Of a stretch of DNA of 64,000 bases, positions 1 through 64,000 are shown one piece after another (the first letter of the stretch is position 1; the number at the start of each line of letters is the position of its first letter). Location: positions 1-64,000 of the forward strand of contig WRJX01000101.1 of assembly GCA_009778385.1 (NCBI GenBank). Reading direction: 5' to 3'. Made by a program: the position numbers and the translations under genes. Below the pieces are notes generated by a model. That model did no database searches. It was not told the origin of the DNA and saw only the letters and a list, made by a program, of their open reading frames with translations. The stretch is from Candidatus Bathycorpusculum sp. (GTDB taxonomy: Archaea > Thermoproteota > Bathyarchaeia > Bathyarchaeales > Bathycorpusculaceae).

Positions 1-83
1 TCATTCGACACAGGATTAGGCAATACAAACACCACAACACAAATACACACCGCTAGTTATATAGTTAACGAAAAGTTATACTG

Positions 84-740
84 CTATACATACTCAACGC
101 CTTTGCCGCGGCTAAGTAATCCAAAAGTTGACAAAATAACTCTATTTTTTAAGCCTAAATCGTTTTTTACCCTGTCACTATGTACTAAGGGAATATCTGG
201 GCACCCATGGGGAATCAACTTTAGCTTTTTGCCTGAGAACCCATACTGTTTAAGTAAATCTTTGGTTGTTTGATTCATTACAACAATTATGTCACTACAA
301 GCTACTATTTGGTCAAACACTTTTTTTATCGCGTTTTCAAAACTTGGAAGAACCGTGTGAAGTGTTGTTAACACAGGTTTTTCTATTTTTTCCAGAAAAG
401 TGCAAATATAACTGCCATTTTCTCCCCCAAAAATACCAAATTCATGCTGCAAATTCACAACATCAACAGTTGACCTGTTTAAAAGACCTGCCATGAATTC
501 ATAGTCTTCAGGAGAGTCTCGTCCAATTTTATATTGAATTTGTCCATAAGCCGACTTACAAATACGTTTTCCATCGATTGAAATTACAGTTTGCCCCTTA
601 AGTTTATTAAGTTGGCTAGTTGAACTGACTAAGTCCGAGGTAAAAGTTGCTATTCCACATTTTCGTGGTGGATATGTGCTTATATATGCAATTTCTTTAA
701 CGCTAGCCAATGTGGGGGTACCTAGAGCATGCTTTGCCAA
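84..740 (-). pseudogene. Truncated GT-B glycosyltransferase (N-terminal half only)
   Basis: The 218 residues match the N-terminal Rossmann domain of a family-4-like GT-B glycosyltransferase: a start region with YPPRKCGIATF, then QHEFGIFGG, LHTVLPS and IPHGCPD, and finally the linker LSRGKGVEYV that normally leads into the nucleotide-sugar-binding C-terminal domain. A TAG at 84-86 stops the frame exactly there. I checked the other two frames of the remaining 83 bases and see no continuation, so the catalytic C-terminal half is missing rather than frameshifted. In related genomes such proteins are linked to GH130 enzymes, and one starts divergently at 889. Either a pseudogene or a free-standing donor-less domain; I favour decay. 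A TATA-like ATATATAC lies only about 15-25 bases upstream of the ATG, so any transcript would be nearly leaderless. Confidence 0.7.
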
Positions 741-785
741 TAATTAGTCACGTATATATTAGAGTTTTAGCGGTCTTTAAGCACA

Positions 786-809
786 TGTGACTGTATTATT
801 ACAGTCACA
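786..809. promoter_or_regulatory. Perfect 10-bp inverted repeat, candidate operator
   Basis: Arms TGTGACTGTA and TACAGTCACA are exact reverse complements around a 4-base spacer. The site lies between the divergent glycosyltransferase and GH130 genes, about 30 bases upstream of a TATA-like TTTATATG (841-848) that suits the GH130 start at 889. Position and symmetry suggest a dimeric repressor or activator site; the regulator is unknown. Confidence 0.55.
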
Positions 810-888
810 AGGTTAAAATTTGACATATGATGCAATCATGTTTATATGTCGCCATGGCCCAATGAGTGAACCTTGAAGGGAGAGGGAC

Positions 889-1782
889 ATGAATCGTTTT
901 AAAGGTAATCCTATATTAGAACCCAACAAAAATAACAGTTGGGAAGACTATGCCGTATTCAATGCAGCCGCTATTTACGGTAACAGTCAAGTGCACATCA
1001 TTTACCGTGCAATGGGTAACGATAACATTTCAAGATTAGGCTATGCAACCTCCAATGATGGCTTCACTATAACCAAAAGGTTTGATGAACCCATCTTTTC
1101 ACCTGCAACTCACGCGGAACATGATGGATGTGAAGATCCACGCTTAACAATTCTTGGTGACCAATGTCTGATGGCTTACACCGCCTACAGAAACCATGAT
1201 GACCCCATGATCTTCCAAATCGCGTTAACCTCAATAAATCTAAACGATTTGTTCAACCATAACTGGAACTGGAAAGAACGCATCTTACCGTTCCCAAACA
1301 TAAGAAATAAAGACGCATTGATTCTTCCAGTTAAAGTTGACAATAAATATGTCATGCTCCACCGTATTGAACCAAGTATCTGTATTGCTTACTCAGATGA
1401 CCTCAAACAGTGGCACGGATTCAAATCAATCATGGAACCACGTAGCAAGATGTGGGATAGCAAAAAAATTGGTGCAGCTGGCACGCCAATAGAGCTCAAT
1501 GAAGGTTATCTATTCATTTACCACGGAGTAGATGAACAAAAAACTTACTCACTTGGTGCAGCCTTACTTGACAAGTCCAACCCCGAGAAAGTACTCTACA
1601 GAACCGAAAAACCAATTTTGACGCCATGTGAAGGTTATGAATGCGTGGGTCAAGTGCCAAACGTAGTTTTCAGTTGTGGAAATGTGCTACTTGATGATCA
1701 AGTAATCGTTTATTATGGTGGAGCAGATAGCGTATTATGTGCTGCAAGTTATGAGCTCAACGAGTTACTTCCAGCAAAGTAA
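889..1782 (+). CDS. GH130-family glycosidase/phosphorylase
   Basis: A 297-residue protein of the five-bladed beta-propeller family GH130 (mannosyl-oligosaccharide phosphorylases and relatives), which cleave beta-mannosides, often by phosphorolysis. Visible signatures are the N-terminal FKGNPILEP, the EDPR motif at residues 82-85 that belongs to the active site, the GAAGTP segment near residue 200 and YHGVD after it. The length is normal for the family. ATG at 889 has an SD (GGGAGAGGG, 878-886) just upstream. A TTTATATG box at 841-848 would give a leader of about 20 nt. It is divergent from a truncated glycosyltransferase, so it probably acts on a cell-made mannan-like polymer or glycan. The exact substrate cannot be read from sequence. 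Confidence 0.85.
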   Translation: MNRFKGNPILEPNKNNSWEDYAVFNAAAIYGNSQVHIIYRAMGNDNISRLGYATSNDGFTITKRFDEPIFSPATHAEHDGCEDPRLTILGDQCLMAYTAYRNHDDPMIFQIALTSINLNDLFNHNWNWKERILPFPNIRNKDALILPVKVDNKYVMLHRIEPSICIAYSDDLKQWHGFKSIMEPRSKMWDSKKIGAAGTPIELNEGYLFIYHGVDEQKTYSLGAALLDKSNPEKVLYRTEKPILTPCEGYECVGQVPNVVFSCGNVLLDDQVIVYYGGADSVLCAASYELNELLPAK

Positions 1783-1797
1783 CTCTTTCTTGTTACC

Positions 1798-1810
1798 TTT
1801 TCTTTTTTCT
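1798..1810 (+). terminator. T-rich tract after GH130 gene
   Basis: A pyrimidine run dominated by T follows the GH130 stop codon by about 15 bases. Archaeal RNA polymerase terminates at such oligo-T tracts. Confidence 0.4.
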
Positions 1811-1979
1811 GTTGACCTTGAAGAGTAACCACATATTTTTAAACCGCGTTTAGCATAAAAATAGTGTACATCTAGAGAATTATCAAACTCTGATAAACTC
1901 AAAGTTGCGGTTTTTGTTGCTTTGATGCATCAGAAGTTTTTGTTTCCTATTTATCTCAACATGACAATTGAGTATCTAG

Positions 1980-2522
1980 GTGTCTTTTGAGGAGATGAAA
2001 GAGTTGCCAGAAACTTACAGTGACCCTGATACCAACTTTTACACCCAAAAACCCAGTTACACCGCCAAAGAGCATGATCAACCAAACATTATTACAGGTA
2101 CTGAAGAAAATGAAGATTGGCAAAATAAAAAGTCTCAGGTTGCTGGCAGAATAACTAGTCCCATAGAGGATTGTATACAGGAACCCGGGTTTTTAATGAG
2201 TGAAGAAGTTCAAGAATGTATTCGGGATTGTGTAGACTGTTTTCAGACCTGCAATCAAACATTGATTAGATGTTTAAACATGGGTGGTAGACATGCTAAA
2301 GTTGAACATTTAAACCTCATAATGGATTGCGCCAGAATTTGCAACACAAACACTGACTTCATGTTGCGAAATTCACTGTATTATCCTCAAACCTGCGGTT
2401 TAACAGCTGATATATGTGATGAATGTGGTGATGTTTGCGATAGGTTCGAGGAGGATTTTATGAAGGAATGTGCTAGCGTATGTCGGCGATGCGCTGAGTC
2501 TTGTAGAGAAATGGCTCGATAA
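1980..2522 (+). CDS. Cys-rich four-helix-bundle protein (DUF326, copper-storage-like)
   Basis: The last ~110 of 180 residues have repeated CxxC/CxxxC spacing (for example CIRDCVDCFQTC, CDECGDVC and CRRCAESC), about 16 cysteines in all, set in amphipathic helices. This is the pattern of DUF326 four-helix bundles related to copper-storage proteins (Csp), which bind Cu(I) through thiolates lining the bundle. The first ~70 residues are polar, low in cysteine and probably disordered. No signal peptide is visible, so it is likely cytosolic. The start is the GTG at 1980; an in-frame ATG at 1995 directly abuts GAGGAG and is less likely. A CopB-type ATPase lies far away at 57 kb, so any link to copper handling is family-based. 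Confidence 0.75.
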   Translation: MSFEEMKELPETYSDPDTNFYTQKPSYTAKEHDQPNIITGTEENEDWQNKKSQVAGRITSPIEDCIQEPGFLMSEEVQECIRDCVDCFQTCNQTLIRCLNMGGRHAKVEHLNLIMDCARICNTNTDFMLRNSLYYPQTCGLTADICDECGDVCDRFEEDFMKECASVCRRCAESCREMAR

Positions 2523-2725
2523 AGACAGGTATGGTTGTTTTATTTTTAAACTGATTTTTGAAGTGAAAATTTTGAGTGCATATCAGAGGTTGTTTAGTGT
2601 ACTGTAGCAACCGTATAAGTCTCGCTGTGAAAAAGGTGAAACTAAAGCTTAACTTTAACTTCTGATTGCTTTTGTTTATTTTTGGCAGGTTAGCATTTTG
2701 ATTGTCCATTGATGTACTGGGAAAA

Positions 2726-2734
2726 ATTTATATG
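2726..2734 (+). promoter_or_regulatory. TATA-like box of thermosome gene
   Basis: ATTTATATG sits about 65 bases before the ATG at 2797, which would place transcription start near 2757 and leave a leader of about 40 nt. Confidence 0.4.
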
Positions 2735-2796
2735 TCCTTTTTGCTTGTTCCAATTTACTAAATCTCAAATCAGATTAAATATATTTGGTGAATATT

Positions 2797-4461
2797 ATGT
2801 CAACACAAGGTGGACAAGTTCCAGTTCTAGTACTAAAAGAAGGCACTGGAAGAACAATTGGCCGTGAAGCACAAAGAAGCAACATCATGGCTGCAAAAAT
2901 TGTGGCTGAAACAGTAAAAACCACGTTAGGGCCATGCGGAATGGACAAGATGCTTGTAACTGGCATGGGCGACATTGCAATCACAAACGATGGTGCAACT
3001 ATAATGAAAGAGCTCGATGTTCAACATCCAGCAGCGAAAATGCTCGTAGAGGTAGCAAAAGCACAAGACAACGAAGTTGGCGACGGTACAACAACCGCCG
3101 TTGTTTTGTCAGGCGAGTTACTTTCAAAAGCTGAAAGCTTGCTAGACCGAAATGTGCACCCAATCGTTATCATTGATGGTTTCAAGAAAGCAAGTGAAAA
3201 AGCCCAGGAAATTCTTGACACCATTGCAATGCCTGTAGCTTTTGACGATGAAACAACCCTTAGACAAATAGCTATGACTTCACTTAACAGCAAAGGCATC
3301 AATGTTGCCCAAGATCACTTCACAAAACTGCTTGTTGACGCAGTCAAACAGGTTGCAGAGAAAGTTGACGGTAAATACAAAGCAGACCTTGATTTAATTA
3401 AGGTAGTTAAAAAACACGGTAAAAGCCTTGACGAATCCGAGTTAGTCAAAGGTATGGTTCTTGATAAAGAAGTAGCAAGTTCACAAATGCCAAAAATCAT
3501 CGATAGCGCCAAAATAGCCCTGCTTAACGCTAAACTTGAAATAGAAAAAACAGAGTTTGATGCTAAAATCAACATTGAAAGCCCAGACCAGATGCAGCTC
3601 TTCTTAGATGAAGAAGAACGTATGATAAAAGAAATGGTCACAGCCATCCAAAAATCAGGCGCAAACGTTGTTTTCTGTGAGAAAGGCATTGATGACATGG
3701 CACTACACTTCCTTGGAAAAGCCGGTATCTTGGCAGTTAAAAGTGTTAGTAGTAGTGATATCGAAAAACTTGCCCGTGCAACAGGTGGAAGTATTGCTGC
3801 AAGCGTAAAAGACCTTACCGCAGACACTTTGGGCAATGCTCAACGTGTAGAGGAAGTTAAAATCGGCGAAGACAAACTCATCTACATCCGTAACTGCAAG
3901 AATCCTAAAGCAGTAACCATAGTAATCCGTGGCGCATCAAACCACGTAATTGATGAGGCAGAACGCAGTCTACACGACGGTTTATGCGTAGTCCGAAACG
4001 TAATTGAGGACGGCAAAATCGTTGCAGGCGGTGGTGCACCCGAAGCTGAACTCGCAAAAGGTTTACGTGCATATGCAGTCAAAGTGGGTGGACGTGAACA
4101 ACTTGCAATTGAAGCATTCGCTGAAGCAGTAGAAGCAATTCCATTAACCCTTGCAGAAAATGCAGGCCTTGACCCAATTGATATCATGGTTGTATTGCGC
4201 AGCGAACACGAAAAGAAAGACAGCAAATCCATGGGTATTGATATTAACACAGGCAAAATCGTATGCATGTGTGATAAAATGATTATCGAACCCTTGCGTG
4301 TTAAACAGCAAGTTATCAAGTCAGCCACAGAAGCCACTAACATGATACTTAAAATTGATGATTTGATCAGTATCAAAGGCGGCAGCAAGATGCCTCCAAT
4401 GCCCCCAGGAGGAATGGGTGGCATGGGTGGTATGGGCGGCATGGGCGGAATGCCCTACTAA
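2797..4461 (+). CDS. thsA: Thermosome (group II chaperonin) subunit
   Basis: A 554-residue ATP-dependent chaperonin subunit that assembles into the double-ring archaeal thermosome and folds cytosolic proteins. Equatorial-domain signatures include [15 protein letters not shown], the nucleotide-binding NDGATI and [10 protein letters not shown] near the N-terminus, and the GGGAPE loop around residue 410. The C-terminus ends in GGM repeats, typical of the flexible tails that project into the cavity. The frame is open upstream to a TTG at 2785, but the ATG at 2797 with GGTG upstream and the standard N-terminus ([16 protein letters not shown]) is the better start. Monocistronic by context, with a T-rich tract after the stop. 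Only one subunit gene is present here; other paralogues may lie elsewhere. Confidence 0.97.
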
Positions 4462-4470
4462 CCCCACCAA

Positions 4471-4482
4471 CTTTCTTTTTTG
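4471..4482 (+). terminator. T-rich tract after thermosome gene
   Basis: CTTTCTTTTTTG follows the stop codon by ten bases and is a plausible oligo-T termination signal. Confidence 0.4.
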
Positions 4483-4614
4483 TAACTTTTAAATTCAGTT
4501 TTGCTTTTCTCGGTTGTTTTTCTTCTCAGTTTGTGTGTGCTTACTGGTAGACTTATATTTTTGAAGTCCTGTAAATTTAGGATAACATACAAGGGTGTTT
4601 TGGAGGATTTACAC

Positions 4615-5337
4615 ATGAAACACATAAAGATTTCAGCGTTTGACTGTCCTGATGCTTGGTTTAAAGCTTTAAGCAGAATCTGGTATGAGGGAGACATTTT
4701 CCCTGTTGGATTTGGTTCTGAAGAAACAGAAACAAAAAAGCTGAATCTTACAATTGAAATTGAACACCCTGAAAATAGGCCTCTTGTAAGCGATAAAGCG
4801 TCATGTGACTTCAAATACGTTCAAGGATACGCTCTTGAATACTTGTGGTGTGGAGAGAAACAGGAAGACGAAACCTACACTTACGGCAGCCGATTAAACA
4901 ATCCAGTTAACCAAATTGAAGAAGCTATAAACCGGTATGCCCAAGAACAAAAAGACCGTCAAGTCACCATGGTAATCAGACTCCCAACAGACATTAAAAA
5001 GTTTGATAAAAACAACAAAAAAAGTGAGCCACCTTGCTTAAGCCTAATTGACACCGAAATTTCAGACGGAAAACTACACTTAACCTGCTACTTCCGCAGC
5101 TGGGACGCCTTTGGTGGTTTACCCGCAAACATTGCCGGTTTGCAACTTTTTAACGAGGCATTTGTTAATGAGATAAACGAAAAAGGTGGCTTATCTTTGA
5201 AGACAGGTAAACTGATTTTCCACAGCAAAAACTGCCACATTTATCAACGCCAATACAACCTCATCAAAGAACTACTCGAACCTAAAGACAACGCAAAACG
5301 CATGGCTAAAGCAATAAAAGACCAAAAAGACGCCTAA
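4615..5337 (+). CDS. thyA: Archaeal-type thymidylate synthase
   Basis: A 240-residue ThyA-family enzyme (dUMP to dTMP with a methylene-carrying pterin). The family fingerprint is clear: TYGSRLNNPVNQIEEAI, the catalytic cysteine in EPPCL (Cys141), DGKLHLTCYFRSWDAFGGLPANIAG, and a late HIYQRQ equivalent of the nucleotide-binding HIY. Bacterial ThyA has PPCH after the nucleophile; here it is PPCL, as I recall for the archaeal branch that may use H4MPT-linked carriers. The frame is open to 4501, but that extension encodes an unrelated hydrophobic stretch. The ATG at 4615 has GGAGG at 4602-4606 and a TATA-like ACTTATATTT at 4551-4560, so I chose it. Confidence 0.88.
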   Translation: MKHIKISAFDCPDAWFKALSRIWYEGDIFPVGFGSEETETKKLNLTIEIEHPENRPLVSDKASCDFKYVQGYALEYLWCGEKQEDETYTYGSRLNNPVNQIEEAINRYAQEQKDRQVTMVIRLPTDIKKFDKNNKKSEPPCLSLIDTEISDGKLHLTCYFRSWDAFGGLPANIAGLQLFNEAFVNEINEKGGLSLKTGKLIFHSKNCHIYQRQYNLIKELLEPKDNAKRMAKAIKDQKDA

Positions 5338-5437
5338 ATTTTTAGAAAAACTGTTATCTGTAAAAATCGATTCTTTTCGTAACCATTTTTAAGCCTTTAT
5401 AACTCATGCTAATCTTACTTAAGTGGAGTTACACTTT

Positions 5438-5956
5438 ATGGGTCACACTATAGCTGTTTGGAAAACTCTTGAAGACCTCTTAATTGAGCTCCGAAAACAA
5501 GATGTCCAAATCCCAGCAAACATTATTGAGGACTTGCGGGCGGCACGGTCTATGATTGAATTGTCCTACAGCGAAGGCGTTCATGAGGAAGCTATAACAA
5601 AGGCTGAAGCATACACTGCCACTGTTGAAGCCTACCTGATAGGTCAAGCCCAGGAAGTCTTTGAGTCAAACATAGTAGATAAATGGCTCAAACGTCTCAA
5701 AGAAGCCAACTTACAAATAGACAAAGAAACTGATCTAGTTGAAGGTAGGTTTGTGGTAGGCGTACCTCGTGACCAGAAATGGATTCGTATTGAAACAGAC
5801 GGTAAAATGCCTGAAGAATACGTGCTTAAATTGGCTGGAAAATGGAATTTGACAGTTAACAAGCAAGCTGACGGGCGTCTTATGGTGTATGGTCAACTAG
5901 GTGACGTTAAAGCATTTGTTAAGCAGGTGGCTGCTAAAACAACTTTAGACACCTGA
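5438..5956 (+). CDS. DUF2096-family archaeal protein
   Basis: About 172 residues, resembling an archaea-restricted family (DUF2096) of unknown function. The first two-thirds are predicted helical, with the repeated pattern of a helical hairpin. The C-terminal ~70 residues look like an alpha/beta domain (RFVVGVPRDQKWIRIE, then WNLTVNKQADGRLMVYG). No signal peptide or membrane segment. The frame is open to a GTG at 5423, but the GTGGAG there serves as an SD for the ATG at 5438, giving MGHTIAVWKTLEDLL. It stands alone between thyA and the radical SAM cluster, and a T-rich tract follows the stop. I cannot assign a function. Confidence 0.7.
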   Translation: MGHTIAVWKTLEDLLIELRKQDVQIPANIIEDLRAARSMIELSYSEGVHEEAITKAEAYTATVEAYLIGQAQEVFESNIVDKWLKRLKEANLQIDKETDLVEGRFVVGVPRDQKWIRIETDGKMPEEYVLKLAGKWNLTVNKQADGRLMVYGQLGDVKAFVKQVAAKTTLDT

Positions 5957-5978
5957 TTTTTGTTGTTTTCTTTTTCTG
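5957..5978 (+). terminator. T-rich tract after DUF2096 gene
   Basis: An interrupted T-run begins directly after the TGA and is a likely archaeal terminator. Confidence 0.4.
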
Positions 5979-6127
5979 CTATCAACTATTTTTGTAGTTA
6001 AACTGTGCTATTTTATTAAAGCTTATTAAATTGTAAAACTATCAAACGTGTTAAGCAGAAAATTAAACGAGGCAAGATTTGTGCCCATTTGCTTACACAT
6101 AAACCCATTTCAGGAGAAATATGTTAA

Positions 6128-7501
6128 TTGATTTTGTTAATGACTACTGCGCCTCCTTCTAATGCGCCATGGTTTCATGGAAAAAGGCTTCCACCCCTTG
6201 GACTCATGTACGTTGCTGCAGCCTTAGAGCAAGCTGGGCATGAAGTACAGATGCTTGATAATTACCTAATGCAGCAAAGTACAGAGGAAGTTCAACAGCT
6301 TGTTTTGAAGCTTCACCCCGTTATTGTTGGTATAACCTGTGGAAGTGCCACCTACAAGAAATGTGTTGAAACTGCAAAAGCCATCAAACAGGTGGTTCCA
6401 GGTTGCAAAATTATTGTCGGTGGATGGCATGCGTCTTATATGCCTGAAAGTTTGCTTGAAACACCTGAAATCGATTACGCGGTTATGGGTGAAGGGGAAC
6501 GCGCAATAACGGAGCTTGCCGCTTTCATTGTGAAAGGAGATTATTTTGGTGCTTCAACCGTTGCAGGTGTAGTCTGTCGAGGCTCCTCAGGGGTTATAAA
6601 AAATGAACCTAAATTTCTTAACATGGATGAGATACCTTTTCCAGCGCGTCATCTTTTGCCGCTGGAAAAGTATGATCGTAACATCGAATTCTTAAAAGCT
6701 AAACCAGCTGACGTGATGAGTATAAGTCGAGGTTGCACCTTTAGCTGTGGCTTTTGTGAGACTAAAAAACTCTGGGGGAACATCAACCGCCAATTCAGTC
6801 CCCAACGTGTTATGGCTGAAGTAAACGATTTAGTAGCCAAATATAATACCAAAGGCATTTACTTTATCAATGATAATTTTACCATGCGTAAGAACCAAAC
6901 CGCCGAGTTCTGTGACTTACTCATTAAAAGTAAACTGGATCTTGAATGGGTCTGCGACACCAGGGTCGATCTCATCAACCAAGAAATCCTTGAGAAAATG
7001 GCCTCTGCAGGCTGCAAAACCATTTGGTTTGGCATAGAATCTGGTTCTCAGAAGGTTCTTAATCACATTAATCGTAACATAACCTTAGAACAAGTAGAAG
7101 AAGTTTTCAAGATGTGCCGCAAAGTTGGTATCCAAATTGCGTGCTCATTTATGTTGGGCATGCCTAGCGAAACCAAAGAAGACTTAATGGCATCTTATCG
7201 TTTTGCTGACAAGCTTGATGCTGACTGGTGCCAATTCAATGTGTTTATCGCTTATCCAGATAGCCCCTTGTGGCGTGAAATGCTTGAAACCGGTAAATAC
7301 ACACAGCTTGACGATTTTCTGTACAGTTATAAAACCGATGAATTTGACTACGATGAATTGATGCGCATACAGAAACAGTTCTTCAAAGACTATCACCGTG
7401 CGCCAAAGCGTATCCTGAAACGTATTCAAAGAGAAGGTGTGCTAAACTTTGCCAAACGTCGTCTCCATCCATCTCCCGTTGACAATGCAGGTATGGCATA
7501 G
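6128..7501 (+). CDS. B12-binding radical SAM protein (RS1)
   Basis: A 457-residue class-B-type radical SAM enzyme. Residues 1-140 form a cobalamin-binding Rossmann-like domain (PPLGLMYVAAALEQAGHEV, then GGWHAS near residue 98 and MGEGE). The radical SAM barrel follows with the CxxxCxxC cluster motif at Cys203, Cys207 and Cys210 inside SRGCTFSCGFC, and GIESGSQ as the SAM-binding segment. Such proteins typically methylate or rearrange unactivated carbons in lipids, cofactors or natural products; the substrate is unknown. The start is a TTG at 6128 behind CAGGAG (6111-6116). An ATG at 6121 is out of frame and reads only 13 codons. It is followed 12 bases later by an aldo/keto reductase gene, implying co-transcription. 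Confidence 0.88.
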   Translation: MILLMTTAPPSNAPWFHGKRLPPLGLMYVAAALEQAGHEVQMLDNYLMQQSTEEVQQLVLKLHPVIVGITCGSATYKKCVETAKAIKQVVPGCKIIVGGWHASYMPESLLETPEIDYAVMGEGERAITELAAFIVKGDYFGASTVAGVVCRGSSGVIKNEPKFLNMDEIPFPARHLLPLEKYDRNIEFLKAKPADVMSISRGCTFSCGFCETKKLWGNINRQFSPQRVMAEVNDLVAKYNTKGIYFINDNFTMRKNQTAEFCDLLIKSKLDLEWVCDTRVDLINQEILEKMASAGCKTIWFGIESGSQKVLNHINRNITLEQVEEVFKMCRKVGIQIACSFMLGMPSETKEDLMASYRFADKLDADWCQFNVFIAYPDSPLWREMLETGKYTQLDDFLYSYKTDEFDYDELMRIQKQFFKDYHRAPKRILKRIQREGVLNFAKRRLHPSPVDNAGMA

Positions 7502-7513
7502 GTAGGAGTACAG

Positions 7514-8317
7514 TTGCAAAAGCGGAGACTTGGTCGAACAAATCTTCAAGTATCCATAGTTGGCTTCGGCGGAACATGGATATCTGAAATAGACAAGTCC
7601 ACCGCTGTAGACGTTGTTAGAAGAGCGTTTGAGTCTGGTATTAACTATTTTGACACTGCTCGCTGGGACGGGGATAGTGAAGAAAAAATCGGGTGCGCCC
7701 TAAAAGATGTTCATGATCAATGTATTATAGCTACAAAAACTGGCTCCCGAACCAAGAAAGAGTCGCTTGAAGACTTAAGAAATAGCCTTCGTCTTCTCCA
7801 AATTGATCATGTTGACATTATCCAACTGCACGGTATTGATGATGAAAAAACTTTAAACGCCGCCATGGGTCCAGATGGGGTTCTGCAAACCTGTAAAGAA
7901 GCGCAAAAGGAGGGTTTAACGGATTTTATTGGTATAACTGGTCACAAACCCCAGGTTCTAACAACAGCTGTCAAGACCGGCGAATTTGACATGGTTCTTG
8001 TTCCACTTAACGTTGTAACCCGTCAAGCTGAAGAGGCACTCTTACCAGCCGCTAAGGACTTAGATGTTGGTGTAATAGCAATGAAGCCGCTTTCAGCAAA
8101 AACATCTAATCTCATAACCTGTATGTATCAGCCTTCACTTTCACTAGTTTCCGATGAACCTGAACTCAAAGCGCTCCTTGGACAAAACAAGGACGAGATG
8201 GTTCATAATCTTCTTAGATACAACTTATCAAAAGACATTACCTCAACGCTTCTAGGGGTACGTTCAGTTGTTGAAGTTGAAACCGCGCTAAAGCAGGCGC
8301 AAACTATCAAGGTTTAA
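7514..8317 (+). CDS. Aldo/keto reductase domain (5' part of a frameshifted gene)
   Basis: 267 residues of an NAD(P)H-type aldo/keto reductase barrel: LGRTNLQVSIVGFGG, the FDTARWDGDSE region holding the catalytic Asp/Tyr neighbourhood, KTGSR, QLHGID and GVRSVVEVE near the end. A TTG at 7514 has GGTAGGAG just upstream. The protein stops at TAA 8315-8317 (in AAGGTTTAACTG). In homologues the barrel runs straight into a ferredoxin-like C-terminus, and that segment is present here in the +1-shifted frame immediately downstream. Adding one T to the TTT run restores a continuous reading through KVLTAIEEKC. So this is probably one ~366-residue gene with a one-base deletion, a sequencing error, or a programmed shift. 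It lies 12 bases after RS1, suggesting a redox partner role. Confidence 0.82.
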   Translation: MQKRRLGRTNLQVSIVGFGGTWISEIDKSTAVDVVRRAFESGINYFDTARWDGDSEEKIGCALKDVHDQCIIATKTGSRTKKESLEDLRNSLRLLQIDHVDIIQLHGIDDEKTLNAAMGPDGVLQTCKEAQKEGLTDFIGITGHKPQVLTTAVKTGEFDMVLVPLNVVTRQAEEALLPAAKDLDVGVIAMKPLSAKTSNLITCMYQPSLSLVSDEPELKALLGQNKDEMVHNLLRYNLSKDITSTLLGVRSVVEVETALKQAQTIKV

Positions 8318-8610
8318 CTGCCATAGAGGAGAAATGTTTTGACTTCAAACTTGGTGCCTACTGTCGTGACTGTGGTTTGTGTATGCCTTGCCCTGAAAAA
8401 GTAAATATCCCCGCGATATTGCGTTTTTACTCTTTCTACTCAGTTTATAGATTGAAAAATTGGGCCCGTAAACTCTATAACGGTTTAGAGGTAAAATCTG
8501 ATAAATGTACCAACTGTGGATTGTGCCAACAAAAATGTCCCTATAACCTGCCAATAGAAAGTATGCTTAGAGAAGCGCATGAGAAACTGTGCTTAGTTTT
8601 TTTGGAATAG
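8318..8610 (+). CDS. Ferredoxin-like C-terminal domain of the aldo/keto reductase (out of frame)
   Basis: Read in the frame of 8326, this segment carries two [4Fe-4S] motifs, CRDCGLCMPCP and CTNCGLCQQKCP, separated by about 45 residues, ending at TAG 8608-8610. This matches the C-terminal extension of the aldo/keto reductase-ferredoxin family. No ATG, GTG or TTG in this frame lies upstream of the first cysteine motif; the first ATG (8377) falls inside it and would remove ligands. The domain is therefore not a sensible independent gene and belongs to the preceding open frame. Its end overlaps the convergent methyltransferase gene by 18 bases. Confidence 0.8.
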
Positions 8611-9300
8611 ACAGATAAATGTTGCTGTTGGGGCACCCCACTCTGGTGAATATGTTTTTGATTGAAGTAAGGTGAATTTTTTGCCAAGCATGTGCTGAAA
8701 TTTTTCTACGGTGAACCAGTTTTTGTGGGCGTCATACCGTAAACCTTCAATGCCCTCAGGAGCCTCCAAAATTAGTAGCCCCTTAGGTTTTAGAACTCGG
8801 TAAGCGTCATCAAGAAAGCGTTGGGGATTCCAAAGGTGTTCAACAACCTCTGAGGCTAAAACAACATCGAAAATTTCTGGTTTGAAAGCCAAGTTTTCAG
8901 CGTCTCCTGAGAAAACGTTTGAGACATGGCGTTTGTGAGCCATTGGTGTGATTGTTGGCAAATCAAAACCGATTACTGTGCTACCTTGTTTTGCGATGGG
9001 TTCACTTAATACTCCATCGCCGCAGCCGACATCAAGAACATTTAGGTTTTTACCTCCAATGCTTATCATTTTAAGAAAGGTCTGAATTCTTGCCTGATTC
9101 AAAGGTCTTGCATAAGAAACTGCTGTGCTATGTTGGAATGCAGCTGTGTAGGTATCATATTTTTGCCATTCAATCCAGCCTTGACGGCTTGTATTTCGGT
9201 GGCGGTACAGCGTCTCCCGTATGATAATATGCTGTATCTGCTTTGGATTTCTAAGGAGCCACATCATACCGTGGATGTAGCTTTTGATGCCGCTTGACAT
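8593..9300 (-). CDS. SAM-dependent class I methyltransferase
   Basis: A 235-residue methyltransferase with motif I VLDVGCGDGVLSEPIA at about residues 88-103, the acidic end of strand 2 in IGFDLP, the motif-II-like FDVVLASEVVEHL, and RVLKPKGLLILEAPEG. These are the hallmarks of UbiE/COQ5-like small-molecule methyltransferases. The N-terminal ~75 residues are helical and probably form the substrate lid. It is the only gene on the minus strand inside the radical SAM array and overlaps the end of the aldo/keto reductase locus by 18 bases in convergent orientation. It may act on the same product as the radical SAM enzymes, but this is inference from position only. Confidence 0.85.
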   Translation of the reverse strand: MSSGIKSYIHGMMWLLRNPKQIQHIIIRETLYRHRNTSRQGWIEWQKYDTYTAAFQHSTAVSYARPLNQARIQTFLKMISIGGKNLNVLDVGCGDGVLSEPIAKQGSTVIGFDLPTITPMAHKRHVSNVFSGDAENLAFKPEIFDVVLASEVVEHLWNPQRFLDDAYRVLKPKGLLILEAPEGIEGLRYDAHKNWFTVEKFQHMLGKKFTLLQSKTYSPEWGAPTATFICLFQKN

Positions 9301-9568
9301 TGGCTTTTATTGATTATTCCCTGCAATTTAAGCATTACAGCATCCAACAAAACTTGGAAAGCCATTTCTGATCAGCAGAAGATACGAACGAAGTAGACCT
9401 TGGGCTTTAACTTAATGTTTATCTCAAAATGTTGTCTAAATGTCTTTTAAACGTGAAATTTTATAGTTTTTGCTTTTCCATGTTTTTTTAATAGAAAACG
9501 TTGGGTTCAAAAACGTATATTAATCAAAGTATCCAATCTATCAAGCGAACGAGATTAGGGGAAAAAAT

Positions 9569-10954
9569 TTGAAGTCTCATGTTACATTTGTCAACCCGCC
9601 TTATCCACAAGGATCACATCAGCATCCGCCATTTATTCCACTAGGCATCGGATATTTGGCTGCTGTCTTAGAGAAAGCTGGGTATCAAGTAGATGTTATT
9701 GATTGCCAAGCAATGAAACTAACTTATGACCAGTTCCGAGAAGAACTTGCCACGCGCAACCCTGATGTTGTAGGTATGACTGCAACCACTTTGATTTACA
9801 AGTCAGGTGCTGAATGTGCAAAAATTGCCAAAGAGGTAAACCCCAAAATCGTAACCATACTTGGCGGTTCGCATGTTTCTTTCTGGGACGAAAATGCTCT
9901 AAAGGAATATCCGGAACTTGACATTGTTGTACGTAAAGAAGGCGAAGGTACCCTTCTTGAGTTAATGGAACGAATAGAAGCAGGAAAGCCTTACTATGAT
10001 GTAGTAGGTACCACATGTAGAAACGGTGATGAAATAGTTAAAAACCCCGACCGTCCCTACATCCAAGATCTTGACTCCCTGCCTTTCCCGGCGCATCATC
10101 TTTTCCCACTTGACTACCTCAACAAGTTCGGCGTAGTTATCTTTCCAGTGTACACAAGTCGTGGCTGCACTTTTTGGTGTAATTTCTGCTCAGCTGTACG
10201 CATGTTCGGTAGAGGTTACCGCATGAGAAGTCCTAAAAGCGTGGTCGATGAACTCGAACACCTTGTCAAAGATTTTGGTGCTCAACAATTCACATTTTAT
10301 GATGATGCGTTCTCAGTTGACCAGAATCGTGTTCGAGAAATCTGTCGGCTCATAAACGAGCGAGGCTTGAAGATTAAGTGGGACTGCGAAACCCGTGTAG
10401 ACATGGTTGACCGTGATTTACTGCAGACCATGAAAGACGCAGGTTGCATTGCTGTCTGGTTTGGTGTTGAAGCTGGTTCTCAAATGGTTATTGACGCCAT
10501 GGGCAAAGGTTACAAACTTGAAACTATAAAGACCTCATTTAAAACTGCTCAAGATGTCGGTTTAATGACTGTTGCAAGCGTTGTTCTAGGCTTTCCTGAA
10601 GAAACTCCAGAAACTTTGCGGGAAACCACTAAATTTATCGAAGAACTTAACCCTGATGATGTTGGTTACTACATTGCTACTCCGTACCCTGGAACTCCAA
10701 TGCATGAGCTTGTAACTCAGAAAGGCTGGTTAAAAATTACCGATTTCAATCGTTATGACACTGCCACTCCAATCTTTGAAACCCCATACATCAGTTCAGA
10801 GCAGCTCAAAGAGATGCGTGAAAAAGCCTTCCAAAGTTTCTACATACGTCCAAGTTACATTTGGAAGATGTGGCGAAAAGGTGGTGTCTATGGAAAATCA
10901 GCCACAAGAACCGCTTTGGCGCACTTGCGAAGAAAAATAAAAGCAGCTTTTTAG
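9569..10954 (+). CDS. B12-binding radical SAM protein (RS2)
   Basis: A 461-residue protein with an N-terminal cobalamin-binding domain (VNPPYPQG, PLGIGYLAAVLEKAGYQV, LGGSHVS at about residue 98, EGEGT) and a radical SAM domain with Cys200, Cys204 and Cys207 in SRGCTFWCNFC. FYDDAFSVD and FGVEAGSQ follow as typical barrel segments. The C-terminus is basic. It is plainly a close paralogue of RS3, 33 bases downstream, sharing ATPYPGT and RYDT(A/T)TP segments, so the pair arose by tandem duplication. The start is a TTG at 9569 preceded by AGGGGAAAAAA. Substrate unknown; see the findings for a membrane-lipid hypothesis. Confidence 0.87.
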   Translation: MKSHVTFVNPPYPQGSHQHPPFIPLGIGYLAAVLEKAGYQVDVIDCQAMKLTYDQFREELATRNPDVVGMTATTLIYKSGAECAKIAKEVNPKIVTILGGSHVSFWDENALKEYPELDIVVRKEGEGTLLELMERIEAGKPYYDVVGTTCRNGDEIVKNPDRPYIQDLDSLPFPAHHLFPLDYLNKFGVVIFPVYTSRGCTFWCNFCSAVRMFGRGYRMRSPKSVVDELEHLVKDFGAQQFTFYDDAFSVDQNRVREICRLINERGLKIKWDCETRVDMVDRDLLQTMKDAGCIAVWFGVEAGSQMVIDAMGKGYKLETIKTSFKTAQDVGLMTVASVVLGFPEETPETLRETTKFIEELNPDDVGYYIATPYPGTPMHELVTQKGWLKITDFNRYDTATPIFETPYISSEQLKEMREKAFQSFYIRPSYIWKMWRKGGVYGKSATRTALAHLRRKIKAAF

Positions 10955-10987
10955 CTGTTTTTCTCTTCTCATATTTGATGGTGATTT

Positions 10988-12376
10988 ATGATGGGTGCAA
11001 CTGCAAGAGTCATGTTGGTTAATCCTCCCGCATTACAAGGTGTCTTTCACCATCATCCCTATCTGCCTATGGGATTAGCGTATCTAGCAGCTGTTCTTGA
11101 AGAGAAAGGTAACCAAGTAGCCGTTTTGGATTGCAGCGCTGAAGGTATAGACCAAAATCAGCTTAAACAGAAGCTCGTTGAGTTTAATCCTGATGTTATT
11201 GGCATAAGCTCAATGACTCCTATGGTGCTTTCAACTATGATGGCTGCAAAAGGTGCCAAAGAAGCATGTCCAAATGCCACCATCGTTTTGGGTGGTCCAC
11301 ATGCTACTTTTATGGATAAAGAAATCCTCGCCGCTGAACCAGCTGTTGATGTGATTGTCCGTGGCGAGGGTGAAGTAACTTTTGCAGAATTAACCAAAAG
11401 AATCATCAACGGTGTCGGTTTAAACTCTGCTGATGGTATTACTTATCGTCATCAAGGCCAAATTGTACAAAATCCAAACCGCGACTACATCCAAAATTTG
11501 GATGATTTACCCTTTCCAGCATACAAGCATTTTCCGCTTGAAAAATATCGACTTTTTGGCAAACTATTCTTTCCCGTAATTACCAGCCGTGGCTGCCCCT
11601 TCCAATGCAACTTTTGCACCACCAGTCGCATTTTGGGCAGACAATATCGTGTACGTAGCCCACAAAATATTGTTCACGAACTTGAACTGCTAAAACGTGA
11701 CTACAGCGCTGACTCTTTTACCTTCTATGATGACACATTAACACTTGATAAGAAACGACTCTGTGACATCTGTGACGAAATAAAACGTAGAAAACTTAAC
11801 ATTCCATGGGACTGCCAAACTCGTGTAGATCAAGTTAGCGAAGAAATGTTTGCTAAAATGAAAAACACCAATTGTCAACAAGTTTTCTTCGGTGTGGAAT
11901 CAGGATGCCAAAGCGTGCTTAATGCGGTAAATAAACGCACTGCCGTTGAGCAGAATGAAGCTGCCATTAAATTGGCAAAGAAATCAGGTTTGTTTGTTGC
12001 TATATCTATTATTATTGGCTATCCAGGAGAAACAGCGGAGATGCGTAAAGAAACCTTTGATTTCATTAGGCGTACTGAACCCGATGACGTGTATCTTTGT
12101 ATCGCAACACCATACCCCGGCACGGAATTGCGCAAGGAAGTTGAACAGCTCGGATATAAAATATCCTCTGACTGGAGTCGATATGACACCACAACACCCG
12201 TATTTGAAAATCCTTTACTCTCAGACGAAGAAGCTATACGGATACGCAAAGAATTCTACAATAACTTCTACTCACCAAAATATGCACTGCGCCACATGTT
12301 TAAGCGCAATTTTTATAGCCGCGTCATGTCCCGAGTCGCTGTTAACCACCTGATTTGGCGTATAAAAGGTCATTAA
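10988..12376 (+). CDS. B12-binding radical SAM protein (RS3)
   Basis: A 462-residue paralogue of RS2 with the same layout: cobalamin-binding domain (VNPPALQG, LAYLAAVLEEKGNQV, LGGPHATF near residue 101, GEGEV) and radical SAM domain with Cys203, Cys207 and Cys210 in SRGCPFQCNFC, then FYDDTLTLD, FGVESGCQ and IATPYPGTE. The start is an ATG at 10988, followed at once by a second ATG; GGTGATTT precedes it. The stop of RS2 is 33 bases upstream, so the two are likely one transcript. Two related enzymes side by side suggest successive modifications of one substrate or closely similar substrates. Confidence 0.87.
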   Translation: MMGATARVMLVNPPALQGVFHHHPYLPMGLAYLAAVLEEKGNQVAVLDCSAEGIDQNQLKQKLVEFNPDVIGISSMTPMVLSTMMAAKGAKEACPNATIVLGGPHATFMDKEILAAEPAVDVIVRGEGEVTFAELTKRIINGVGLNSADGITYRHQGQIVQNPNRDYIQNLDDLPFPAYKHFPLEKYRLFGKLFFPVITSRGCPFQCNFCTTSRILGRQYRVRSPQNIVHELELLKRDYSADSFTFYDDTLTLDKKRLCDICDEIKRRKLNIPWDCQTRVDQVSEEMFAKMKNTNCQQVFFGVESGCQSVLNAVNKRTAVEQNEAAIKLAKKSGLFVAISIIIGYPGETAEMRKETFDFIRRTEPDDVYLCIATPYPGTELRKEVEQLGYKISSDWSRYDTTTPVFENPLLSDEEAIRIRKEFYNNFYSPKYALRHMFKRNFYSRVMSRVAVNHLIWRIKGH

Positions 12377-12474
12377 ACGTAATCTGCTCTTTTCCAAAAA
12401 GCTTCTATCTCTTTTAGTTTTAGCAAAAGTTTTTCAGATGCCAAAAACCATACTTGATTTGAGATGGCAATTAG

Positions 12475-13947
12475 ATGCGAGTTTGCCTCATAAATCCGCC
12501 TAGAATTCAACCGAAAGCTTGGGGAAAACCAAGCGTTTACCAACCAATGGATATAGCCTATGTAGCTGCTATGCTGGAAAAAAAGCATGAAGTGTTAGTT
12601 ATTGATGTACCTAATGAAGGTTGGGAGCTTCTCGAAGAGATTAACGGCGGAAAATATCGACAGGGTTTATCGAACACGGAAATTGTTGCCCGAATACAAA
12701 AATTCCAACCAAAACTCATTGTTATCTCAGTACCTTATTCAGGCTGGTCCACCGCAGCTTTTGCGGTAGCTGAAACCATTAAATCTGCCGACAAAAACCT
12801 CAAAATTGCACTTATCGGTTTACATCCATCCTCACGCCCTAACGAATGCCTAAAGCAAGACAACGTGGATTTTGTAGTGATCGGCGAGCAGGAAATAACA
12901 ACACTTGAACTCGTTAACACCATAGAAAAGGATGATGTTCAGAATTTAAAGAATGTTAAAGGATTAGGTTTCATAGAAAACGGCAAAGTTGTAATTACAG
13001 AGGCAAGACCCGTTATTGAGAACCTCGATTCATTACCTTTTCCCGCGCGCCATTTGTTGCCTATGAAAGAGTTTTTTGAAGCCGCTAAAAAAATCCCCAT
13101 CAGCGGCAACTTGAAGAAGCCCTCAATTCGTATGCTTACCACCCGTGGCTGTCCATATGGTTGCATCTTCTGTTCAAACCACCTAATCATGGGACGTAAA
13201 TGGCGTGCACGTAGCGCTGAAAACGTAATTGCTGAGATAGAACAAATAGTCAATGCCTACGGTATACATCAAATTGACTTCCTAGATGATAATATCGCTT
13301 TCAACCGTGAGCGCTTAGTAAAAATTTGTAATATGTTAATCGAAAAACGCCTAAACATTGAATGGTGTACTCCTAACGGGGTTCGTGCCGACGCTTTAGA
13401 CCCTGAACTTTTGGCTTTAATGCGCAAGGCAGGTTGCCAAAAAATTTTAATTGCCCCCGAATCAGGTGTTCAGCGTATCGTGGATGATGTTATCAAGAAG
13501 AAGCAGAGCCTTCAATGTGTAGAAGAAGTAGTGAATGCTGCTCACAAAGTCGGCATCAAAGTTGGATGTTTTTTTATTTTAGGAATGATCGGTGAAACCA
13601 AAGAAGACATGAAACAAACCATCCAGTTTGCTCACAAACTGCGGCATCTGGGTGCTGAATACTTCTACTTCAGTTATGCTACACCTCTTTACGGCACCGA
13701 GTTGTACCGCCAAGCTAAAGAGGGTAACTATTTAACAAGTGACTTTAGTGACGATGCTCTCTCTGCAGTACAACCTCTAATTGAAACATCCGAATTTACC
13801 GCTGATGATCTACGTTGTCTAGCTGCCGAGGCAAATTTGGTAAACCCAACAGTTACCCATGAACGACTGCTACGTGCAATTCGTAATCCCAAAAAAGCAC
13901 TAGAAATTTTGCTTGCAAGAAACAGGATCAAACAAAAAGTTTCTTAA
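12475..13947 (+). CDS. B12-binding radical SAM protein (RS4)
   Basis: A 490-residue protein of the same fold but a different subgroup from RS2/RS3. The B12 domain starts LINPPRIQP and has IGLHPSS where the others have GG(S/P)H. The radical SAM cluster ligands are Cys226, Cys230 and Cys233 in TRGCPYGCIFC, followed by FLDDNIAFN, TPNGVRAD and APESGVQ. A conserved NPKKAL near the C-terminus is shared with RS5 at 62 kb, which is its closest relative in the window. ATG at 12475, about 100 bases after RS3. The absence of the usual GG before His may affect cobalamin binding. Substrate unknown. Confidence 0.86.
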   Translation: MRVCLINPPRIQPKAWGKPSVYQPMDIAYVAAMLEKKHEVLVIDVPNEGWELLEEINGGKYRQGLSNTEIVARIQKFQPKLIVISVPYSGWSTAAFAVAETIKSADKNLKIALIGLHPSSRPNECLKQDNVDFVVIGEQEITTLELVNTIEKDDVQNLKNVKGLGFIENGKVVITEARPVIENLDSLPFPARHLLPMKEFFEAAKKIPISGNLKKPSIRMLTTRGCPYGCIFCSNHLIMGRKWRARSAENVIAEIEQIVNAYGIHQIDFLDDNIAFNRERLVKICNMLIEKRLNIEWCTPNGVRADALDPELLALMRKAGCQKILIAPESGVQRIVDDVIKKKQSLQCVEEVVNAAHKVGIKVGCFFILGMIGETKEDMKQTIQFAHKLRHLGAEYFYFSYATPLYGTELYRQAKEGNYLTSDFSDDALSAVQPLIETSEFTADDLRCLAAEANLVNPTVTHERLLRAIRNPKKALEILLARNRIKQKVS

Positions 13948-13965
13948 TTTTGTTTCTTCTTTTTA
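13948..13965 (+). terminator. T-rich tract closing the radical SAM array
   Basis: A T-dominated pyrimidine tract directly follows the RS4 stop codon and probably ends the transcript. Confidence 0.4.
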
Positions 13966-14278
13966 GTAGTGACCTAAAATTCCTGAAAATTATGCATATG
14001 TTTGTGTTGCTCTTTGTAAATATGGGGAATTTTGAAAATACCTCTAAATCTGCCTGATTGGTAAATGTAGACTGTTCATCTATAGGTAGATGTGTTTGGT
14101 GTTGCTCTGTTAGTATAAGGTCATATTGTGTAGGTGTGTAAGGATTGTTTATCTGAAAAGGGTAGTAAAAAACAGAATGATTCGTGGAATACAGCGTTAC
14201 AAAGGTCAAGATCGTGAATAAAAATAAATAAGTTGATGCTGTTTATAAAAAGATTATACGTTGCAGTTGGGAGGAGTC
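13966..14278. other. Intergenic stretch, no convincing gene
   Basis: About 310 bases with a 93-codon minus-strand frame that has no domain character and crosses the terminator of RS4; I do not call it. The string TGTTTGTGTTGCTCT (near 13998) recurs with one inserted base as TGTTTGGTGTTGCTCT (near 14093). The stretch presumably contains the promoter of the small membrane protein that follows. Confidence 0.4.
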
Positions 14279-14581
14279 ATGGTAATGTCTATTTTGTTGG
14301 ATTTAGGGAGTATTTTACTTGGACTGATTGCATGGTTACTTCCTCTTATAAATCTTGGCATAGAAAATAAGGTTAAGAACAAAAACTGGGTTGTGCTGTC
14401 TGTAGCAAGTATAAGTGCTTGTGCTACCTCTTTATGTATACAACTTTTCACCACCAACAGTTGGGACAAGAGTGATTGGTCAGTTGATTTCATAGCGTAT
14501 GTGTCTTTGGTGCTTCTTGTAGTTACAATTGCACTCAACGCAATCACGTTAGTTGTATATCGTAAAAGTAGTGAAAAATAA
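14279..14581 (+). CDS. Small three-helix membrane protein
   Basis: A 100-residue protein with three predicted membrane segments: residues ~4-24 (ILLDLGSILLGLIAWLLPL), ~36-56 and ~70-90, with a short charged loop after the first and a KSSEK tail. The overall look recalls small membrane proteins of unknown function common in Firmicutes, which raises the possibility of transfer, but I cannot test that. The frame opens at a TTG at 14261, but GGGAGGAG at 14270-14276 is an excellent SD for the ATG at 14279 and would be coded over otherwise. It is flanked on both sides by ~300 bases of noncoding DNA. Confidence 0.65.
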   Translation: MVMSILLDLGSILLGLIAWLLPLINLGIENKVKNKNWVVLSVASISACATSLCIQLFTTNSWDKSDWSVDFIAYVSLVLLVVTIALNAITLVVYRKSSEK

Positions 14582-14878
14582 GACAATGGTGTTCAGGTTC
14601 AGATAGATAAAACCATTTTTCATAACTTTGCTAACTTCAATACTTCTTTCTGATGGATATTTCGTATTTTACGAGCTTTCACTTTTCACTGACTCGCGTA
14701 AACCATCATCAATGTCTCTACCTATAAGTGAAAACTCTCGGTGAATGACGTCATGTGTATAATTATGTGTATTATTACATAGGTTTATTGTTTGCCAAAA
14801 ACTTTTTTGTTTTTTCAAATCCGCCACATTTTCAAATATTTCCACATATGCATAATTTTCCGGGAAATTAGGTAGTGA
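14582..14878. other. Intergenic stretch between convergent genes
   Basis: About 300 A+T-rich bases between convergent membrane-protein genes. It contains the 8-bp palindrome TGACGTCA (about 14745-14752) and a repetitive TGTGTATAATTATGTGTATTA stretch just after it. No reading frame of note. Function not evident. Confidence 0.4.
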
Positions 14879-15355
14879 TTACTGTTTTTTTATGGAGATA
14901 ATGTGGCAAACTTTGTCGGGTTGATTGGTTGAAAAAACAAATGCTTTTTCACCCATTTTGTTTATTTTCACAGCGTTGCCAAACGATGTTAAATATGCTG
15001 TGGATTTATCCATACCACGCCTGACTCCAAGACCCGCATAGTTTTTGAAATCTGCTTTAACTTGTTCGCATGATTCGATTTCGTGCAAAAAGAGACTTTT
15101 ATGGAAAAAACCATAATTAACAATCAGTTTTTTCGAAGTGATTGTTATCTTAATGCTGCGAAAACTAGCAAGTAATACGGCGGCAAACAAAAAAGGAAGT
15201 GCCATAACAACCGCAAATAAAGGTGATCCCACGGAAAAACTATACCTAACTGTTAATGCAAGTACAACAATTGTAAGTATCAAAGAGGCAATAACAAATA
15301 TCCTCATAAATCTGTGGTTCATTACTTTTTCGCGATATTCAATTGTATCCCCCAT
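14879..15355 (-). CDS. Membrane protein with PH-like C-terminal domain
   Basis: 158 residues. Two adjacent hydrophobic segments (about residues 16-37 and 43-66) form a membrane hairpin and are followed by a soluble domain rich in beta-strand character (ITITSKKLIVNYGFFHKSL, ESCEQV). The layout resembles bacterial PH-domain membrane proteins of unknown function. The N-terminus (MGDTIEYREKVMNHRFMR) is basic and probably cytosolic. The start is an ATG with AGGAGG about 8 bases upstream (15361-15367), so translation is well supported. No pathway link is visible. Confidence 0.6.
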   Translation of the reverse strand: MGDTIEYREKVMNHRFMRIFVIASLILTIVVLALTVRYSFSVGSPLFAVVMALPFLFAAVLLASFRSIKITITSKKLIVNYGFFHKSLFLHEIESCEQVKADFKNYAGLGVRRGMDKSTAYLTSFGNAVKINKMGEKAFVFSTNQPDKVCHIISIKKQ

Positions 15356-15418
15356 TTCACATCCTCCTTGAATTAAACTGTATTTTAATGTCTGATTAAT
15401 TTTTTGGCTATTCTTTTG

Positions 15419-16072
15419 TCAAGTTTTAAGTTGTAGATTGGCTTTTTTGATCAAGTAGTAGCCTTTGGTGTTTTTCCATTCTGTATTGGCTTTCTCAATG
15501 GTGATTTGTTTTTTGTAAATTGGGCAATCAACGACAAGTGTGTGGTATTCTCCCCATTCACCTATGGGATTAATTTTTTTCTCAGAAACTCTTTGTTTGA
15601 TTTCGTTAATGATGTTTTGATCCATTATTTTGCCAAGCCATTCCTTGTTTGCACCCAATGCGGTGTCTACTTCTATAATTAGACATTTAAAGCCAAGATG
15701 TTGCATTTCATTAAGTCCTGCAATGGGATCTTTGCCAAAAAGAGGCGCGTATTGTTTAACACCTATGGGGTCTAGAATTTCTTTGTAGTAATCAAGATGT
15801 TCAGGTGTGGTGGTTACGCCTGAAACTAACATGCTTGCACCCAGTTTTTTGAGCGCTTTACCTACGTCTTGCGGATTTTTACCCACAATTATAGCTGGAA
15901 TACCTGTTGCTTCAGATATCAACTCAATCATGCGTTTATTTTCAAGGTGGGCTTTGCCGCCTGTCTGGATGAACATTAAATGTTTAACATTTAAGCCTTC
16001 TTTAAGTGCTGAGTACAACGCGTAAACAGAGTCTTTTCCACCTGAAAGTGAAACAACCACGTGGTTAGTCAA
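15419..16072 (-). CDS. dph6: Dph6-type ATP pyrophosphatase (diphthine-ammonia ligase-like)
   Basis: 217 residues of the N-type ATP pyrophosphatase family. The PP-loop SGGKDS is at residues 10-15. The family-specific C-terminal motif GEWGEYHTLVVDCP near residues 173-186 identifies the Dph6/MJ0570 group, which in eukaryotes amidates diphthine on elongation factor 2 as the last step of diphthamide synthesis. The length is normal for the single-domain archaeal form. It starts near ATG 16072 on the minus strand and stands alone. In archaea some members of this group may have other substrates, so the diphthamide role is likely but not certain. Confidence 0.85.
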   Translation of the reverse strand: MTNHVVVSLSGGKDSVYALYSALKEGLNVKHLMFIQTGGKAHLENKRMIELISEATGIPAIIVGKNPQDVGKALKKLGASMLVSGVTTTPEHLDYYKEILDPIGVKQYAPLFGKDPIAGLNEMQHLGFKCLIIEVDTALGANKEWLGKIMDQNIINEIKQRVSEKKINPIGEWGEYHTLVVDCPIYKKQITIEKANTEWKNTKGYYLIKKANLQLKT

Positions 16073-16166
16073 TCAAATTACACCTAAGTTTAGTTGCTTT
16101 GTATTGTTTTTGAAAAATAAAAACCTACACCTCAAACCACTAATAGATCTGCTTAGATAAGAAAAA

Positions 16167-16183
16167 TCAGGGTTAACCCCTGA
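16167..16183. promoter_or_regulatory. Short inverted repeat upstream of dph6-like gene
   Basis: Arms TCAGGG and CCCTGA flank a 5-base spacer (TTAAC). It lies between two minus-strand genes, so it could be a terminator of the upstream regulator or an operator of the dph6-like gene. No T-run follows on the minus strand, which argues slightly for an operator. Confidence 0.3.
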
Positions 16184-16223
16184 AAGCACTTTCTGATGAA
16201 GTCTAAGAAAGCCTTCGGTTTGT

Positions 16224-16463
16224 TTAATCGAGGTTTTCAGTTTTTAAAAATGCTCGTTTGTTGCGTTGCCACAAAATTAAGCCTTCAGCTAAAAATAATG
16301 CTGCTGACCCAGCGGTAATTGGAACTAAATATCCAACAGCTAAACTTGGTGACAAACCCTGAGAAAAAAATTGTGCCCCTAAAATAGCGGTTTCAGCTAT
16401 TAGAATACCAAAGAAAAAAGGGCGTAACAGATTAAACGCGGCACGAGGGTTCTGCCGACCCAC
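16224..16463 (-). CDS. Membrane anchor of winged-helix regulator (3' part, out of frame)
   Basis: The informative part of this frame, from about 16408 down to 16224, encodes two hydrophobic segments (FFFGILIAETAILGAQFF and VGYLVPITAGSAALFLAEGLIL) with a basic tail. Upstream of 16408 the frame is only an out-of-phase reading of the winged-helix gene. The run of six A on the plus strand at 16414-16419 is where the two frames meet: one more base would fuse ...LICYALF to FFGILIAE without a gap. I regard this as the membrane portion of a single wHTH-TM protein of about 160 residues, broken by a homopolymer indel that may be a sequencing error. Confidence 0.65.
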   Translation of the reverse strand: MGRQNPRAAFNLLRPFFFGILIAETAILGAQFFSQGLSPSLAVGYLVPITAGSAALFLAEGLILWQRNKRAFLKTENLD

Positions 16464-16702
16464 ACATGCCCGCTAATACTGTTTTTCTCCTTTGCAACGT
16501 ATGTACCATACACGGTTTTTTCGATTAAACCAAGTGACTCTAACTTCTCTAATTGCCTATGTGCTGTACTTGGACTAGACAGATTGGCGCCACGCATAGC
16601 TTCACGTGGACCAACAGGTTTACCTGCTTTAACCACAAAGGCGTAAACGCTTAATGTGTTGCCTTCTAAATCTTCATGATCCACGTTAGTCACGGTTTTC
16701 AC
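16400..16702 (-). CDS. Winged-helix transcriptional regulator (5' part of a frameshifted gene)
   Basis: 100 residues, of which about 8-75 form a winged helix-turn-helix: NTLSVYAFVVKAGKPVGPRE, the recognition region SSPSTAHRQLEKLESLGLIEK and a wing around YGTYVAK. It then enters a hydrophobic stretch that is cut by a stop at 16400 but continues in another frame. Archaeal relatives pair this wHTH with two C-terminal membrane helices, making a membrane-tethered DNA-binding protein. The GTG start at 16702 overlaps the stop of the upstream exported-protein gene by four bases (GTGA), so the two are translationally coupled. This suggests the regulator responds to, or controls, its exported neighbour. 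Confidence 0.72.
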   Translation of the reverse strand: MKTVTNVDHEDLEGNTLSVYAFVVKAGKPVGPREAMRGANLSSPSTAHRQLEKLESLGLIEKTVYGTYVAKEKNSISGHVWVGRTLVPRLICYALFSLVF

Positions 16703-17823
16703 TCCACAGGTACAATAAACACTTCGAGACCGTATCGGTCAAGCTGGAACATTTGATTGTCAGATAAAACTGTATTGTATATGTAGCTATTTCCAACACG
16801 TGTTAGGGCAAGCTCTTGAATCTTTGCTACGTCAGAATGTGTAACGGTTATAGTGTTGTCTTTAACGAAGGCCTCCATGTCAAACTCTATATCAACGCTT
16901 GAAAACACTCGTGTCAATGCCTGAACGATGCCTGATTGAATAATATCGATTCCTACCTCATATGAATGGGCATTCACGCTGCCTGAAATTATTAACAAAC
17001 GAGATTCACCTGGCGCAAAGAAACAGTCGTATTCATTCTCTTTGCTTGCTTTAGACCCTGAGCCTAGATAGTTTACAAATTGGCTACTAAATCCTCCCTT
17101 TGATGAGTAGGCTACCCTTTCAGGTTCAGGTTCTTTGTCAAAGGTAACTCGTCCAGTTACGTCAACCCATTTGCCGTTCATGTTTAAGTAGATGTACTTG
17201 TTGGTGTTTGTGCCATCTTTGATTGTATATTCATAGCCTTGTACACCCTCTATCCATTTGTAATAGTGGGCATTATACATTTCTTCGATTGTACTGTTTT
17301 CATTTGTTCTGATATCGCCAGAATCATCTATAAATTTCCATGTGTTTAATTTCTCATCCAGATTTCCAATAACTACTCCGTTTTCGTCAATGGATGGCCA
17401 GGGGATGGTACATGTAACGTTATAGTATACACCGTCAACCCAAGCACCTTTTGCTTCTATGCCTCCACCACTGCTACCGGGAGTGTTGATAGAATCTATT
17501 ATTGCTTGGGCTGTGGTTTCTTGGATTTCTTGCGCCGTAAAGAAACTTATTCCATGCAAGATAGTCCTGTATTCAGAGGGATTAGTGACATTAATAATTA
17601 CTTCGTAGTCTATTCTTGATCCGCTATTTTGAGTTATAGGTGCATCGGGGTCTGTTATTGTAAAGTTTGCATAGACGACTTCAAAAGTGAAGGGTGCTGT
17701 TGGTCCCTGTGCCTTTGTAATCCAAGGTTGTACTCTTAGTTCTGCCATGAGTAAAGGTGTTGTTGCTACAATTCCAATAGTAAGTGATAGTATCAAACAT
17801 ATGACGAATTTTTTGTTTTTCAT
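16699..17823 (-). CDS. Exported protein of unknown function, partner of the wHTH gene
   Basis: 374 residues with an N-terminal signal peptide (basic MKNKKF, then a hydrophobic run to about residue 27). The rest is polar and aromatic, with several N-x-S/T glycosylation sequons (YANFT, IINVT, YYNVT), as expected for a cell-surface protein in an organism with AglB. Predicted mostly beta. No C-terminal membrane anchor or sorting motif is visible. The start is an ATG at 17823. A set of three GGAACA/TGTTCC half-sites lies 50-80 bases upstream. Translational coupling to a membrane winged-helix regulator implies a joint role, perhaps envelope sensing. I do not recognise the family. Confidence 0.7.
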   Translation of the reverse strand: MKNKKFVICLILSLTIGIVATTPLLMAELRVQPWITKAQGPTAPFTFEVVYANFTITDPDAPITQNSGSRIDYEVIINVTNPSEYRTILHGISFFTAQEIQETTAQAIIDSINTPGSSGGGIEAKGAWVDGVYYNVTCTIPWPSIDENGVVIGNLDEKLNTWKFIDDSGDIRTNENSTIEEMYNAHYYKWIEGVQGYEYTIKDGTNTNKYIYLNMNGKWVDVTGRVTFDKEPEPERVAYSSKGGFSSQFVNYLGSGSKASKENEYDCFFAPGESRLLIISGSVNAHSYEVGIDIIQSGIVQALTRVFSSVDIEFDMEAFVKDNTITVTHSDVAKIQELALTRVGNSYIYNTVLSDNQMFQLDRYGLEVFIVPVE

Positions 17824-18137
17824 GTTTTTTCACCGTCACGTAATGGGCTAAAGCGGCTATTAGCTCTGCTCACGGAACATTTCTGTTCCAAAGCGGAACA
17901 CATGATAGAAACTAAACAAATTGTTTGAATAAGGCTTTTTTCAAAGACAATGTATCAAATTTGATAAACCCTGCTCATACTTTGATGTTGTACACAGGAG
18001 GTGTTTATGCTATAGATAATGTTTGTATTCTCTTTTATTGGGAAGTTTGTATCATTGTCACGTCGCTGTCTTCAAATGTATGTTTATATGCGGTACAAAA
18101 AATAAGTTGGTAAAAATAAAAACAGTTTTTGTCTTTG
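17824..18137. other. Regulatory gap upstream of the exported protein operon
   Basis: About 310 bases between the exported-protein gene and the end of the pfkB operon. It holds the half-site array at 17874-17900. A 62-codon plus-strand frame (17925-18113) lacks domain character and an SD, and I reject it. Confidence 0.4.
17874..17900. promoter_or_regulatory. Three alternating GGAACA/TGTTCC half-sites
   Basis: GGAACA (17874-17879), TGTTCC (17884-17889) and GGAACA (17895-17900) form two overlapping inverted repeats with 4- and 5-base spacers. The first and third copies are 21 bases apart, two helical turns, so a protein could contact one face of the DNA. The array is 50-80 bases upstream of the exported-protein/wHTH operon and is a candidate autoregulatory operator. 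Confidence 0.5.
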
Positions 18138-19055
18138 TTAGTGAATTGAAGATAAGTCTTTTTTGTAGGGTAAGCCTGCTCTAGCGCCCATTGTCATGAT
18201 GCTTTTGGAAGCCACAAAATTACCCAGTCTACCGCATTCATAGAGATTATTTTTGTTGTCTAGTAATCCATGAAGAAAACCTGCATCAAAAGCATCCCCC
18301 GCACCTGTTGTGTCTATGGCTTTTATTGGAAAGGGTTCTACTGTAACTTGTTCTTGTCCATCGGTTACATAACAGCCTTTGGCGCCAAGTTTAACAACAA
18401 CTATTTTGACACCCATCTCCAAAATGATGCCTGCACCCTTGCGGTAGTCTGCTTCTCCTGTTAACTGTTCAAGCTCCAAAGCGTTAGGCATAAACACATA
18501 TGAGCTTCTAATGAGCGGCTCTATAGCGGTAAAACCTCTCTGAGCATAAAGCGCACCTGGATCAAAACTAAGCTGGATCGAATCAGGTAGCATACCTGCT
18601 AGTTTTTTTTGGGCACGAAAGGGTTTCTCACCGATAAACGAGGATATATGTAAAAATCTTGTCTGGGCAACGTATTCAAGGTTAATTTCTCTGGATTCAA
18701 GCGTATCGTTTTCGCCTGGGTTAATGTACAGTGCCCTTGCGCCTTTCTTATCCACAAACCCCAGGGCCGCACCGCTTCTGCCCTTTTTTGAATGAATAAG
18801 TCCATTAACATCTACACCTTCACTGATAAAATTGTCAACCTGCAATTTACCTTCATGATCATCAGCTACTTTCCCAACAAAACCCACTTTGCGGCCAAGA
18901 CGTGCTAGGCCAACAATGGTGTTTGCTGCTGAACCACCACAGGCTTCAGTGTAGCTTTCAATGAAACTTTCTTCTTCTGGCCCTGCAATGCGTTCAACTT
19001 TTAACAGCGTATCAACGTTTAAGGCACCAAACCCGATAACGTCAAGCTTACTCAT
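18138..19055 (-). CDS. PfkB-family carbohydrate/nucleoside kinase
   Basis: A 305-residue ribokinase-fold enzyme. N-terminal FGALNVDTL and GGSAANTIVGLARLG match PfkB signature 1; the C-terminal DTTGAGDAFDAGFLHG matches signature 2, with the catalytic Asp in GAGD. Family members phosphorylate ribose, fructose-6-P, adenosine or other nucleosides with ATP. The substrate is not deducible. The ATG start overlaps the end of the ftr gene by 8 bases, so it is the last gene of the purF-purD-HAD-ftr-pfkB operon. A role in purine salvage or in building the ribosyl part of methanopterin would fit the context, but this is inference. Confidence 0.83.
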   Translation of the reverse strand: MSKLDVIGFGALNVDTLLKVERIAGPEEESFIESYTEACGGSAANTIVGLARLGRKVGFVGKVADDHEGKLQVDNFISEGVDVNGLIHSKKGRSGAALGFVDKKGARALYINPGENDTLESREINLEYVAQTRFLHISSFIGEKPFRAQKKLAGMLPDSIQLSFDPGALYAQRGFTAIEPLIRSSYVFMPNALELEQLTGEADYRKGAGIILEMGVKIVVVKLGAKGCYVTDGQEQVTVEPFPIKAIDTTGAGDAFDAGFLHGLLDNKNNLYECGRLGNFVASKSIMTMGARAGLPYKKDLSSIH

Positions 19056-19983
19056 TTATACCCAACTCGCTAAAGAGAACCTTATATTGACCTAGTTTGC
19101 CGCCATAGTTACCCGCTGAGATACGCGTCACACCTTCAATGTTAAGTACGGCTTCAATGCCTGCTTTGAGGGCTTTTTTGATTGCATCAATGTTTATGCC
19201 ATCAATGACTAGTTCGGCTATGTAGTTTATGCCTTCAGGCACCAAAGATTCTTTGCCTAGTTTGGTTTTAAGTGATGGACAGTAAATGTGGTTTGTTGTG
19301 GGACCAATTTCTGGAAAGTTGGTTTCTGGTTTGGATCCAGCTGAGCAGACATCAAATGAGGTGACAATGCCTGGGACAGTGTGCATAGCTACAAGTGATT
19401 TTTTTCCTGCTTCTTTTAGGGCTTGTTTGGTTTTACACATCACCCAAAAATTTCCCCCCATAACGCCACGTGCATAACCGATGTAGCGTTCAATTACAAA
19501 GTCTGGAACCATTAAAGGTACAACGATAACTTCTCGGTCATAGCGTTGTTCTACCCATTCATAACCATCACCACAGTGACCAACCCGCTCCATCATATCC
19601 ATTTTACCCTCAGCGTTAGATAAAGCGTCAAAGACTGCTGTGAAGGGTTTAACCAGTATGTCTTGTCGAATTTTGTAGGAGAGTTCTTTTTCAAACTTTT
19701 CAAGACACTTTTCAAAGCCTTTTTTCTCATTAAGTTCACCCCAAAACTGTACAATAGCGCCTACTCTGCCGTCAGGGGTTTCTTTTTCAGTGAGGTAACG
19801 TTCTACACCGCCTTCTGTTCTGCCAATTACAACAGATGGGGTTGCCGTTGAATCGTTAGCTGCTGCCGTCAAGGTTTCCATGTCATCTGCTGTGACAATT
19901 ACACGGCTAAAAATTCCCGAGAACGCTTCAACAAAGGTATCATCAATGATTACTTTTTGTGCCAATTTATCCAAGTCTCCCAA
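19048..19983 (-). CDS. ftr: Formylmethanofuran:tetrahydromethanopterin formyltransferase
   Basis: A ~311-residue enzyme that moves the formyl group between formylmethanofuran and H4MPT, the second step of the archaeal methyl branch. Recognisable blocks are IDDTFVEAFSGIFSRVIVTA at the N-terminus, GGVERYL, FWGELNEKKGFEKCLE, MERVGHCGDGYEWVE, PLMVPDF, GYARGVMGGNFWVM and the C-terminal GVTRISAGNYGGKLG. The protein is cytosolic and normally a tetramer. The 5' end overlaps the upstream HAD gene by 17 bases. TTG codons at 19983, 19974 and 19965 are all possible starts, so the first ten residues are uncertain. No other H4MPT pathway gene is present in the window. Confidence 0.93.
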   Translation of the reverse strand: MGDLDKLAQKVIIDDTFVEAFSGIFSRVIVTADDMETLTAAANDSTATPSVVIGRTEGGVERYLTEKETPDGRVGAIVQFWGELNEKKGFEKCLEKFEKELSYKIRQDILVKPFTAVFDALSNAEGKMDMMERVGHCGDGYEWVEQRYDREVIVVPLMVPDFVIERYIGYARGVMGGNFWVMCKTKQALKEAGKKSLVAMHTVPGIVTSFDVCSAGSKPETNFPEIGPTTNHIYCPSLKTKLGKESLVPEGINYIAELVIDGINIDAIKKALKAGIEAVLNIEGVTRISAGNYGGKLGQYKVLFSELGINE

Positions 19984-21046
19984 TAGCTACGCCACGAACT
20001 TTTTTGCGAAATTCGCTACTTTCCGTAACTATTGAGTTCATATTCTCTCTTGTAACTATTTGAACCTTCGGCCCAGTATCTGAAAACCCAAACACTTCTT
20101 TAAGCAACTTTAAATCTACCCCAGCGGCTTTCAGAGAGGCTTGACTCCACGACTTTACCACTTTAAGAACTTCCTCTTTTCCAAACCGATAGAATATGTC
20201 GGTGATAACGACTGTCACCAGGTTGTTTTCCGACACTACTGCAATATCAGCGTTTTTCACTGCATAACTGTTGCCATTAAACGAAACAGCTAAACCCCCA
20301 TTTTCTTTAACTAAACTTAACGCTTCTACATCAGTAATGCTGTCTCCAACATACACAACATCCTCAAATGGGGTTTTCAAGTGTGTGACAACATCACAGA
20401 CAGACTTAGCCTTCTGTTCTCCACCAACAGTGACAACATCGCTAAAGAAATTACCCACAGGCATCTGTGGAATCTCGCCCCAAAAAATCTCGTCAAGTCG
20501 CTTAATTAACGCTTGATCTTTTAAACTAAAGTCTGTAAGGCTTTTGGCGTTAGCTGGTATGGTGATTAAGGGCATTTGGCTGATTTCTTGTGCTCTTTCC
20601 TGTAAAATATTCCTTTCTTGGGGTGTTATGGATACCTTATCGAGACTGACTTTGGTGCAGTACGTATTTTTGTATGGAAAATCCACTGCTTTGCAGAGCT
20701 CTTTAATGTAGTGCTCATAACTAGTGCTGACAATATAGGGTTCAGCAATTGATTGAATGCGCTTAAGTGCGGTTTGAGTGCCTGCAATTAACATGATGTG
20801 GTCTGCCGAGAAATCTTCCATTTGTCGGTCGGTTACACCGTAGGCTTTAAAAAACGGCAAAATTAACTTCAATGTGATGCCCGCCGTGTAGCCAGTCTTA
20901 TTGAAAACATCTGCTAAAATATCATCATATTTGCTGACGTTACAGAAAAAGTTGTCACCATTGGGAATAAAATTGGTGGCTAACTCGTATGCATTATCGT
21001 TTTTTGAGATTGGTCCTTCGCAGTCGGAAACAAAGACGCCCTTCAC
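19967..21046 (-). CDS. HAD-superfamily hydrolase, EhaR/COG4030-like
   Basis: About 359 residues. The N-terminal VSDCEGPISKNDNA carries a HAD motif I (DxxxP-like, with E after C), and the C-terminal VVYVGDSITDVEAL is motif IV with the acidic pair. This matches a methanogen-type family annotated as EhaR or COG4030 phosphohydrolase. The frame is open to 21124, but the GTG at 21046 gives MKGVFVSDCEGP, has GAGGAAC upstream, and overlaps the purD stop (GTGA), so I chose it. In methanogens the gene sits with the Eha hydrogenase; here no Eha genes are present and it is between purD and ftr. A phosphatase for a phosphorylated cofactor intermediate is one possibility. Confidence 0.75.
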   Translation of the reverse strand: MKGVFVSDCEGPISKNDNAYELATNFIPNGDNFFCNVSKYDDILADVFNKTGYTAGITLKLILPFFKAYGVTDRQMEDFSADHIMLIAGTQTALKRIQSIAEPYIVSTSYEHYIKELCKAVDFPYKNTYCTKVSLDKVSITPQERNILQERAQEISQMPLITIPANAKSLTDFSLKDQALIKRLDEIFWGEIPQMPVGNFFSDVVTVGGEQKAKSVCDVVTHLKTPFEDVVYVGDSITDVEALSLVKENGGLAVSFNGNSYAVKNADIAVVSENNLVTVVITDIFYRFGKEEVLKVVKSWSQASLKAAGVDLKLLKEVFGFSDTGPKVQIVTRENMNSIVTESSEFRKKVRGVAIGRLG

Positions 21047-22458
21047 GCTTTGTTCCTCAACTCTTTCATGTGATTCACACTTTTGGCGATGTGTTGTTGT
21101 GCTGCTATGTCTGTTCGATTCCATAATCCACCACCACTAATGGCTCTTGCACCCTCTTGACTGATTTTACGTGCTTCTTCAATACTGTCGCCGATAGCCA
21201 ATACTCCAACAGCACGTGATTTTAATGCATAGTTTCTGCCATTTCTTAGTTCCATGGAGCCAGGATAAATACGCATTTTATCGCCGTATTTTTTGACTAA
21301 TTTGTACGCTTCGGTGAAGTCAACTGGTGTATCAATGTCGGATTTAACAATTTTGTTGGGATAAACATTCATGTATCCTCCATAGTCTGGTGGCACTTTG
21401 TAGGTTAAAACGGTTGCTGCCTTATTTAATCCGACACTTAGAAGATTTCCTTCAATCATTTTGTAGCAGACATCTATAAAATCATCTTTAATTATCGGGA
21501 AAATGTTGATGCTTTCAGGATCACCTGGACGACTGTTAATTTCTAAAATTTTTATACCCTTTCCAGTGTGCATAAAAGCTAAGTACAATGGTACTCCGCG
21601 AAGCGCTGTAGTATCGCTGATTTGACTACTCCAACCGTTAAACACCTTGTTTGCCAGTGCAATCTCGTTTTCATGTTCAGCGGCTGTTAAAAAAGGAAGC
21701 TTATCATCTACGTCTTTGTAAGAACCCATTCCACCAGTGTTTGGTCCCCTATCATCATCAAAAGCACGTTTATAATCACGTGTATCCGGCAAAGGGATGA
21801 AGTGTTTTCCATCGCAAAATGCCATACAACTGGATTCTTCACCATCTACTTTTTCTTCAATGATAACTGCACTGTACTGAAAGTTGGACATGAAATGTTC
21901 AAACAGTTCTTCACGATTTGCAAAGTGGTCACCCCAAACACCTACACCTTTACCTGCAGCAGGCTTGTCTGGTTTAACTACAGCTTGATTGTTAAGTTCA
22001 TCAAGCCACTTGTAAACGTCCACTTTAACTTGGGCTTTGTCATGGTAGTTTTGAGGATCAAAAATTTTAAAGCGTGGGTTAGCTTCAGGGGCGATTTCTT
22101 GGAAAAGTAGACGCTGTTTAACCTTACTTTCCTCAATTGCGTAACTCTTTTTTGGACAAACAACTGGAATGCCCGTTTCTGCTTCAATAAGATCACGTAG
22201 TCCATCAATAATCGGTTTTTCTGAGCCTACAATAACAAAGTCCAGATTATCTTTGTAAGTTTGCGCAAACTTGCCGATGTCTTGAATATTTAAACTTGGA
22301 ACAACAACATGTTTTGTGGCATGCTGAACATTAAAGGGATTAAACTGTTTATCTGCAATATACAATTCTACTTTGTAGTTTTGACTTCTTGCAAGAGCAT
22401 CAACTATGGCAGCCTCTCGTGCACCGTATGAAACAACTAATACACCTACTGTTTCCAT
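21043..22458 (-). CDS. purD: Phosphoribosylamine-glycine ligase
   Basis: A 471-residue ATP-grasp enzyme that makes glycinamide ribonucleotide in step 2 of purine synthesis. Evidence: the N-terminal domain with GSEKPIIDGL, the ATP-binding segment KPDKPAAGKGVGVWGD, RDYKRAFDDDRGPNTGGMGSY, and EINSRPGDPESINIFP with metal-binding Glu/Asn. The length is slightly above the bacterial ~430. The C-terminal domain ends AISGGGLWNRTDIAAQ. It lies 38 bases after purF and overlaps the next gene by four bases, consistent with an operon in pathway order (PurF then PurD). Confidence 0.94.
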   Translation of the reverse strand: METVGVLVVSYGAREAAIVDALARSQNYKVELYIADKQFNPFNVQHATKHVVVPSLNIQDIGKFAQTYKDNLDFVIVGSEKPIIDGLRDLIEAETGIPVVCPKKSYAIEESKVKQRLLFQEIAPEANPRFKIFDPQNYHDKAQVKVDVYKWLDELNNQAVVKPDKPAAGKGVGVWGDHFANREELFEHFMSNFQYSAVIIEEKVDGEESSCMAFCDGKHFIPLPDTRDYKRAFDDDRGPNTGGMGSYKDVDDKLPFLTAAEHENEIALANKVFNGWSSQISDTTALRGVPLYLAFMHTGKGIKILEINSRPGDPESINIFPIIKDDFIDVCYKMIEGNLLSVGLNKAATVLTYKVPPDYGGYMNVYPNKIVKSDIDTPVDFTEAYKLVKKYGDKMRIYPGSMELRNGRNYALKSRAVGVLAIGDSIEEARKISQEGARAISGGGLWNRTDIAAQQHIAKSVNHMKELRNKA

Positions 22459-22496
22459 TCAATGACACCGTTTGCTTGATAGGAAATATGGAGGGC

Positions 22497-23996
22497 TTAA
22501 TTTGTTTTTTTACCACTGCCCTTGTTTTCTTCAGCTTCGTATATGCGGCTTTTCTCCTCATAACCTTCGAGGAATTTCTGTTTCATTACATCAGCCAACT
22601 TTTGAGCTAAAGGCGTAGGATACTTACCAGTAACACATGCAATACAAAGCTGATTACAGGGTTGCCCTGTAGCTTCAACTAGTTTATCGATAGATTGATA
22701 ACATACACCATCTGCACCGATGATTTTTGCAATTTCTTCTGGACCATTTCTGGAACCGATAAGCTGCCCATAAGTGGACATGTCAATACCGTAAAAGCAT
22801 GGACCGATAATTCTTGGAAAAGTTGAAAAAACAAAAACTTTTTTGGCACCTGACTTGCGCAATTTATCAATGATAATTTTGGTCGTGTCACCACGGACAA
22901 TGCTGTCTTCACAGATTATGACACTTTTGCCTGCAACTTTGGGGCCTAAAATGTTAATTTTTTTATCAATAGTCGAGAAACGCTCATTATTCAACAAAAT
23001 AAATGCTCTCTCTGTAACGTAACGATGCCTCCTTGAAGCGCGCTCCCAACGAAGTCCCGAAGCTTCATGAACGCCCATAGCTGGATCGTCACCAGTTTCA
23101 GGCACGGATATGATTATATCGCATTCTTTTACTATATCTGGATTTTCATATACAATGTTTCTTCCGAAAGCTTCCCGAATTTCATAGACGTATTTGCCGT
23201 TAAATCGTGAATCTGGCCTTGCAAAATAAGCGTATTCAAAAGCACAAAACGCCTGTCTTGGTTTTTCAATGATTTGCTGTCGGATAAAACCCTCTTTTGT
23301 GGCAATTACCAGTTCACCAGGCTGCAATTCAAAGTCTCGTTCAAAACTATTCATATCTAAACTAACTGTTTCTGATGAAAAAGCCAAAGTCTGATGGTCT
23401 GGGCTATGTCCAGCACATAAGGGTTTAATACCGTGTATGTCTTTGAAAGCAAAGAAGGTTCCATCTTCTAATATACCTATCACTGAGAATGCGCCGTCTA
23501 AGCCTTCCATGACACCTCGAACAGCGTTAATTAAGTCTTTGCCTTGTTTAAATCCCAAAAGCATTTTATGACATACTATGTTAGAATCACAGTTATAGGT
23601 AAAATCGTCAAAATTGTTACGCATTTCTTCTATGAGATCCTGAGCGTTAACAATGTTACCATTAAATGACAATGCAAGTTTTATTTTATCTGTAGCACCC
23701 ATAACTGGTTGTGTTCCTTGAATTATGGATGATGCATCACATTTTCCTGAAGTCGTATACCTGACGTTTCCAATTCCAATTGAGCCAGGTAGTCTTTCGA
23801 ACCATTCGTTGATTGCTTCTGTTTTAATTTTTGGCACAAGATCCAAGTTTTTGTAGCTAAAAAACTGGCCTTGGTTGTAAGTTAAAACACCATGTGACTG
23901 ATGGCCTCGATGATTTTGAGCACGTAGTCCCCAGTAAACGTATGGAAAGACTGTTTGATTATTGAAATTTTTTACACCAAATATACCGCAGCCTAT
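22497..23996 (-). CDS. purF: Amidophosphoribosyltransferase, apparent AUA start
   Basis: About 499 residues: an N-terminal glutaminase (Ntn hydrolase) and a C-terminal PRTase, making phosphoribosylamine from PRPP and glutamine. The first ATG in frame (23846) would delete the nucleophile. The frame stays open upstream and encodes GCGIFGVKNF, then WGLRAQNHRGHQSHG, so the true N-terminus is at the GCGIFG, 50 codons earlier. No ATG, GTG or TTG precedes it in frame; the codon before Gly-Cys is ATA at 23994-23996. GAGGG of an SD lies 7 bases upstream and a TATA-like TTTATACTA about 65 bases upstream, which together favour initiation at that ATA. PRTase motif VIICEDSIVRGDTTK is intact. Confidence 0.9.
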   Translation of the reverse strand: MGCGIFGVKNFNNQTVFPYVYWGLRAQNHRGHQSHGVLTYNQGQFFSYKNLDLVPKIKTEAINEWFERLPGSIGIGNVRYTTSGKCDASSIIQGTQPVMGATDKIKLALSFNGNIVNAQDLIEEMRNNFDDFTYNCDSNIVCHKMLLGFKQGKDLINAVRGVMEGLDGAFSVIGILEDGTFFAFKDIHGIKPLCAGHSPDHQTLAFSSETVSLDMNSFERDFELQPGELVIATKEGFIRQQIIEKPRQAFCAFEYAYFARPDSRFNGKYVYEIREAFGRNIVYENPDIVKECDIIISVPETGDDPAMGVHEASGLRWERASRRHRYVTERAFILLNNERFSTIDKKINILGPKVAGKSVIICEDSIVRGDTTKIIIDKLRKSGAKKVFVFSTFPRIIGPCFYGIDMSTYGQLIGSRNGPEEIAKIIGADGVCYQSIDKLVEATGQPCNQLCIACVTGKYPTPLAQKLADVMKQKFLEGYEEKSRIYEAEENKGSGKKTN

Positions 23997-24055
23997 GTTT
24001 GGTCCCTCTAAAGCAGTGTGAATAAACGTTAGATAAAAAGAGGTTTATCAGCTTT

Positions 24056-24064
24056 TAGTATAAA
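24056..24064 (-). promoter_or_regulatory. TATA-like box of the purF operon
   Basis: On the minus strand this reads TTTATACTA. It would start transcription near 24035, leaving a leader of about 40 nt that contains the SD at 24003-24009. This makes a longer purF N-terminus unlikely and supports the ATA start. Confidence 0.45.
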
Positions 24065-24094
24065 TTCGGTCAAAAACATGTATTTTAACACAAT

Positions 24095-24121
24095 ACGATG
24101 AATACTTGTTATGTTCATCGT
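24095..24121. promoter_or_regulatory. 8-bp inverted repeat upstream of purF operon
   Basis: ACGATGAA and TTCATCGT are exact reverse complements separated by 11 bases. The site is about 35 bases upstream of the TATA-like box for purF, a position suited to an activator or a distal operator for the purine/C1 operon. Confidence 0.4.
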
Positions 24122-24327
24122 CAGCTTTTTGTTGTATGCCTTTACTTTACACAATAACTGAAAAGTTAGCTAGAAACACAACAATGAGCAAAACCTATGC
24201 CATGTTAGAGGAACATAGGATTTGCTTAAAATTGTTGTTCACTCTTGCATTTTGTGTTTAAAGTGTTAAAATGCTATTTATATCCTGATAAGTCATTAAT
24301 TCACCATTTTCACACGGGGATTATGGC

Positions 24328-24993
24328 ATGTTGGTTACAGCTCAAGTTGCAGAAGAAATGCTAAATATTCTTAGACAAACGGTAGCTATGCCAAGCCTTG
24401 TTAAAGCCAAAAGCGACCCCTTTGAAACCCTCATCATCACAATTATTTCACAAAACACCGCAGACAAAAACACTGACGTCGCTTTCACACGCCTAAAGCA
24501 GTGTTTCCAAATTACTCCGAAAACTCTCGCAGAAGCTGACCCTGCGCAGATTGAAGAATGTATTAAACCCGCAGGGCTCTACAAGGGCAAAACATGCGCA
24601 ATACAAACCGCTTCAAGAACAATTCAAGAAAAATATGGCGGTTCATTAGATGCGATTTTGACGTTGCAGCTTGAAGAAGCAAGAAAAACTCTCACTGAAA
24701 TGCCTGGGATTGGACCGAAAACGGCGGATGTGGTGTTGCTTTTCTCTGCCCAGAAACCCACAATACCCGTCGACACGCATGTTAACCGTGTCTCCAAACG
24801 TCTGGGTATTGCACCTAAAACGGGTGACTATGAAACAGTCCGCCTAAGCCTGCAAAAACTGTTCGCTGAAACTGATTATTTGGCTGTTCATCAACTTTTA
24901 ATTGGACACGGACGTCAATTTTGCAAATCACAAAAACCCGTCTGTAGCAACTGCCCTATTAACAGTTACTGTGAAACCAAAGGAGTGCCCTAA
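24328..24993 (+). CDS. nth: Endonuclease III
   Basis: A 221-residue bifunctional DNA glycosylase/AP lyase that removes oxidised pyrimidines. The helix-hairpin-helix MPGIGPKTADVV is at residues ~125-136 with the catalytic Lys131, and the catalytic Asp is in PVDTHVNRVSKRLG (Asp149). A C-x6-C-x2-C-x5-C [4Fe-4S] loop is at Cys199, 206, 209 and 215. All key residues are present. ATG at 24328 with GGGGATT upstream. The stop codon directly abuts the ATG of the XPD-like helicase gene, forming a DNA-repair transcription unit. Confidence 0.94.
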   Translation: MLVTAQVAEEMLNILRQTVAMPSLVKAKSDPFETLIITIISQNTADKNTDVAFTRLKQCFQITPKTLAEADPAQIEECIKPAGLYKGKTCAIQTASRTIQEKYGGSLDAILTLQLEEARKTLTEMPGIGPKTADVVLLFSAQKPTIPVDTHVNRVSKRLGIAPKTGDYETVRLSLQKLFAETDYLAVHQLLIGHGRQFCKSQKPVCSNCPINSYCETKGVP

Positions 24994-26934
24994 ATGGTTA
25001 CGCTTCCCCCACAAATAATGGAGTACTTCCCCTATCCAGAAGTGCGTATACATCAAGACCAATTCATAGACACCATCTACAACGCTGTAAGTGTCAGACA
25101 ATCCGTGCTAATCGAAGGCAGCAACGGCTTAGGCAAAACCATCTCGTCACTTTCTGCATGTTTACCCGTAGCAATTGAGAAAAAACTCAAAATTCTCTAT
25201 GTCGCCAGAACCCACCGACAACATGAACGCGTCATTGACGAGTTGCGCATGATCTACAAGAAACAACCAATTAGTGGTATCTCCATTAAAGGACGTAACG
25301 AAATGTGCCTTAACTCGTTTGCAGCCAACGGCGCTTTTGACTCAAAATCACTCATGGAAATGTGTGACCTCCTAAAAGCCAAAGGCCGATGTCCTTACTA
25401 CAAAAACGTAGACATGCAAACATACGATTACCTCCAATTGGTTAAACAATTGGCCGCAAAACCTTATACCGCAACTGAAATTCAACAGGTCTGCAAAAAG
25501 AAAGAACTCTGTCCATATGAACTCGTTAAAGCATCACTACCCGATACAAAAGTCATAGCACTAAGTTATCTATACGCTTTTGACCCAATGATCCGAACAG
25601 CTTTTCTAAAACACATAAACACTGACCTCTCAAAAACAATCCTCGTAGTTGACGAAGCACATAACCTGCCTGAAACAGCCATTGACATTTCCAGCAGTAA
25701 CCTTTCACTTTTCGTTCTACGACAAGCAGAAACGGAAGCTAACCACTACGGTAACAAAGACATTGAACAATTCGCCCATTTCTTCCGTGAAGAAATAGAA
25801 AAACTAACCGAAAGCATCAACCGCGAAGAAATAATCAACCCAGATAGAATAATTGACATAATTCAAAAAGGTGGTATCTCTAACCCACGCAGCTTTTTTG
25901 AGACCATGCATGAAGTTGGTGCTGGAATCAGACGCGCCATGCTCGCAGAAGGCAAAAACCCTCGCAGCTACGTTAATTCCTTAGCTGATTTTTTACTACA
26001 TTGGCTTGAAACCTGTGACGACAGTTCATACATTAACGTTGCAAGCCGATACTATACAGAAAAAAACCAGAAAACCTCCAAACTGGAAGTCATTGCTTTA
26101 GACCCTTCAAAGATTACTGAACCCGTTTTCTCTGCAACGTACGCTAACGTCATTATGTCAGGGACCCTGCAACCACTTGACGCATACATAAAGATGACCA
26201 AACTATCAAAAACTGCTGCACAGTTCATAGCGCCTTCACCATTTCCAAAAGAACACATTTTCTCAGCCGTCTGCTATGGCGTCACCACAGCAATGGAAAA
26301 GCGAACGCCAACAATGTACAAAGCCATAATTAAACGCATAGTTGAAGTAGTAGAAAATACCCCTAAAAACATAGGCGTTTTTGTTGCTTCTTTTGATGTT
26401 ATGAATTCACTACTCAATGAAGGCTTAACTCTAGCTTTAGATAGACCACTTTACAAAGAAGAAAGAGGTATGACATCTAAACAAAATGAGAAACTTGTAT
26501 CCGACTTCAAGGCATGTGGAAATAAAATGGGTGCAGTTTTCCTCGGCGTCTTGGGTGGTAGAACATCAGAAGGTGTTGATTTTCCCGGTAACCAAATGAA
26601 CTCTGTCATAGTTGTTGGAGTACCATATGCTGAACCGACGCCTCGGGTAAAAGCACAAATTGATTATTATGAGAAATGTTTTCCCCGTTTCGGACGAGAA
26701 TACGGCTACGTGTTGCCAGCCATGAAAAAAGCTTCTCAAGCTGCAGGCCGACCCGTGCGCACTCTTGATGATCGAGGGGCAATTATATTTTTGGATTCAC
26801 GTTATGCGACAGGTTACTGCCGGAGTTTTCTGCCATCTTGGGTAAATAACGGAATGAAAATGTTGCCTGACCAAGATGGAATTTTAGCAAAAGAAGTAAA
26901 AGCGTTTTTTAGCCTTACAAAGGCATTTCTTTAA
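24994..26934 (+). CDS. XPD/Rad3-like Fe-S helicase
   Basis: A 646-residue superfamily 2 5'-3' DNA helicase. Walker A GSNGLGKT at residues 42-49, DEAH box VVDEAHNLPE near 223, and late motifs including QAAGRPVRTLDDRG (motif VI) and EGVDFPG. Between motifs Ia and II lie cysteines at about 105, 124, 133 and 173 that could hold the [4Fe-4S] cluster typical of XPD. Family members act in repair and unwinding. ATG at 24994 immediately follows the endonuclease III stop, with AAGGAG as SD inside that gene. The 3' end overlaps the convergent Clp1-like gene by 20 bases. Confidence 0.9.
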   Translation: MVTLPPQIMEYFPYPEVRIHQDQFIDTIYNAVSVRQSVLIEGSNGLGKTISSLSACLPVAIEKKLKILYVARTHRQHERVIDELRMIYKKQPISGISIKGRNEMCLNSFAANGAFDSKSLMEMCDLLKAKGRCPYYKNVDMQTYDYLQLVKQLAAKPYTATEIQQVCKKKELCPYELVKASLPDTKVIALSYLYAFDPMIRTAFLKHINTDLSKTILVVDEAHNLPETAIDISSSNLSLFVLRQAETEANHYGNKDIEQFAHFFREEIEKLTESINREEIINPDRIIDIIQKGGISNPRSFFETMHEVGAGIRRAMLAEGKNPRSYVNSLADFLLHWLETCDDSSYINVASRYYTEKNQKTSKLEVIALDPSKITEPVFSATYANVIMSGTLQPLDAYIKMTKLSKTAAQFIAPSPFPKEHIFSAVCYGVTTAMEKRTPTMYKAIIKRIVEVVENTPKNIGVFVASFDVMNSLLNEGLTLALDRPLYKEERGMTSKQNEKLVSDFKACGNKMGAVFLGVLGGRTSEGVDFPGNQMNSVIVVGVPYAEPTPRVKAQIDYYEKCFPRFGREYGYVLPAMKKASQAAGRPVRTLDDRGAIIFLDSRYATGYCRSFLPSWVNNGMKMLPDQDGILAKEVKAFFSLTKAFL

Positions 26935-28003
26935 GTTCAGGATCTAGCTTAATTCTGCCTATTGCGATACTGGCTGGTTTGCTGCTAACTGGAGTTAACA
27001 CCTTCATTACTCGTCGTGCCCGGTTGTATTCAAGCATGATGCCGATTCCAAGGAAACGTTTTGAGTTTCGTAAGCCGATAAGAATCCCTTTTTCTTTGCC
27101 TTGTTCTTTTGGAAGCACATTTTTCTCTTGAATTTCCATATAACTGGAGAACAGTGAACGTATTTTAGCGTCTTTTAGATATTTTGCATAGTTTAATTCT
27201 CGCAGTTTTGCACGTCTTTCGGGAGTACGTCCGCTAACAGCTACGGATGCTTCAACATAACATGTAGAGGCAGTTATTATGCTGGAAAGTAATGGTTTAA
27301 GTTCTTCTTGGTTTTGGATGCCAATTACCAAATCAGGTTTAAGCTGATTAACAAGTTGCAGTTTGTAGTTGACTGCGTTTTCACCTTCTACCCACCCGTC
27401 CGTGTTAATTATCACATAGTCGGCTTCGGCTTTCTGCATGATTTCTCTGTGCATTGTGACTATGCCTTCAATTGTTCTGGATACTGCCTGAATTGGTGAG
27501 GTAACCCCGATAAAGAATGCGTTAGATACCTTTAACTCATAAAGTTCAGTAACTTTTTTAATGGTGTAATCATAAGCGATAGTACATGGAGGGCCAATAT
27601 CTGACTGATCTAAGTCACTATCCAGAACTGCAACTTTGGTTTTTCCATCGATAAGCTTATTGACTAAGTAAGTGCTAAAACTGCTTTTTCCAGAATCAGC
27701 TTTGCCCATCACCATGACTACTGCTGGCTTGTTTTGTATGGTTGTGACTACTTGAAAGGCCTCATTCCATGATGTGGGGATTGTTGTTGTTTCTGTTTCC
27801 TGTACTGCTGCATTTGCTCCCAGTGAAATATGGAGCTCTGTATTTTCTAAAGCGTAGAAAGGTTGTCTTTTTCCTTCACGTACAATGACATGCTGGCTTT
27901 CTTTTATTGTATAGCCAAAGACTTCTGTTTTACCTGAAAGGACTTTTACAGATGCCGGACCATTTACTAGTAAAGTTTTGCCTGTTTCAACTGTTTTTTT
28001 CAT
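26915..28003 (-). CDS. Clp1/Grc3-type polynucleotide 5'-hydroxyl kinase
   Basis: 362 residues with an N-terminal beta-rich domain (~1-85), a central P-loop kinase domain with Walker A GKADSGKS at 100-107 and VLDSDLDQSDIGPP soon after (Walker B-like and lid), and a C-terminal beta domain. This is the archaeal Clp1 layout; the characterised archaeal enzyme phosphorylates 5'-OH ends of RNA and DNA, a likely step in tRNA splicing or RNA repair. The ATG at 28003 overlaps the upstream RNase H-fold gene by 17 bases, so they form an operon. Confidence 0.88.
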   Translation of the reverse strand: MKKTVETGKTLLVNGPASVKVLSGKTEVFGYTIKESQHVIVREGKRQPFYALENTELHISLGANAAVQETETTTIPTSWNEAFQVVTTIQNKPAVVMVMGKADSGKSSFSTYLVNKLIDGKTKVAVLDSDLDQSDIGPPCTIAYDYTIKKVTELYELKVSNAFFIGVTSPIQAVSRTIEGIVTMHREIMQKAEADYVIINTDGWVEGENAVNYKLQLVNQLKPDLVIGIQNQEELKPLLSSIITASTCYVEASVAVSGRTPERRAKLRELNYAKYLKDAKIRSLFSSYMEIQEKNVLPKEQGKEKGILIGLRNSKRFLGIGIMLEYNRARRVMKVLTPVSSKPASIAIGRIKLDPELKEMPL

Positions 28004-28637
28004 CTTTTTCTTTCCTCTCTTTTCTTTGATAAATGCAGCCTATTCTTGTCGATATTCTGGTAGCTGAAGTTATATGCCTTAAACTTCTGCTGCGTTTACT
28101 TAACGGCAAATTTGTTCCAGCTTCGCTAACTATCTCCAAAACAATTCTGGGTGGCAATGTATCATCCAAAGTTTCAATTAACCCCTTGTAAGCTGGTACT
28201 CCATTTCCAATTTTGATCTTAACGTTTGTAGCTGATAAGTTAACGTTTTTTAATATACTTTTTATTTTATTATTCGTTTCTCGTATGCTTAAACAGTTTG
28301 CCTTATCAACCACTTTGCCGTCAGCTATCACTACTAATCCCGTTACTTCACCTGGATCAATACCGATAACCATTTTCTCGTAATACTCTTTCCCCTGCAA
28401 GCTAACTATAACTTGATTTATTAAACTGTCCAGTTCATCCTCAGACGTAAACATTAAAATTTTACCGAAATCTATTTTGCTTTTTTCTTTAGGCGTTGTT
28501 ATAACTACTTTAACTTCTGAAGGTATAGGCTCATTAGGTATTAAACTGAAAAATGGTGTATTATTATCCTTAAGTAGGTTTACAATGTGAAAATAAGCTT
28601 TTCCTTGTATTGTGGCAACTGCGACTTTTACTCTCAT
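27987..28637 (-). CDS. RNase H-fold (RuvC/YqgF-like) predicted nuclease
   Basis: 216 residues. After ~90 N-terminal residues of an uncharacterised alpha/beta domain, MVIGIDPGEVTGLVVIADGKVV has the first strand and acidic residue of an RNase H-like fold, and ISRETNNK-like and KIGNGVPAYKGL segments follow. The C-terminus is strongly basic (RKERKEKDEK), as expected for a nucleic-acid-binding protein. It is an archaeal family without a firm function. It shares an operon with the Clp1-like kinase and diverges from radB, so an RNA/DNA end-processing role is plausible. ATG (MRVKVAVATI) at 28637. Confidence 0.7.
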   Translation of the reverse strand: MRVKVAVATIQGKAYFHIVNLLKDNNTPFFSLIPNEPIPSEVKVVITTPKEKSKIDFGKILMFTSEDELDSLINQVIVSLQGKEYYEKMVIGIDPGEVTGLVVIADGKVVDKANCLSIRETNNKIKSILKNVNLSATNVKIKIGNGVPAYKGLIETLDDTLPPRIVLEIVSEAGTNLPLSKRSRSLRHITSATRISTRIGCIYQRKERKEKDEKNS

Positions 28638-28715
28638 CCAGCCTACCTAATAATAATTTTTAAGCGCAAAACACATTATTAAACTGCAAGCTAATAATCT
28701 TGATGTGCATTTCCA

Positions 28716-29426
28716 GTGGTTGGTATAAAAAAAGTCTTAACAGGTATAGATTGCATTGACACCCAACTAGATGATGGTATTAATTCTGAAACAATCACAC
28801 TAATTTATGGCGAACCTGAAACTGGAAAAAGCACACTTGCAACTCAATGCGCTTTTAACTGCGCATTACAAGGCCTAAAAACCTTATACGTTGACTGTGA
28901 CAACACGTTTTCTTCCAAAAGACTCACACAGATTGCAGCTGGAAAATTTGACGAAATAGCCGACAGAATTCTACTTATCAAACCCTTAGACTTCAAAGAA
29001 CAAACCGCTGTAATAGATCGAATAGGTGATTATATAACCCCCCATTTTGGGTTAATTATCGTTGACACCATGAATTCGCTTTACGGAGCAAAATTTGCAG
29101 AAGCTCCAAACAAAGCTAAAGCCTTCAGCGTGAACCGAGAACTAAATAGACAAATGGCCATTTTAGCTCAGATAGCAAAAATCCAGAAAATTCCAATCAT
29201 AATAAATAGTCAAGTAAGAAGCATGTTCGGCGACCCATCTGGCAACGTTAAACCAGCCGCGAATCGTGTACTAACATTTTGGGCTGACAACATAATATCT
29301 CTTAAACCAACAGAAACAAAAGTAATCAAAGCAACAATAGAGAAAAACCATACAAAAATGGTACACATTACATGTTATGTACAAATAAGCGAAAGAGGTA
29401 TATCTGCGACTGAATTCTATGAATAA
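28716..29426 (+). CDS. radB: DNA repair and recombination protein RadB
   Basis: 236 residues of the RecA-fold RadB family, a RadA paralogue lacking the N-terminal HhH domain. Walker A GEPETGKST at 32-40, Walker B LIIVDTMNSLY near 108-118, and INSQVRSMFGD at about 167. RadB binds RadA and assists homologous recombination. Start GTG at 28716 gives MVGIKKVLTG, the normal N-terminus. The gene is divergent from the RNase H-fold gene, with a 78-base gap holding both promoters, and is followed by carS. Confidence 0.92.
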   Translation: MVGIKKVLTGIDCIDTQLDDGINSETITLIYGEPETGKSTLATQCAFNCALQGLKTLYVDCDNTFSSKRLTQIAAGKFDEIADRILLIKPLDFKEQTAVIDRIGDYITPHFGLIIVDTMNSLYGAKFAEAPNKAKAFSVNRELNRQMAILAQIAKIQKIPIIINSQVRSMFGDPSGNVKPAANRVLTFWADNIISLKPTETKVIKATIEKNHTKMVHITCYVQISERGISATEFYE

Positions 29427-29444
29427 AATAGTTTGGTCAAAGCC

Positions 29445-29939
29445 ATGGACATAGCCCTATTAATCTTTCAAGCCTTAATGTTTATTTTTCCCGCTTACTG
29501 CGCAAACGGCACACCAGTGCTTGCTGGTGGAGGAACCAAAATTGATTTCGGCAAAAACTTTATTGACGGTAAACGATTGTTTGGCAATAACAAAACCTTC
29601 AGAGGGTTCTTTTTCGGATGGCTTGTTGGTTTAGGCGTTGGCTTAATTGAATGCTACTTTTTTGGATTACCCCTTCTTTTTGCAGTGCTTACACCTTTTG
29701 GAGCACTTTTGGGTGATTTAACCGCTGCTTTTCTTAAAAGAAGACTAAACATTGCTCCAGGTGGTATGCTTCCTGTTGTTGACCAGCTTGATTTCGTTGT
29801 TGGTGCAATCGTGTTTTCGCTTCCGCTTTCTTTGATAAGCTGGGAAGTTGCAGTAGTGTCGCTGTTGATTACTCCGCCAATCCACTTGTTTACTAACATC
29901 TGTGCTTACAAGCTTAAACTTAAGAAGCACCCATGGTAA
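29445..29939 (+). CDS. carS: CDP-archaeol synthase
   Basis: 164 residues with about four to five membrane segments, of the CarS (formerly DUF46) family that activates digeranylgeranylglyceryl phosphate with CTP in archaeal phospholipid synthesis. Characteristic blocks: FPAYCANGTPVLAGGG, the cytosolic loop FIDGKRLFGNNKTFRGF, the acidic GALLGDLTAAFLKRR and PGGMLPVVDQLDF. The frame opens at a TTG at 29433; the ATG at 29445 starts directly at the first membrane helix as in homologues. Eighteen bases after radB. All catalytic-loop features appear intact. Confidence 0.92.
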   Translation: MDIALLIFQALMFIFPAYCANGTPVLAGGGTKIDFGKNFIDGKRLFGNNKTFRGFFFGWLVGLGVGLIECYFFGLPLLFAVLTPFGALLGDLTAAFLKRRLNIAPGGMLPVVDQLDFVVGAIVFSLPLSLISWEVAVVSLLITPPIHLFTNICAYKLKLKKHPW

Positions 29940-30030
29940 ATCCGTTGTTCAGCAACGCCAAAACATAATTTGCTGACTGCTTTTTGAAAAACTAAGCTAA
30001 TATGAAAAAGAAGAAAAAATGAAATTTTTT

Positions 30031-30489
30031 CTATAGTGATGGATGTTGCTTGAAGTTGATTGCGCTTTCAATGAATATATATGATAACAGGATAAGGCTG
30101 ATGCCGACAATCATCAACATATATGCTTGTCTTGACTTGCTAGCGCTTTTAGTACTCTGGTAAACTGCTAGTAAACCAGCAAATCCCATAAGATATAACA
30201 TCATAGATACCACTGTGTCTGCGATAAATTGATCACTGATGCTTGGGTATAGGAAGTAGAATCTATTCTGATAATATAGAGACGGTAAAATGCCTTCGCT
30301 TGTTATTGTGAATAAACCGCCTCCAAACATAAACAACGCGTAACCAATAAAAATGACTGTTATAATTAAGGCGGATGGATGAGTTGTCAAGACTTTTCTG
30401 AACCATTTGCTAAGTGAAAAGGAAACTGATGACTGAGAGGCAGTAGGGGCTGGTTTCTGTTTTATTTGCTTCTTATTTTTCTTTGACAT
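30031..30489 (-). CDS. Small membrane protein, unknown
   Basis: 152 residues: a basic, disordered N-terminus (MSKKNKKQIKQK) followed by three predicted membrane helices at about 40-63, 85-108 and 120-142 separated by a polar extracytosolic loop. The frame opens at 30507, but the ATG at 30489 has GAGGA about 10 bases upstream. Its start lies within the end of the upstream small zinc-finger gene, so the topoisomerase, zinc-finger and this gene form one operon. I do not recognise the family. Confidence 0.6.
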   Translation of the reverse strand: MSKKNKKQIKQKPAPTASQSSVSFSLSKWFRKVLTTHPSALIITVIFIGYALFMFGGGLFTITSEGILPSLYYQNRFYFLYPSISDQFIADTVVSMMLYLMGFAGLLAVYQSTKSASKSRQAYMLMIVGISLILLSYIFIESAINFKQHPSL

Positions 30490-30703
30490 TTCTACGCTCG
30501 TCCTCAATTAGATGCTTTGCTACTTCTTTAGCCCATTCTCCAGTTAATGAATTTTTCGAAATATTAGTCAAATAATCTATCCAAAAAATCTCTGTTGCCT
30601 TATTCCAAGCCTCAAACTTTTCACAGATGTTCTGATAAGCTTTCAAATGTAAACTGCAATAATCTTTTTCTTTGACTGGTCGGATACAAATTTTGCAGTT
30701 CAT
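30473..30703 (-). CDS. Small C2CH zinc-finger-like protein
   Basis: 76 residues. The N-terminus has CKIC, then CSLH 11 residues later, a compact treble-clef-like zinc site. The rest is helical and basic/acidic. Start ATG at 30703 overlaps the topoisomerase stop by 4 bases (ATGA) and its 3' end overlaps the membrane-protein gene, indicating translational coupling on both sides. It might assist the topoisomerase, whose own C-terminus carries zinc ribbons, but nothing in the sequence proves this. Confidence 0.65.
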   Translation of the reverse strand: MNCKICIRPVKEKDYCSLHLKAYQNICEKFEAWNKATEIFWIDYLTNISKNSLTGEWAKEVAKHLIEDERRNVKEK

Positions 30704-32778
30704 TGCTTTTTCTGCTCCTTAGCTGAACAGCTAGGGTTAAGGCACAAATTCCAAGGTTGCTTTGTGTTAATTAAAACTTTAATGACTGGGTAGCCGCAAG
30801 TTTTACAGGGTAACGCTAAAGGTTTAATTGTTCCTGTTTGTGGTAATGGGAAAGAGGTGCTACATTTACCTTCAAAAAAGTTGGTGCAACCGACAAAGCG
30901 CTTGTCTGTTTTTTTAGAGCGAATGATGACAAGTTTTCCTGTTTGACATTTTGGGCAGTTTCCTATGGATTGTCTGTTGAGGTGTATTTGTTTAATTTTT
31001 TGCCCAAGTTGGCCTCCGATTTCTGACTGTTTTTGTTTAAGTGTCAACGTGACAGTTTTTAGAATTTTTGTGGTGTTAGCAAGCACGTTTTGTTTGGTTT
31101 CCTGTTTTAATTGGATTTGTTCCATTTCGTTTTCAAGTTTTCTTGTCATTTCAGAGGAGACAACGCTTGGACAATAGTTTCTTAACACTTCTGTTACTTC
31201 AAAACCAAGGTCAGTAACAGTCATATTTTGTCCGCCTTCTAAATATTTGCGATCATACAATGTCTGAATTGTTGCTGCCCGAGTTGCTTTAGTGCCTATT
31301 TCTTCTTTTTCCATTTTTTTAAGAAGGCTTCGCGGGTTATATCTTGAAGGTGGTTTAGTGAAATTATCTTTTAGATTTATCTTTTTTACTGCAACTTTCT
31401 GGCCCTCAAAAAGTAGTGGCAATGAAATGTCCTTGGAATGTACATACGGCTTGTAATATTCTATCCAGCATTCTTTCAATGTACGGTAACCCATCATAAA
31501 AAATAAGTGCTGATTAATACTTACTGAGACTTTGATCCTTTGTTTAAGGGCTGGTTCACCGAAAACAGCAAAAAATCGTCTAACAATTAGGTCGTAAATG
31601 TTTTTTTCAGAGGCATCTAGTGCTCTTTCAGGCAGGTTACCTGTTGGGTAAATGGCTGGGTGGGCTGGGTCAAACTTGATACCTTCATTGGGTTTTAGCG
31701 TGGGTTGAGCTAAAAGTTTCTGTGCTATTTTCTCGTACAGTGTTGACTTGCTGAGCTTTCTAAGTATAGTGCTGTAGCCTATGGCAGGAGGCAGTTTTTG
31801 GCTGCTCGTTCTTGGATAAGAAATCAGAGTGTTAACATAGAGGTGCTGGGCAATTTTAGACGTGCGCATAGGGGTATACTTGAAAAGGCTGTAAGCTTCA
31901 CTTTGAAGCGCGCCTAAATCAAACGGTACCGGAGGCTTCTGCTGAAACTCTTCTACATCAATGTTAACAATTTGTCCTTCCTTGACTTTGCAGGCTATGG
32001 CAATAGCACTTGTCTCAGACTTAGTCTCAATAACTTTCTTTTCGTATTCGAAATCAAATATGTGATCATCTATGCTTATTTTTGCTGTTATGCTCCAAAA
32101 CGGAGTTGGAACAAAGGTTTGAATGTTTTTTTCTCGGATTTCTAGGTACTTCAAAGTTGGACCCTGCACGCGGCCCGCACTTAAAGTAGCATACATACCA
32201 CTACTTTTAGCCGCTAAGGTCAATGCACGGGAAAGATTTATGCCATATAGCCAATCTACTTCATGTCTTGCTAAGCCAGCTTCGATAAGTGCAAAATCAA
32301 GATGCGGCAATAAATTGGTGAATGATTTTCTAAGCTCTTCTCGGGTAAGTGTGGAGTATTTCATGCGCTTAGCCGTTTTTTCTTTGTCACCACAAGCATA
32401 TTTGAGGATGGAGTAGCCTATTATGCTCCCTTCAATATCATAATCACAAGCGTCAACAAATTCTTCTGCATTTTTTGCCAGTTTTGAGAGTACTTTTAAC
32501 CAAATGCGATTTTTTGAGGCGCCTTTTTCGGTCATCCAACGTGGCGCCCATTGATAATCAAAAACTGGGTAGTCCCATTCGCCTTTTTTTGTGCCTGCAA
32601 CAGTATACAGATGACCTAGAGCTGATGCCACAATTATTTCTTTATCTCCATTTTTTGCTGCAAAAAAAGGTACGTCATTATCAGTTTCTCGCGTGGTTTT
32701 GCCTTCATCGTCTAAAGCTACCGCTATACGGTTTGCAGCATCGGGCTTTTCAGAGATTATTAATGTATATTTTTTCAA
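30700..32778 (-). CDS. topA: DNA topoisomerase I (type IA)
   Basis: A 692-residue single-strand-passing topoisomerase. The toprim domain occupies ~1-150 (SEKPDAANRIA, then DACDYDIEGS with the acidic metal ligands). The catalytic tyrosine is Tyr321 in LISYPRTSS. The IGTKATRAATIQTL segment completes the type IA core. The C-terminus has two zinc ribbons (CPKC...CTNF...C and CKTC...CLNPSC). No helicase domain, so it is not reverse gyrase. First gene of an operon with two small genes. The 250-base gap upstream, shared with the zinc-ribbon gene at 33030, holds divergent promoters. Confidence 0.94.
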   Translation of the reverse strand: MKKYTLIISEKPDAANRIAVALDDEGKTTRETDNDVPFFAAKNGDKEIIVASALGHLYTVAGTKKGEWDYPVFDYQWAPRWMTEKGASKNRIWLKVLSKLAKNAEEFVDACDYDIEGSIIGYSILKYACGDKEKTAKRMKYSTLTREELRKSFTNLLPHLDFALIEAGLARHEVDWLYGINLSRALTLAAKSSGMYATLSAGRVQGPTLKYLEIREKNIQTFVPTPFWSITAKISIDDHIFDFEYEKKVIETKSETSAIAIACKVKEGQIVNIDVEEFQQKPPVPFDLGALQSEAYSLFKYTPMRTSKIAQHLYVNTLISYPRTSSQKLPPAIGYSTILRKLSKSTLYEKIAQKLLAQPTLKPNEGIKFDPAHPAIYPTGNLPERALDASEKNIYDLIVRRFFAVFGEPALKQRIKVSVSINQHLFFMMGYRTLKECWIEYYKPYVHSKDISLPLLFEGQKVAVKKINLKDNFTKPPSRYNPRSLLKKMEKEEIGTKATRAATIQTLYDRKYLEGGQNMTVTDLGFEVTEVLRNYCPSVVSSEMTRKLENEMEQIQLKQETKQNVLANTTKILKTVTLTLKQKQSEIGGQLGQKIKQIHLNRQSIGNCPKCQTGKLVIIRSKKTDKRFVGCTNFFEGKCSTSFPLPQTGTIKPLALPCKTCGYPVIKVLINTKQPWNLCLNPSCSAKEQKKQ

Positions 32779-33029
32779 GCGGTGCTAAACCACACTTGAC
32801 TGTTTGAAAAGAGCTCGCTCTTACAATAAGCTTTACACTATTTTTAAGATAGTTGGCTTTTAATCGAAAAATCACTCATCAATAATCCTGTTTACTGTCG
32901 TATTACCTAAGTTATTGTGGATAGTCTGCACTGATTCACATCTTACTATTATCAAACAAATTTTGGATGGGCAACTTAGCAATTAATAAATATCTCTAAC
33001 GATAGTTCTATCTATATTTAGGGTTCAAA

Positions 33030-33197
33030 ATGCCGCAAAGTGTCATTTGTCATGGATGCAGCTATGTTTTATACGAAGGTGTTGAATTTAGTCCTCCAGA
33101 TGAGATTATCCAACAATATGGTTGTACTTGTCCAAAATGTGGTAGAAAACTATCACTTTTGCCTTTAGATGTTGAAGTAAAACCAGTAAACAAATGA
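33030..33197 (+). CDS. 55-residue zinc-ribbon microprotein
   Basis: A short frame beginning ATG at 33030 encodes MPQSVICHGCSYVLYEG, an internal PPDEIIQQYG and CTCPKCGRKLS. The two CxxC pairs (CHGC and CPKC, with an extra Cys before the second) form a classical zinc ribbon. The coding pattern and the ATGA overlap with the following methyltransferase gene (33194-33197) show it is real despite its length. Similar small zinc ribbons are present in other TACK-like archaea as I recall. Likely role is nucleic-acid or protein binding; function unknown. Confidence 0.75.
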   Translation: MPQSVICHGCSYVLYEGVEFSPPDEIIQQYGCTCPKCGRKLSLLPLDVEVKPVNK

Positions 33198-33931
33198 TTA
33201 TGGTTATAGTAGCCATGCAAAAAACAGAACAAATTCTAGTATCTTCTGATTCTGATTCCATACAAGAAACCCACTGGGAGATGGCTGCAAAAACTCGCAT
33301 GGGCAAATATTTAACGCAAGTAGAAATAGCTTTTATAGCCAAAGCAGTTGACTTCTCTAAAACTGAGGGTGGACTTGTGCTCGATGTAGGTGCAGAGTCT
33401 GGTCGGATATCTCTTTTTGCATTAAACACTAAAACCGATGTAGTAAGTATAGATATTGACCGTGGCTCGCTTAAGCGCCTCAAGCAGCGGACGAAACAAG
33501 CATACATTGTAGTGGCCGACGCAAGAAAACTACCTTTTAATAGTGATGTTTTCGATGCCGCATTTATGATTGAAGTGTTAGACTACATTCCTGAACTTGA
33601 AGTTGCCTTAAACGAATGTAACCGAACATTAAAGCTTAATTCAAATTGTGTGCTGTCTTTTGGCAATAAGTCAAGTTTTAAAGCAAAATTGAAAGGTTTA
33701 AAGGGTAAATCGTATTTGCACTCGCACAGGGAAGTTATGCAGAACTTGCCCAAAACTGGGTTCTGTCTACATGCGCAGTTAGGGTACAATTGGTTGCCTT
33801 TTGGAAGAATTTCTCAGAACAGTTTGGTGCCTATTTTAGCGTGGCTGGAGTGGGCGTTTGGGTTAAGAAGACTGCGTAGATACAGTCCATGGGTTATGTT
33901 TCATGTGGTTAAACAATCAAATAAAAAGTAA
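33194..33931 (+). CDS. SAM-dependent methyltransferase
   Basis: 245 residues of a class I methyltransferase: motif I VLDVGAESGRISLFAL near 62-77, the acidic residue of strand 2 in VSIDIDRGSLKRL, VVADARKLPFNSDVFDAAFMIEVLDYI covering motifs II/III, and a late basic C-terminus. Motif I has GAESG in place of the commoner GCGTG. The first ATG (33194) overlaps the zinc-ribbon gene; a second in-frame ATG at 33215 (MQKTEQ) is an alternative. It precedes aglB, so a glycan or glycolipid target is conceivable, but many UbiE-like substrates would fit. Confidence 0.82.
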   Translation: MIMVIVAMQKTEQILVSSDSDSIQETHWEMAAKTRMGKYLTQVEIAFIAKAVDFSKTEGGLVLDVGAESGRISLFALNTKTDVVSIDIDRGSLKRLKQRTKQAYIVVADARKLPFNSDVFDAAFMIEVLDYIPELEVALNECNRTLKLNSNCVLSFGNKSSFKAKLKGLKGKSYLHSHREVMQNLPKTGFCLHAQLGYNWLPFGRISQNSLVPILAWLEWAFGLRRLRRYSPWVMFHVVKQSNKK

Positions 33932-34028
33932 TTGCAATGGTTATTTTTTGGAAAGCCATAAATAAACCCCCTATGATATACTCAATCTAAACTTAGATTA
34001 GAGATGGCTATACGTGAGGGGAAACTAA

Positions 34029-36269
34029 TTGTCTAAAGATCAAGTTAATAGTGGCCTAAAATCTTTTGGGAAACGTTTCAAGATTAATCATTCCTCCATT
34101 CTTATAATTTCAGCATTAATCCTGATACTTTTTATTGCATTTACAGTACGCATTTTACCTATGCGCTGGGAAATCCCAACAGGTCAAATTCACTTAAATG
34201 AATTTGACCCCTTTTATCAGTACAGTATAACTAACTACATGGTAAAGAACGGTTTGTTCTCACCATACACAAACCATTGGATTAATTACCAGCAATGGTA
34301 TCCCGCTGGTCTTGACATGTCACAGTCTCTTCCAGCATTGCCTATGACTGCAGCTGCGTTATATCAAGTAGTCAGCTTTTTCGGTATACATGTTGATTTG
34401 ATGGCATTCTGTTCAATATTAGCCGTAGCTCTAGGAACTCTGTCCTGTTTAATACTATACTTTATCGGAAAAGATATGGGTGGGCGAGCAGTAGGCTTAT
34501 TTGCAGCACTTTTTCTGGCATTAGCGCCCTCATTTTTGCAGAGAAGTTCTCTTGGGTTCTTTGACACTGAAATTCCAGGAATGCTTGGGTTGTTGTTCTT
34601 TATACTGCTGTTTCTAAGGTCAATGGATCCAAAACGTTCACTACGCGGAAGCCTGATTTACTCTGTGGGTGCAGCTTTGGCGTTAGCCTATTTCATAGCT
34701 GGTTGGGGTGCAGCATATTACATCTTAGACTTAACAGCGCTATTTGCATTCGTTCTCGTAGTGTTAAAACGATATGACCAACGCTTACTAATCAACTACA
34801 GTGTAACTATGGGTTTGGGATTGCTTATTGCAATACAAGTTCCATACATTGGACTTTCCTACCTAACGTCAGCTCCCCTGATTCCTGTTGCAGCAGCCTT
34901 CATTGTACTGCTTGTCGCTGAGTTATTACGTCATAATGTTTCAGCAAAAACCAAGTTGCTCATATCTGTAGCAACGGTAACCACAATACTTGCCAGCTTT
35001 ATTTCCTTATGGTACTTTGGTTATCTTGGTAGCATTGCAGGAAAATTCTCCTCAGTCATTGATCCCTTTATCCGTGCGGCTTCACCATTAATTGCGTCAG
35101 TAGCTGAACACAGAATCTCTGCATGGGGCAACCTCTACATTGAACTTGGTATAAGCATATTATTCTTCCTTACAGGTCTATACTTCGTACTGAAAAATCC
35201 GACCAACCGTAACATATTCCTACTTATCTTCGGTGCAACTGGCCTTTACTTTGGCGCTTCAATGGTACGTTTACTGGTAATTTTCGCACCAGCATTCGCG
35301 CTGCTAACAGCTATGGGTATAATTGGCATGTTAAAACCATTTATGACTCTGCTTAAGGAAACACCAAACGTTGCCACGAAAGCAAAGCGAAAACTAGTAC
35401 GCGTCAGCAAAGAATATAGTAGTCTTGGAATACTACTGATATTCATTCTTCTCATGACACAGTTTGCTTTCTCTCCACAAACTGGCGGTATACCAAGAGC
35501 CTATGCTAGTGCTTATGCGCCTACATCACTTAGTTCCGCAGGTCTTCCAGTACTTCCAAATGAACCATTACCTCAATGGTTAAACATGCTAAACTTCGCC
35601 AATAATGATCTGAAATCAACCGACGTAGTTGTTGCATGGTGGGACTATGGTTACTGGCTAAGTGTTATGGGTAATGTTACTACGCTTGCCGACAATGCCA
35701 CCGTCAACGCTACACAAATAGAAAACATAGGCTTTGTATACATGGGTACCGAAGAGCAGGCATTAAAAATGCTTTCTACCTATAACAATCAAGGAAATAT
35801 AAAATACATACTAATCTTCACAGTCTTGTACGTTGTACCATCTCAAACAGTATCTGGCTACTACGAGTCGATACCGGCTAGTTTAGGTGATGATGGCAAA
35901 TTTGTATGGATGGCAGACATATCTGGTAGCGCAAAAGACCGATTAGTAAATGATGGATTTATGACTTCAAATAGTACATGGACAAATAGATACTCATTCG
36001 GAGACAACACAGGTAACGGATGGACGTGGAATGAACAGGGAATAAACACTACAATCTACAAACTGTTAGCTGCTACTGAACAAGCATTCACTGCCAAAAC
36101 CGGTGGAATCGTTATACCCTCAAGCGATGAAGTAACCTTGGAATACTTTAAACCAGTGTACATTTCAGGCATAGACATCACAAGCTTAGGTGAGGGCACT
36201 CTAGTCCCATTGGTTGGACTTTACGAGATTGACTGGAACGCATATAATGCAGACCACCCAAAACGCTAA
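34029..36269 (+). CDS. aglB: Oligosaccharyltransferase AglB (STT3)
   Basis: A 746-residue catalytic subunit that transfers a lipid-linked glycan to Asn in N-x-S/T sequons on the outer face of the membrane. About 11-13 hydrophobic segments fill residues 20-480. The first external loop has the acidic motif in NEFDPFYQY (~residue 57), and GFFDTEIPGM gives a second acidic motif. The signature WWDYG is at 537-541, starting the C-terminal periplasm-like domain. TTG start at 34029 behind GAGGGGAAAC. A GPT-like transferase gene follows 28 bases later, so priming and transfer enzymes of N-glycosylation are paired. Confidence 0.93.
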   Translation: MSKDQVNSGLKSFGKRFKINHSSILIISALILILFIAFTVRILPMRWEIPTGQIHLNEFDPFYQYSITNYMVKNGLFSPYTNHWINYQQWYPAGLDMSQSLPALPMTAAALYQVVSFFGIHVDLMAFCSILAVALGTLSCLILYFIGKDMGGRAVGLFAALFLALAPSFLQRSSLGFFDTEIPGMLGLLFFILLFLRSMDPKRSLRGSLIYSVGAALALAYFIAGWGAAYYILDLTALFAFVLVVLKRYDQRLLINYSVTMGLGLLIAIQVPYIGLSYLTSAPLIPVAAAFIVLLVAELLRHNVSAKTKLLISVATVTTILASFISLWYFGYLGSIAGKFSSVIDPFIRAASPLIASVAEHRISAWGNLYIELGISILFFLTGLYFVLKNPTNRNIFLLIFGATGLYFGASMVRLLVIFAPAFALLTAMGIIGMLKPFMTLLKETPNVATKAKRKLVRVSKEYSSLGILLIFILLMTQFAFSPQTGGIPRAYASAYAPTSLSSAGLPVLPNEPLPQWLNMLNFANNDLKSTDVVVAWWDYGYWLSVMGNVTTLADNATVNATQIENIGFVYMGTEEQALKMLSTYNNQGNIKYILIFTVLYVVPSQTVSGYYESIPASLGDDGKFVWMADISGSAKDRLVNDGFMTSNSTWTNRYSFGDNTGNGWTWNEQGINTTIYKLLAATEQAFTAKTGGIVIPSSDEVTLEYFKPVYISGIDITSLGEGTLVPLVGLYEIDWNAYNADHPKR

Positions 36270-36297
36270 TTAGTCAACAATAGGTGGTGACTAAAGC

Positions 36298-37185
36298 GTG
36301 TTTCCAAAAGTTCCAGATCAACACAAAAACGGAAAACCTTTAGTCCCAAACGGTTTAGGCGTGCTATACGTCCTATTCACAACCGTCTACCTCTTTTTAC
36401 TATATTTTCTTGGTGAAGGTCCTTCAGTATCGGCTGGTATTTCTGCACCTTTAACCCTTGCCGTTTGTATTCTTTTCGGAGGCTTTATGGGGCTACTTGA
36501 TGACTGGATGGACTTAAAATGGCGCTATAAAGCATTCATGCCGTTAATTGCCGCGTTGCCACTGATTTATTTTGCAATAGGTATGAATGCCCGTACATCA
36601 ATCACCTTACCTTTCATTGGTTTTGTAGACTTCGGAGTTTGGTATTTCTATCTAATAATTCCCTTAATCGTGATGATTGTGACCAACACAGTTAACATGC
36701 TCGGTGGCTTTAACGGACTTGAATCTCTTTGTCCTGCAATAGCGCTTTTAGGTCTAATGAGTATTTCCTCATTGACATCCTCTTCCTACTTATTGATGAT
36801 TGGGCCAATAATTTTCTGGCTAATACTTACTGCCTTAAATCTTCAAGGGAAAATATTTGTAGGTAACTCTGGTAGTTTTGCTATCGGCATGACTATTGCT
36901 TCATTTGCCATTATCGCTGATGTAAAACTCAGCCTACTAATTTCAATAATACCTTATATCTTCAATTCTTCACTGATCCTGTTGACGGTCTTCTTTACAC
37001 ATAAAAAAGCCCTAATTGTCTTCAAAAATGACAAGCTTGAATCCGACCACAAACGTAGTTTGGTCACAGCAATAACTTATCATCGCCCATTAACTGAACG
37101 TCAAATAGTAACAATAGTCTCAATAATAGTGGCCGCATTTACGCTGCTTGCAATCATCTATTCTTTTATTTCTTTTCTAATTTAA
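36298..37185 (+). CDS. MraY/WecA/GPT-family sugar-1-phosphate transferase
   Basis: 295 residues, about nine membrane helices, of the polyprenyl-phosphate HexNAc-1-P transferase family that starts lipid-linked glycan assembly. DDWMDLKWRYK (Asp68-Asp69) is the Mg-binding DDxxD-like motif; TNTVNMLGGFNGLE and GKIFVGNSGSFAIG are the other signature loops. The protein begins at KVPDQHKNGKPLVP, which in homologues is the loop after helix 1, and a stop codon lies just upstream in frame, so the usual first helix is absent. GTG start at 36298. Most likely makes the carrier used by AglB immediately upstream. Confidence 0.87.
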   Translation: MFPKVPDQHKNGKPLVPNGLGVLYVLFTTVYLFLLYFLGEGPSVSAGISAPLTLAVCILFGGFMGLLDDWMDLKWRYKAFMPLIAALPLIYFAIGMNARTSITLPFIGFVDFGVWYFYLIIPLIVMIVTNTVNMLGGFNGLESLCPAIALLGLMSISSLTSSSYLLMIGPIIFWLILTALNLQGKIFVGNSGSFAIGMTIASFAIIADVKLSLLISIIPYIFNSSLILLTVFFTHKKALIVFKNDKLESDHKRSLVTAITYHRPLTERQIVTIVSIIVAAFTLLAIIYSFISFLI

Positions 37186-39929
37186 GCAAGAAACTGCGCC
37201 AACTTTGTTAAGCCAATGATTTCATCAAAGTTAAGTCCCAACGCATCTAGTACTTGGTCAAAAGTTGACTGTAGATACGCAATATACTTGTCAGTGTCAA
37301 CCTCATTTTTGTAAGTCAACTCAACAGGTTTTACGCGTTCTTTATTGCTATTGACCTTCACGAAGCTGATAAGGTCACCTGCTCGTAGTTCTTTTCCACT
37401 TTTCTGCAAAATGAACGCTGCCTTCACATGTTGAGGTGTTGTTTTCGTATACTTACTAAGATCATCACCTAAAACAACATGAAACGCAAGATCGGTGTTA
37501 TCGGTCCATTCACGCCGCTTTAGACGCATATATCGGTCTTTAACAATGCCTGCAATGTCTTTCTTTGCTACTTCGAATTCAGCTGGTGATTTGACTTTCG
37601 CAAGACGTTCTTTCATTTGGTTAAAAGCGTCTCTGATAAAAACTGGGATATGTTTCTTTTTACCTGTTAACCCTTTAACATCGACTGTGCCATCATCTAA
37701 GACTCCTAAATAATTTTTTTTGCGGGCACTAAAAACTGCATATCTGTAAATTTTGTCCACGTCAATGTTCATGTTTAAATGTTGCTCTGTCCAGTGGGAT
37801 ACTTCTTCAATTTGCTCTTTAGATGGGTTTTTAAGAAATAAGCTGTCAGTGTCACCGTAGAGTACTTTTACGCCTGAAGCTTCGGCATGTTCAAGGATTT
37901 GGGTGATGCTATAGCGTCCAATTGCAGCGGTTGCTTCAGCGACTGGAGGGCAGTAAAGATCAAAACTGTCCGCACCAAAAACGCCATAGCTAGCGTTTAA
38001 AATGACTTTAAGTGCTCCCTGTGCAATGCTATACCAACTCCGTAGCTCTGGTGGTAACGTTTTGTCTTTGGCGCGACTCTTATACCATCTTACACGCAAA
38101 TCTCTAAGCGAACCAATAAGCAGGCTTTCAAGTGCCCGTTTCTTAGTACAAACCCAATGTTGTGTGTCTGGAATCATTTGGCTCCTGCATTCAGGATGAT
38201 TACAGTCGATTGATTGGTAACCAAGGTTCCAAACCTTGATAATCGATGGATACAGACTAGGAAAGTCCATGACTGCAACGTTGAAGTGAACACCCGGAGT
38301 AGGTTCAACAACGATTGCACCCTTGTATTTTTTGCCTTTAATTACTGCTGTTGTACTGGTCTTGCCTTTCTTTGTTAAAATATCTTCAGCGTTTGGAATC
38401 AAAAATCCACGTTTACGGTGTTCGCGATGCATAAAGTTACGTATCCAGCGACTGACTCCTTGGCGACTGACATCTTCCATTGGCATACTACTAATACGAG
38501 CAAGCACCAGCATCAACTTCATGGCGGAGTCGTCTTCAAAACTTGTCAGTTTATAGGTGATTTCTGAGTCGCGAAGACAGTATTGGGCAAGCTCACTATA
38601 GGTAAGATCACCAAAAGCTTTGTCTAAATGGATTTTTTCCATTCCTAAAAGCGCTGCGCCAACATCACCGAGGCTTACATCTTTGTATCGATCACTGAAA
38701 GCATAAACTTTGATTGAACGGTTGAAAAAGAATTTGTAAAGATCTATGTGGATGCCGTATTTTATTAGGCAGACACGTTTTCCAACGTCAATTGGAATTT
38801 CTTTTCTGGAGAGTCCAAGGTTTAGGGCTCGATGAACCAGATAACGGAGGTCAAAGTCGTCGCCGTTAAAGGTTAAAACAAATGGAAAATCATTTAAAAC
38901 TTTGAAAACTTGTCGTAACAGGTCTTCTTCAGTTTCACAAAATTCTATATCTATATCCGTGGATGTTTGGAGTTTTTCATTTGGTCTGTCTCGTCGTTTG
39001 AGAACAAGAACTTTTTTATCGCCATCAGAGCTATAAATTGAACACGCAATTACTGGGCAAGTGCCTTCACGTGCATCAGGCATACGATTAGATAGTGGTG
39101 AATAAACCTCAATATCAATAGCTACTCTACGAAATTTAGGCGCGGGGTACTCGAGAAGTTTAGCCCACATCTCAACAAACTCCCGTTCCTCTGGTGATTC
39201 ATCTCTGAAAATTTCACGGATTTTTACAAGCGTCTGTTCCGCTTCTTGAACAGAGGCTTCTTCTATGGTTCCGCCTTTTATTTGGTAAATCATTCCAGGC
39301 AAAAGTTTTTGGTCGTAAATGTATGATTGGTAATATTTGATTTTGGATTCCCAAATTTTAGTATCGCTGTCTTGAATTCGACAGCCGCATACTTGGGGAT
39401 GGTCTTCTGGAATTATGTCTCTTATTGTGCCACTTGGTCTGCCACCGATTGCAAGGGGATCTTTGGCGACGATTTTTGTAACTTGGATATTCTGATTGGA
39501 TAATGGATCAAATCTCTGTTCAGTTATACAGCTGTCATAGCCTTGATGTCCAACGATTCGGTCAAACTGCAAAACTTTCTCTTTTGATAGACTGGTTAAA
39601 CAATAGGGTTTATGGCCCATATTATCATACCAAAAATACAACTCTCCCGATTCAGGCTCGTAAAGCTTGATAATTGCCTTCCGCTGGCGGCCATCATAAG
39701 ATGCAGAAACAAAATAAGAAGGTGGAAGATTATCTGGCGCAATCGGCGGTAAAACGCGCACCTTTCTCTCTTTTTTAACTGACACCTGAACAGCTTTTTC
39801 TTCAACTGTGACAACTGGTGTTGTTTGGGGTTCAGATTTACTTTCAGCTTGCGCTACTTTAACCGGTTGAGACGTTGCTGACTTATTTTCTCTCGTAAAG
39901 AATGAGTCTAAAGTTCTATTCTGTCCCAT
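37182..39929 (-). CDS. polB: Family-B DNA polymerase
   Basis: A 915-residue replicative-type polymerase. Exonuclease motifs: ExoI DIEVYSP (~272-278), ExoII FNGDDFD (~354-360), ExoIII YCLRDSE (~450-456), all with their acidic residues. Polymerase motifs: A DFPSLYPSII (from Asp555), B KVILNASYGV (~641-650) and C YGDTDS (691-696), and RKKNYLG after. All catalytic residues are present, so it is an active proofreading enzyme. The first nine residues (GQNRTLDSFF) resemble a PCNA-interacting peptide, followed by a ~45-residue disordered linker. Convergent with the GPT-like gene, overlapping by four bases. Confidence 0.95.
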   Translation of the reverse strand: MGQNRTLDSFFTRENKSATSQPVKVAQAESKSEPQTTPVVTVEEKAVQVSVKKERKVRVLPPIAPDNLPPSYFVSASYDGRQRKAIIKLYEPESGELYFWYDNMGHKPYCLTSLSKEKVLQFDRIVGHQGYDSCITEQRFDPLSNQNIQVTKIVAKDPLAIGGRPSGTIRDIIPEDHPQVCGCRIQDSDTKIWESKIKYYQSYIYDQKLLPGMIYQIKGGTIEEASVQEAEQTLVKIREIFRDESPEEREFVEMWAKLLEYPAPKFRRVAIDIEVYSPLSNRMPDAREGTCPVIACSIYSSDGDKKVLVLKRRDRPNEKLQTSTDIDIEFCETEEDLLRQVFKVLNDFPFVLTFNGDDFDLRYLVHRALNLGLSRKEIPIDVGKRVCLIKYGIHIDLYKFFFNRSIKVYAFSDRYKDVSLGDVGAALLGMEKIHLDKAFGDLTYSELAQYCLRDSEITYKLTSFEDDSAMKLMLVLARISSMPMEDVSRQGVSRWIRNFMHREHRKRGFLIPNAEDILTKKGKTSTTAVIKGKKYKGAIVVEPTPGVHFNVAVMDFPSLYPSIIKVWNLGYQSIDCNHPECRSQMIPDTQHWVCTKKRALESLLIGSLRDLRVRWYKSRAKDKTLPPELRSWYSIAQGALKVILNASYGVFGADSFDLYCPPVAEATAAIGRYSITQILEHAEASGVKVLYGDTDSLFLKNPSKEQIEEVSHWTEQHLNMNIDVDKIYRYAVFSARKKNYLGVLDDGTVDVKGLTGKKKHIPVFIRDAFNQMKERLAKVKSPAEFEVAKKDIAGIVKDRYMRLKRREWTDNTDLAFHVVLGDDLSKYTKTTPQHVKAAFILQKSGKELRAGDLISFVKVNSNKERVKPVELTYKNEVDTDKYIAYLQSTFDQVLDALGLNFDEIIGLTKLAQFLA

Positions 39930-40065
39930 TCCTTCTCTGTTCCTTAGCCTTCCTATTGCATTGACCGACTAAAATCTTTACCTTACCAAAAACCTAAGTT
40001 ACCTTGTGAACGATTCAAGCATAAAAACGAAAAATGGTTAAAAAAGGATTAGTCTATTGTTGTTT

Positions 40066-40206
40066 TTATTCTTCTTCGTATTCCTTTCCTTCACGGATAA
40101 GCTCTCTTACACGTGGACCACCTTTAACTCCACCTTTGTGTCCCGCTTCAGCAACTGTCATTTTGCCTTTCTCCATTTCAACATTTTTATTTTGTTTTCT
40201 TGACAA
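40066..40206 (-). CDS. Solitary KGG-repeat stress-type microprotein
   Basis: 46 residues: MSRKQNKNVEMEKGKMTV, then EAGHKGGVKGGPRVREL and an acidic tail EGKEYEEE. This is the KGG domain of general stress proteins. TTG start at 40206 has a perfect GGAGGTGA (40213-40220) upstream. It is 20 kb from the KGG cluster at 60-62 kb but shares with it the leader design and a 19-nt promoter element (40273-40291). The protein is tiny, hydrophilic and glycine-rich and is probably disordered. In bacteria KGG proteins are induced by desiccation or general stress; the mechanism is unknown. Confidence 0.8.
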   Translation of the reverse strand: MSRKQNKNVEMEKGKMTVAEAGHKGGVKGGPRVRELIREGKEYEEE

Positions 40207-40272
40207 AATATGTCACCTCCATTTTGACGAATCTTAATTTAAAAACACATATTTCATACACCCATGAATTCT

Positions 40273-40291
40273 TCATAAATATATGTGGCTG
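40273..40291 (-). promoter_or_regulatory. Shared KGG promoter element, copy 1
   Basis: Plus-strand TCATAAATATATGTGGCTG; on the coding strand a TATA-like ATATATTTATGA preceded by CAGCCAC. It lies about 70 bases before the start of the KGG gene and matches copy 3 at 61885 in 17 of 19 positions. Confidence 0.55.
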
Positions 40292-40367
40292 TGACCGTAC
40301 AATTCTTGGACTCAATTTTTAAGTCTTATTTAGAAGCATTGTATTCAGTGTAAGCTGTGAATTTATA

Positions 40368-41714
40368 GTGTTAAAGAATGCTTGGACAATCGCTATTGAA
40401 ACGTTAAGCTGGATTGAAATGCAACGCCTAAGCGAACACATCGCATTGGCAAAGACAATTAAGCAGCTAAACGAAACTAACTCAAATGCCATCCGTTATG
40501 CCTATGGTTTAGTAGTAGAAACAACTCGTAGTCGAAACCTAATTGATAAATTCATAAACACCATTATTGCACCTAAAAAAATCGGTGAATTCACCCTTGG
40601 AGTCCAATCATTTTTAAGACTTTACGTTTACCAAACTCGTGTCGCCAAAAATTGGGGTAAATACAACTTGCAAGAAGCCCAAAACATAGTTGGTCTTGCT
40701 CGTTCAATCTTGGGCTGGAAAACCCTGTTGCAAGTTGAACCATATGTTGGCTTCTTGTTAACGCAGCAACTGCAGCCGATTCTGGAAGCCTCTGATGATG
40801 AGGAACGTTTAAGCCTTGAAACTTTTCAGCAACTCTGGTTTGTGAGATATTGTATTAATTTATTTGGCAGTGAAGAAGCCGCCACTTTTCTACGCGCAAG
40901 CAACATCCCACCCCCCACATACATTCGTATCAATACTCTCAAAAGCGATCCAGACGCAATACTTCAAAAACTCGCTACAGAAGGTGTAAAACTTCAAAAA
41001 ACTGAGCCCTTGCAAGACACATACAAAATTTTAGAGCTTAAACAGCCTCTAAACACTCTTGAAAGCTACAAACTAGGCTTGTTTTATGTTCAAGACAAAG
41101 CTAGCTGTTTCGCTGCTCAAGCTGCCGCACCCAAACCCGGAAGCAAAATCTTCGATGTTTGCGCTGCCCCTGGGGCTAAAACCACTTATCTTGCCCAGTT
41201 AATGCAGAATCAGGGTAGTATCATTTCCGTGGATTTCTCTAAGCGACGAATGAAGACTTGGCGCCAAGAAGTTAACTACATGGACGTAACCATCGCTGAA
41301 GCTGTGACAGCTAACGCATGTTTGTCCCTGCCATTTATTGGGACAGCTGATCTTGTAGTTTTAGACCCACCATGCACTAGCACTGGTGTCTTTGCCAAAC
41401 AACCCTCAGCAAAATGGCGTCTAAGCCAGAAATCAATAGAAAATATGGCAGAAGTCCAACAGCAAATGATAACCAACTGCGCCAAAAAAGTCACTGCAGG
41501 TGGTTACCTAACTTATTCAACTTGTAGCATAACAGTTGAAGAAAACGAAATGGTCATCGAACACTTCCTAAAAGAACACCCAGATTTTCACCTCGTAGAA
41601 ATCACACCAGAACTTGGCTTGCCTGGTCTACGTGGGTTGACTCAATGCCGACGACTCTATCCTCATCTACATGAATGCAACGGATTCTTCATAGCTAAAC
41701 TAAAAAAACTTTGA
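40368..41714 (+). CDS. NOL1/NOP2/Sun-family RNA m5C methyltransferase
   Basis: A 448-residue enzyme with an N-terminal NusB-like helical domain (~1-150), a PUA/ferredoxin-like linker and a SAM-dependent catalytic domain. Motif I is FDVCAAPGAKTTYLAQL (~255-271). The two cysteines used by this family for m5C catalysis are in LDPPCTSTG and LTYSTCS. The domain order is that of bacterial RsmB; archaeal relatives modify rRNA or tRNA cytosines. GTG start at 40368 with no strong SD. It is divergent from the KGG gene. Confidence 0.88.
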   Translation: MLKNAWTIAIETLSWIEMQRLSEHIALAKTIKQLNETNSNAIRYAYGLVVETTRSRNLIDKFINTIIAPKKIGEFTLGVQSFLRLYVYQTRVAKNWGKYNLQEAQNIVGLARSILGWKTLLQVEPYVGFLLTQQLQPILEASDDEERLSLETFQQLWFVRYCINLFGSEEAATFLRASNIPPPTYIRINTLKSDPDAILQKLATEGVKLQKTEPLQDTYKILELKQPLNTLESYKLGLFYVQDKASCFAAQAAAPKPGSKIFDVCAAPGAKTTYLAQLMQNQGSIISVDFSKRRMKTWRQEVNYMDVTIAEAVTANACLSLPFIGTADLVVLDPPCTSTGVFAKQPSAKWRLSQKSIENMAEVQQQMITNCAKKVTAGGYLTYSTCSITVEENEMVIEHFLKEHPDFHLVEITPELGLPGLRGLTQCRRLYPHLHECNGFFIAKLKKL

Positions 41715-41864
41715 TTTCTTAGCGATAATCTGATCTAAAACAAAAAGAAACCACAGAAACCAAGTTCACAATCCTATGTAAACAATAGGCAATTGAAAAC
41801 CAAAAAAGAGTTGGAAACGCTTATTATTGGGCCTCGCTTATTGCCTGTTACGGAAGGATTAAAC

Positions 41865-42233
41865 TTGAGTGACGAGTTATCAAAATTACCTCCTAACGTC
41901 CAAGAAAGACTGCTACGGCTACAGCAGCTACAGCAAACTCTGCAGTCTATCCTTGCACAAAAGCAGCAGGTTGAAATGGAGAAAAGCGAGGTAGAACAGA
42001 CACTTGCTGAAATGGCAAAAACCGCTGATGATGCAGTAATCTACAAAGCTATCGGTTCATTGTTGGTAAAATCTGACAAAACTAAAATCTCTACAGATCT
42101 AAACGAACGCAAAGACCTCCTTGTAACACGCAGTACCGTCATCGCAAAGCAGGAAGAACGCATACGCAGCCAAGTTAAAGAAACACAAACTAAACTTCAA
42201 GAAGACATAAACCCCATAGCGGGTCAACAGTAA
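41865..42233 (+). CDS. pfdB: Prefoldin beta subunit
   Basis: 122 residues forming two long helices of a coiled coil (PPNVQERLLRLQQLQQTLQ near the N-terminus and RSTVIAKQEERIRSQVKE towards the C-terminus) joined by a short beta hairpin region (YKAIGSLLVKSDK). This is the archaeal prefoldin beta that forms a hexamer with alpha and hands nascent proteins to the thermosome. The frame is open to a TTG at 41793, but the TTG at 41865 has GGAAGG 6-12 bases upstream and gives the normal MSDELSKLPP start and length. Followed by a DUF3194 gene, a conserved archaeal pairing. Confidence 0.9.
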   Translation: MSDELSKLPPNVQERLLRLQQLQQTLQSILAQKQQVEMEKSEVEQTLAEMAKTADDAVIYKAIGSLLVKSDKTKISTDLNERKDLLVTRSTVIAKQEERIRSQVKETQTKLQEDINPIAGQQ

Positions 42234-42258
42234 CTTTTCTTTTTAGGTGACATGATTC

Positions 42259-42546
42259 TTGGTAGAGCTGGGTTTACCCGAGCTAACTACCGAACAAGTT
42301 GAAACTCTATGTGAAACAGCTGAAAACGCTGCGCGTAATCACATTCAAGCTAAGATTAGTTCTAAACTGATTGATCGACTAGATATCATTGTAGAAGCCC
42401 AAGGCATAAAACCCGTTGATTTAAGTGTTGAAATAAATCTTACCCTAAATGAAGCCGCCAAAGATGTTGATGTCGACGCTCTGGTAAAAGAAGCAGTTGT
42501 CCAAGCACATTTGGCAAGTGAAAACTTTTTGAGAACACTAATATGA
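42259..42546 (+). CDS. DUF3194-family protein
   Basis: 95 residues, acidic, mixed alpha/beta: LTTEQVETLCETAENAARNH then ISSKLIDRLDIIVEAQG and DLSVEINLTL. This small archaeal family (DUF3194) is normally found next to prefoldin beta, as here, with 25 bases between. TTG start at 42259 behind AGGTGA. Its stop overlaps the DHH gene start by four bases. Function unknown, but conserved linkage suggests a role near co-translational folding. Confidence 0.8.
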   Translation: MVELGLPELTTEQVETLCETAENAARNHIQAKISSKLIDRLDIIVEAQGIKPVDLSVEINLTLNEAAKDVDVDALVKEAVVQAHLASENFLRTLI

Positions 42547-43538
42547 GCATTAACCAAATCGTAGACATATTAAAAGAACAACAGGCAACGTTTGTGTTGC
42601 TGTTATGCCACAAAAGCGCAGACGCGGACGCAGTGTGCGCAGCTTACGCTTTTCAAGGCTTGCTTAAACGATTTTTGCCAGACTTGGTAGTGGAAATCGG
42701 AGCGCCACAAGGCATCAACAAGCCCACTAAACAACTGCTCGAAAACTTGCCAATAGCAGTGAATTTAAAACCCAACATTGAATCCGCAAACGTCATTTTC
42801 CTCATTGACATGAACACAATTGAGCAGCTTGACGAGGTTGTTGACCGCCTAAAAGCTTCAAACGTTCCCATGATAATAATTGACCACCATGCACCTAACT
42901 TGGATACTGAGCAAATCTGCAACTTTTGCTTAATAAACGAGCAAGCAGCCGCCACATGTGAAATCATTTATGACATGTATCAACAAGCTGGTATCCAACT
43001 TAGTCTAAATGAAGCAAAAGCCCTCTTCACTGGCATAGCTTTTGATACACGCCACTTCGCATTAGGTGACTCAGACACTTTCAGGATTGCTGGCGGACTT
43101 GTAAACGCAGGGGTAGATGCACAGGCTATGCTTACCTTGTTCTCTAATCCAATCGACAACTCTGAACGCCTCGCCAAACTTAAAGCTTGCAAAAGAGCAA
43201 AAATCATAAAAATTGGAGAATGGATAATTACCCTGTCCCATGTCAGTGCGTATGAAGCTTCGGCCGCTAAATCCCTCGTTGATTTAGGTGCACACATGGC
43301 TGCTGTTGCAGGAAAAAAAGCTGGTAAACTCGAAGTTAGTCTTCGTTGCAATCGCGATTTTAGTGAAAAAACTGGTATCCACCTTGGGAAAGACATCTCT
43401 ATGCCTATGGGTGAACTCCTCGAAGGTGTTGGGGGTGGCCACGCAATGGCTGCAGGTGTTAATGCGAAAGGTGAGGTGGATGATGCATTGGATAAATGCC
43501 TTAAACTTTTGAAAGAGAAAATACCCACTAATGCGTAG
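42543..43538 (+). CDS. DHH-family phosphoesterase
   Basis: 331 residues of the DHH/DHHA1 superfamily (RecJ and oligoribonuclease NrnA relatives). Motif II is CHKSADADAVCAAYAFQG, motif III IIIDHHAP with the name-giving DHH near residue 112, and the C-terminal DHHA1 glycine motif GVGGGHAMAAG. All manganese-binding residues appear present. Such single-chain archaeal enzymes degrade short RNA or cyclic dinucleotide-derived products or act as 5'-3' exonucleases; substrate undetermined. ATG at 42543 overlaps the DUF3194 stop (ATGA), so it shares the prefoldin transcript. Confidence 0.87.
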   Translation: MSINQIVDILKEQQATFVLLLCHKSADADAVCAAYAFQGLLKRFLPDLVVEIGAPQGINKPTKQLLENLPIAVNLKPNIESANVIFLIDMNTIEQLDEVVDRLKASNVPMIIIDHHAPNLDTEQICNFCLINEQAAATCEIIYDMYQQAGIQLSLNEAKALFTGIAFDTRHFALGDSDTFRIAGGLVNAGVDAQAMLTLFSNPIDNSERLAKLKACKRAKIIKIGEWIITLSHVSAYEASAAKSLVDLGAHMAAVAGKKAGKLEVSLRCNRDFSEKTGIHLGKDISMPMGELLEGVGGGHAMAAGVNAKGEVDDALDKCLKLLKEKIPTNA

Positions 43539-43588
43539 CTACGCTTAAATGAAGCTATGCTGCGCTTATTGTCTAGCAGGCACGTGTG

Positions 43589-44437
43589 ATGACGATAATT
43601 AAAATAAGTGACCTCGTGTATACCTACCCTGGTGGGTCTAAACCATCCATTGATGGTGTTTCTCTTAAGATAGAGAAGGGCGAATTTGTGCTCATCACAG
43701 GTCCAAGCGGTTGTGGAAAAACCTCATTGTGCCGAACTTTTAATGGGCTTGTACCACATTTCTATCAAGGTGAACTAAAAGGTCAAGTCATCGTAGCTGG
43801 ACAAGACATAACAAGCAAACAAACCTCTGATATGGCAAAACATGTGGGGCTTGTGTTCCAAAACCCTGAAAACCAGCTTTTCGCGTTAAGCGTAGAAAAA
43901 GATGTCGCGTTTGGCTTAGAAAACTTGGGTATGTCTCGTGAAGAAATGCGCAAGCGTGTTGATTGGGCACTTAACTTAACTGGCATTTACGATTTACGTG
44001 AACGATCTCCACATGAAGTCTCAGGCGGTCAGCAGCAGCGTGTAGCAATAGCATCTGTGTTGGCTATGCAACCGGAAATTATCGTGTTAGATGAGCCAAC
44101 TTCTTTTCTGGATCCTTTAAGCGCTGAGAGAATTTTTGAAGTTATTTACAAACTTAATCAAGAACAAAATATCACTGTGGTGCTAGTTGAGCACCGGCTT
44201 GATTTAACCGCCAAATACACTAACCACCTTGTTGTGATGAACAAAGGTAAAATTTGTCTTGAAGGAAACCCTCGAGATATCCTTTACAGCGAAGAAACCA
44301 GTCGGATAGGTGTAGGCATACCCAAAGCTACATTACTATACAAGAAGTTAAAAACAGCAGGTTTTGAGGTTAACAAACAAACGCCACTATCATCAGACGA
44401 GCTTGCCGACCAACTAATGGAGACACTAAGCAAATGA
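43589..44437 (+). CDS. ecfA1: ECF transporter ATP-binding protein 1
   Basis: 282 residues of an ABC ATPase: Walker A GPSGCGKTS, Q-loop FQNPENQLF, signature SGGQQQRVAIASVL, Walker B IIVLDEPTSFLDP and the H-switch VEHRLDL. The Q-loop NPENQ and the ~60-residue C-terminal extension are typical of energy-coupling-factor (CbiO/EcfA) subunits that power vitamin or metal uptake. ATG at 43589 (a GTG at 43586 is the only other option). Its stop overlaps the next ATPase by four bases (ATGA). Confidence 0.9.
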   Translation: MTIIKISDLVYTYPGGSKPSIDGVSLKIEKGEFVLITGPSGCGKTSLCRTFNGLVPHFYQGELKGQVIVAGQDITSKQTSDMAKHVGLVFQNPENQLFALSVEKDVAFGLENLGMSREEMRKRVDWALNLTGIYDLRERSPHEVSGGQQQRVAIASVLAMQPEIIVLDEPTSFLDPLSAERIFEVIYKLNQEQNITVVLVEHRLDLTAKYTNHLVVMNKGKICLEGNPRDILYSEETSRIGVGIPKATLLYKKLKTAGFEVNKQTPLSSDELADQLMETLSK

Positions 44438-45261
44438 TTATCATCGAAGATATCCATTATTCATACGCAAGCAACATTGAAGCCCTAAAAGGTGTCTCCT
44501 TAACTATCAAAGATGGTGACTTCATCGCAATTATGGGACAAAACGGTGCCGGAAAAACCACTTTCATCAAGCACTTCAACGGGCTGCTAAAACCATCCTC
44601 AGGTACAGTTCGTGTGAACGGTGTTGAAACCACCAAGACCAGTGTTGCAGCGCTCGCAAAAAATGTAGGTTTTGTGTTCCAAAACCCTGACAATCAACTC
44701 TTTAGTGAAACAGTTGAGGACGAAATCGCATTTGCCCTAAAAAACTTCGGCTTTGATAAAGAAACAATTGAAAAACGTGTAACTTGGGCGTTGGATTTTC
44801 TCTCATTAACACAGTACCGTAAGACTTCACCATTTTTGCTTAGTGGAGGTGAACGTAAACGGGTTGCGTTGGCGTCAGTTTTAGCTTGGGATCCAGAGAC
44901 TCTTGTGCTCGATGAACCCACTATTGGGCAAGATCATGAACAGAAAGAGAAGTTACGTCAGTTCATTACGCAACTGCAGACTAAAAATAAAACGGTAGTA
45001 ATGGTTACACATGATGTGGAGTTCGTGGCTGAATGCAACCCCCGTGTAATTTTGATGCGAGGCGGCAAAATAGTTGCCGATGGCATAGCCAAAGATATCT
45101 TAACCAATTCTAAACTGCTTGAAGAATCTTCAATTGTACTTCCACAGATAACACAGATTTTCACTAAACTATCACCTTTAGGTTTACCTACAGATATTAT
45201 CGACATTAACGAAGCAGAACTCACAATATTATCAAAAGTTAAGGAGCGCCAGACACAATGA
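44434..45261 (+). CDS. ecfA2: ECF transporter ATP-binding protein 2
   Basis: 275 residues: Walker A GQNGAGKTT, Q-loop FQNPDNQLF, signature LSGGERKRVALASVL, Walker B LVLDEPTIGQDHEQ with the catalytic position Q in place of the usual aromatic/aspartate context, and VTHDVEF. It pairs with EcfA1 to form the ATPase heterodimer of an ECF transporter. ATG overlaps EcfA1, and the 3' end overlaps ecfT by four bases. The C-terminal ~40 residues resemble the EcfA2 dimerisation tail. Confidence 0.9.
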   Translation: MIIIEDIHYSYASNIEALKGVSLTIKDGDFIAIMGQNGAGKTTFIKHFNGLLKPSSGTVRVNGVETTKTSVAALAKNVGFVFQNPDNQLFSETVEDEIAFALKNFGFDKETIEKRVTWALDFLSLTQYRKTSPFLLSGGERKRVALASVLAWDPETLVLDEPTIGQDHEQKEKLRQFITQLQTKNKTVVMVTHDVEFVAECNPRVILMRGGKIVADGIAKDILTNSKLLEESSIVLPQITQIFTKLSPLGLPTDIIDINEAELTILSKVKERQTQ

Positions 45262-46046
45262 GTGTTTTTGACGGCTTAAAATTCCGAAAAGTCTTCTCTC
45301 CAATCCACAATTTGGATCCAAGGATCAAATTCATCTATGTTATAGCCATCTTTATCAGTGCAATCCTGTTCTCTCAGATATTGCCTCTTGCAATCCTATT
45401 TTTGATGCAATTACCTTTTGTGTTTCTAGCCCGGGTTCAAAAACAATGGGTTAGATCACTTCGTGGTGCAGCTTTCTTGGCAGGGTTCATTTTTATCGTA
45501 AACATATTAACCACATACTTTTACAATGACTTTAATCTGACAGCTCTTAACGTTGAATCAGCGTTAGCTATGACTATGCGTTTTGTCGTGTTAGTTGAAT
45601 CTTTTTCAGTCTTCTTCTTAACTACCTCACCTGACTACTTGGGTTTAGCACTTGAACAATCGCGTGTGCCATACGAGTTTGCATTCGCATTCACTACGGC
45701 GGTGCGTTTTGTGCCAGTTTTAGCAGAAGAAGCCCAAACCATCATGGACGCACAAAAAGCGCGTGGCTTAGAACTGGAAAAGGGTAGCCTGCTTAAACGT
45801 ATCAGAAACTACATCCCCATACTTATCCCACTTATTGTTAGTGCCATCAGACGAAGCTTGGAACTTGCAGAAGCAATGGAATCAAGAGCTTGGGGTGCAA
45901 CAAAGAAACGCACAAACTTGTATCTGCTAAAACTACACAAAGGGGACTACATTTTACTAGGTATAACCGCGCTGATACTGATTGTAACCATATATGTGAG
46001 ATTCTTTCTTCCTGAGGCAATTCCATTGATAAGTAGCTTCTTCTAA
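45258..46046 (+). CDS. ecfT: ECF transporter transmembrane protein (EcfT/CbiQ)
   Basis: 262 residues with about five membrane segments. The cytosolic coupling helices carry the family motifs AQKARGLELE (A-x-x-A-R-G type) near residue 170 and AMESRAWG near residue 212, which dock to EcfA1/A2. This is the shared T component. No S component (substrate-specificity protein) lies in the flanking genes, so this is probably a group II ECF module serving several S components encoded elsewhere. Last gene of the prefoldin-to-ECF run. Confidence 0.89.
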   Translation: MSVFDGLKFRKVFSPIHNLDPRIKFIYVIAIFISAILFSQILPLAILFLMQLPFVFLARVQKQWVRSLRGAAFLAGFIFIVNILTTYFYNDFNLTALNVESALAMTMRFVVLVESFSVFFLTTSPDYLGLALEQSRVPYEFAFAFTTAVRFVPVLAEEAQTIMDAQKARGLELEKGSLLKRIRNYIPILIPLIVSAIRRSLELAEAMESRAWGATKKRTNLYLLKLHKGDYILLGITALILIVTIYVRFFLPEAIPLISSFF

Positions 46047-46151
46047 GTTAACTGATAATTTGCGTTTTCATGATAAATCGTGTCAAAGCTTATTTGTGTA
46101 TCAAACACATTGAGATCTATGTTAAAATTCTATAAGGTATACATAGCAGAC

Positions 46152-46221
46152 TCAAAAACCTCTCTTATTATTCAAACCGTACTTCACAAAGTCCTAATTC
46201 AAAACCTCTCTATTACTTAAA
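46152..46221. repeat. Imperfect direct repeat, two ~23-nt copies
   Basis: TCAAAAACCTCTCTTATTA (from 46152) recurs as TCAAAACCTCTCTATTACT (from 46199), differing by small indels. The pair lies 15-80 bases upstream of the TATA-like box of the beta-propeller gene and could be a tandem activator site. Confidence 0.4.
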
Positions 46222-46235
46222 TCGAAAAGTTAGGG

Positions 46236-46243
46236 ATATAAAT
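46236..46243 (+). promoter_or_regulatory. TATA-like box of beta-propeller gene
   Basis: ATATAAAT about 43 bases before the inferred ATA start implies a leader of only 12-18 nt, just long enough for the GGAGG at 46268-46272. Confidence 0.45.
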
Positions 46244-46278
46244 CACCATGGGCTAAATACACGCTATGGAGGGCATGT

Positions 46279-48765
46279 ATAATAAAAATTTTTAAAAATA
46301 AAACTATATTTTCAACAGTAGCAGTACTGTTGATATTGTCATTTGCTATCTCAATGTTTACAGCTACAGGCAATATAAACGCACAGACAGATCGTGAACT
46401 TCAAACATACCCATTCATTGATGCAATTCCAAAACCATCTGGTGTTGGGCAACCAATTCTAGTTAACTTTGGTTTGTTAAACAATCTAGCACGTGCTACC
46501 GACGGTTGGAACGTAACTGCAGTAATCACCGATCCTGATGGTCACGTTGAAACGTTTGCACGTATGACATGGTCTACAGGCACAGTTGGTATAACTTATG
46601 TACCAACAAAAGAAGGAGAATATAAACTACAATGTAAATTTGGTGGCGAATACTACAATTCAGGCAATCCCATTAGCACGGCCTATTATACGGCAAGTGA
46701 AAGCGAGGTTGTCACAATACAGGTAACTACTGAATGGCAACCAACTCATCCAGGGTTTGATCTTCCAGATGAATATTGGGTTAGACCGATTGATGCGCAA
46801 TTGCGTGAATGGTGGTCTATTGCTGGAAGTTGGGTGGCTAAACCATTAAATGGCTTTGCTCCGTATAATGATGCGCCTGAAAGTGCACATATTTTGTGGA
46901 CTATGCCTATTGGTGATACATTGGGTGGTTTAACAGGTGGTCTTAACGGGGATGTCAGTTTTCAAGATGGCGATGCTTATGAAGGCAAATTCACTGGCAA
47001 CATGATCATGGGTGGTGTTTTATACTATAATAAATATGCTTATAATGGTGTAACTGGCAGACAATCACCAAATCAGGCTATTGTTGCAGTTGATTTACAC
47101 ACAGGTGAAAAACTTTGGGAGCGATCATATGATTTTGGCGGCGGTAGAATTGCAACTGGTCAAATTCTTACATGGCTTAGCATGAATAACCGTGGTACAT
47201 TTGCATATATTTGGCTGGCTAGTGGTACTGACATGTTTGCGCTTGATGCTAAGACTGGTGATCTTAGATATAATATGACCAACGTTCCATCTGGAACTAT
47301 CTACTGGGGTGAAAACGGTGAAATGCTAAAGTACCAACTTGTTAACTATGGAACTACAGATAATCCAAACTATCACTTGTTAGAGTGGAACTCAAGTCGG
47401 GTTACTGGAGCAACCACTGGAAGTTGGGGTAGCGGAGCAATGGGTTCTTACAACGCTTCATTACCACGATGTTATAACTTTAATGTATCAATAGGTGCAG
47501 GCACAGTCTTAAACGGCAGTATACTATATGCATTTCCATACGACCGAGTTGTTGTTGGTGCATATTCATCCGAGCGTATAATTCTTTCAGCAATCAGTCT
47601 TAAACCTGGCGAGGAAGGACGGATGATATTCACAAATAAAGAGTGGTATTCACCTAATGACTTGGTAGGCATTGCAGGGGAGGCTTATGTTCAATCACAA
47701 TGGTCAGCAATAAGTCAAGAAGACCTAGTAATTACGTTCTGGGTAAAGGACAGCCGAACTAATTACGCTTTTAGCTTAGAAAACGGTGGATTCTTATGGA
47801 AAACAGACCCACAAATTTATGCAGACGCGTGGACATCAGGCGGTTTAGGTGGTTGCCATGTCATTGTATATCACAAACTCATTTCAGCTAGTGTCGGCGG
47901 TATTGTATATTGCCATGATGTTAAGACTGGTGAATTACTTTGGACGTATGAAGCAGCAGACAAATATACAGAATCTTACTTAGCACAAAGCTGGTGGATT
48001 AGACCGCAATTTGCTTCATGTGGTAAAGTATACTTTGCTCATGAGGAACACTCTGCACAAGAACCTAAACCTAGAGGTGTGCCATACTTTGCACTTGACG
48101 TAGAGACTGGTGAAGAAATTTGGAGAATCGATGGTGCATTCCGTCAGTCAAATTGGGGCGGACGGTCAATTATTGGCGACAGCATCATTGTTACACAAGA
48201 TACTTATAATCAGCAGATTTATGCAATCGGTAAAGGCCCAAGTGCAATGACAGTTACAACACCAGATGTTAGCATTGCAGTAAACAAGCCAATTCTAATT
48301 AAAGGAACTATCATGGATATTTCACCCGGCACACAGAATACAGCACTTCAATTACGCTTCCCTAACGGTGTCCCAGCAATAGCTGACGCATGTATGAGTG
48401 AATGGATGCTCTACGTTTACAAACAATTCGACAGACCCCATGAAGCAGTAGGTGTTCCAGTAACAATAGCTGCAGTTGATCCAACCGGCAACTATGTAAC
48501 CTTAGGCAACACAGTAAGTGACGCAAGCGGAAACTATGTAGTAGAATTTACGCCAACAACAGAAGGTCAATACACTATCTATGCATACTTTGACGGCTCA
48601 GCATCATACTATGGTACATCAGCGCAAGATACACTACTAGTAACATCTGCAGATACAACAACAAATACAAACAATAACCCACCATACGAACTATACATCA
48701 TTGGCATGGGCATTGTGGTTATTGTTGTAAACTTGATTGCTATTCTGCTCTTTAGAAAGAAGTAG
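46279..48765 (+). CDS. Exported PQQ-like beta-propeller protein, apparent AUA start
   Basis: About 828 residues. The first ATG/GTG/TTG in frame (TTG 46330) falls inside the signal peptide; the frame continues upstream to encode IIKIFKNKTIFSTVAVLLI, a proper n-region plus hydrophobic core, with cleavage plausible after NINAQ. Only ATA codons (46279, 46282) are available as starts, 6 or 9 bases after GGAGG. Residues ~45-140 look like an Ig/CARDB-type domain. The middle contains repeated WxxxxG blades with VDLHTGEKLWE, LDAKTGDLRY, HDVKTGELLWTYE and LDVETGEEIWR, which are PQQ-like propeller repeats. A C-terminal Ig-like domain and a membrane helix ending FRKK anchor it to the cell surface. Ligand unknown. 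Confidence 0.85.
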   Translation: MIKIFKNKTIFSTVAVLLILSFAISMFTATGNINAQTDRELQTYPFIDAIPKPSGVGQPILVNFGLLNNLARATDGWNVTAVITDPDGHVETFARMTWSTGTVGITYVPTKEGEYKLQCKFGGEYYNSGNPISTAYYTASESEVVTIQVTTEWQPTHPGFDLPDEYWVRPIDAQLREWWSIAGSWVAKPLNGFAPYNDAPESAHILWTMPIGDTLGGLTGGLNGDVSFQDGDAYEGKFTGNMIMGGVLYYNKYAYNGVTGRQSPNQAIVAVDLHTGEKLWERSYDFGGGRIATGQILTWLSMNNRGTFAYIWLASGTDMFALDAKTGDLRYNMTNVPSGTIYWGENGEMLKYQLVNYGTTDNPNYHLLEWNSSRVTGATTGSWGSGAMGSYNASLPRCYNFNVSIGAGTVLNGSILYAFPYDRVVVGAYSSERIILSAISLKPGEEGRMIFTNKEWYSPNDLVGIAGEAYVQSQWSAISQEDLVITFWVKDSRTNYAFSLENGGFLWKTDPQIYADAWTSGGLGGCHVIVYHKLISASVGGIVYCHDVKTGELLWTYEAADKYTESYLAQSWWIRPQFASCGKVYFAHEEHSAQEPKPRGVPYFALDVETGEEIWRIDGAFRQSNWGGRSIIGDSIIVTQDTYNQQIYAIGKGPSAMTVTTPDVSIAVNKPILIKGTIMDISPGTQNTALQLRFPNGVPAIADACMSEWMLYVYKQFDRPHEAVGVPVTIAAVDPTGNYVTLGNTVSDASGNYVVEFTPTTEGQYTIYAYFDGSASYYGTSAQDTLLVTSADTTTNTNNNPPYELYIIGMGIVVIVVNLIAILLFRKK

Positions 48766-48780
48766 ACTAAAATCTACAAC

Positions 48781-48795
48781 CTTTTCTTTTTTTTA
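48781..48795 (+). terminator. T-rich tract after beta-propeller gene
   Basis: A strong T-run interrupted by one C begins about 15 bases after the stop codon; likely terminator. Confidence 0.5.
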
Positions 48796-48872
48796 GCCAT
48801 AATTTTCCGTGGAAGTCTAATGAAAAAGTTATATTATAAAATCTCATTTTCTATCATTGCAAGGGATTTTAC

Positions 48873-49769
48873 ATGGCAGAGCAAACCCGATTTGGTACTG
48901 CAGGAGTACCTCCAGCTTTTAGGTTGCTTAAAGCAAAAATGAATGATGTTCCCAGTTTGCTACGTGAAGAGGGACTTGACGCTTTTGAATATCAAGCTGT
49001 AAGATGGGGTGCTAAGCCACAGATAAAGCAGCAAGACGCAGAAAAACTTGGCGCCGAAGCAAAAAAGTATGACATCCGCTTAAGTATGCATGGTTCCTAC
49101 TTCATAAATTTGGCAGGTGCCGATGACGTTATATCTGCCAGCAAAGAACGCCTTATTGCTGGGGCAACAGCAGCAGACTGGATGGGTGCCTATGTTATAG
49201 TATTCCACACGGGTTTTTATGGAAAACTCGAAAAAAGCTACGCGTTTAAAGGTTGCATTAAAGCCCTAAAAGGTGTCAGCCAAACAATCAAAGACATGGG
49301 CTTAAAAGTCAAACTCGGTCCTGAAACTATGGGCAGAAAATTCCAAGTTGGTAACATAGATGAGATAATGACGATTTGCCAAGAAGTTGAGAACACTCAG
49401 TTAGTTGTTGACTGGGGACATCTGCATGCGCGAAATTTAGGTGCTTTTAAAAAAATTGATGACCTGAGAGTAGTCGCAGAAAAAATTGAGTCAACACTTG
49501 GTCCTGAAACACTTCGAAACATGCACTGTCACTTTTCCAAAATTGAATTTTCAAGCCAAGGCGAACGCAAACACCATACACTAGATGAGCCTCGTTATGG
49601 GCCTGAGTTTGAGCTATTGGCAAAAGTAATAGTTGACTTCAAACTGAATCCTACCATAATTTGTGAGACACCTATCCTTGACATTGATGCCCTTAAAATG
49701 AAGAAAATCTTACAGCAGGTGTTGGAAGGCAAAACAAACGTTGACCCACAACAGAAACTGCTCTTTTAA
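48873..49769 (+). CDS. nfo: Endonuclease IV-like AP endonuclease (TIM barrel)
   Basis: 298 residues of the endonuclease IV/xylose isomerase-like barrel. Candidate zinc ligands occur in order: His in LSMHGSYFINL, His in VFHTGF, Glu in LGPETMG, Asp and His in DWGHLHARN, His in MHCHFSKI and Glu in IICETPI. This pattern fits Nfo-type apurinic endonucleases, shorter archaeal branch. ATG at 48873 after AAGGGATTTTAC. It stands alone. Some members of this fold are sugar isomerases, but the late HxHFS and ICETP motifs favour DNA repair. Confidence 0.83.
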   Translation: MAEQTRFGTAGVPPAFRLLKAKMNDVPSLLREEGLDAFEYQAVRWGAKPQIKQQDAEKLGAEAKKYDIRLSMHGSYFINLAGADDVISASKERLIAGATAADWMGAYVIVFHTGFYGKLEKSYAFKGCIKALKGVSQTIKDMGLKVKLGPETMGRKFQVGNIDEIMTICQEVENTQLVVDWGHLHARNLGAFKKIDDLRVVAEKIESTLGPETLRNMHCHFSKIEFSSQGERKHHTLDEPRYGPEFELLAKVIVDFKLNPTIICETPILDIDALKMKKILQQVLEGKTNVDPQQKLLF

Positions 49770-50003
49770 CCTTTCACAGACGTTTTAAAACCAAGTTTGT
49801 CTACTATTCTTATATGTTTAGAACTTAATCTACACTGAAAAATCCATTAGCTACCGCTAATAAACCACGCACGTCTTGAAAACATGATGAAGGCAATTGA
49901 GGTTTACCTTTTTTTAACTGTTTTCGTGTTAAGCTTTGTTGGTTTACTGTTCGATATGTTTTTAATGTAACGTCGATATTGCTCTGTTTGGAAGCGGATT
50001 GTC

Positions 50004-51245
50004 GTGGTAAAACTACAAGGTTTTCAAACATTAACAAATGTCGATAAGGCGCTTAAAGACTGGTTAGGTGCATGGTCAACAAAAAAGCCCCAGCAAGTCG
50101 CGTTGCCTCTTGTTGATGTTTGTGGTAGGATTTTAGCCGAAGATGTTATTGCAATGGATGATTTGCCTTGTTTTGACCGCTCTGCAATGGATGGTTATGC
50201 TGTCAGGTTCCAAGATTCTATAGATGCTTCACAATCCAGCCCTGTTAAACTTGAGGTAATAGAGACTGGCGAAGTGGCAGTTGGACAAGCTAAACAGGTT
50301 TGGACAGGTAGTCCTCTCCCTAAAGGTGCAGATGCTGTTATTATGCTAGAAGATACTAATCGTGAAGGTAACATCTTAGAGATTTATGGTCCGCTTACCC
50401 CTTGTATTAACATAATACGACACGGTGAAGACGTAAAGAAAGGTCAACTTATAGCTAAAGAAGGTACTCGCCTAAACCCTTATAATGTCGGTTTAGCTGC
50501 AGCGCTTGGTTATAGCACACTAAGAGTATACCAAAAACCCGTAATTGCCATTCTTGCAACGGGAAACGAAGTTGTTGCAGTTGGTACACAAGTTGGTGAG
50601 CACCAAGTTTTTGACTCCAATAAAATCATACTTTCTGCGATGTGCCAAGAACTTGGTGCAGAAACAATCAATTTTGGAATTGTAAAAGACAATATTGAGG
50701 AAATATCTGAAAAAATCAGTCAAGCTCTCAAAGTTGCTGATGCCTTAATCACTACGGGTGGAACAAGTGTTGGAGGTTTAGATCTTGTACCTGATGCAGT
50801 TAACAGGATTGGCAAACCGGGGATTATTGCTCATGGTCTAGCTTTAAGGCCTGCTATGCCCACTGGTGTTGCAGTGCTAAATGATAAACCCGTTATGATT
50901 TTATCAGGGAATCCAGTGGCGTCAATTATTGGGTTTGAAGTGTTCGGAAGACCTGCTATCTGTAGACTTTTGGGTTTAAACAAGACTGAGCAACATCTCA
51001 CTCTGAAAGCTAAGTTGGCTCGTAGAGTGTCTAGTGTTTTAGGCAGAAAAACTTACGTGAGAGTCCTTGTAAAACTTGAGGCAAGCGAATTGATTGTTGA
51101 ACCTGTTAGCGTTAAAGGTCCTAGCGCAATATCTACAATGACTCAAAGCAATGGTTATGTGGTAATTCATGAGAACTGTGAAGGCTTAAAGGAAGGCGAA
51201 ATTGTATTAGTTCAAATGTTTGGCAACATAGAGGTTGACGCTTAA
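50004..51245 (+). CDS. moeA: Molybdopterin molybdenumtransferase MoeA, copy 1
   Basis: 413 residues. N-terminal domain I/II: DDLPCFDRSAMDGYAVR (residues ~52-68), then PKGADAVIMLEDT. Domain III (MogA-like): DSNKIILSAMC, TTGGTSVGGLDLV and LSGNPVASIIGFEVF. Domain IV beta-barrel at the end. MoeA inserts molybdate or tungstate into adenylylated molybdopterin; in anaerobic archaea tungsten is likely. The length is normal for MoeA without a periplasmic-binding-like extension. GTG start at 50004. It overlaps the second moeA by one base (TAATG). Confidence 0.92.
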   Translation: MVKLQGFQTLTNVDKALKDWLGAWSTKKPQQVALPLVDVCGRILAEDVIAMDDLPCFDRSAMDGYAVRFQDSIDASQSSPVKLEVIETGEVAVGQAKQVWTGSPLPKGADAVIMLEDTNREGNILEIYGPLTPCINIIRHGEDVKKGQLIAKEGTRLNPYNVGLAAALGYSTLRVYQKPVIAILATGNEVVAVGTQVGEHQVFDSNKIILSAMCQELGAETINFGIVKDNIEEISEKISQALKVADALITTGGTSVGGLDLVPDAVNRIGKPGIIAHGLALRPAMPTGVAVLNDKPVMILSGNPVASIIGFEVFGRPAICRLLGLNKTEQHLTLKAKLARRVSSVLGRKTYVRVLVKLEASELIVEPVSVKGPSAISTMTQSNGYVVIHENCEGLKEGEIVLVQMFGNIEVDA

Positions 51246-52483
51246 TGTTTCGCAAACTCATGAAACTTGAAGAAGCAAAAAAAGTTATTGATGAAAATTT
51301 TAAGCCTGCACAGTTAGGTGATGAAGATGTTGCGCTTCTTGAAGCTTATAATCGAGTGCTTAAAGAAGACATTGTCTCCCAGATGGATGTTCCATCATTT
51401 GATCGTTCAACTGTTGATGGCTATGCTGTTAAGGCAGAGGACACATTTAATGCAGATGAAAACCAGCCTATGACACTTATCGTTTCTGGAATGACTTTCG
51501 CTGGTGAGCAACCGAGAATGGTTCTAAGTAAAGGTGAAGCAGTTGAGATTGTTACTGGGGCTCCTTTGCCTGAAGGTGCTGATGCTGTTGTTATGGTTGA
51601 GGATACCGAACGAATGGATGATCAATTGCAAGTTTACACAGCTGTGACACCAAAAATGAACGTTATGCAAAGAGGTTCTGACATCAAATCTGGAGAAACC
51701 GTTTTACATGCCGGACAAGTGTTGGGTGCTTCAGAAATCGGCGCTTTGGCAGCTTTAGGCTTAACTAAAACTCGTTGTTTTAAACCTCCAATGGTTGCAG
51801 TCTTATCCATCGGTAGCGAAGTCATCGAACCCGGAAAACTATTACCTGCCGGAAAAATCTTTGACATCAATGCTTATAGTTTAAGCACCGCCGTCATAGA
51901 ATGTGGCGCAAAACCGATATTTTTTGGCGTTGTTCCCGATGATAAAGCTTCTTTAAGCAAAACCTTGACAGCTGCGTTGGCTTCAGCAGATGTTGTAATT
52001 ACTTCCGGTGGAGTTTCCGTTGGATCCCGTGATTATACTCCTCAGATTGTTGATTCTCTTGGTAAACCCGGAGTGGTCGTTTACGGTGTCGCCGTTAAAC
52101 CAGGAAAACCCACAACTGTGGCTTTTGCACAGGACAAACCACTTTTTTCATTGCCAGGTAACCCCGCGGCAGCTTTATTGATGTTTTATTTGTTGGTACG
52201 CCCTGTTATTCAGCGCCTTTGCTGTAGAGCTCCAAGTGATATGCGGTCAATTAAGGCGTTTGCTGGCGTAAAACTGTTTTCTGCAAAAGGTAGACGAACT
52301 TTTGTTGTGGTCAGGCTCGTATTGGATGTTGAGAAGTGTCGTTTAATCGCTGAACCCGTTGCTGGAGCATCTGGTGCGATTACGTCTTTGACAGGGGCTG
52401 ATGGGTTTGTCGAGGTTATGGAAAATCAGCAGTATATCAACAAAGATGAGGAAGTAAGCGTTAAACTGTTTAGGTCAGTTTAG
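51245..52483 (+). CDS. moeA: Molybdopterin molybdenumtransferase MoeA, copy 2
   Basis: 412 residues with the same domains as copy 1: SQMDVPSFDRSTVDGYAVK, PEGADAVVMVEDT, DINAYSLSTAV, TSGGVSVGSRDYTPQ and LPGNPAAALLMFYLL. The active-site Asp-Arg-Ser is retained in both copies. ATG at 51245 shares a base with the previous stop, so they are co-translated. Tandem non-identical MoeA proteins are common in archaea and are thought to allow separate Mo and W insertion or a heterodimer. The 3' end overlaps the convergent membrane-protein gene by four bases. Confidence 0.92.
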   Translation: MFRKLMKLEEAKKVIDENFKPAQLGDEDVALLEAYNRVLKEDIVSQMDVPSFDRSTVDGYAVKAEDTFNADENQPMTLIVSGMTFAGEQPRMVLSKGEAVEIVTGAPLPEGADAVVMVEDTERMDDQLQVYTAVTPKMNVMQRGSDIKSGETVLHAGQVLGASEIGALAALGLTKTRCFKPPMVAVLSIGSEVIEPGKLLPAGKIFDINAYSLSTAVIECGAKPIFFGVVPDDKASLSKTLTAALASADVVITSGGVSVGSRDYTPQIVDSLGKPGVVVYGVAVKPGKPTTVAFAQDKPLFSLPGNPAAALLMFYLLVRPVIQRLCCRAPSDMRSIKAFAGVKLFSAKGRRTFVVVRLVLDVEKCRLIAEPVAGASGAITSLTGADGFVEVMENQQYINKDEEVSVKLFRSV

Positions 52484-52839
52484 ACGCTGCTGTTATTTTT
52501 GCGCCAGATCACAATACACAATGTGGCGGCAATGTCTAATATGGCGTAAACTGCTAACACTGCGGTTACTGGCCAGTTTCCTGTGCCCAAGGCGTATATG
52601 CTCCAAAGTGTAAACGCCATAACAGTGATGAACTGAATTGCAACAAACAATATTGCTAAATCATTTCTAACCAGTATAATGATGCCTGTGATTAAACTAA
52701 AGATGCCTATTAATGCTATGTGTGGTGCAAAGCTTGAAAAAGGCAAAAGTGCCAACAAAAATATGCCTGAGATAATATAGAATATGATTGAGAGCTGTTC
52801 TGGTCGGTTTAAAGCTTTAAATTCAGTTGTAATCGGCAC
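52480..52839 (-). CDS. Small four-helix membrane protein
   Basis: 119 residues with four hydrophobic segments (about 17-35, 38-56, 61-82 and 88-110) and short loops; the tail WRKKNNSS is basic. It looks like a DUF308/HdeD-style or GtrA-size membrane protein but carries no motif I can assign. GTG start at 52839. Convergent with moeA copy 2, overlapping by four bases. Confidence 0.6.
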   Translation of the reverse strand: MPITTEFKALNRPEQLSIIFYIISGIFLLALLPFSSFAPHIALIGIFSLITGIIILVRNDLAILFVAIQFITVMAFTLWSIYALGTGNWPVTAVLAVYAILDIAATLCIVIWRKNNSSV

Positions 52840-53350
52840 AAATGTTCGCCTGATTAATCAACCACACAGGATGACCATATAAATTTAATCCTAAATTTCT
52901 ACGTGAAAATGTAAGATAATGCTCTTAAATATTTGTCTGTAAAAAATTGAGCATATCAGACGAGTTTATCTTTTCACTTTACAAACAAACGTTTTCAGCC
53001 CGTTCAAAATTTACCTATGCAAAATGTTATTTTTGCTGTTCTTTTCGATGTGGTAAGGGCTTCCGTGTAGGTGCATATTTTAAACCCTATCGTTTATGTC
53101 TGCTGTTTAAAACCCTGTAGTTGAAGGAATCCTCAACTGTTCTTTGAGGTTACTATGTGGTTTGTGTGATAAATTTATTGTTAGGTTAGTGCTGGCATTT
53201 ATTCTAATCTATGGGATGGAGATGTTTTAGCAGTAGTTGCTGTGCAGATCATTTTTGTAATATTCTACCAACTGAAAAAGGCAGTGGTATGAGCGTTTTT
53301 TATTTTTGTTGCAATAAAATTTTAACCCTCTACCGCAATATCTGTTACTG
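52840..53350. other. 511-base intergenic stretch
   Basis: No reading frame with coding character on either strand. It contains TATA-like ATATAAATTTAA near 52878, a hairpin with arms CCTCAA (53131-53136) and TTGAGG (53144-53149), and a TATGTGGTTTG at about 53154 that resembles the core of the KGG promoter element. It may hold a noncoding RNA, but I see no recognisable RNA family. Confidence 0.4.
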
Positions 53351-53941
53351 GTGAAGATTTTGGTTGAACGGCAGGATTTAACAATCTACACAGTTGGGCA
53401 TTCAACTCGTTCAATTGAGGAGTTTATTGAAATCCTAAAAGTCTACAATATTGCACTGCTTATTGATATGCGTGCAGTGCCACGAAGTCGACATAACTCC
53501 CAATTCAACAAGGACACCCTGTCAAATATCTTAAAACCCTGCGGCATAAAATATTTATCTCTTCCAGACATTGGTGGACTGCGTCATCCAAAAAAGGATT
53601 CAATTAATCTTGCCTTGGGAACTAGTAGCTTTCGTGGATATGCAGACTTTATGCAAACCAAAGAGTTCACAGAAAATCTGTTAAAAATCATTGTTTTAGC
53701 TAAAGAAAATTGCTTAGCGATAATGTGTGCCGAGGCTTTGCCTTGGAGTTGTCACCGAAATTTAATCAGTGATGCGTTGATAGTTAGACGTGTTCGGGTT
53801 TTGCATATAATCAGCAAAGACAGTGCCCTCACGCATCAACTTAATGAATTGGCTCATGTGGAAGGCACAAAAGTTTCTTATCCACTATTTAGTCCTAAAA
53901 AAACGTCTCAGAGAACGCTTGGTGACTTTGGAACTGTATAA
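53351..53941 (+). CDS. DUF488 family protein
   Basis: 196 residues. The family blocks are TVGHSTRSIEEFIEIL at the N-terminus, LIDMRAVPRSRHNSQFN, and the C-terminal MCAEALPWSCHRNLIS with conserved Cys and Arg. DUF488 proteins are found across bacteria and archaea; the Cys/His/Arg cluster looks catalytic but the reaction is unknown. GTG start at 53351, giving MKILVERQDL. The final ~30 residues are basic and end in QRTLGDFGTV, similar to a PCNA-binding peptide in form (Q-x-x-L-x-x-F-G), though only weakly. Confidence 0.85.
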   Translation: MKILVERQDLTIYTVGHSTRSIEEFIEILKVYNIALLIDMRAVPRSRHNSQFNKDTLSNILKPCGIKYLSLPDIGGLRHPKKDSINLALGTSSFRGYADFMQTKEFTENLLKIIVLAKENCLAIMCAEALPWSCHRNLISDALIVRRVRVLHIISKDSALTHQLNELAHVEGTKVSYPLFSPKKTSQRTLGDFGTV

Positions 53942-54056
53942 GCAAAATTGCTTTTTGATAAAACTTGCAGATATCCACGTTTTTGGTTTTTGTCAGAAAA
54001 CCTAAATATTCTTGAGAAGTAAACACAAAAGATACATCTTCAGAAGGGCATCCTGA

Positions 54057-55301
54057 TTGAAACTAAAATATGCGACATTAGCATTACTTGCTATGCTGCT
54101 GGTTTTATCAATTCTAATTGGTACTACAAATGTTCATGCCCAAAACAATTATTATGTAACAATCAAACCAACAGCAAGTTCCCCCTCTTACACTTCAGTT
54201 GGAAATAATTGGACCCTTTCTTTTTCGGCGAACTGGACCTTTGGTAATCAAAACGGTCAACCAGTTCAAAACGCAACTGTTGTAATCGAAGTCAGAAGCA
54301 GTGAAGATATAGTGCTTGAAATTTTAGAATTTGATACAGACAGTATGGGCATTTTTGCGTTTAATTATTCGAGCACAAATGCTGATATTTTGTCGTTTAT
54401 CCCAATTAGTTTAACCACTTTAGACGAACAGGAGTATACCACCGAAACAATTGATGGTGTTTTTGGCATCAAAGCTGAGTCCGCAATTGTCTGGTATGAC
54501 ATCTTTCATGTTGAGTTGGTAAGTTATGATGTAAATCATTTAGGAAAAACAGTAGCTATGGTGAATGTAACCTACAGGTTGCTTCCAGAAGAAGGGTTAA
54601 CACTCCCTGATCAAACGTTTTTGCCAAAAATTGTCCACGACGCAACTGTTACTATTAACGGAGTGGTGGCCACCGAATTCTCTCAGGGTATATTTACTGC
54701 CGAAAGCTCAGCCTACATGGATACAGTTTATGTTAACGTAAAAGTTTTCCAAGATTATTGGAAAACAACTGATACCGCTTTCTGTTTTACCCATAGTGCT
54801 AATCAACAGATTTGGATGTATTGCACAGCCTTTGTTTCAGTGGCAATTTTTGCAGTTCTTGCTTTATATTACACTGTTTACCGTAAAGCAAACGATTCTT
54901 CTTTAAAATATTCAAACAAACTCTTTTTCGGTTTTATTCTGCTACTAGTTACTTCTCTTCTGAGTTTATATTGGGGCATCGTTGCCATTGAAGGAACACT
55001 GCATACTTTTAATTGGTTCTTACTTGCTCTTGCTTGCATGTTTTCTTTTGCCTTTGGACTTATGGGTAGCGTACTTGTCTTAAGAAAGAAAGTACAACCT
55101 CTATCAATTTTTACACCCATTGTACCCTTAATAATAAACACGGTTATCGTCAAAGCAGCCTTAGATGGCAGTCAATTGACAAGTCCATGGTTAATGCTGT
55201 TTTTCTCCACCATACTGTCAGCGGTGTGTATTTTCTTTATATCAAGTAGTGATAAAGCTTTACAAAAGTCTAAACAAATAATAGAACAAATAAAAACGTA
55301 A
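54057..55301 (+). CDS. Exported/membrane protein with five C-terminal helices
   Basis: 414 residues. An N-terminal signal peptide (LKYATLALLAMLLVLSILIG, cleavage plausible after VHAQ) is followed by ~230 extracytosolic residues of beta character with many N-x-S/T sequons, then five membrane helices at about 260-282, 290-313, 321-343, 352-370 and 378-397. The extracytosolic part may hold two Ig-like domains. TTG start at 54057 behind AGAAGGGCATCC. I do not recognise the family. It could be a surface sensor or transport accessory. Confidence 0.6.
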   Translation: MKLKYATLALLAMLLVLSILIGTTNVHAQNNYYVTIKPTASSPSYTSVGNNWTLSFSANWTFGNQNGQPVQNATVVIEVRSSEDIVLEILEFDTDSMGIFAFNYSSTNADILSFIPISLTTLDEQEYTTETIDGVFGIKAESAIVWYDIFHVELVSYDVNHLGKTVAMVNVTYRLLPEEGLTLPDQTFLPKIVHDATVTINGVVATEFSQGIFTAESSAYMDTVYVNVKVFQDYWKTTDTAFCFTHSANQQIWMYCTAFVSVAIFAVLALYYTVYRKANDSSLKYSNKLFFGFILLLVTSLLSLYWGIVAIEGTLHTFNWFLLALACMFSFAFGLMGSVLVLRKKVQPLSIFTPIVPLIINTVIVKAALDGSQLTSPWLMLFFSTILSAVCIFFISSSDKALQKSKQIIEQIKT

Positions 55302-55354
55302 CATACAACTTATTAATTGCTTGTTATTTATTCTTTTAAGCAGTGTGATGTTTT

Positions 55355-55858
55355 ATGTCAAAAACAATGGATAATTTAAAAGCAGCCTTCGCAGGCGAAT
55401 CCCAAGCAAACCGTAAGTACCTTGCTTTTGCTAAAAAAGCAGACGAGGAAGGTTTTCCACAAATTGCTAAACTTTTCCGTGCAGCTGCTGAAGCAGAAAC
55501 AGTTCATGCGCACGCCCATCTACGTGTTCTTGATGGTGTGAAATCCACCGCTGAAAACTTGAATGCGGCGGTTAACGGCGAAACTTTTGAATTCACAAAT
55601 ATGTATCCACAGTTTATCGAGGAAGCTAAAGCTGAGGATAACAAGGCAGCATTAATTAGTTTTGACAATGCAAATAAAGTTGAACAAGTGCATGCTGATC
55701 TTTACAAGAAAGCAGTTGAAAGCATTAACAACAAGCAAGATCTACCAAAAGCGGATATTTACGTTTGTCCCGTCTGTGGTAACACATTTGTTGGTGAAGT
55801 ACCTGACAGATGCACAGTTTGCGGTGTAGCGAAAGAGAAATTTCTAAAAATAGCTTAA
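55355..55858 (+). CDS. rbr: Rubrerythrin
   Basis: 167 residues. The N-terminal ferritin-like four-helix domain has the diiron ligands in GESQANRKY, AAEAETVHAHAH and DNANKVEQVHADLY (ExxH motifs). The C-terminal rubredoxin domain has CPVCGNTF and CTVCGVAKEKF, the FeS4 site. It reduces hydrogen peroxide in anaerobes using reduced rubredoxin. ATG at 55355. It is convergent with the FprA gene 57 bases away, and both serve anaerobic oxidative defence. Confidence 0.95.
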   Translation: MSKTMDNLKAAFAGESQANRKYLAFAKKADEEGFPQIAKLFRAAAEAETVHAHAHLRVLDGVKSTAENLNAAVNGETFEFTNMYPQFIEEAKAEDNKAALISFDNANKVEQVHADLYKKAVESINNKQDLPKADIYVCPVCGNTFVGEVPDRCTVCGVAKEKFLKIA

Positions 55859-55915
55859 ACACTATTCCTTATTTTTATTGTTTAAAGTGAAGTCTAACCA
55901 AAAAAGGAAAATGGG

Positions 55916-57106
55916 TTAAGTTTTAATTTTTTGGGCAAATTGTTGCCCAAATTCAAAACATTTCTTTAAATCTGTTTCGTCTGGAACCCATTTGACTTCC
56001 AAAGTTGGTTCATAGATTTCAAAGTTTGCCTTTTTAGCCATCTCCATTAAGCCACGTACTGCTCCTCCACCCCAGCCGTAAGAGCCAAAGAAGCCCCAAA
56101 GTTTGCCTTTAGGTTTAAGTCCAGTAATGTAGGTCATAAAGGAACCCATTGTTGGGAAAATGCCGTTGTTAAGTGTGGGTGAACCTGCAAGAACTGCTTT
56201 TGACTCTAGAATCTCTGTTACGGCTTCAGTATTGTTTGATGAACGCAGTTTTAGAATTTTTGTCTCTATGTCTTGGCTGCATATGCCTGCTGCGATTGCA
56301 CGTGCCATTTTATCTGTACTTTCCCACATCGTGTCAAAAACTATGACAACCTTATCTTGGCTTGTAATACCATTGCTCCACTTCTGGTATGCTTGGATTA
56401 TCTGTATTGGGTTTTTGCGCCAAATTATTCCGTGACTTGGGCCAATAATATCAATAGGTATGTCCATTGCGATGACTTCATTAATTTTCTTATTAATCAA
56501 CGGAGCAAATAGCATGAGAATGTTAGCGTAATATTTAGCGGCTTCTTCCATCAGTATGTGGTTATCAACTTCGTCATCGAAGCGGTATGAGCTGGCGAAA
56601 TGTTGACCAAAAGCATCGTTAGGTAGCAAGATTTTGTCTTCTTCAATGTAGGTGAACATGCTATCTGGCCAATGAAGCATTGGTGCTTCAAGAAATTTAA
56701 GTGTCTTTTTGCCCAGTTTAAGTTCATCACCGGACTTGACGGTTTCTACTCTATCAAATTCGTGGCCATAATGCTTAATGAGTTCTTCTTTGCCGTGTTG
56801 TGTAGAAAAAATTTTCGCGTTTTTAGCAAGTTTAGCCACGATTGGTAGTGAGCTTGAATGGTCCATCTCTACATGGTTAACTATAATGTAATCCAGTTTT
56901 TCAAGGTTAATAATTTCTGAAATGTTGCTGACAAGTTCGCCTACAAAGGGTGATTTAACAGTGTCAACAAGTGCTGTTTTTTCATCTTGTACAAGGTATG
57001 CATTGTAGCTGGTTCCTCTGTTGGTGATATAGCCGTGAAAGTCGCGCATGTTCCAATCGACTACTCCAACCCAGTATACTCCGTCTTTTAGTGCGGTTTT
57101 AGCCAT
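55916..57106 (-). CDS. fprA: Flavodiiron protein FprA (F420H2 or rubredoxin oxidase)
   Basis: 396 residues: an N-terminal metallo-beta-lactamase-like diiron domain with HVEMDHSSS (H-x-E-x-D-H), the downstream MLHWPDSMFTY and GPSHGIIWR ligands, then a flavodoxin domain (IVFDTMWESTDKMARAIA, AGSPTLNNGIFP, GSYGWGGGAVRG). It reduces O2 to water or NO to N2O; in methanogens the electron donor is F420H2. ATG at 57106. It forms part of a redox-defence block with rubrerythrin and the metal genes upstream. Confidence 0.93.
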   Translation of the reverse strand: MAKTALKDGVYWVGVVDWNMRDFHGYITNRGTSYNAYLVQDEKTALVDTVKSPFVGELVSNISEIINLEKLDYIIVNHVEMDHSSSLPIVAKLAKNAKIFSTQHGKEELIKHYGHEFDRVETVKSGDELKLGKKTLKFLEAPMLHWPDSMFTYIEEDKILLPNDAFGQHFASSYRFDDEVDNHILMEEAAKYYANILMLFAPLINKKINEVIAMDIPIDIIGPSHGIIWRKNPIQIIQAYQKWSNGITSQDKVVIVFDTMWESTDKMARAIAAGICSQDIETKILKLRSSNNTEAVTEILESKAVLAGSPTLNNGIFPTMGSFMTYITGLKPKGKLWGFFGSYGWGGGAVRGLMEMAKKANFEIYEPTLEVKWVPDETDLKKCFEFGQQFAQKIKT

Positions 57107-57175
57107 AAAAACTCGCCTTTACTAATTAGTATTATACGTTTCTGCTTTTCAAGTTTTACGGTAACGCTTTAGGGG

Positions 57176-59203
57176 TTACATAGAGTGATTTACCTGTATA
57201 TCGTTTCGTAGCATATCATGCGTTTGGTTTTCAGACATGGATGCTGACGTTTGAGTATCATACTTTCTTAGGGTTTGGCTGTTAACAGCAACAATGACTG
57301 TGCTAAGCGACATAAATAGGGCGCCTAATGATGGTGGCAAAAGCACTCCATTCCTATAAAGAACGCCCGCGGCAAGCGGTATAGCTGCAATATTGTAGCC
57401 TGCAGCCCACCAAAGATTTTGTGTCATCTTTCCATAAGCTTTCTTGGCTATTTCTTGTACCTTCAAGATTGTTCTAAGATCATTTTTAACAAGAACTATG
57501 TCTGCGCTTTCTATTGCTACATCTGTTCCAGCGCCTATAGCTATGCCGACATCAGCTGTAACCAGAGCAGGTGCATCGTTAATGCCGTCACCAACCATTG
57601 CAACCCTAAAACCCTTACTTTGTAACTCTTTGATGCGATTTGCTTTCTGATTGGGCAAAACCTGTGTAAAATATACATCGATCCCTAACTCTTTAACTAC
57701 TGCTTGTGCCCCTTCTTGAGAGTCACCGGTTAACATGTACACTTTTATGCCCTGCTGCTTCAGTTTTACGGTTACCTCTTTGGATTCTGGGCGAATTCGG
57801 TCAGACAAAGCAAGCACACCTGCAATTTTTCTATTGATTACTGTAAACACAACAGTGCTACCTTGACTTTTCAAATGGTAAAAAACCTCTTCAGGTGCCT
57901 TCAGCTGTAGTTCTTGTAGGAGATTTAAGCTTCCAACATAAACCTCATCACCCTCGACTTTGCCATAAGTACCCCTTCCTGGTAAGTCCATAAAATCCTC
58001 CACTTTTAAAGCCTTAACGTCACATTCTTTTGCATAATTGACTATAGCTCTAGCGATGGCGTGCTTAGAATTTTGTTCAACGCTCATGGTTTTTGCTAAA
58101 AGTTCCCTTTCTGGCACATAAGCAATGACTTGATTAACGCTAAATTTACCTTCAGTTAACGTGCCAGTTTTATCAAAAACAACAAAGTTAACGTCTTTAA
58201 TTTGCTCAAACGCCTTTTTGTCTCGAATCAGAATTCCCCTTTTAGCTGCGATAGAAGTTGACAAGGTAACCACAAGCGGGACAGCCAATCCCAAAGCATG
58301 AGGACAAGCAATAACTAGAACAGTTACCGCGCGCTCTAACGCCATACTTACGTTAAAAAAGTAAGTCCAAACCACAAAAGTAATTGCACTAATAACAACT
58401 GCAATGTAAAAAAGCAAAGCCGCCGCACGATTAGCCAAATCCTGTGTCCGTGACTTGTTCTCTTGTACTTGCTTAACTAACTTCATGACCTGCGCCAAAT
58501 ATGTTTCTTCACCGGTCTTTTCTATTCGAACTTTAAGGCTGCCCTCACCGTTAATACTACCACCAATAACTTTGCTATCAGGCTGCTTTTGTAATGGTAT
58601 TGATTCACCAGTTAAGAGTGCTTCATTTACTGAAGTTTTACCTTCGATAACTATCCCATCAGAGGGAATTTTTTCGCCGGGGCGCACCAAAACAACGTCA
58701 CCACCTTTAAGCTGGGTAACTTGCATCTCAACAGTTTGGTCGCTCTCGCCCTGTATTATGTGTGCATTGGTAGGCATAACCTTAACAAGCTCCTCAAGGG
58801 AACATGACGCGCCAAGGACACTTTTTATCTCAATCAAATGCCCCAAAAGCATAATGTCAATCAAGGTTGCTATTTCCCAGAAAAAATCCATCCCAGTAAG
58901 AACAAGCACGGTTGTGACTGAATAGAAAAACGACACAGAAATGGCTGTTCCAATCAGTGTCATCATTCCTAGCTGTCGACTTCGAATCTCATTAGCCATT
59001 CCTTGCAGAAACAACAACCCGCCATAAAGATAAATGACCGTTGACAAAACAAGTAAAACCAAGTTTTGGTAGGGGATTTGTAGCCAAGTTAAGCCCAGCC
59101 AAGATTGAAATGTTGATGATAACAGCAGAACCGGAACGGTTAGAATAAGACAAACATAAAATCTGTGTTTAAACACTTGCAAGTGGCTTTCATGATGCTC
59201 CAT
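57176..59203 (-). CDS. copB: CopB-type copper P1B-ATPase
   Basis: 675 residues. Phosphorylation motif DKTGTLTEGK, actuator TGES in LLTGESIPL, hinge GDGINDAP, and the membrane ion motif CPHALG. CPH rather than CPC marks the P1B-3/CopB subgroup, which exports copper. There is no N-terminal CxxC heavy-metal domain; instead the N-terminus is a short His-containing MEHHESH. Length and helix layout are normal for CopB. It lies 50 bases after the ferritin-like gene and is probably co-transcribed with it. Confidence 0.9.
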   Translation of the reverse strand: MEHHESHLQVFKHRFYVCLILTVPVLLLSSTFQSWLGLTWLQIPYQNLVLLVLSTVIYLYGGLLFLQGMANEIRSRQLGMMTLIGTAISVSFFYSVTTVLVLTGMDFFWEIATLIDIMLLGHLIEIKSVLGASCSLEELVKVMPTNAHIIQGESDQTVEMQVTQLKGGDVVLVRPGEKIPSDGIVIEGKTSVNEALLTGESIPLQKQPDSKVIGGSINGEGSLKVRIEKTGEETYLAQVMKLVKQVQENKSRTQDLANRAAALLFYIAVVISAITFVVWTYFFNVSMALERAVTVLVIACPHALGLAVPLVVTLSTSIAAKRGILIRDKKAFEQIKDVNFVVFDKTGTLTEGKFSVNQVIAYVPERELLAKTMSVEQNSKHAIARAIVNYAKECDVKALKVEDFMDLPGRGTYGKVEGDEVYVGSLNLLQELQLKAPEEVFYHLKSQGSTVVFTVINRKIAGVLALSDRIRPESKEVTVKLKQQGIKVYMLTGDSQEGAQAVVKELGIDVYFTQVLPNQKANRIKELQSKGFRVAMVGDGINDAPALVTADVGIAIGAGTDVAIESADIVLVKNDLRTILKVQEIAKKAYGKMTQNLWWAAGYNIAAIPLAAGVLYRNGVLLPPSLGALFMSLSTVIVAVNSQTLRKYDTQTSASMSENQTHDMLRNDIQVNHSM

Positions 59204-59253
59204 AAAAAACCCTAAAAAGTTGAAAAATTAATCTACTGAAAGAGTTTTTGGGT

Positions 59254-59733
59254 TTATCCCCCACCTGGAGTACCATGGAATGGAGCACCTTCCCAGAGCA
59301 TCTTCCACCAATCATCTTCAGTGATGGTTTCACCGTGAACAATAGTTTCTAAAACCCCTTTCAACAGTGCATGGTGCCTCTTTTCGTCAGCCAAAATGGC
59401 ATTCAAAAGCAGCTTCACTTTATTGTTAGTGACTGTTGGAAGTACAAGCTCAATTTTCTCAATTAACTCAGATTCCAGCTGAATATGCTTCTCAATTAAT
59501 TCTCGATGTTTATCCAAATCCCCTTGAGTTAATGCTGTTGAAGTTTCCGTAAGCAACATATAAGCTGCTTCATACATTTCTGCGTGTTTCACTGAATCAA
59601 GCGAGATGCCTTTCAAAACACCTTTAACCGGAGGATTTTTCATGTCCACCAAAGCTTTTTCTAAGGAATCAACAATCTGATTCTCAACTTTAATTTGTTT
59701 CTGGATAAACTCTAAAAAATTATTTACTGCCAA
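59254..59733 (-). CDS. Ferritin-like domain protein
   Basis: 159 residues in a four-helix layout. ExxH-type metal ligands occur in KHAEMYEAA and ADEKRHHALLK, with Glu residues in helices 1 and 3 (KVENQIVDSLE and LESELIEKIE). This matches the diverse rubrerythrin/DUF892-like ferritin folds. C-terminus ends GTPGGG. TTG start at 59733. Probably the first gene of an operon with copB. It may store or oxidise iron, or act in peroxide defence; there is no rubredoxin domain. Confidence 0.75.
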   Translation of the reverse strand: MAVNNFLEFIQKQIKVENQIVDSLEKALVDMKNPPVKGVLKGISLDSVKHAEMYEAAYMLLTETSTALTQGDLDKHRELIEKHIQLESELIEKIELVLPTVTNNKVKLLLNAILADEKRHHALLKGVLETIVHGETITEDDWWKMLWEGAPFHGTPGGG

Positions 59734-60084
59734 AAATTATCACTACACATTAAAATTCTATTTTTCATGATTAAGATAGTCTATTGATAAAAAATTGACT
59801 AACCCGCATAAATAATATTTCAACGAAGTAAAAGGATACTTGTTTCCTCTTCCCATGTTTTTGCTATATAGTTTCCCCATTTTCTTACTGCTTCCCTAAA
59901 AACTCAACCATACCGCTCACAATTTTGTTTCTTTCCTTCCAGTTTTCTTTGTTATTTTTTCTTTTTTTTCTTCAATGTTTGCATTAACTATGCTTAACTA
60001 TGCTTTTTACTTGCTACAACGGAGAAATTAGACACTTTAGGAAATGAAGAAATTAGAGACTAAATGAGCAAAAAATAATGCATG
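59734..60084. other. Intergenic, pyrimidine-rich, with short repeats
   Basis: About 350 bases with no reading frame of note. The plus strand is strongly pyrimidine-biased between about 59830 and 59980, and ends in a 10-base tandem repeat TTAACTATGC (about 59994-60013). GAAATTAGACACT and GAAATTAGAGACT follow as a near-identical pair at about 60024 and 60048. A minus-strand TATA-like ATTATTTATG near 59800 may serve the ferritin-like gene. Confidence 0.4.
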
Positions 60085-60369
60085 TTACTTTAGTTTGCCT
60101 ATTTCTTTTGTTATATCGATAGGTGAAGTGTAAGTTTTATTAGGTAACTTGAAAATTACGTCCATCACATCATTTGGTGCACCTTTTCCTTGTGCGTTGC
60201 TTACTAGTTTTTCTTTGGCTGCAGGGTAATGTATTCCCCCTAGGTATCTTTCAACTATTGCTGGGCTGACACGACCTGATTTTCCGCTTTTGTTTGTATA
60301 TTGACGCTTTGAACCTTTTCCCTGACCTATTCCGTTACGTTTTGTAGCTGCTTCCTCTTGACTATTCGT
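60085..60369 (-). CDS. DUF2795-family protein, apparent ACG start
   Basis: A 94-residue frame with clear protein character: a disordered N-terminus (QEEAATKRNGIGQGKGSKR), then SPAIVERYLGGIHYPAAKEKL, NAQGKGAPNDVMDVIFKLP and YTSPIDITKEIGKLK, which match DUF2795 domains of stress-associated small proteins. No ATG, GTG or TTG exists in this frame between the upstream stop and the protein. A perfect GGAGGTGA (60377-60384) lies 7 bases before an ACG at 60367-60369, the spacing used by the neighbouring KGG genes. The start is therefore non-canonical or lost to a sequence error. It is the last gene of the KGG cluster. Confidence 0.7.
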   Translation of the reverse strand, partial: TNSQEEAATKRNGIGQGKGSKRQYTNKSGKSGRVSPAIVERYLGGIHYPAAKEKLVSNAQGKGAPNDVMDVIFKLPNKTYTSPIDITKEIGKLK

Positions 60370-60437
60370 AGTTTCTTCACCTCCAAATAGACATGTTTAT
60401 AAAAAATGGAAAACAAAAAAATTAGTTGAGGCTAATT

Positions 60438-60548
60438 TTATTCCTCTTCGAATTCTTTTCCTTCTTCAACAAGTTTTTTAACTCTTTGTCCACCCTTATG
60501 TCCAGCCTCTTCAACTGTCATTTTACCTTTATTTTTATCTGTCGACAA
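60438..60548 (-). CDS. KGG-repeat microprotein, 36 residues
   Basis: TTG start at 60548 behind GGAGGTGA gives MSTDKNKGKMTVEEAGHKGG, then QRVKKLVEEGKEFEEE. It is the minimal one-motif version of the KGG family and differs from the solitary 46-residue gene at 40 kb mainly by a shorter linker. It lies 52 bases after the 85-residue KGG gene, probably on the same transcript. Confidence 0.8.
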   Translation of the reverse strand: MSTDKNKGKMTVEEAGHKGGQRVKKLVEEGKEFEEE

Positions 60549-60600
60549 AACTTTCACCTCCAAAATAAAAATTTAAAATTTGCAGACAAAATATTGTTAC

Positions 60601-60858
60601 TTATTTGTTTTCTTGTTCTTTTCCTTCTTGAATGAGTTTGCGGACTCTTTGTCCTCCTCTGTGTCCTGCTTCTTCAAGGCTTGTTTTGCCTCGTGCCTCT
60701 ATAGTTCCTTCGTGTTGCATTGCTCGTTTGGAGCCACCTTTACTTCCAATTTCGCTGTAGAATTCCTCGCCATGTGTTTCGGACGTTTTTAATCCGCCTC
60801 TTCTGCCTGCTTCTGCAACACTCATTTTTCCTCTTTTGGATTCATCATCCATTGGCAT
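60601..60858 (-). CDS. KGG-repeat stress protein, 85 residues
   Basis: ATG at 60858 (MPMDDESKRGK) with GGAGGTGA upstream. The order of units is SVAEAGRRGGLKTSETHGEEF, EIGSKGGSKRAMQHEGT, EARGKTSLEEAGHRGGQR and the basic/acidic tail VRKLIQEGKE. Each unit carries an R/K-GG motif preceded by a short helix. The protein is hydrophilic and glycine-rich, like bacterial general stress proteins of the GsiB type. A copy of the shared promoter element is about 75 bases upstream. Confidence 0.88.
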   Translation of the reverse strand: MPMDDESKRGKMSVAEAGRRGGLKTSETHGEEFYSEIGSKGGSKRAMQHEGTIEARGKTSLEEAGHRGGQRVRKLIQEGKEQENK

Positions 60859-60928
60859 GCGTTTCACCTCCATTGAACATGTTTAAAATTCAAGGTTGCT
60901 TTCTTAAGGTTCTAGCTTGAACCACGGC

Positions 60929-60947
60929 TATTAAACGTATGTTGCTG
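60929..60947 (-). promoter_or_regulatory. Shared KGG promoter element, copy 2
   Basis: Plus-strand TATTAAACGTATGTTGCTG, matching copy 3 in 14 of 19 positions and located about 75 bases before the 85-residue KGG gene. The core TATGTTGCTG reappears inverted next to copy 3. Confidence 0.45.
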
Positions 60948-61107
60948 TCGTAGCACAGCTACACCGACGATTTTTGTCACTCACTTTTAAAAAATATAAT
61001 GTAATAAGAGAAATAAATTAGTAAAATTATGAAAATTTAGTTAAAAAATAAAATTTATACAACAATTTTATTTTTCTTTCAGATTCTTGATTTACTCTTT
61101 TAACTTT

Positions 61108-61179
61108 TTATCTTCCCTTGTGTCCGACTCTTATAATCCAATTCTTCTTTATGGGTCTTCTTTCTTTTCTTTTGGATAA
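61108..61179 (-). pseudogene. Probable KGG gene relic
   Basis: A perfect GGAGGTGA (61184-61191) is followed by a frame reading LSKRKERRPIKKNWIIR and VGHKGR before a stop. The position after the SD, the basic start and the terminal GHKG(G)R mirror an intact KGG gene (compare EAGHKGGQR), but the conserved middle is degenerate and no start codon remains (TTA where the others have TTG). It looks like a decayed member of the family. Confidence 0.5.
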
Positions 61180-61242
61180 GTTCTCACCTCCAACAGAAAA
61201 TAAATTAAAAACAAACTGGAAACTAACCTGCATAGCAACTGC

Positions 61243-61437
61243 TTATTTTTTCTCCTCGTACTCTTTTCCTTCTTGAATGAGTTTGCGTACTCTTTGACCA
61301 CCTTTAGGTCCGCCAATTTTTCCACCTTTTCTTCCGATTTCGCTGTAAAATTCTTCACCATGTGTTGCTGCTGTTTTTAATCCGCCTCTTCTGCCTGCCT
61401 CCTCAACACTCATTTTTCCTTTTTTCTCATCTGACAA
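61243..61437 (-). CDS. KGG-repeat stress protein, 64 residues
   Basis: The TTG at 61437, not the upstream frame opening at 61455, is the start: GGAGGTGA is located just before it and MSDEKKGKMSVEEAGRRGG is the family N-terminus. Units: AGRRGGLKTAATHGEEF, EIGRKGGKIGGPKGGQR and the tail VRKLIQEGKEYEEKK. It is an intermediate-length member, lacking the HEGTxEARGKTS block of the longer ones. Confidence 0.86.
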   Translation of the reverse strand: MSDEKKGKMSVEEAGRRGGLKTAATHGEEFYSEIGRKGGKIGGPKGGQRVRKLIQEGKEYEEKK

Positions 61438-61499
61438 TTTTTTCACCTCCTGCAAAACATTACCAAAAATTTGCTAAAAACAGTCAAAACCTAGAATTT

Positions 61500-61823
61500 T
61501 TAGGCTTTCTCTCGTTGCTTGCCTTCTTGGATTAATCTTTTAACCTTTTGTCCTCCTCTGTGTCCTGCTTCTTCAAGGCTTGTTTTGCCTCGTGCTTCTG
61601 GTGTTCCTTCATGCTGTTTTGCTCTTTCTGAGCCACCCTTGCTTCCGATTTCACTGTAAAATTCTGGTCCACGTTCTGCAGCAACTTTTTCACCGCCTTT
61701 ACGACCTATTTGTTCATAAAATTCCCGACCGTGCGTTTCAGCAGTTTTTTCGCCACCGCGTCGTCCTGCTTCAGCCACAGTCATTTTACCTTTTTGTTTT
61801 TCTTCTTGAGAACGCATACTCAA
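61500..61823 (-). CDS. KGG-repeat stress protein, 107 residues
   Basis: The longest member: TTG at 61823 behind CGGAGGTGA gives MSMRSQEEKQKGKMTVAEAG. Four R/K-GG units follow: RRGGEKTAETHGREF, RKGGEKVAAERGPEF, SKGGSERAKQHEGT and HRGGQKVKRLIQEGK. The second unit looks like an internal duplication of the first (HGREFYEQIGRKGG and RGPEFYSEIGSKGG). First gene of the cluster, with the shared promoter element about 70 bases upstream. Confidence 0.88.
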   Translation of the reverse strand: MSMRSQEEKQKGKMTVAEAGRRGGEKTAETHGREFYEQIGRKGGEKVAAERGPEFYSEIGSKGGSERAKQHEGTPEARGKTSLEEAGHRGGQKVKRLIQEGKQREKA

Positions 61824-61884
61824 AACATGTCACCTCCGTTAAGACACTATAAAAGTCAACATGTAAGTTAAGCCAAAAAACCGC

Positions 61885-61903
61885 TCATAAACATATGTGG
61901 TTG
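61885..61903 (-). promoter_or_regulatory. Shared KGG promoter element, copy 3
   Basis: Plus-strand TCATAAACATATGTGGTTG, 17/19 identical to copy 1. It overlaps a palindrome with arms TATGTGG and CCACATA (61894-61910), and GCAGCAACATAC at 61911-61922 is the inverted core of copy 2. The element thus combines a TATA-like box with adjacent inverted sites for a regulator. Confidence 0.55.
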
Positions 61904-62061
61904 CCACATAGCAGCAACATACCCATACAACAGAGAGAACGTTGATAAAAACCACAAAACAAGATTATATCTCTTAATAACGTGAATCTTTTTTTCGTCT
62001 GATTTTAAGGCTAATTTAAATATTTCAAAACTGTCAACTAAATAACTTGTAAAGTGTTATC

Positions 62062-63546
62062 ATGAAATTTCTCCTAGTAAACCCGCCTCAAACGTTTTAT
62101 ATAGATTCAGAACCACCTGCAGGTAGCCTACCTTTGGGTTTGATGTATCTTGCTGCTGTTCTTGACAAAGCGGGTTATGAGGTTAAACTTTTGGATGCTT
62201 TCATGGCTGATTTTGTACCTCAAAAAAACGGTGACACTGTAACCGTTGGTATGCCATTCAATCAAATTGAAGCAGAAATATATCGCCAAAACCCTGATGT
62301 TGTGGGTATTTCAGGACCCTTCACCAGCCAAATCGGTAACACCTTAAAAGTAAGTGAATTATCAAAAAAAGTCAACCCAAATATTCTCACAATCGTAGGC
62401 GGTTCCCATGTCTCTACTATACCGAAAGAGTTTTTGAAAGAAGCTAAAACTGTCGATATAGCTGTTATTGGCGAAGGCGAATATGCTCTTCTTGAAATTG
62501 CCGAGTACCTTGAAGGCAAAAAACCTTTAAGTGATATTTTAGGTATCGCTTACCGCCAAAATGATGACGTTATTATCAATGCTAAACGACCTTTCTTGGA
62601 AAATCTTGATGAGTTACCCTATCCTGCTTATCATCTTGTCGATATGGAACATTATTTAAATAACAAAAAAATTGGTTACCGAAGCTTCCAAAATCGTGCC
62701 ATATCAATGATTACCAGTCGTGGTTGCCCATTTAACTGTTGCTTTTGTTCTGTCCATTTACACATGGGCAAGGGATTTCGAGCACACTCAGCGCAATACA
62801 TCTTAAACCACATACAACATGTTGTTGATAAATACAATGTCAAAAACATCTTTTTTGAGGATGATAACCTGACTTTTGATCTTAAACGATTCGAAGCAAT
62901 ATGTGACGGTTTAATTGAGCGCAAAATTAAAGTTGGCTGGGAAACTCCAAATGGCGTTCGCGCAGACTGCCTAAACCTGTCATTACTTAAAAAAATGAAG
63001 CAATCTGGTGCGGTTAGCATTTTTGTTGGTGTAGAGTCAGGTGACCAAGAAATCCTAAATAAAATCATCTGCAAAAACCTTGACCTTAATCATGTGGTTG
63101 AATTTGCCAAAAATGCTAGGCAGATCGGACTTAAAACTGGTGCATTTTATATTATCGGCTTTCCAGGTGAAAAAAAGGAAAACATGCAGCGCACTGTAGA
63201 TTTTGCTTTAATGCTCAAACGAGATTATGACGTAGGTATGCACTTGTTTACTGCAACCCCCTCTTATGGTACACGGTTGTATGAGCAATGCAAAAAGAAC
63301 GGTTATCTTGAGGTAGATTTGTCATGGGATTTGTTTGGTTCTTCAGCAAGACAACCCATGGGACACTCACTAATCCATACCGAAGACTTCACACCCCAAG
63401 AAGTCAAAGAAATCGCTAAACAAGCCCTAAAAGAATACAAACGACTATCCTTAACCAACAACATCAAAAATCCTAAGAAAGCTCTACAAACAATTTATCA
63501 TCAGCCACAATTACTTGGTAGATACTTAAAAAATCTATTCTCTTAA
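62062..63546 (+). CDS. B12-binding radical SAM protein (RS5)
   Basis: A 494-residue relative of RS4. N-terminal cobalamin domain (LLVNPPQTFY, PLGLMYLAAVLDKAGYEV, VGGSHVST near 112-119, IGEGEY) and radical SAM domain with Cys222, Cys226 and Cys229 in SRGCPFNCCFC. FFEDDNLTFD, TPNGVRAD, GVESGDQ and the C-terminal NPKKAL motif link it to RS4 at 12.5 kb. ATG at 62062, with no good SD within ten bases. It stands alone, about 48 kb from the array. Substrate unknown. Confidence 0.87.
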   Translation: MKFLLVNPPQTFYIDSEPPAGSLPLGLMYLAAVLDKAGYEVKLLDAFMADFVPQKNGDTVTVGMPFNQIEAEIYRQNPDVVGISGPFTSQIGNTLKVSELSKKVNPNILTIVGGSHVSTIPKEFLKEAKTVDIAVIGEGEYALLEIAEYLEGKKPLSDILGIAYRQNDDVIINAKRPFLENLDELPYPAYHLVDMEHYLNNKKIGYRSFQNRAISMITSRGCPFNCCFCSVHLHMGKGFRAHSAQYILNHIQHVVDKYNVKNIFFEDDNLTFDLKRFEAICDGLIERKIKVGWETPNGVRADCLNLSLLKKMKQSGAVSIFVGVESGDQEILNKIICKNLDLNHVVEFAKNARQIGLKTGAFYIIGFPGEKKENMQRTVDFALMLKRDYDVGMHLFTATPSYGTRLYEQCKKNGYLEVDLSWDLFGSSARQPMGHSLIHTEDFTPQEVKEIAKQALKEYKRLSLTNNIKNPKKALQTIYHQPQLLGRYLKNLFS

Positions 63547-64000
63547 GCAGTAATATTGTCACGTTTAAGGCAATGTTAATGCTAACCGTTACTTTGAACG
63601 ATTTTACGCGGACAAGTATGAAACCGCTGTTGGTGAGTGATGAGCAGTTCACTAAGTCCAAAGCGGACGGGCGAAAAAGTGGTAGTTAAAGTGGTTTAAA
63701 AAACACCTTTATTACGATTTATGTTTCTTTACACTGGGAATTTACTTTGATATCCGTTTTATAAAATTGTGTTAATGAAGCTTTGTTTATGTATAGATAA
63801 CGGAAGTTTGTTGATGATATATAGTGGAATATTTTTTACATTATTGGTAGGTTACATCGAGTCAAATTGTGTGAGGTGGAATTGATTATAAGACCAATTT
63901 TACTGTAAAACGGGCATATCTACGTGCTCTGTTTTCGGTCGTTTCCATAAATATTCAAATGATATGGTGGCGACTAAAGGAAGTTGGATGAGCTGTTCTG
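63547..64000. other. Terminal intergenic stretch
   Basis: The last 454 bases hold no frame with coding character on either strand; a 23-codon frame beginning ATG near 63619 is too short and featureless to call. A+T-rich segments around 63720-63850 may be promoter sequence for a gene beyond the window. Confidence 0.4.

Follow-up and report, generated by a model that had tools for sequence, protein, structure and literature searches.

A KGG-type hydrophilin gene array with a DUF2795 partner in Candidatus Bathycorpusculum, a probable member of a dyad-controlled general-stress regulon in Bathyarchaeia

The window (the whole stretch of 64,000 nucleotides analyzed here, from contig C101 of a 2.18-Mb Candidatus Bathycorpusculum MAG, class Bathyarchaeia) contains an array of genes for small KGG-type proteins together with a DUF2795 gene, and this array is kept by purifying selection across the genus. 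The reading we favor, with reasonable confidence, is that it is a hydrophilin array belonging to a general-stress regulon of Bathyarchaeia, controlled through a dyad element, with products that would shield macromolecules. The genus Candidatus Bathycorpusculum has been described (PMC10684969), and its congeners (Bathycorpusculum or Bathyarchaeota) come from termite guts, bogs, fens, palsa, sediment, and digesters. The genes of the window copy are as follows.

61500..61823, minus strand: KGG gene A, 107 aa, TTG start; PF10685 43.4 bits, cut-off 20.4
61243..61437, minus strand: KGG gene B, 64 aa, TTG start; PF10685 21.2 bits, scored on a slightly longer frame than these coordinates
about 61077..61192, minus strand: KGG relic between B and C, closest to the E type in alignment with E and E36
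60601..60858, minus strand: KGG gene C, 85 aa, ATG start; PF10685 22.2 bits; orthologues at 17 loci
60438..60548, minus strand: KGG-type gene E36, 36 aa, TTG start; by alignment an E orthologue minus exactly one 20-residue unit
60085..60369, minus strand: DUF2795 gene, 94 codons, ACG start at 60369-60367 behind GGAGGTG; PF11387 53.5 bits, cut-off 25

All array genes are co-directional, and GGAGGTG lies 6-8 nt 5' of the starts. The earlier note had described a minus-strand cluster of KGG genes with a DUF2795 gene, a leader before every gene, and proteins of 36, 64, 85, and 107 residues; the frames agree on each of these points, with four intact KGG genes, one relic, one DUF2795 gene, and GGAGGTG ahead of each. 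A, B, and C pass the Pfam KGG cut-off, and E36 alone falls under it (14.9 bits vs. 20.4).

Hydrophilins are recognized by a glycine content over about 6-8% and strong hydrophilicity. The array proteins belong to this general class, with 14-20% Gly, GRAVY values of -1.3 to -1.45, and neither Cys nor Trp. They consist of an N-cap (KGKMTVEEAG), zero to two inserted 20-residue units of the group-1-LEA-like form RxGGEKTAETHGxEFYSEIG, and a C-cap (HKGGQ+V+RLIEEGK); A and C carry an extra spacer of about 27 residues, and genome G006 has a lone gene without any unit (42 aa, locus L209). The proposal that the proteins are assembled from the same units in different numbers thus holds as regards the modular build, but the units are really 20 residues long and stand between fixed caps. 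The related idea that units are being gained and lost fits the decaying window copy and not the family, because the paralogue types are fixed between species of the genus and E36 of the window is the only array gene seen to have cleanly lost a unit. No convincing relative of solved structure was found for the KGG proteins, and the AlphaFold model of A was poor (pLDDT 59).

The array is conserved across the genus. It is present, whole or partial, in 21 of 32 genus genomes as judged by KGG matches, and in the regions of 21 genomes that were read the order A-B-C-D-E-DUF2795-F is fixed and co-directional. Sizes are characteristic of each type (A 105-107, B 60-64, C 82-85, D 59-62, E 48-57, and F 64-96 aa), and TTG is the start of nearly all KGG genes in arrays. 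Orthologues of A share 80-86% identity with a dN/dS of 0.01-0.07 in close pairs, and B orthologues are present at 20 loci. In close pairs dN/dS is 0.01-0.23, mostly below 0.2, and in other lineages dS ranges up to saturation. Because about 20 congeners have orthologous arrays in the same order and dN/dS in close pairs is mostly 0.01-0.2, the array is not a chance arrangement, and the dedicated archaeal array with a DUF2795 partner proposed in the earlier note proved to be a conserved feature of the genus. Among 257 Bathyarchaeia genomes, the Pfam KGG model gave no match outside the genus. The class-wide search missed a KGG gene of a different genus (G147, locus L280), which passes Pfam when scored alone, so restriction of KGG genes to Bathycorpusculum is not absolute.

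Genes flanking an array can be conserved along with it, and two neighbors in the window are.

59254..59733, minus strand: ferritin-like protein, 159 aa, conserved downstream neighbor; Pfam Rubrerythrin 22.5 bits vs. cut-off 22.8
62062..63546, plus strand: B12-binding radical-SAM gene (PF02310, PF04055), conserved divergent upstream neighbor in nearly all array genomes

The ferritin-like gene lies beside the array in 19 genomes including that of the window, with 58-70% identity in the 18 others, and a flavodoxin gene lies downstream in 13 genomes. Of the peroxide and metal defense genes that the earlier note had placed next to the array, only the ferritin-like gene is a conserved companion; the P-type ATPase and FprA stand beside the array only in the genome of the window. 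The 64-kb window also has five or more broadly similar radical-SAM-like genes (6128-13947 and 62062-63546), four of them close together; the Pfam test among them covered the last one only (62062-63546).

Promoters of the array share an inverted-repeat element. The pattern TGTKRYTG-N8-CARYMACATA lies against a TATA-like box in the A and C promoters, with a weaker match at F. Three places in the window match it.

61888..61919, minus strand: A-promoter dyad, TGTTGCTG-N8-CAACCACATA abutting TATA-like GTTTATGA, about 64 nt 5' of the A start; 0 mismatches
60932..60963, minus strand: C-promoter dyad; 1 mismatch
778..809, minus strand: third dyad, before a glycosyltransferase gene (84-740, minus strand, PF13439); 2 mismatches

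These account for four matches, one place reading on both strands, compared with none in 100 shuffles of the window. The dyad is kept before 21/21 A genes and 17/17 C genes found; the A and C promoters of all array genomes have TGTTRCTG-N8-CARCMACATA-nn-TTTATG in common, and F promoters have a weaker form. Genome-wide, array genomes have 15-55 sites each, whereas the reversed control gives 0-1; the consensus of the sites is TGTGGTTGt-N6-ACAGTCACATA-n-cTTTAT, a palindrome directly 5' of a TATA-like box. A start preceded by a Shine-Dalgarno sequence falls at +30 to +90 (median 57) in 41 of 96 distinct sites (43%), compared with 6/96 on the opposite side and 2.5% at random positions. Several contigs of G022 (C11, C24, C45, C64, and C87) have many near-identical dyad sites, e.g., TGTTACTGTTTATTCACAGTCACACATCTTAA, perhaps an expanded gene family with the same operator.

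The genes that follow the dyad indicate what it may control. In four genomes of the genus (G000, G006, G010, and G015), it precedes genes for Hsp20, PEBP, cytochrome b5, fasciclin, an ATP-cone protein, solitary KGG genes, Lrp-type RAM proteins, wHTH genes (HTH_45), many small Zn-finger-like proteins, and a glycosyltransferase; glycosyltransferase genes similar to that of the window are dyad-led in G006, G010, and G015. In other genera and families of Bathyarchaeia, its targets include Fe/Mn SOD, AhpC/TSA peroxiredoxin, a ferritin-like protein, carboxymuconolactone decarboxylase (CMD), DsrE, and a KGG gene. A further target in G217 is Hsp20-like by eye only, and the fragment gave no Pfam match. 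Because the dyad stands before stress genes and others beyond the array, the KGG array appears to have joined a wider regulon, and because the element is also found ahead of SOD, peroxiredoxin, and heat-shock genes, here or in related archaea, the array is very probably a stress-regulated general-stress module. As many dyad targets lack an assigned function, the stress reading rests on a minority of them. A small HTH_45 protein (G000:C98:17601-17825) has the dyad in its own promoter, has orthologues in 20 or so dyad-bearing genomes, and matches the regulon in its distribution over most of the genus. As a close orthologue is missing from dyad-rich genomes such as G002, G017, G116, G144, G147, and G217, it was rejected as master regulator and is counted as a regulon member.

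Archaeal activators are expected to bind directly upstream of the TATA-like box. We infer from this placement that the dyad is bound by an activator, not a repressor. In the model we propose, at least two array promoters (A and C, with a diverged third at F where present) would carry one dyad operator against a TATA-like box, and a candidate dimeric activator would bind it and switch on A-B and C-D-E-DUF2795 as units. Exposure of this anaerobe to oxygen, heat, drying, or starvation would induce the array jointly with genes for Hsp20 and antioxidant enzymes and with numerous further small genes; the company of dyad genes suggests oxygen, heat, and drying as the likely stresses. The KGG proteins, made in quantity, would then keep other macromolecules from aggregating, as has been proposed for GsiB or group 1 LEA proteins. 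A rather less probable explanation, but the strongest competitor, is that the dyad is a repressor site or marks a promoter class unrelated to stress (e.g., growth-phase or nutrient), with the array simply one among the many small genes that it governs. A site abutting the TATA-like box would be compatible with repression, and the dyad precedes many unknown small proteins, Zn-finger-like and RAM-domain proteins, a glycosyltransferase, and transporters. Against this stand the Hsp20 targets in two species of the genus and the SOD, peroxiredoxin, ferritin-like, and CMD targets in other genera, and the wholesale disappearance of the dyad from some lineages (below) would be surprising for a constitutive promoter class.

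The DUF2795 gene differs from the KGG genes in its start codon. Its start is ACG in 14 of 17 species and ATG at the same place in the other three, with a Shine-Dalgarno sequence in front. The window gene has no in-frame ATG, GTG, or TTG before the domain, and in several species an in-frame stop lies between the Shine-Dalgarno sequence and the ACG. Among Shine-Dalgarno-led frames in array loci, TTG is the rule, and 14 of 15 ACG candidates are DUF2795 genes. A non-AUG start such as this ACG, conserved so widely, would be unusual for archaea. The protein has a basic N-terminus, which AlphaFold predicts with low confidence, and a C-terminal DUF2795 domain, predicted confidently as a small helical domain. 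In the general-stress model, it would be a basic partner of the KGG proteins held at a low dose through its ACG start.

DUF2795 also occurs with KGG genes in bacteria. In Azotobacter vinelandii, it directly follows a KGG gene; in Stutzerimonas azotifigens (L161:3837-5632), it directly follows a six-gene KGG array; and in Billgrantia (L163:1953-5342), a Mn-catalase, DUF2795, and a KGG gene lie inside 3.4 kb. These are 3 of 40 KGG loci outside Bathyarchaeia, a small sample whose members are not independent, and the Azotobacter and Stutzerimonas linkages may be one event (both are Pseudomonadaceae). Plasmid-borne DUF2795 genes had no KGG gene within 4 kb in the seven loci examined; two of them were near ferritin-like genes. 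The linkage makes DUF2795 a candidate partner for KGG proteins. We suggest only tentatively that the two form a conserved functional pair in archaea and bacteria, with the DUF2795 dose set by ACG in Bathycorpusculum and the pair placed within a class-wide stress regulon in Bathyarchaeia. A second DUF2795 gene, which stands alone and has a TTG-type start, was observed at G003:C79, G008:C100, G011:C116, G014:C40, G023:C118, and G028:C49, as well as at L072 (G021), and no KGG match was reported near these genes.

Alpha/beta-type SASPs are another family of small proteins to which the array was compared. It is unlikely that KGG proteins bind nucleic acid like SASPs with DUF2795 as a DNA-binding helper, so that DNA and not protein is protected. 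Such a role would suit the basic character of A, B, C, and DUF2795 (pI 9-9.9), and E36 does exceed the SASP cut-off (PF00269, 25.4 bits vs. 22), but this protein is acidic (pI 5.8), and A, B, and C score 13.1-16.1. Family membership was rejected because the other array proteins fail the cut-off; SASP matches of any kind occur in 3 of 61 genomes, two of them over the cut-off. For DUF2795, winged-helix DNA-binding proteins are among the best Foldseek matches, but none is significant (best E 4.8).

Gene decay marks the array of the window itself, and its nearest relatives lack the array. In its gene content, the window copy is decaying: it has neither D nor F, E is short by one unit, and the relic between B and C keeps its GGAGGTGA leader but has lost its start and is interrupted by stops. 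Comparison of gene order revealed no orthologous gene at the relic position in other arrays. In a DNA polymerase B tree, the window genome groups with nine array-less genomes (86-89% identity, 100% support). The earlier note had linked its reading to the presence of the arrangement in close relatives; the nine nearest lack it, but 20 more distant congeners have it. The nine sisters have 0-2 dyad sites, compared with 20 in the genome of the window, and G016, which lies inside the array-bearing clade, has neither array nor dyad sites. If these absences reflect loss, the array and the dyad apparently disappeared jointly on two occasions, a count of inferred events that depends on one marker-gene tree and on MAGs. 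G021 is the single exception, with 16 dyad sites and no KGG match; since a 3.2-kb contig of this genome has an A-type dyad at its end, the array of G021 is probably missing through assembly. It is very improbable that the array genes form a family that drifts and is for the most part dispensable, with recent ancestry alone behind its conservation: the gene losses and relic in the window and the nine array-less sisters make drift plausible for the window's own lineage, but for the genus this reading is largely refuted by dN/dS mostly 0.01-0.2, with dS up to saturation elsewhere, and by fixed gene order and promoters.

Neither archaeal KGG proteins nor multi-gene KGG sets are new, with examples in Methanothrix, Methanocella, and, among bacteria, Stutzerimonas (PMC12904285). 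The dyad was not found in 40 loci of Methanothrix, Methanocella, and bacterial KGG genes at up to three mismatches. A narrow search of open-licence literature returned no description of a dyad regulon, of an array with DUF2795 inside it, or of a conserved ACG start. Bacterial KGG proteins such as Bacillus subtilis GsiB, Escherichia coli YciG and YmdF, and Pseudomonas aeruginosa PA2146 have the KGG repeat in common with the array proteins and are likewise small and hydrophilic, and KGG proteins have been linked to biofilm growth (PMC9262955). The archaeal array differs in having up to six genes, distinct N- and C-caps, common dyad promoters, and DUF2795 inside. Moreover, the sigma factors that control bacterial KGG genes (RpoS, SigB) cannot apply to an archaeal array.

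Group 1 LEA proteins (Em, PF00477) resemble the array proteins in being hydrophilic and glycine-rich, with a 20-residue unit in varying copy number. Their unit is of the GGxTRREQLGEEGYSQMGRK kind, and the group is stated to occur in three domains (PMC8946055). Membership in LEA_5 (PF00477) was rejected, as scores of 22.4, 14.4, and 19.7 bits are far under the Pfam cut-off of 40. An archaeal group 1 LEA was proposed for Methanocella by Campos et al. (2013), as cited in a later paper (PMC12904285), where caution is advised in naming the Methanocella relatives LEA or KGG.

The closest parallel in gene arrangement is the array of S. azotifigens, which also has co-directional KGG genes with varied unit numbers, including a zero-unit form, followed by DUF2795. 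It differs in being bacterial, in having partly other units (EQLGPEGYSE type), and in that the dyad was not found at L161. Enterobacterial yciGFE(-katN), which is under RpoS control (PMC9262955), combines a KGG gene with ferritin-like proteins, as seen in the E. coli genes yciG-yciF-yciE, and so parallels the array and its ferritin-like neighbor, a pairing found in 19 array genomes. A further likeness is the Mn-catalase gene close to KGG and DUF2795 in Billgrantia. That neighbor gave no match to DUF892 (PF05974); the window protein and one orthologue match Rubrerythrin/Ferritin_2 weakly. yciGFE(-katN) further differs in having a single KGG gene and a bacterial promoter, and no DUF2795 lies in the stretch compared. 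KGG proteins have served as general-stress markers without a mechanism, and the identity of the archaeal ones is disputed (PMC12904285). For the abundant class Bathyarchaeia, whose stress regulation was not described in the papers returned by our narrow search, the dyad offers a concrete, testable regulon into which KGG genes are tied.
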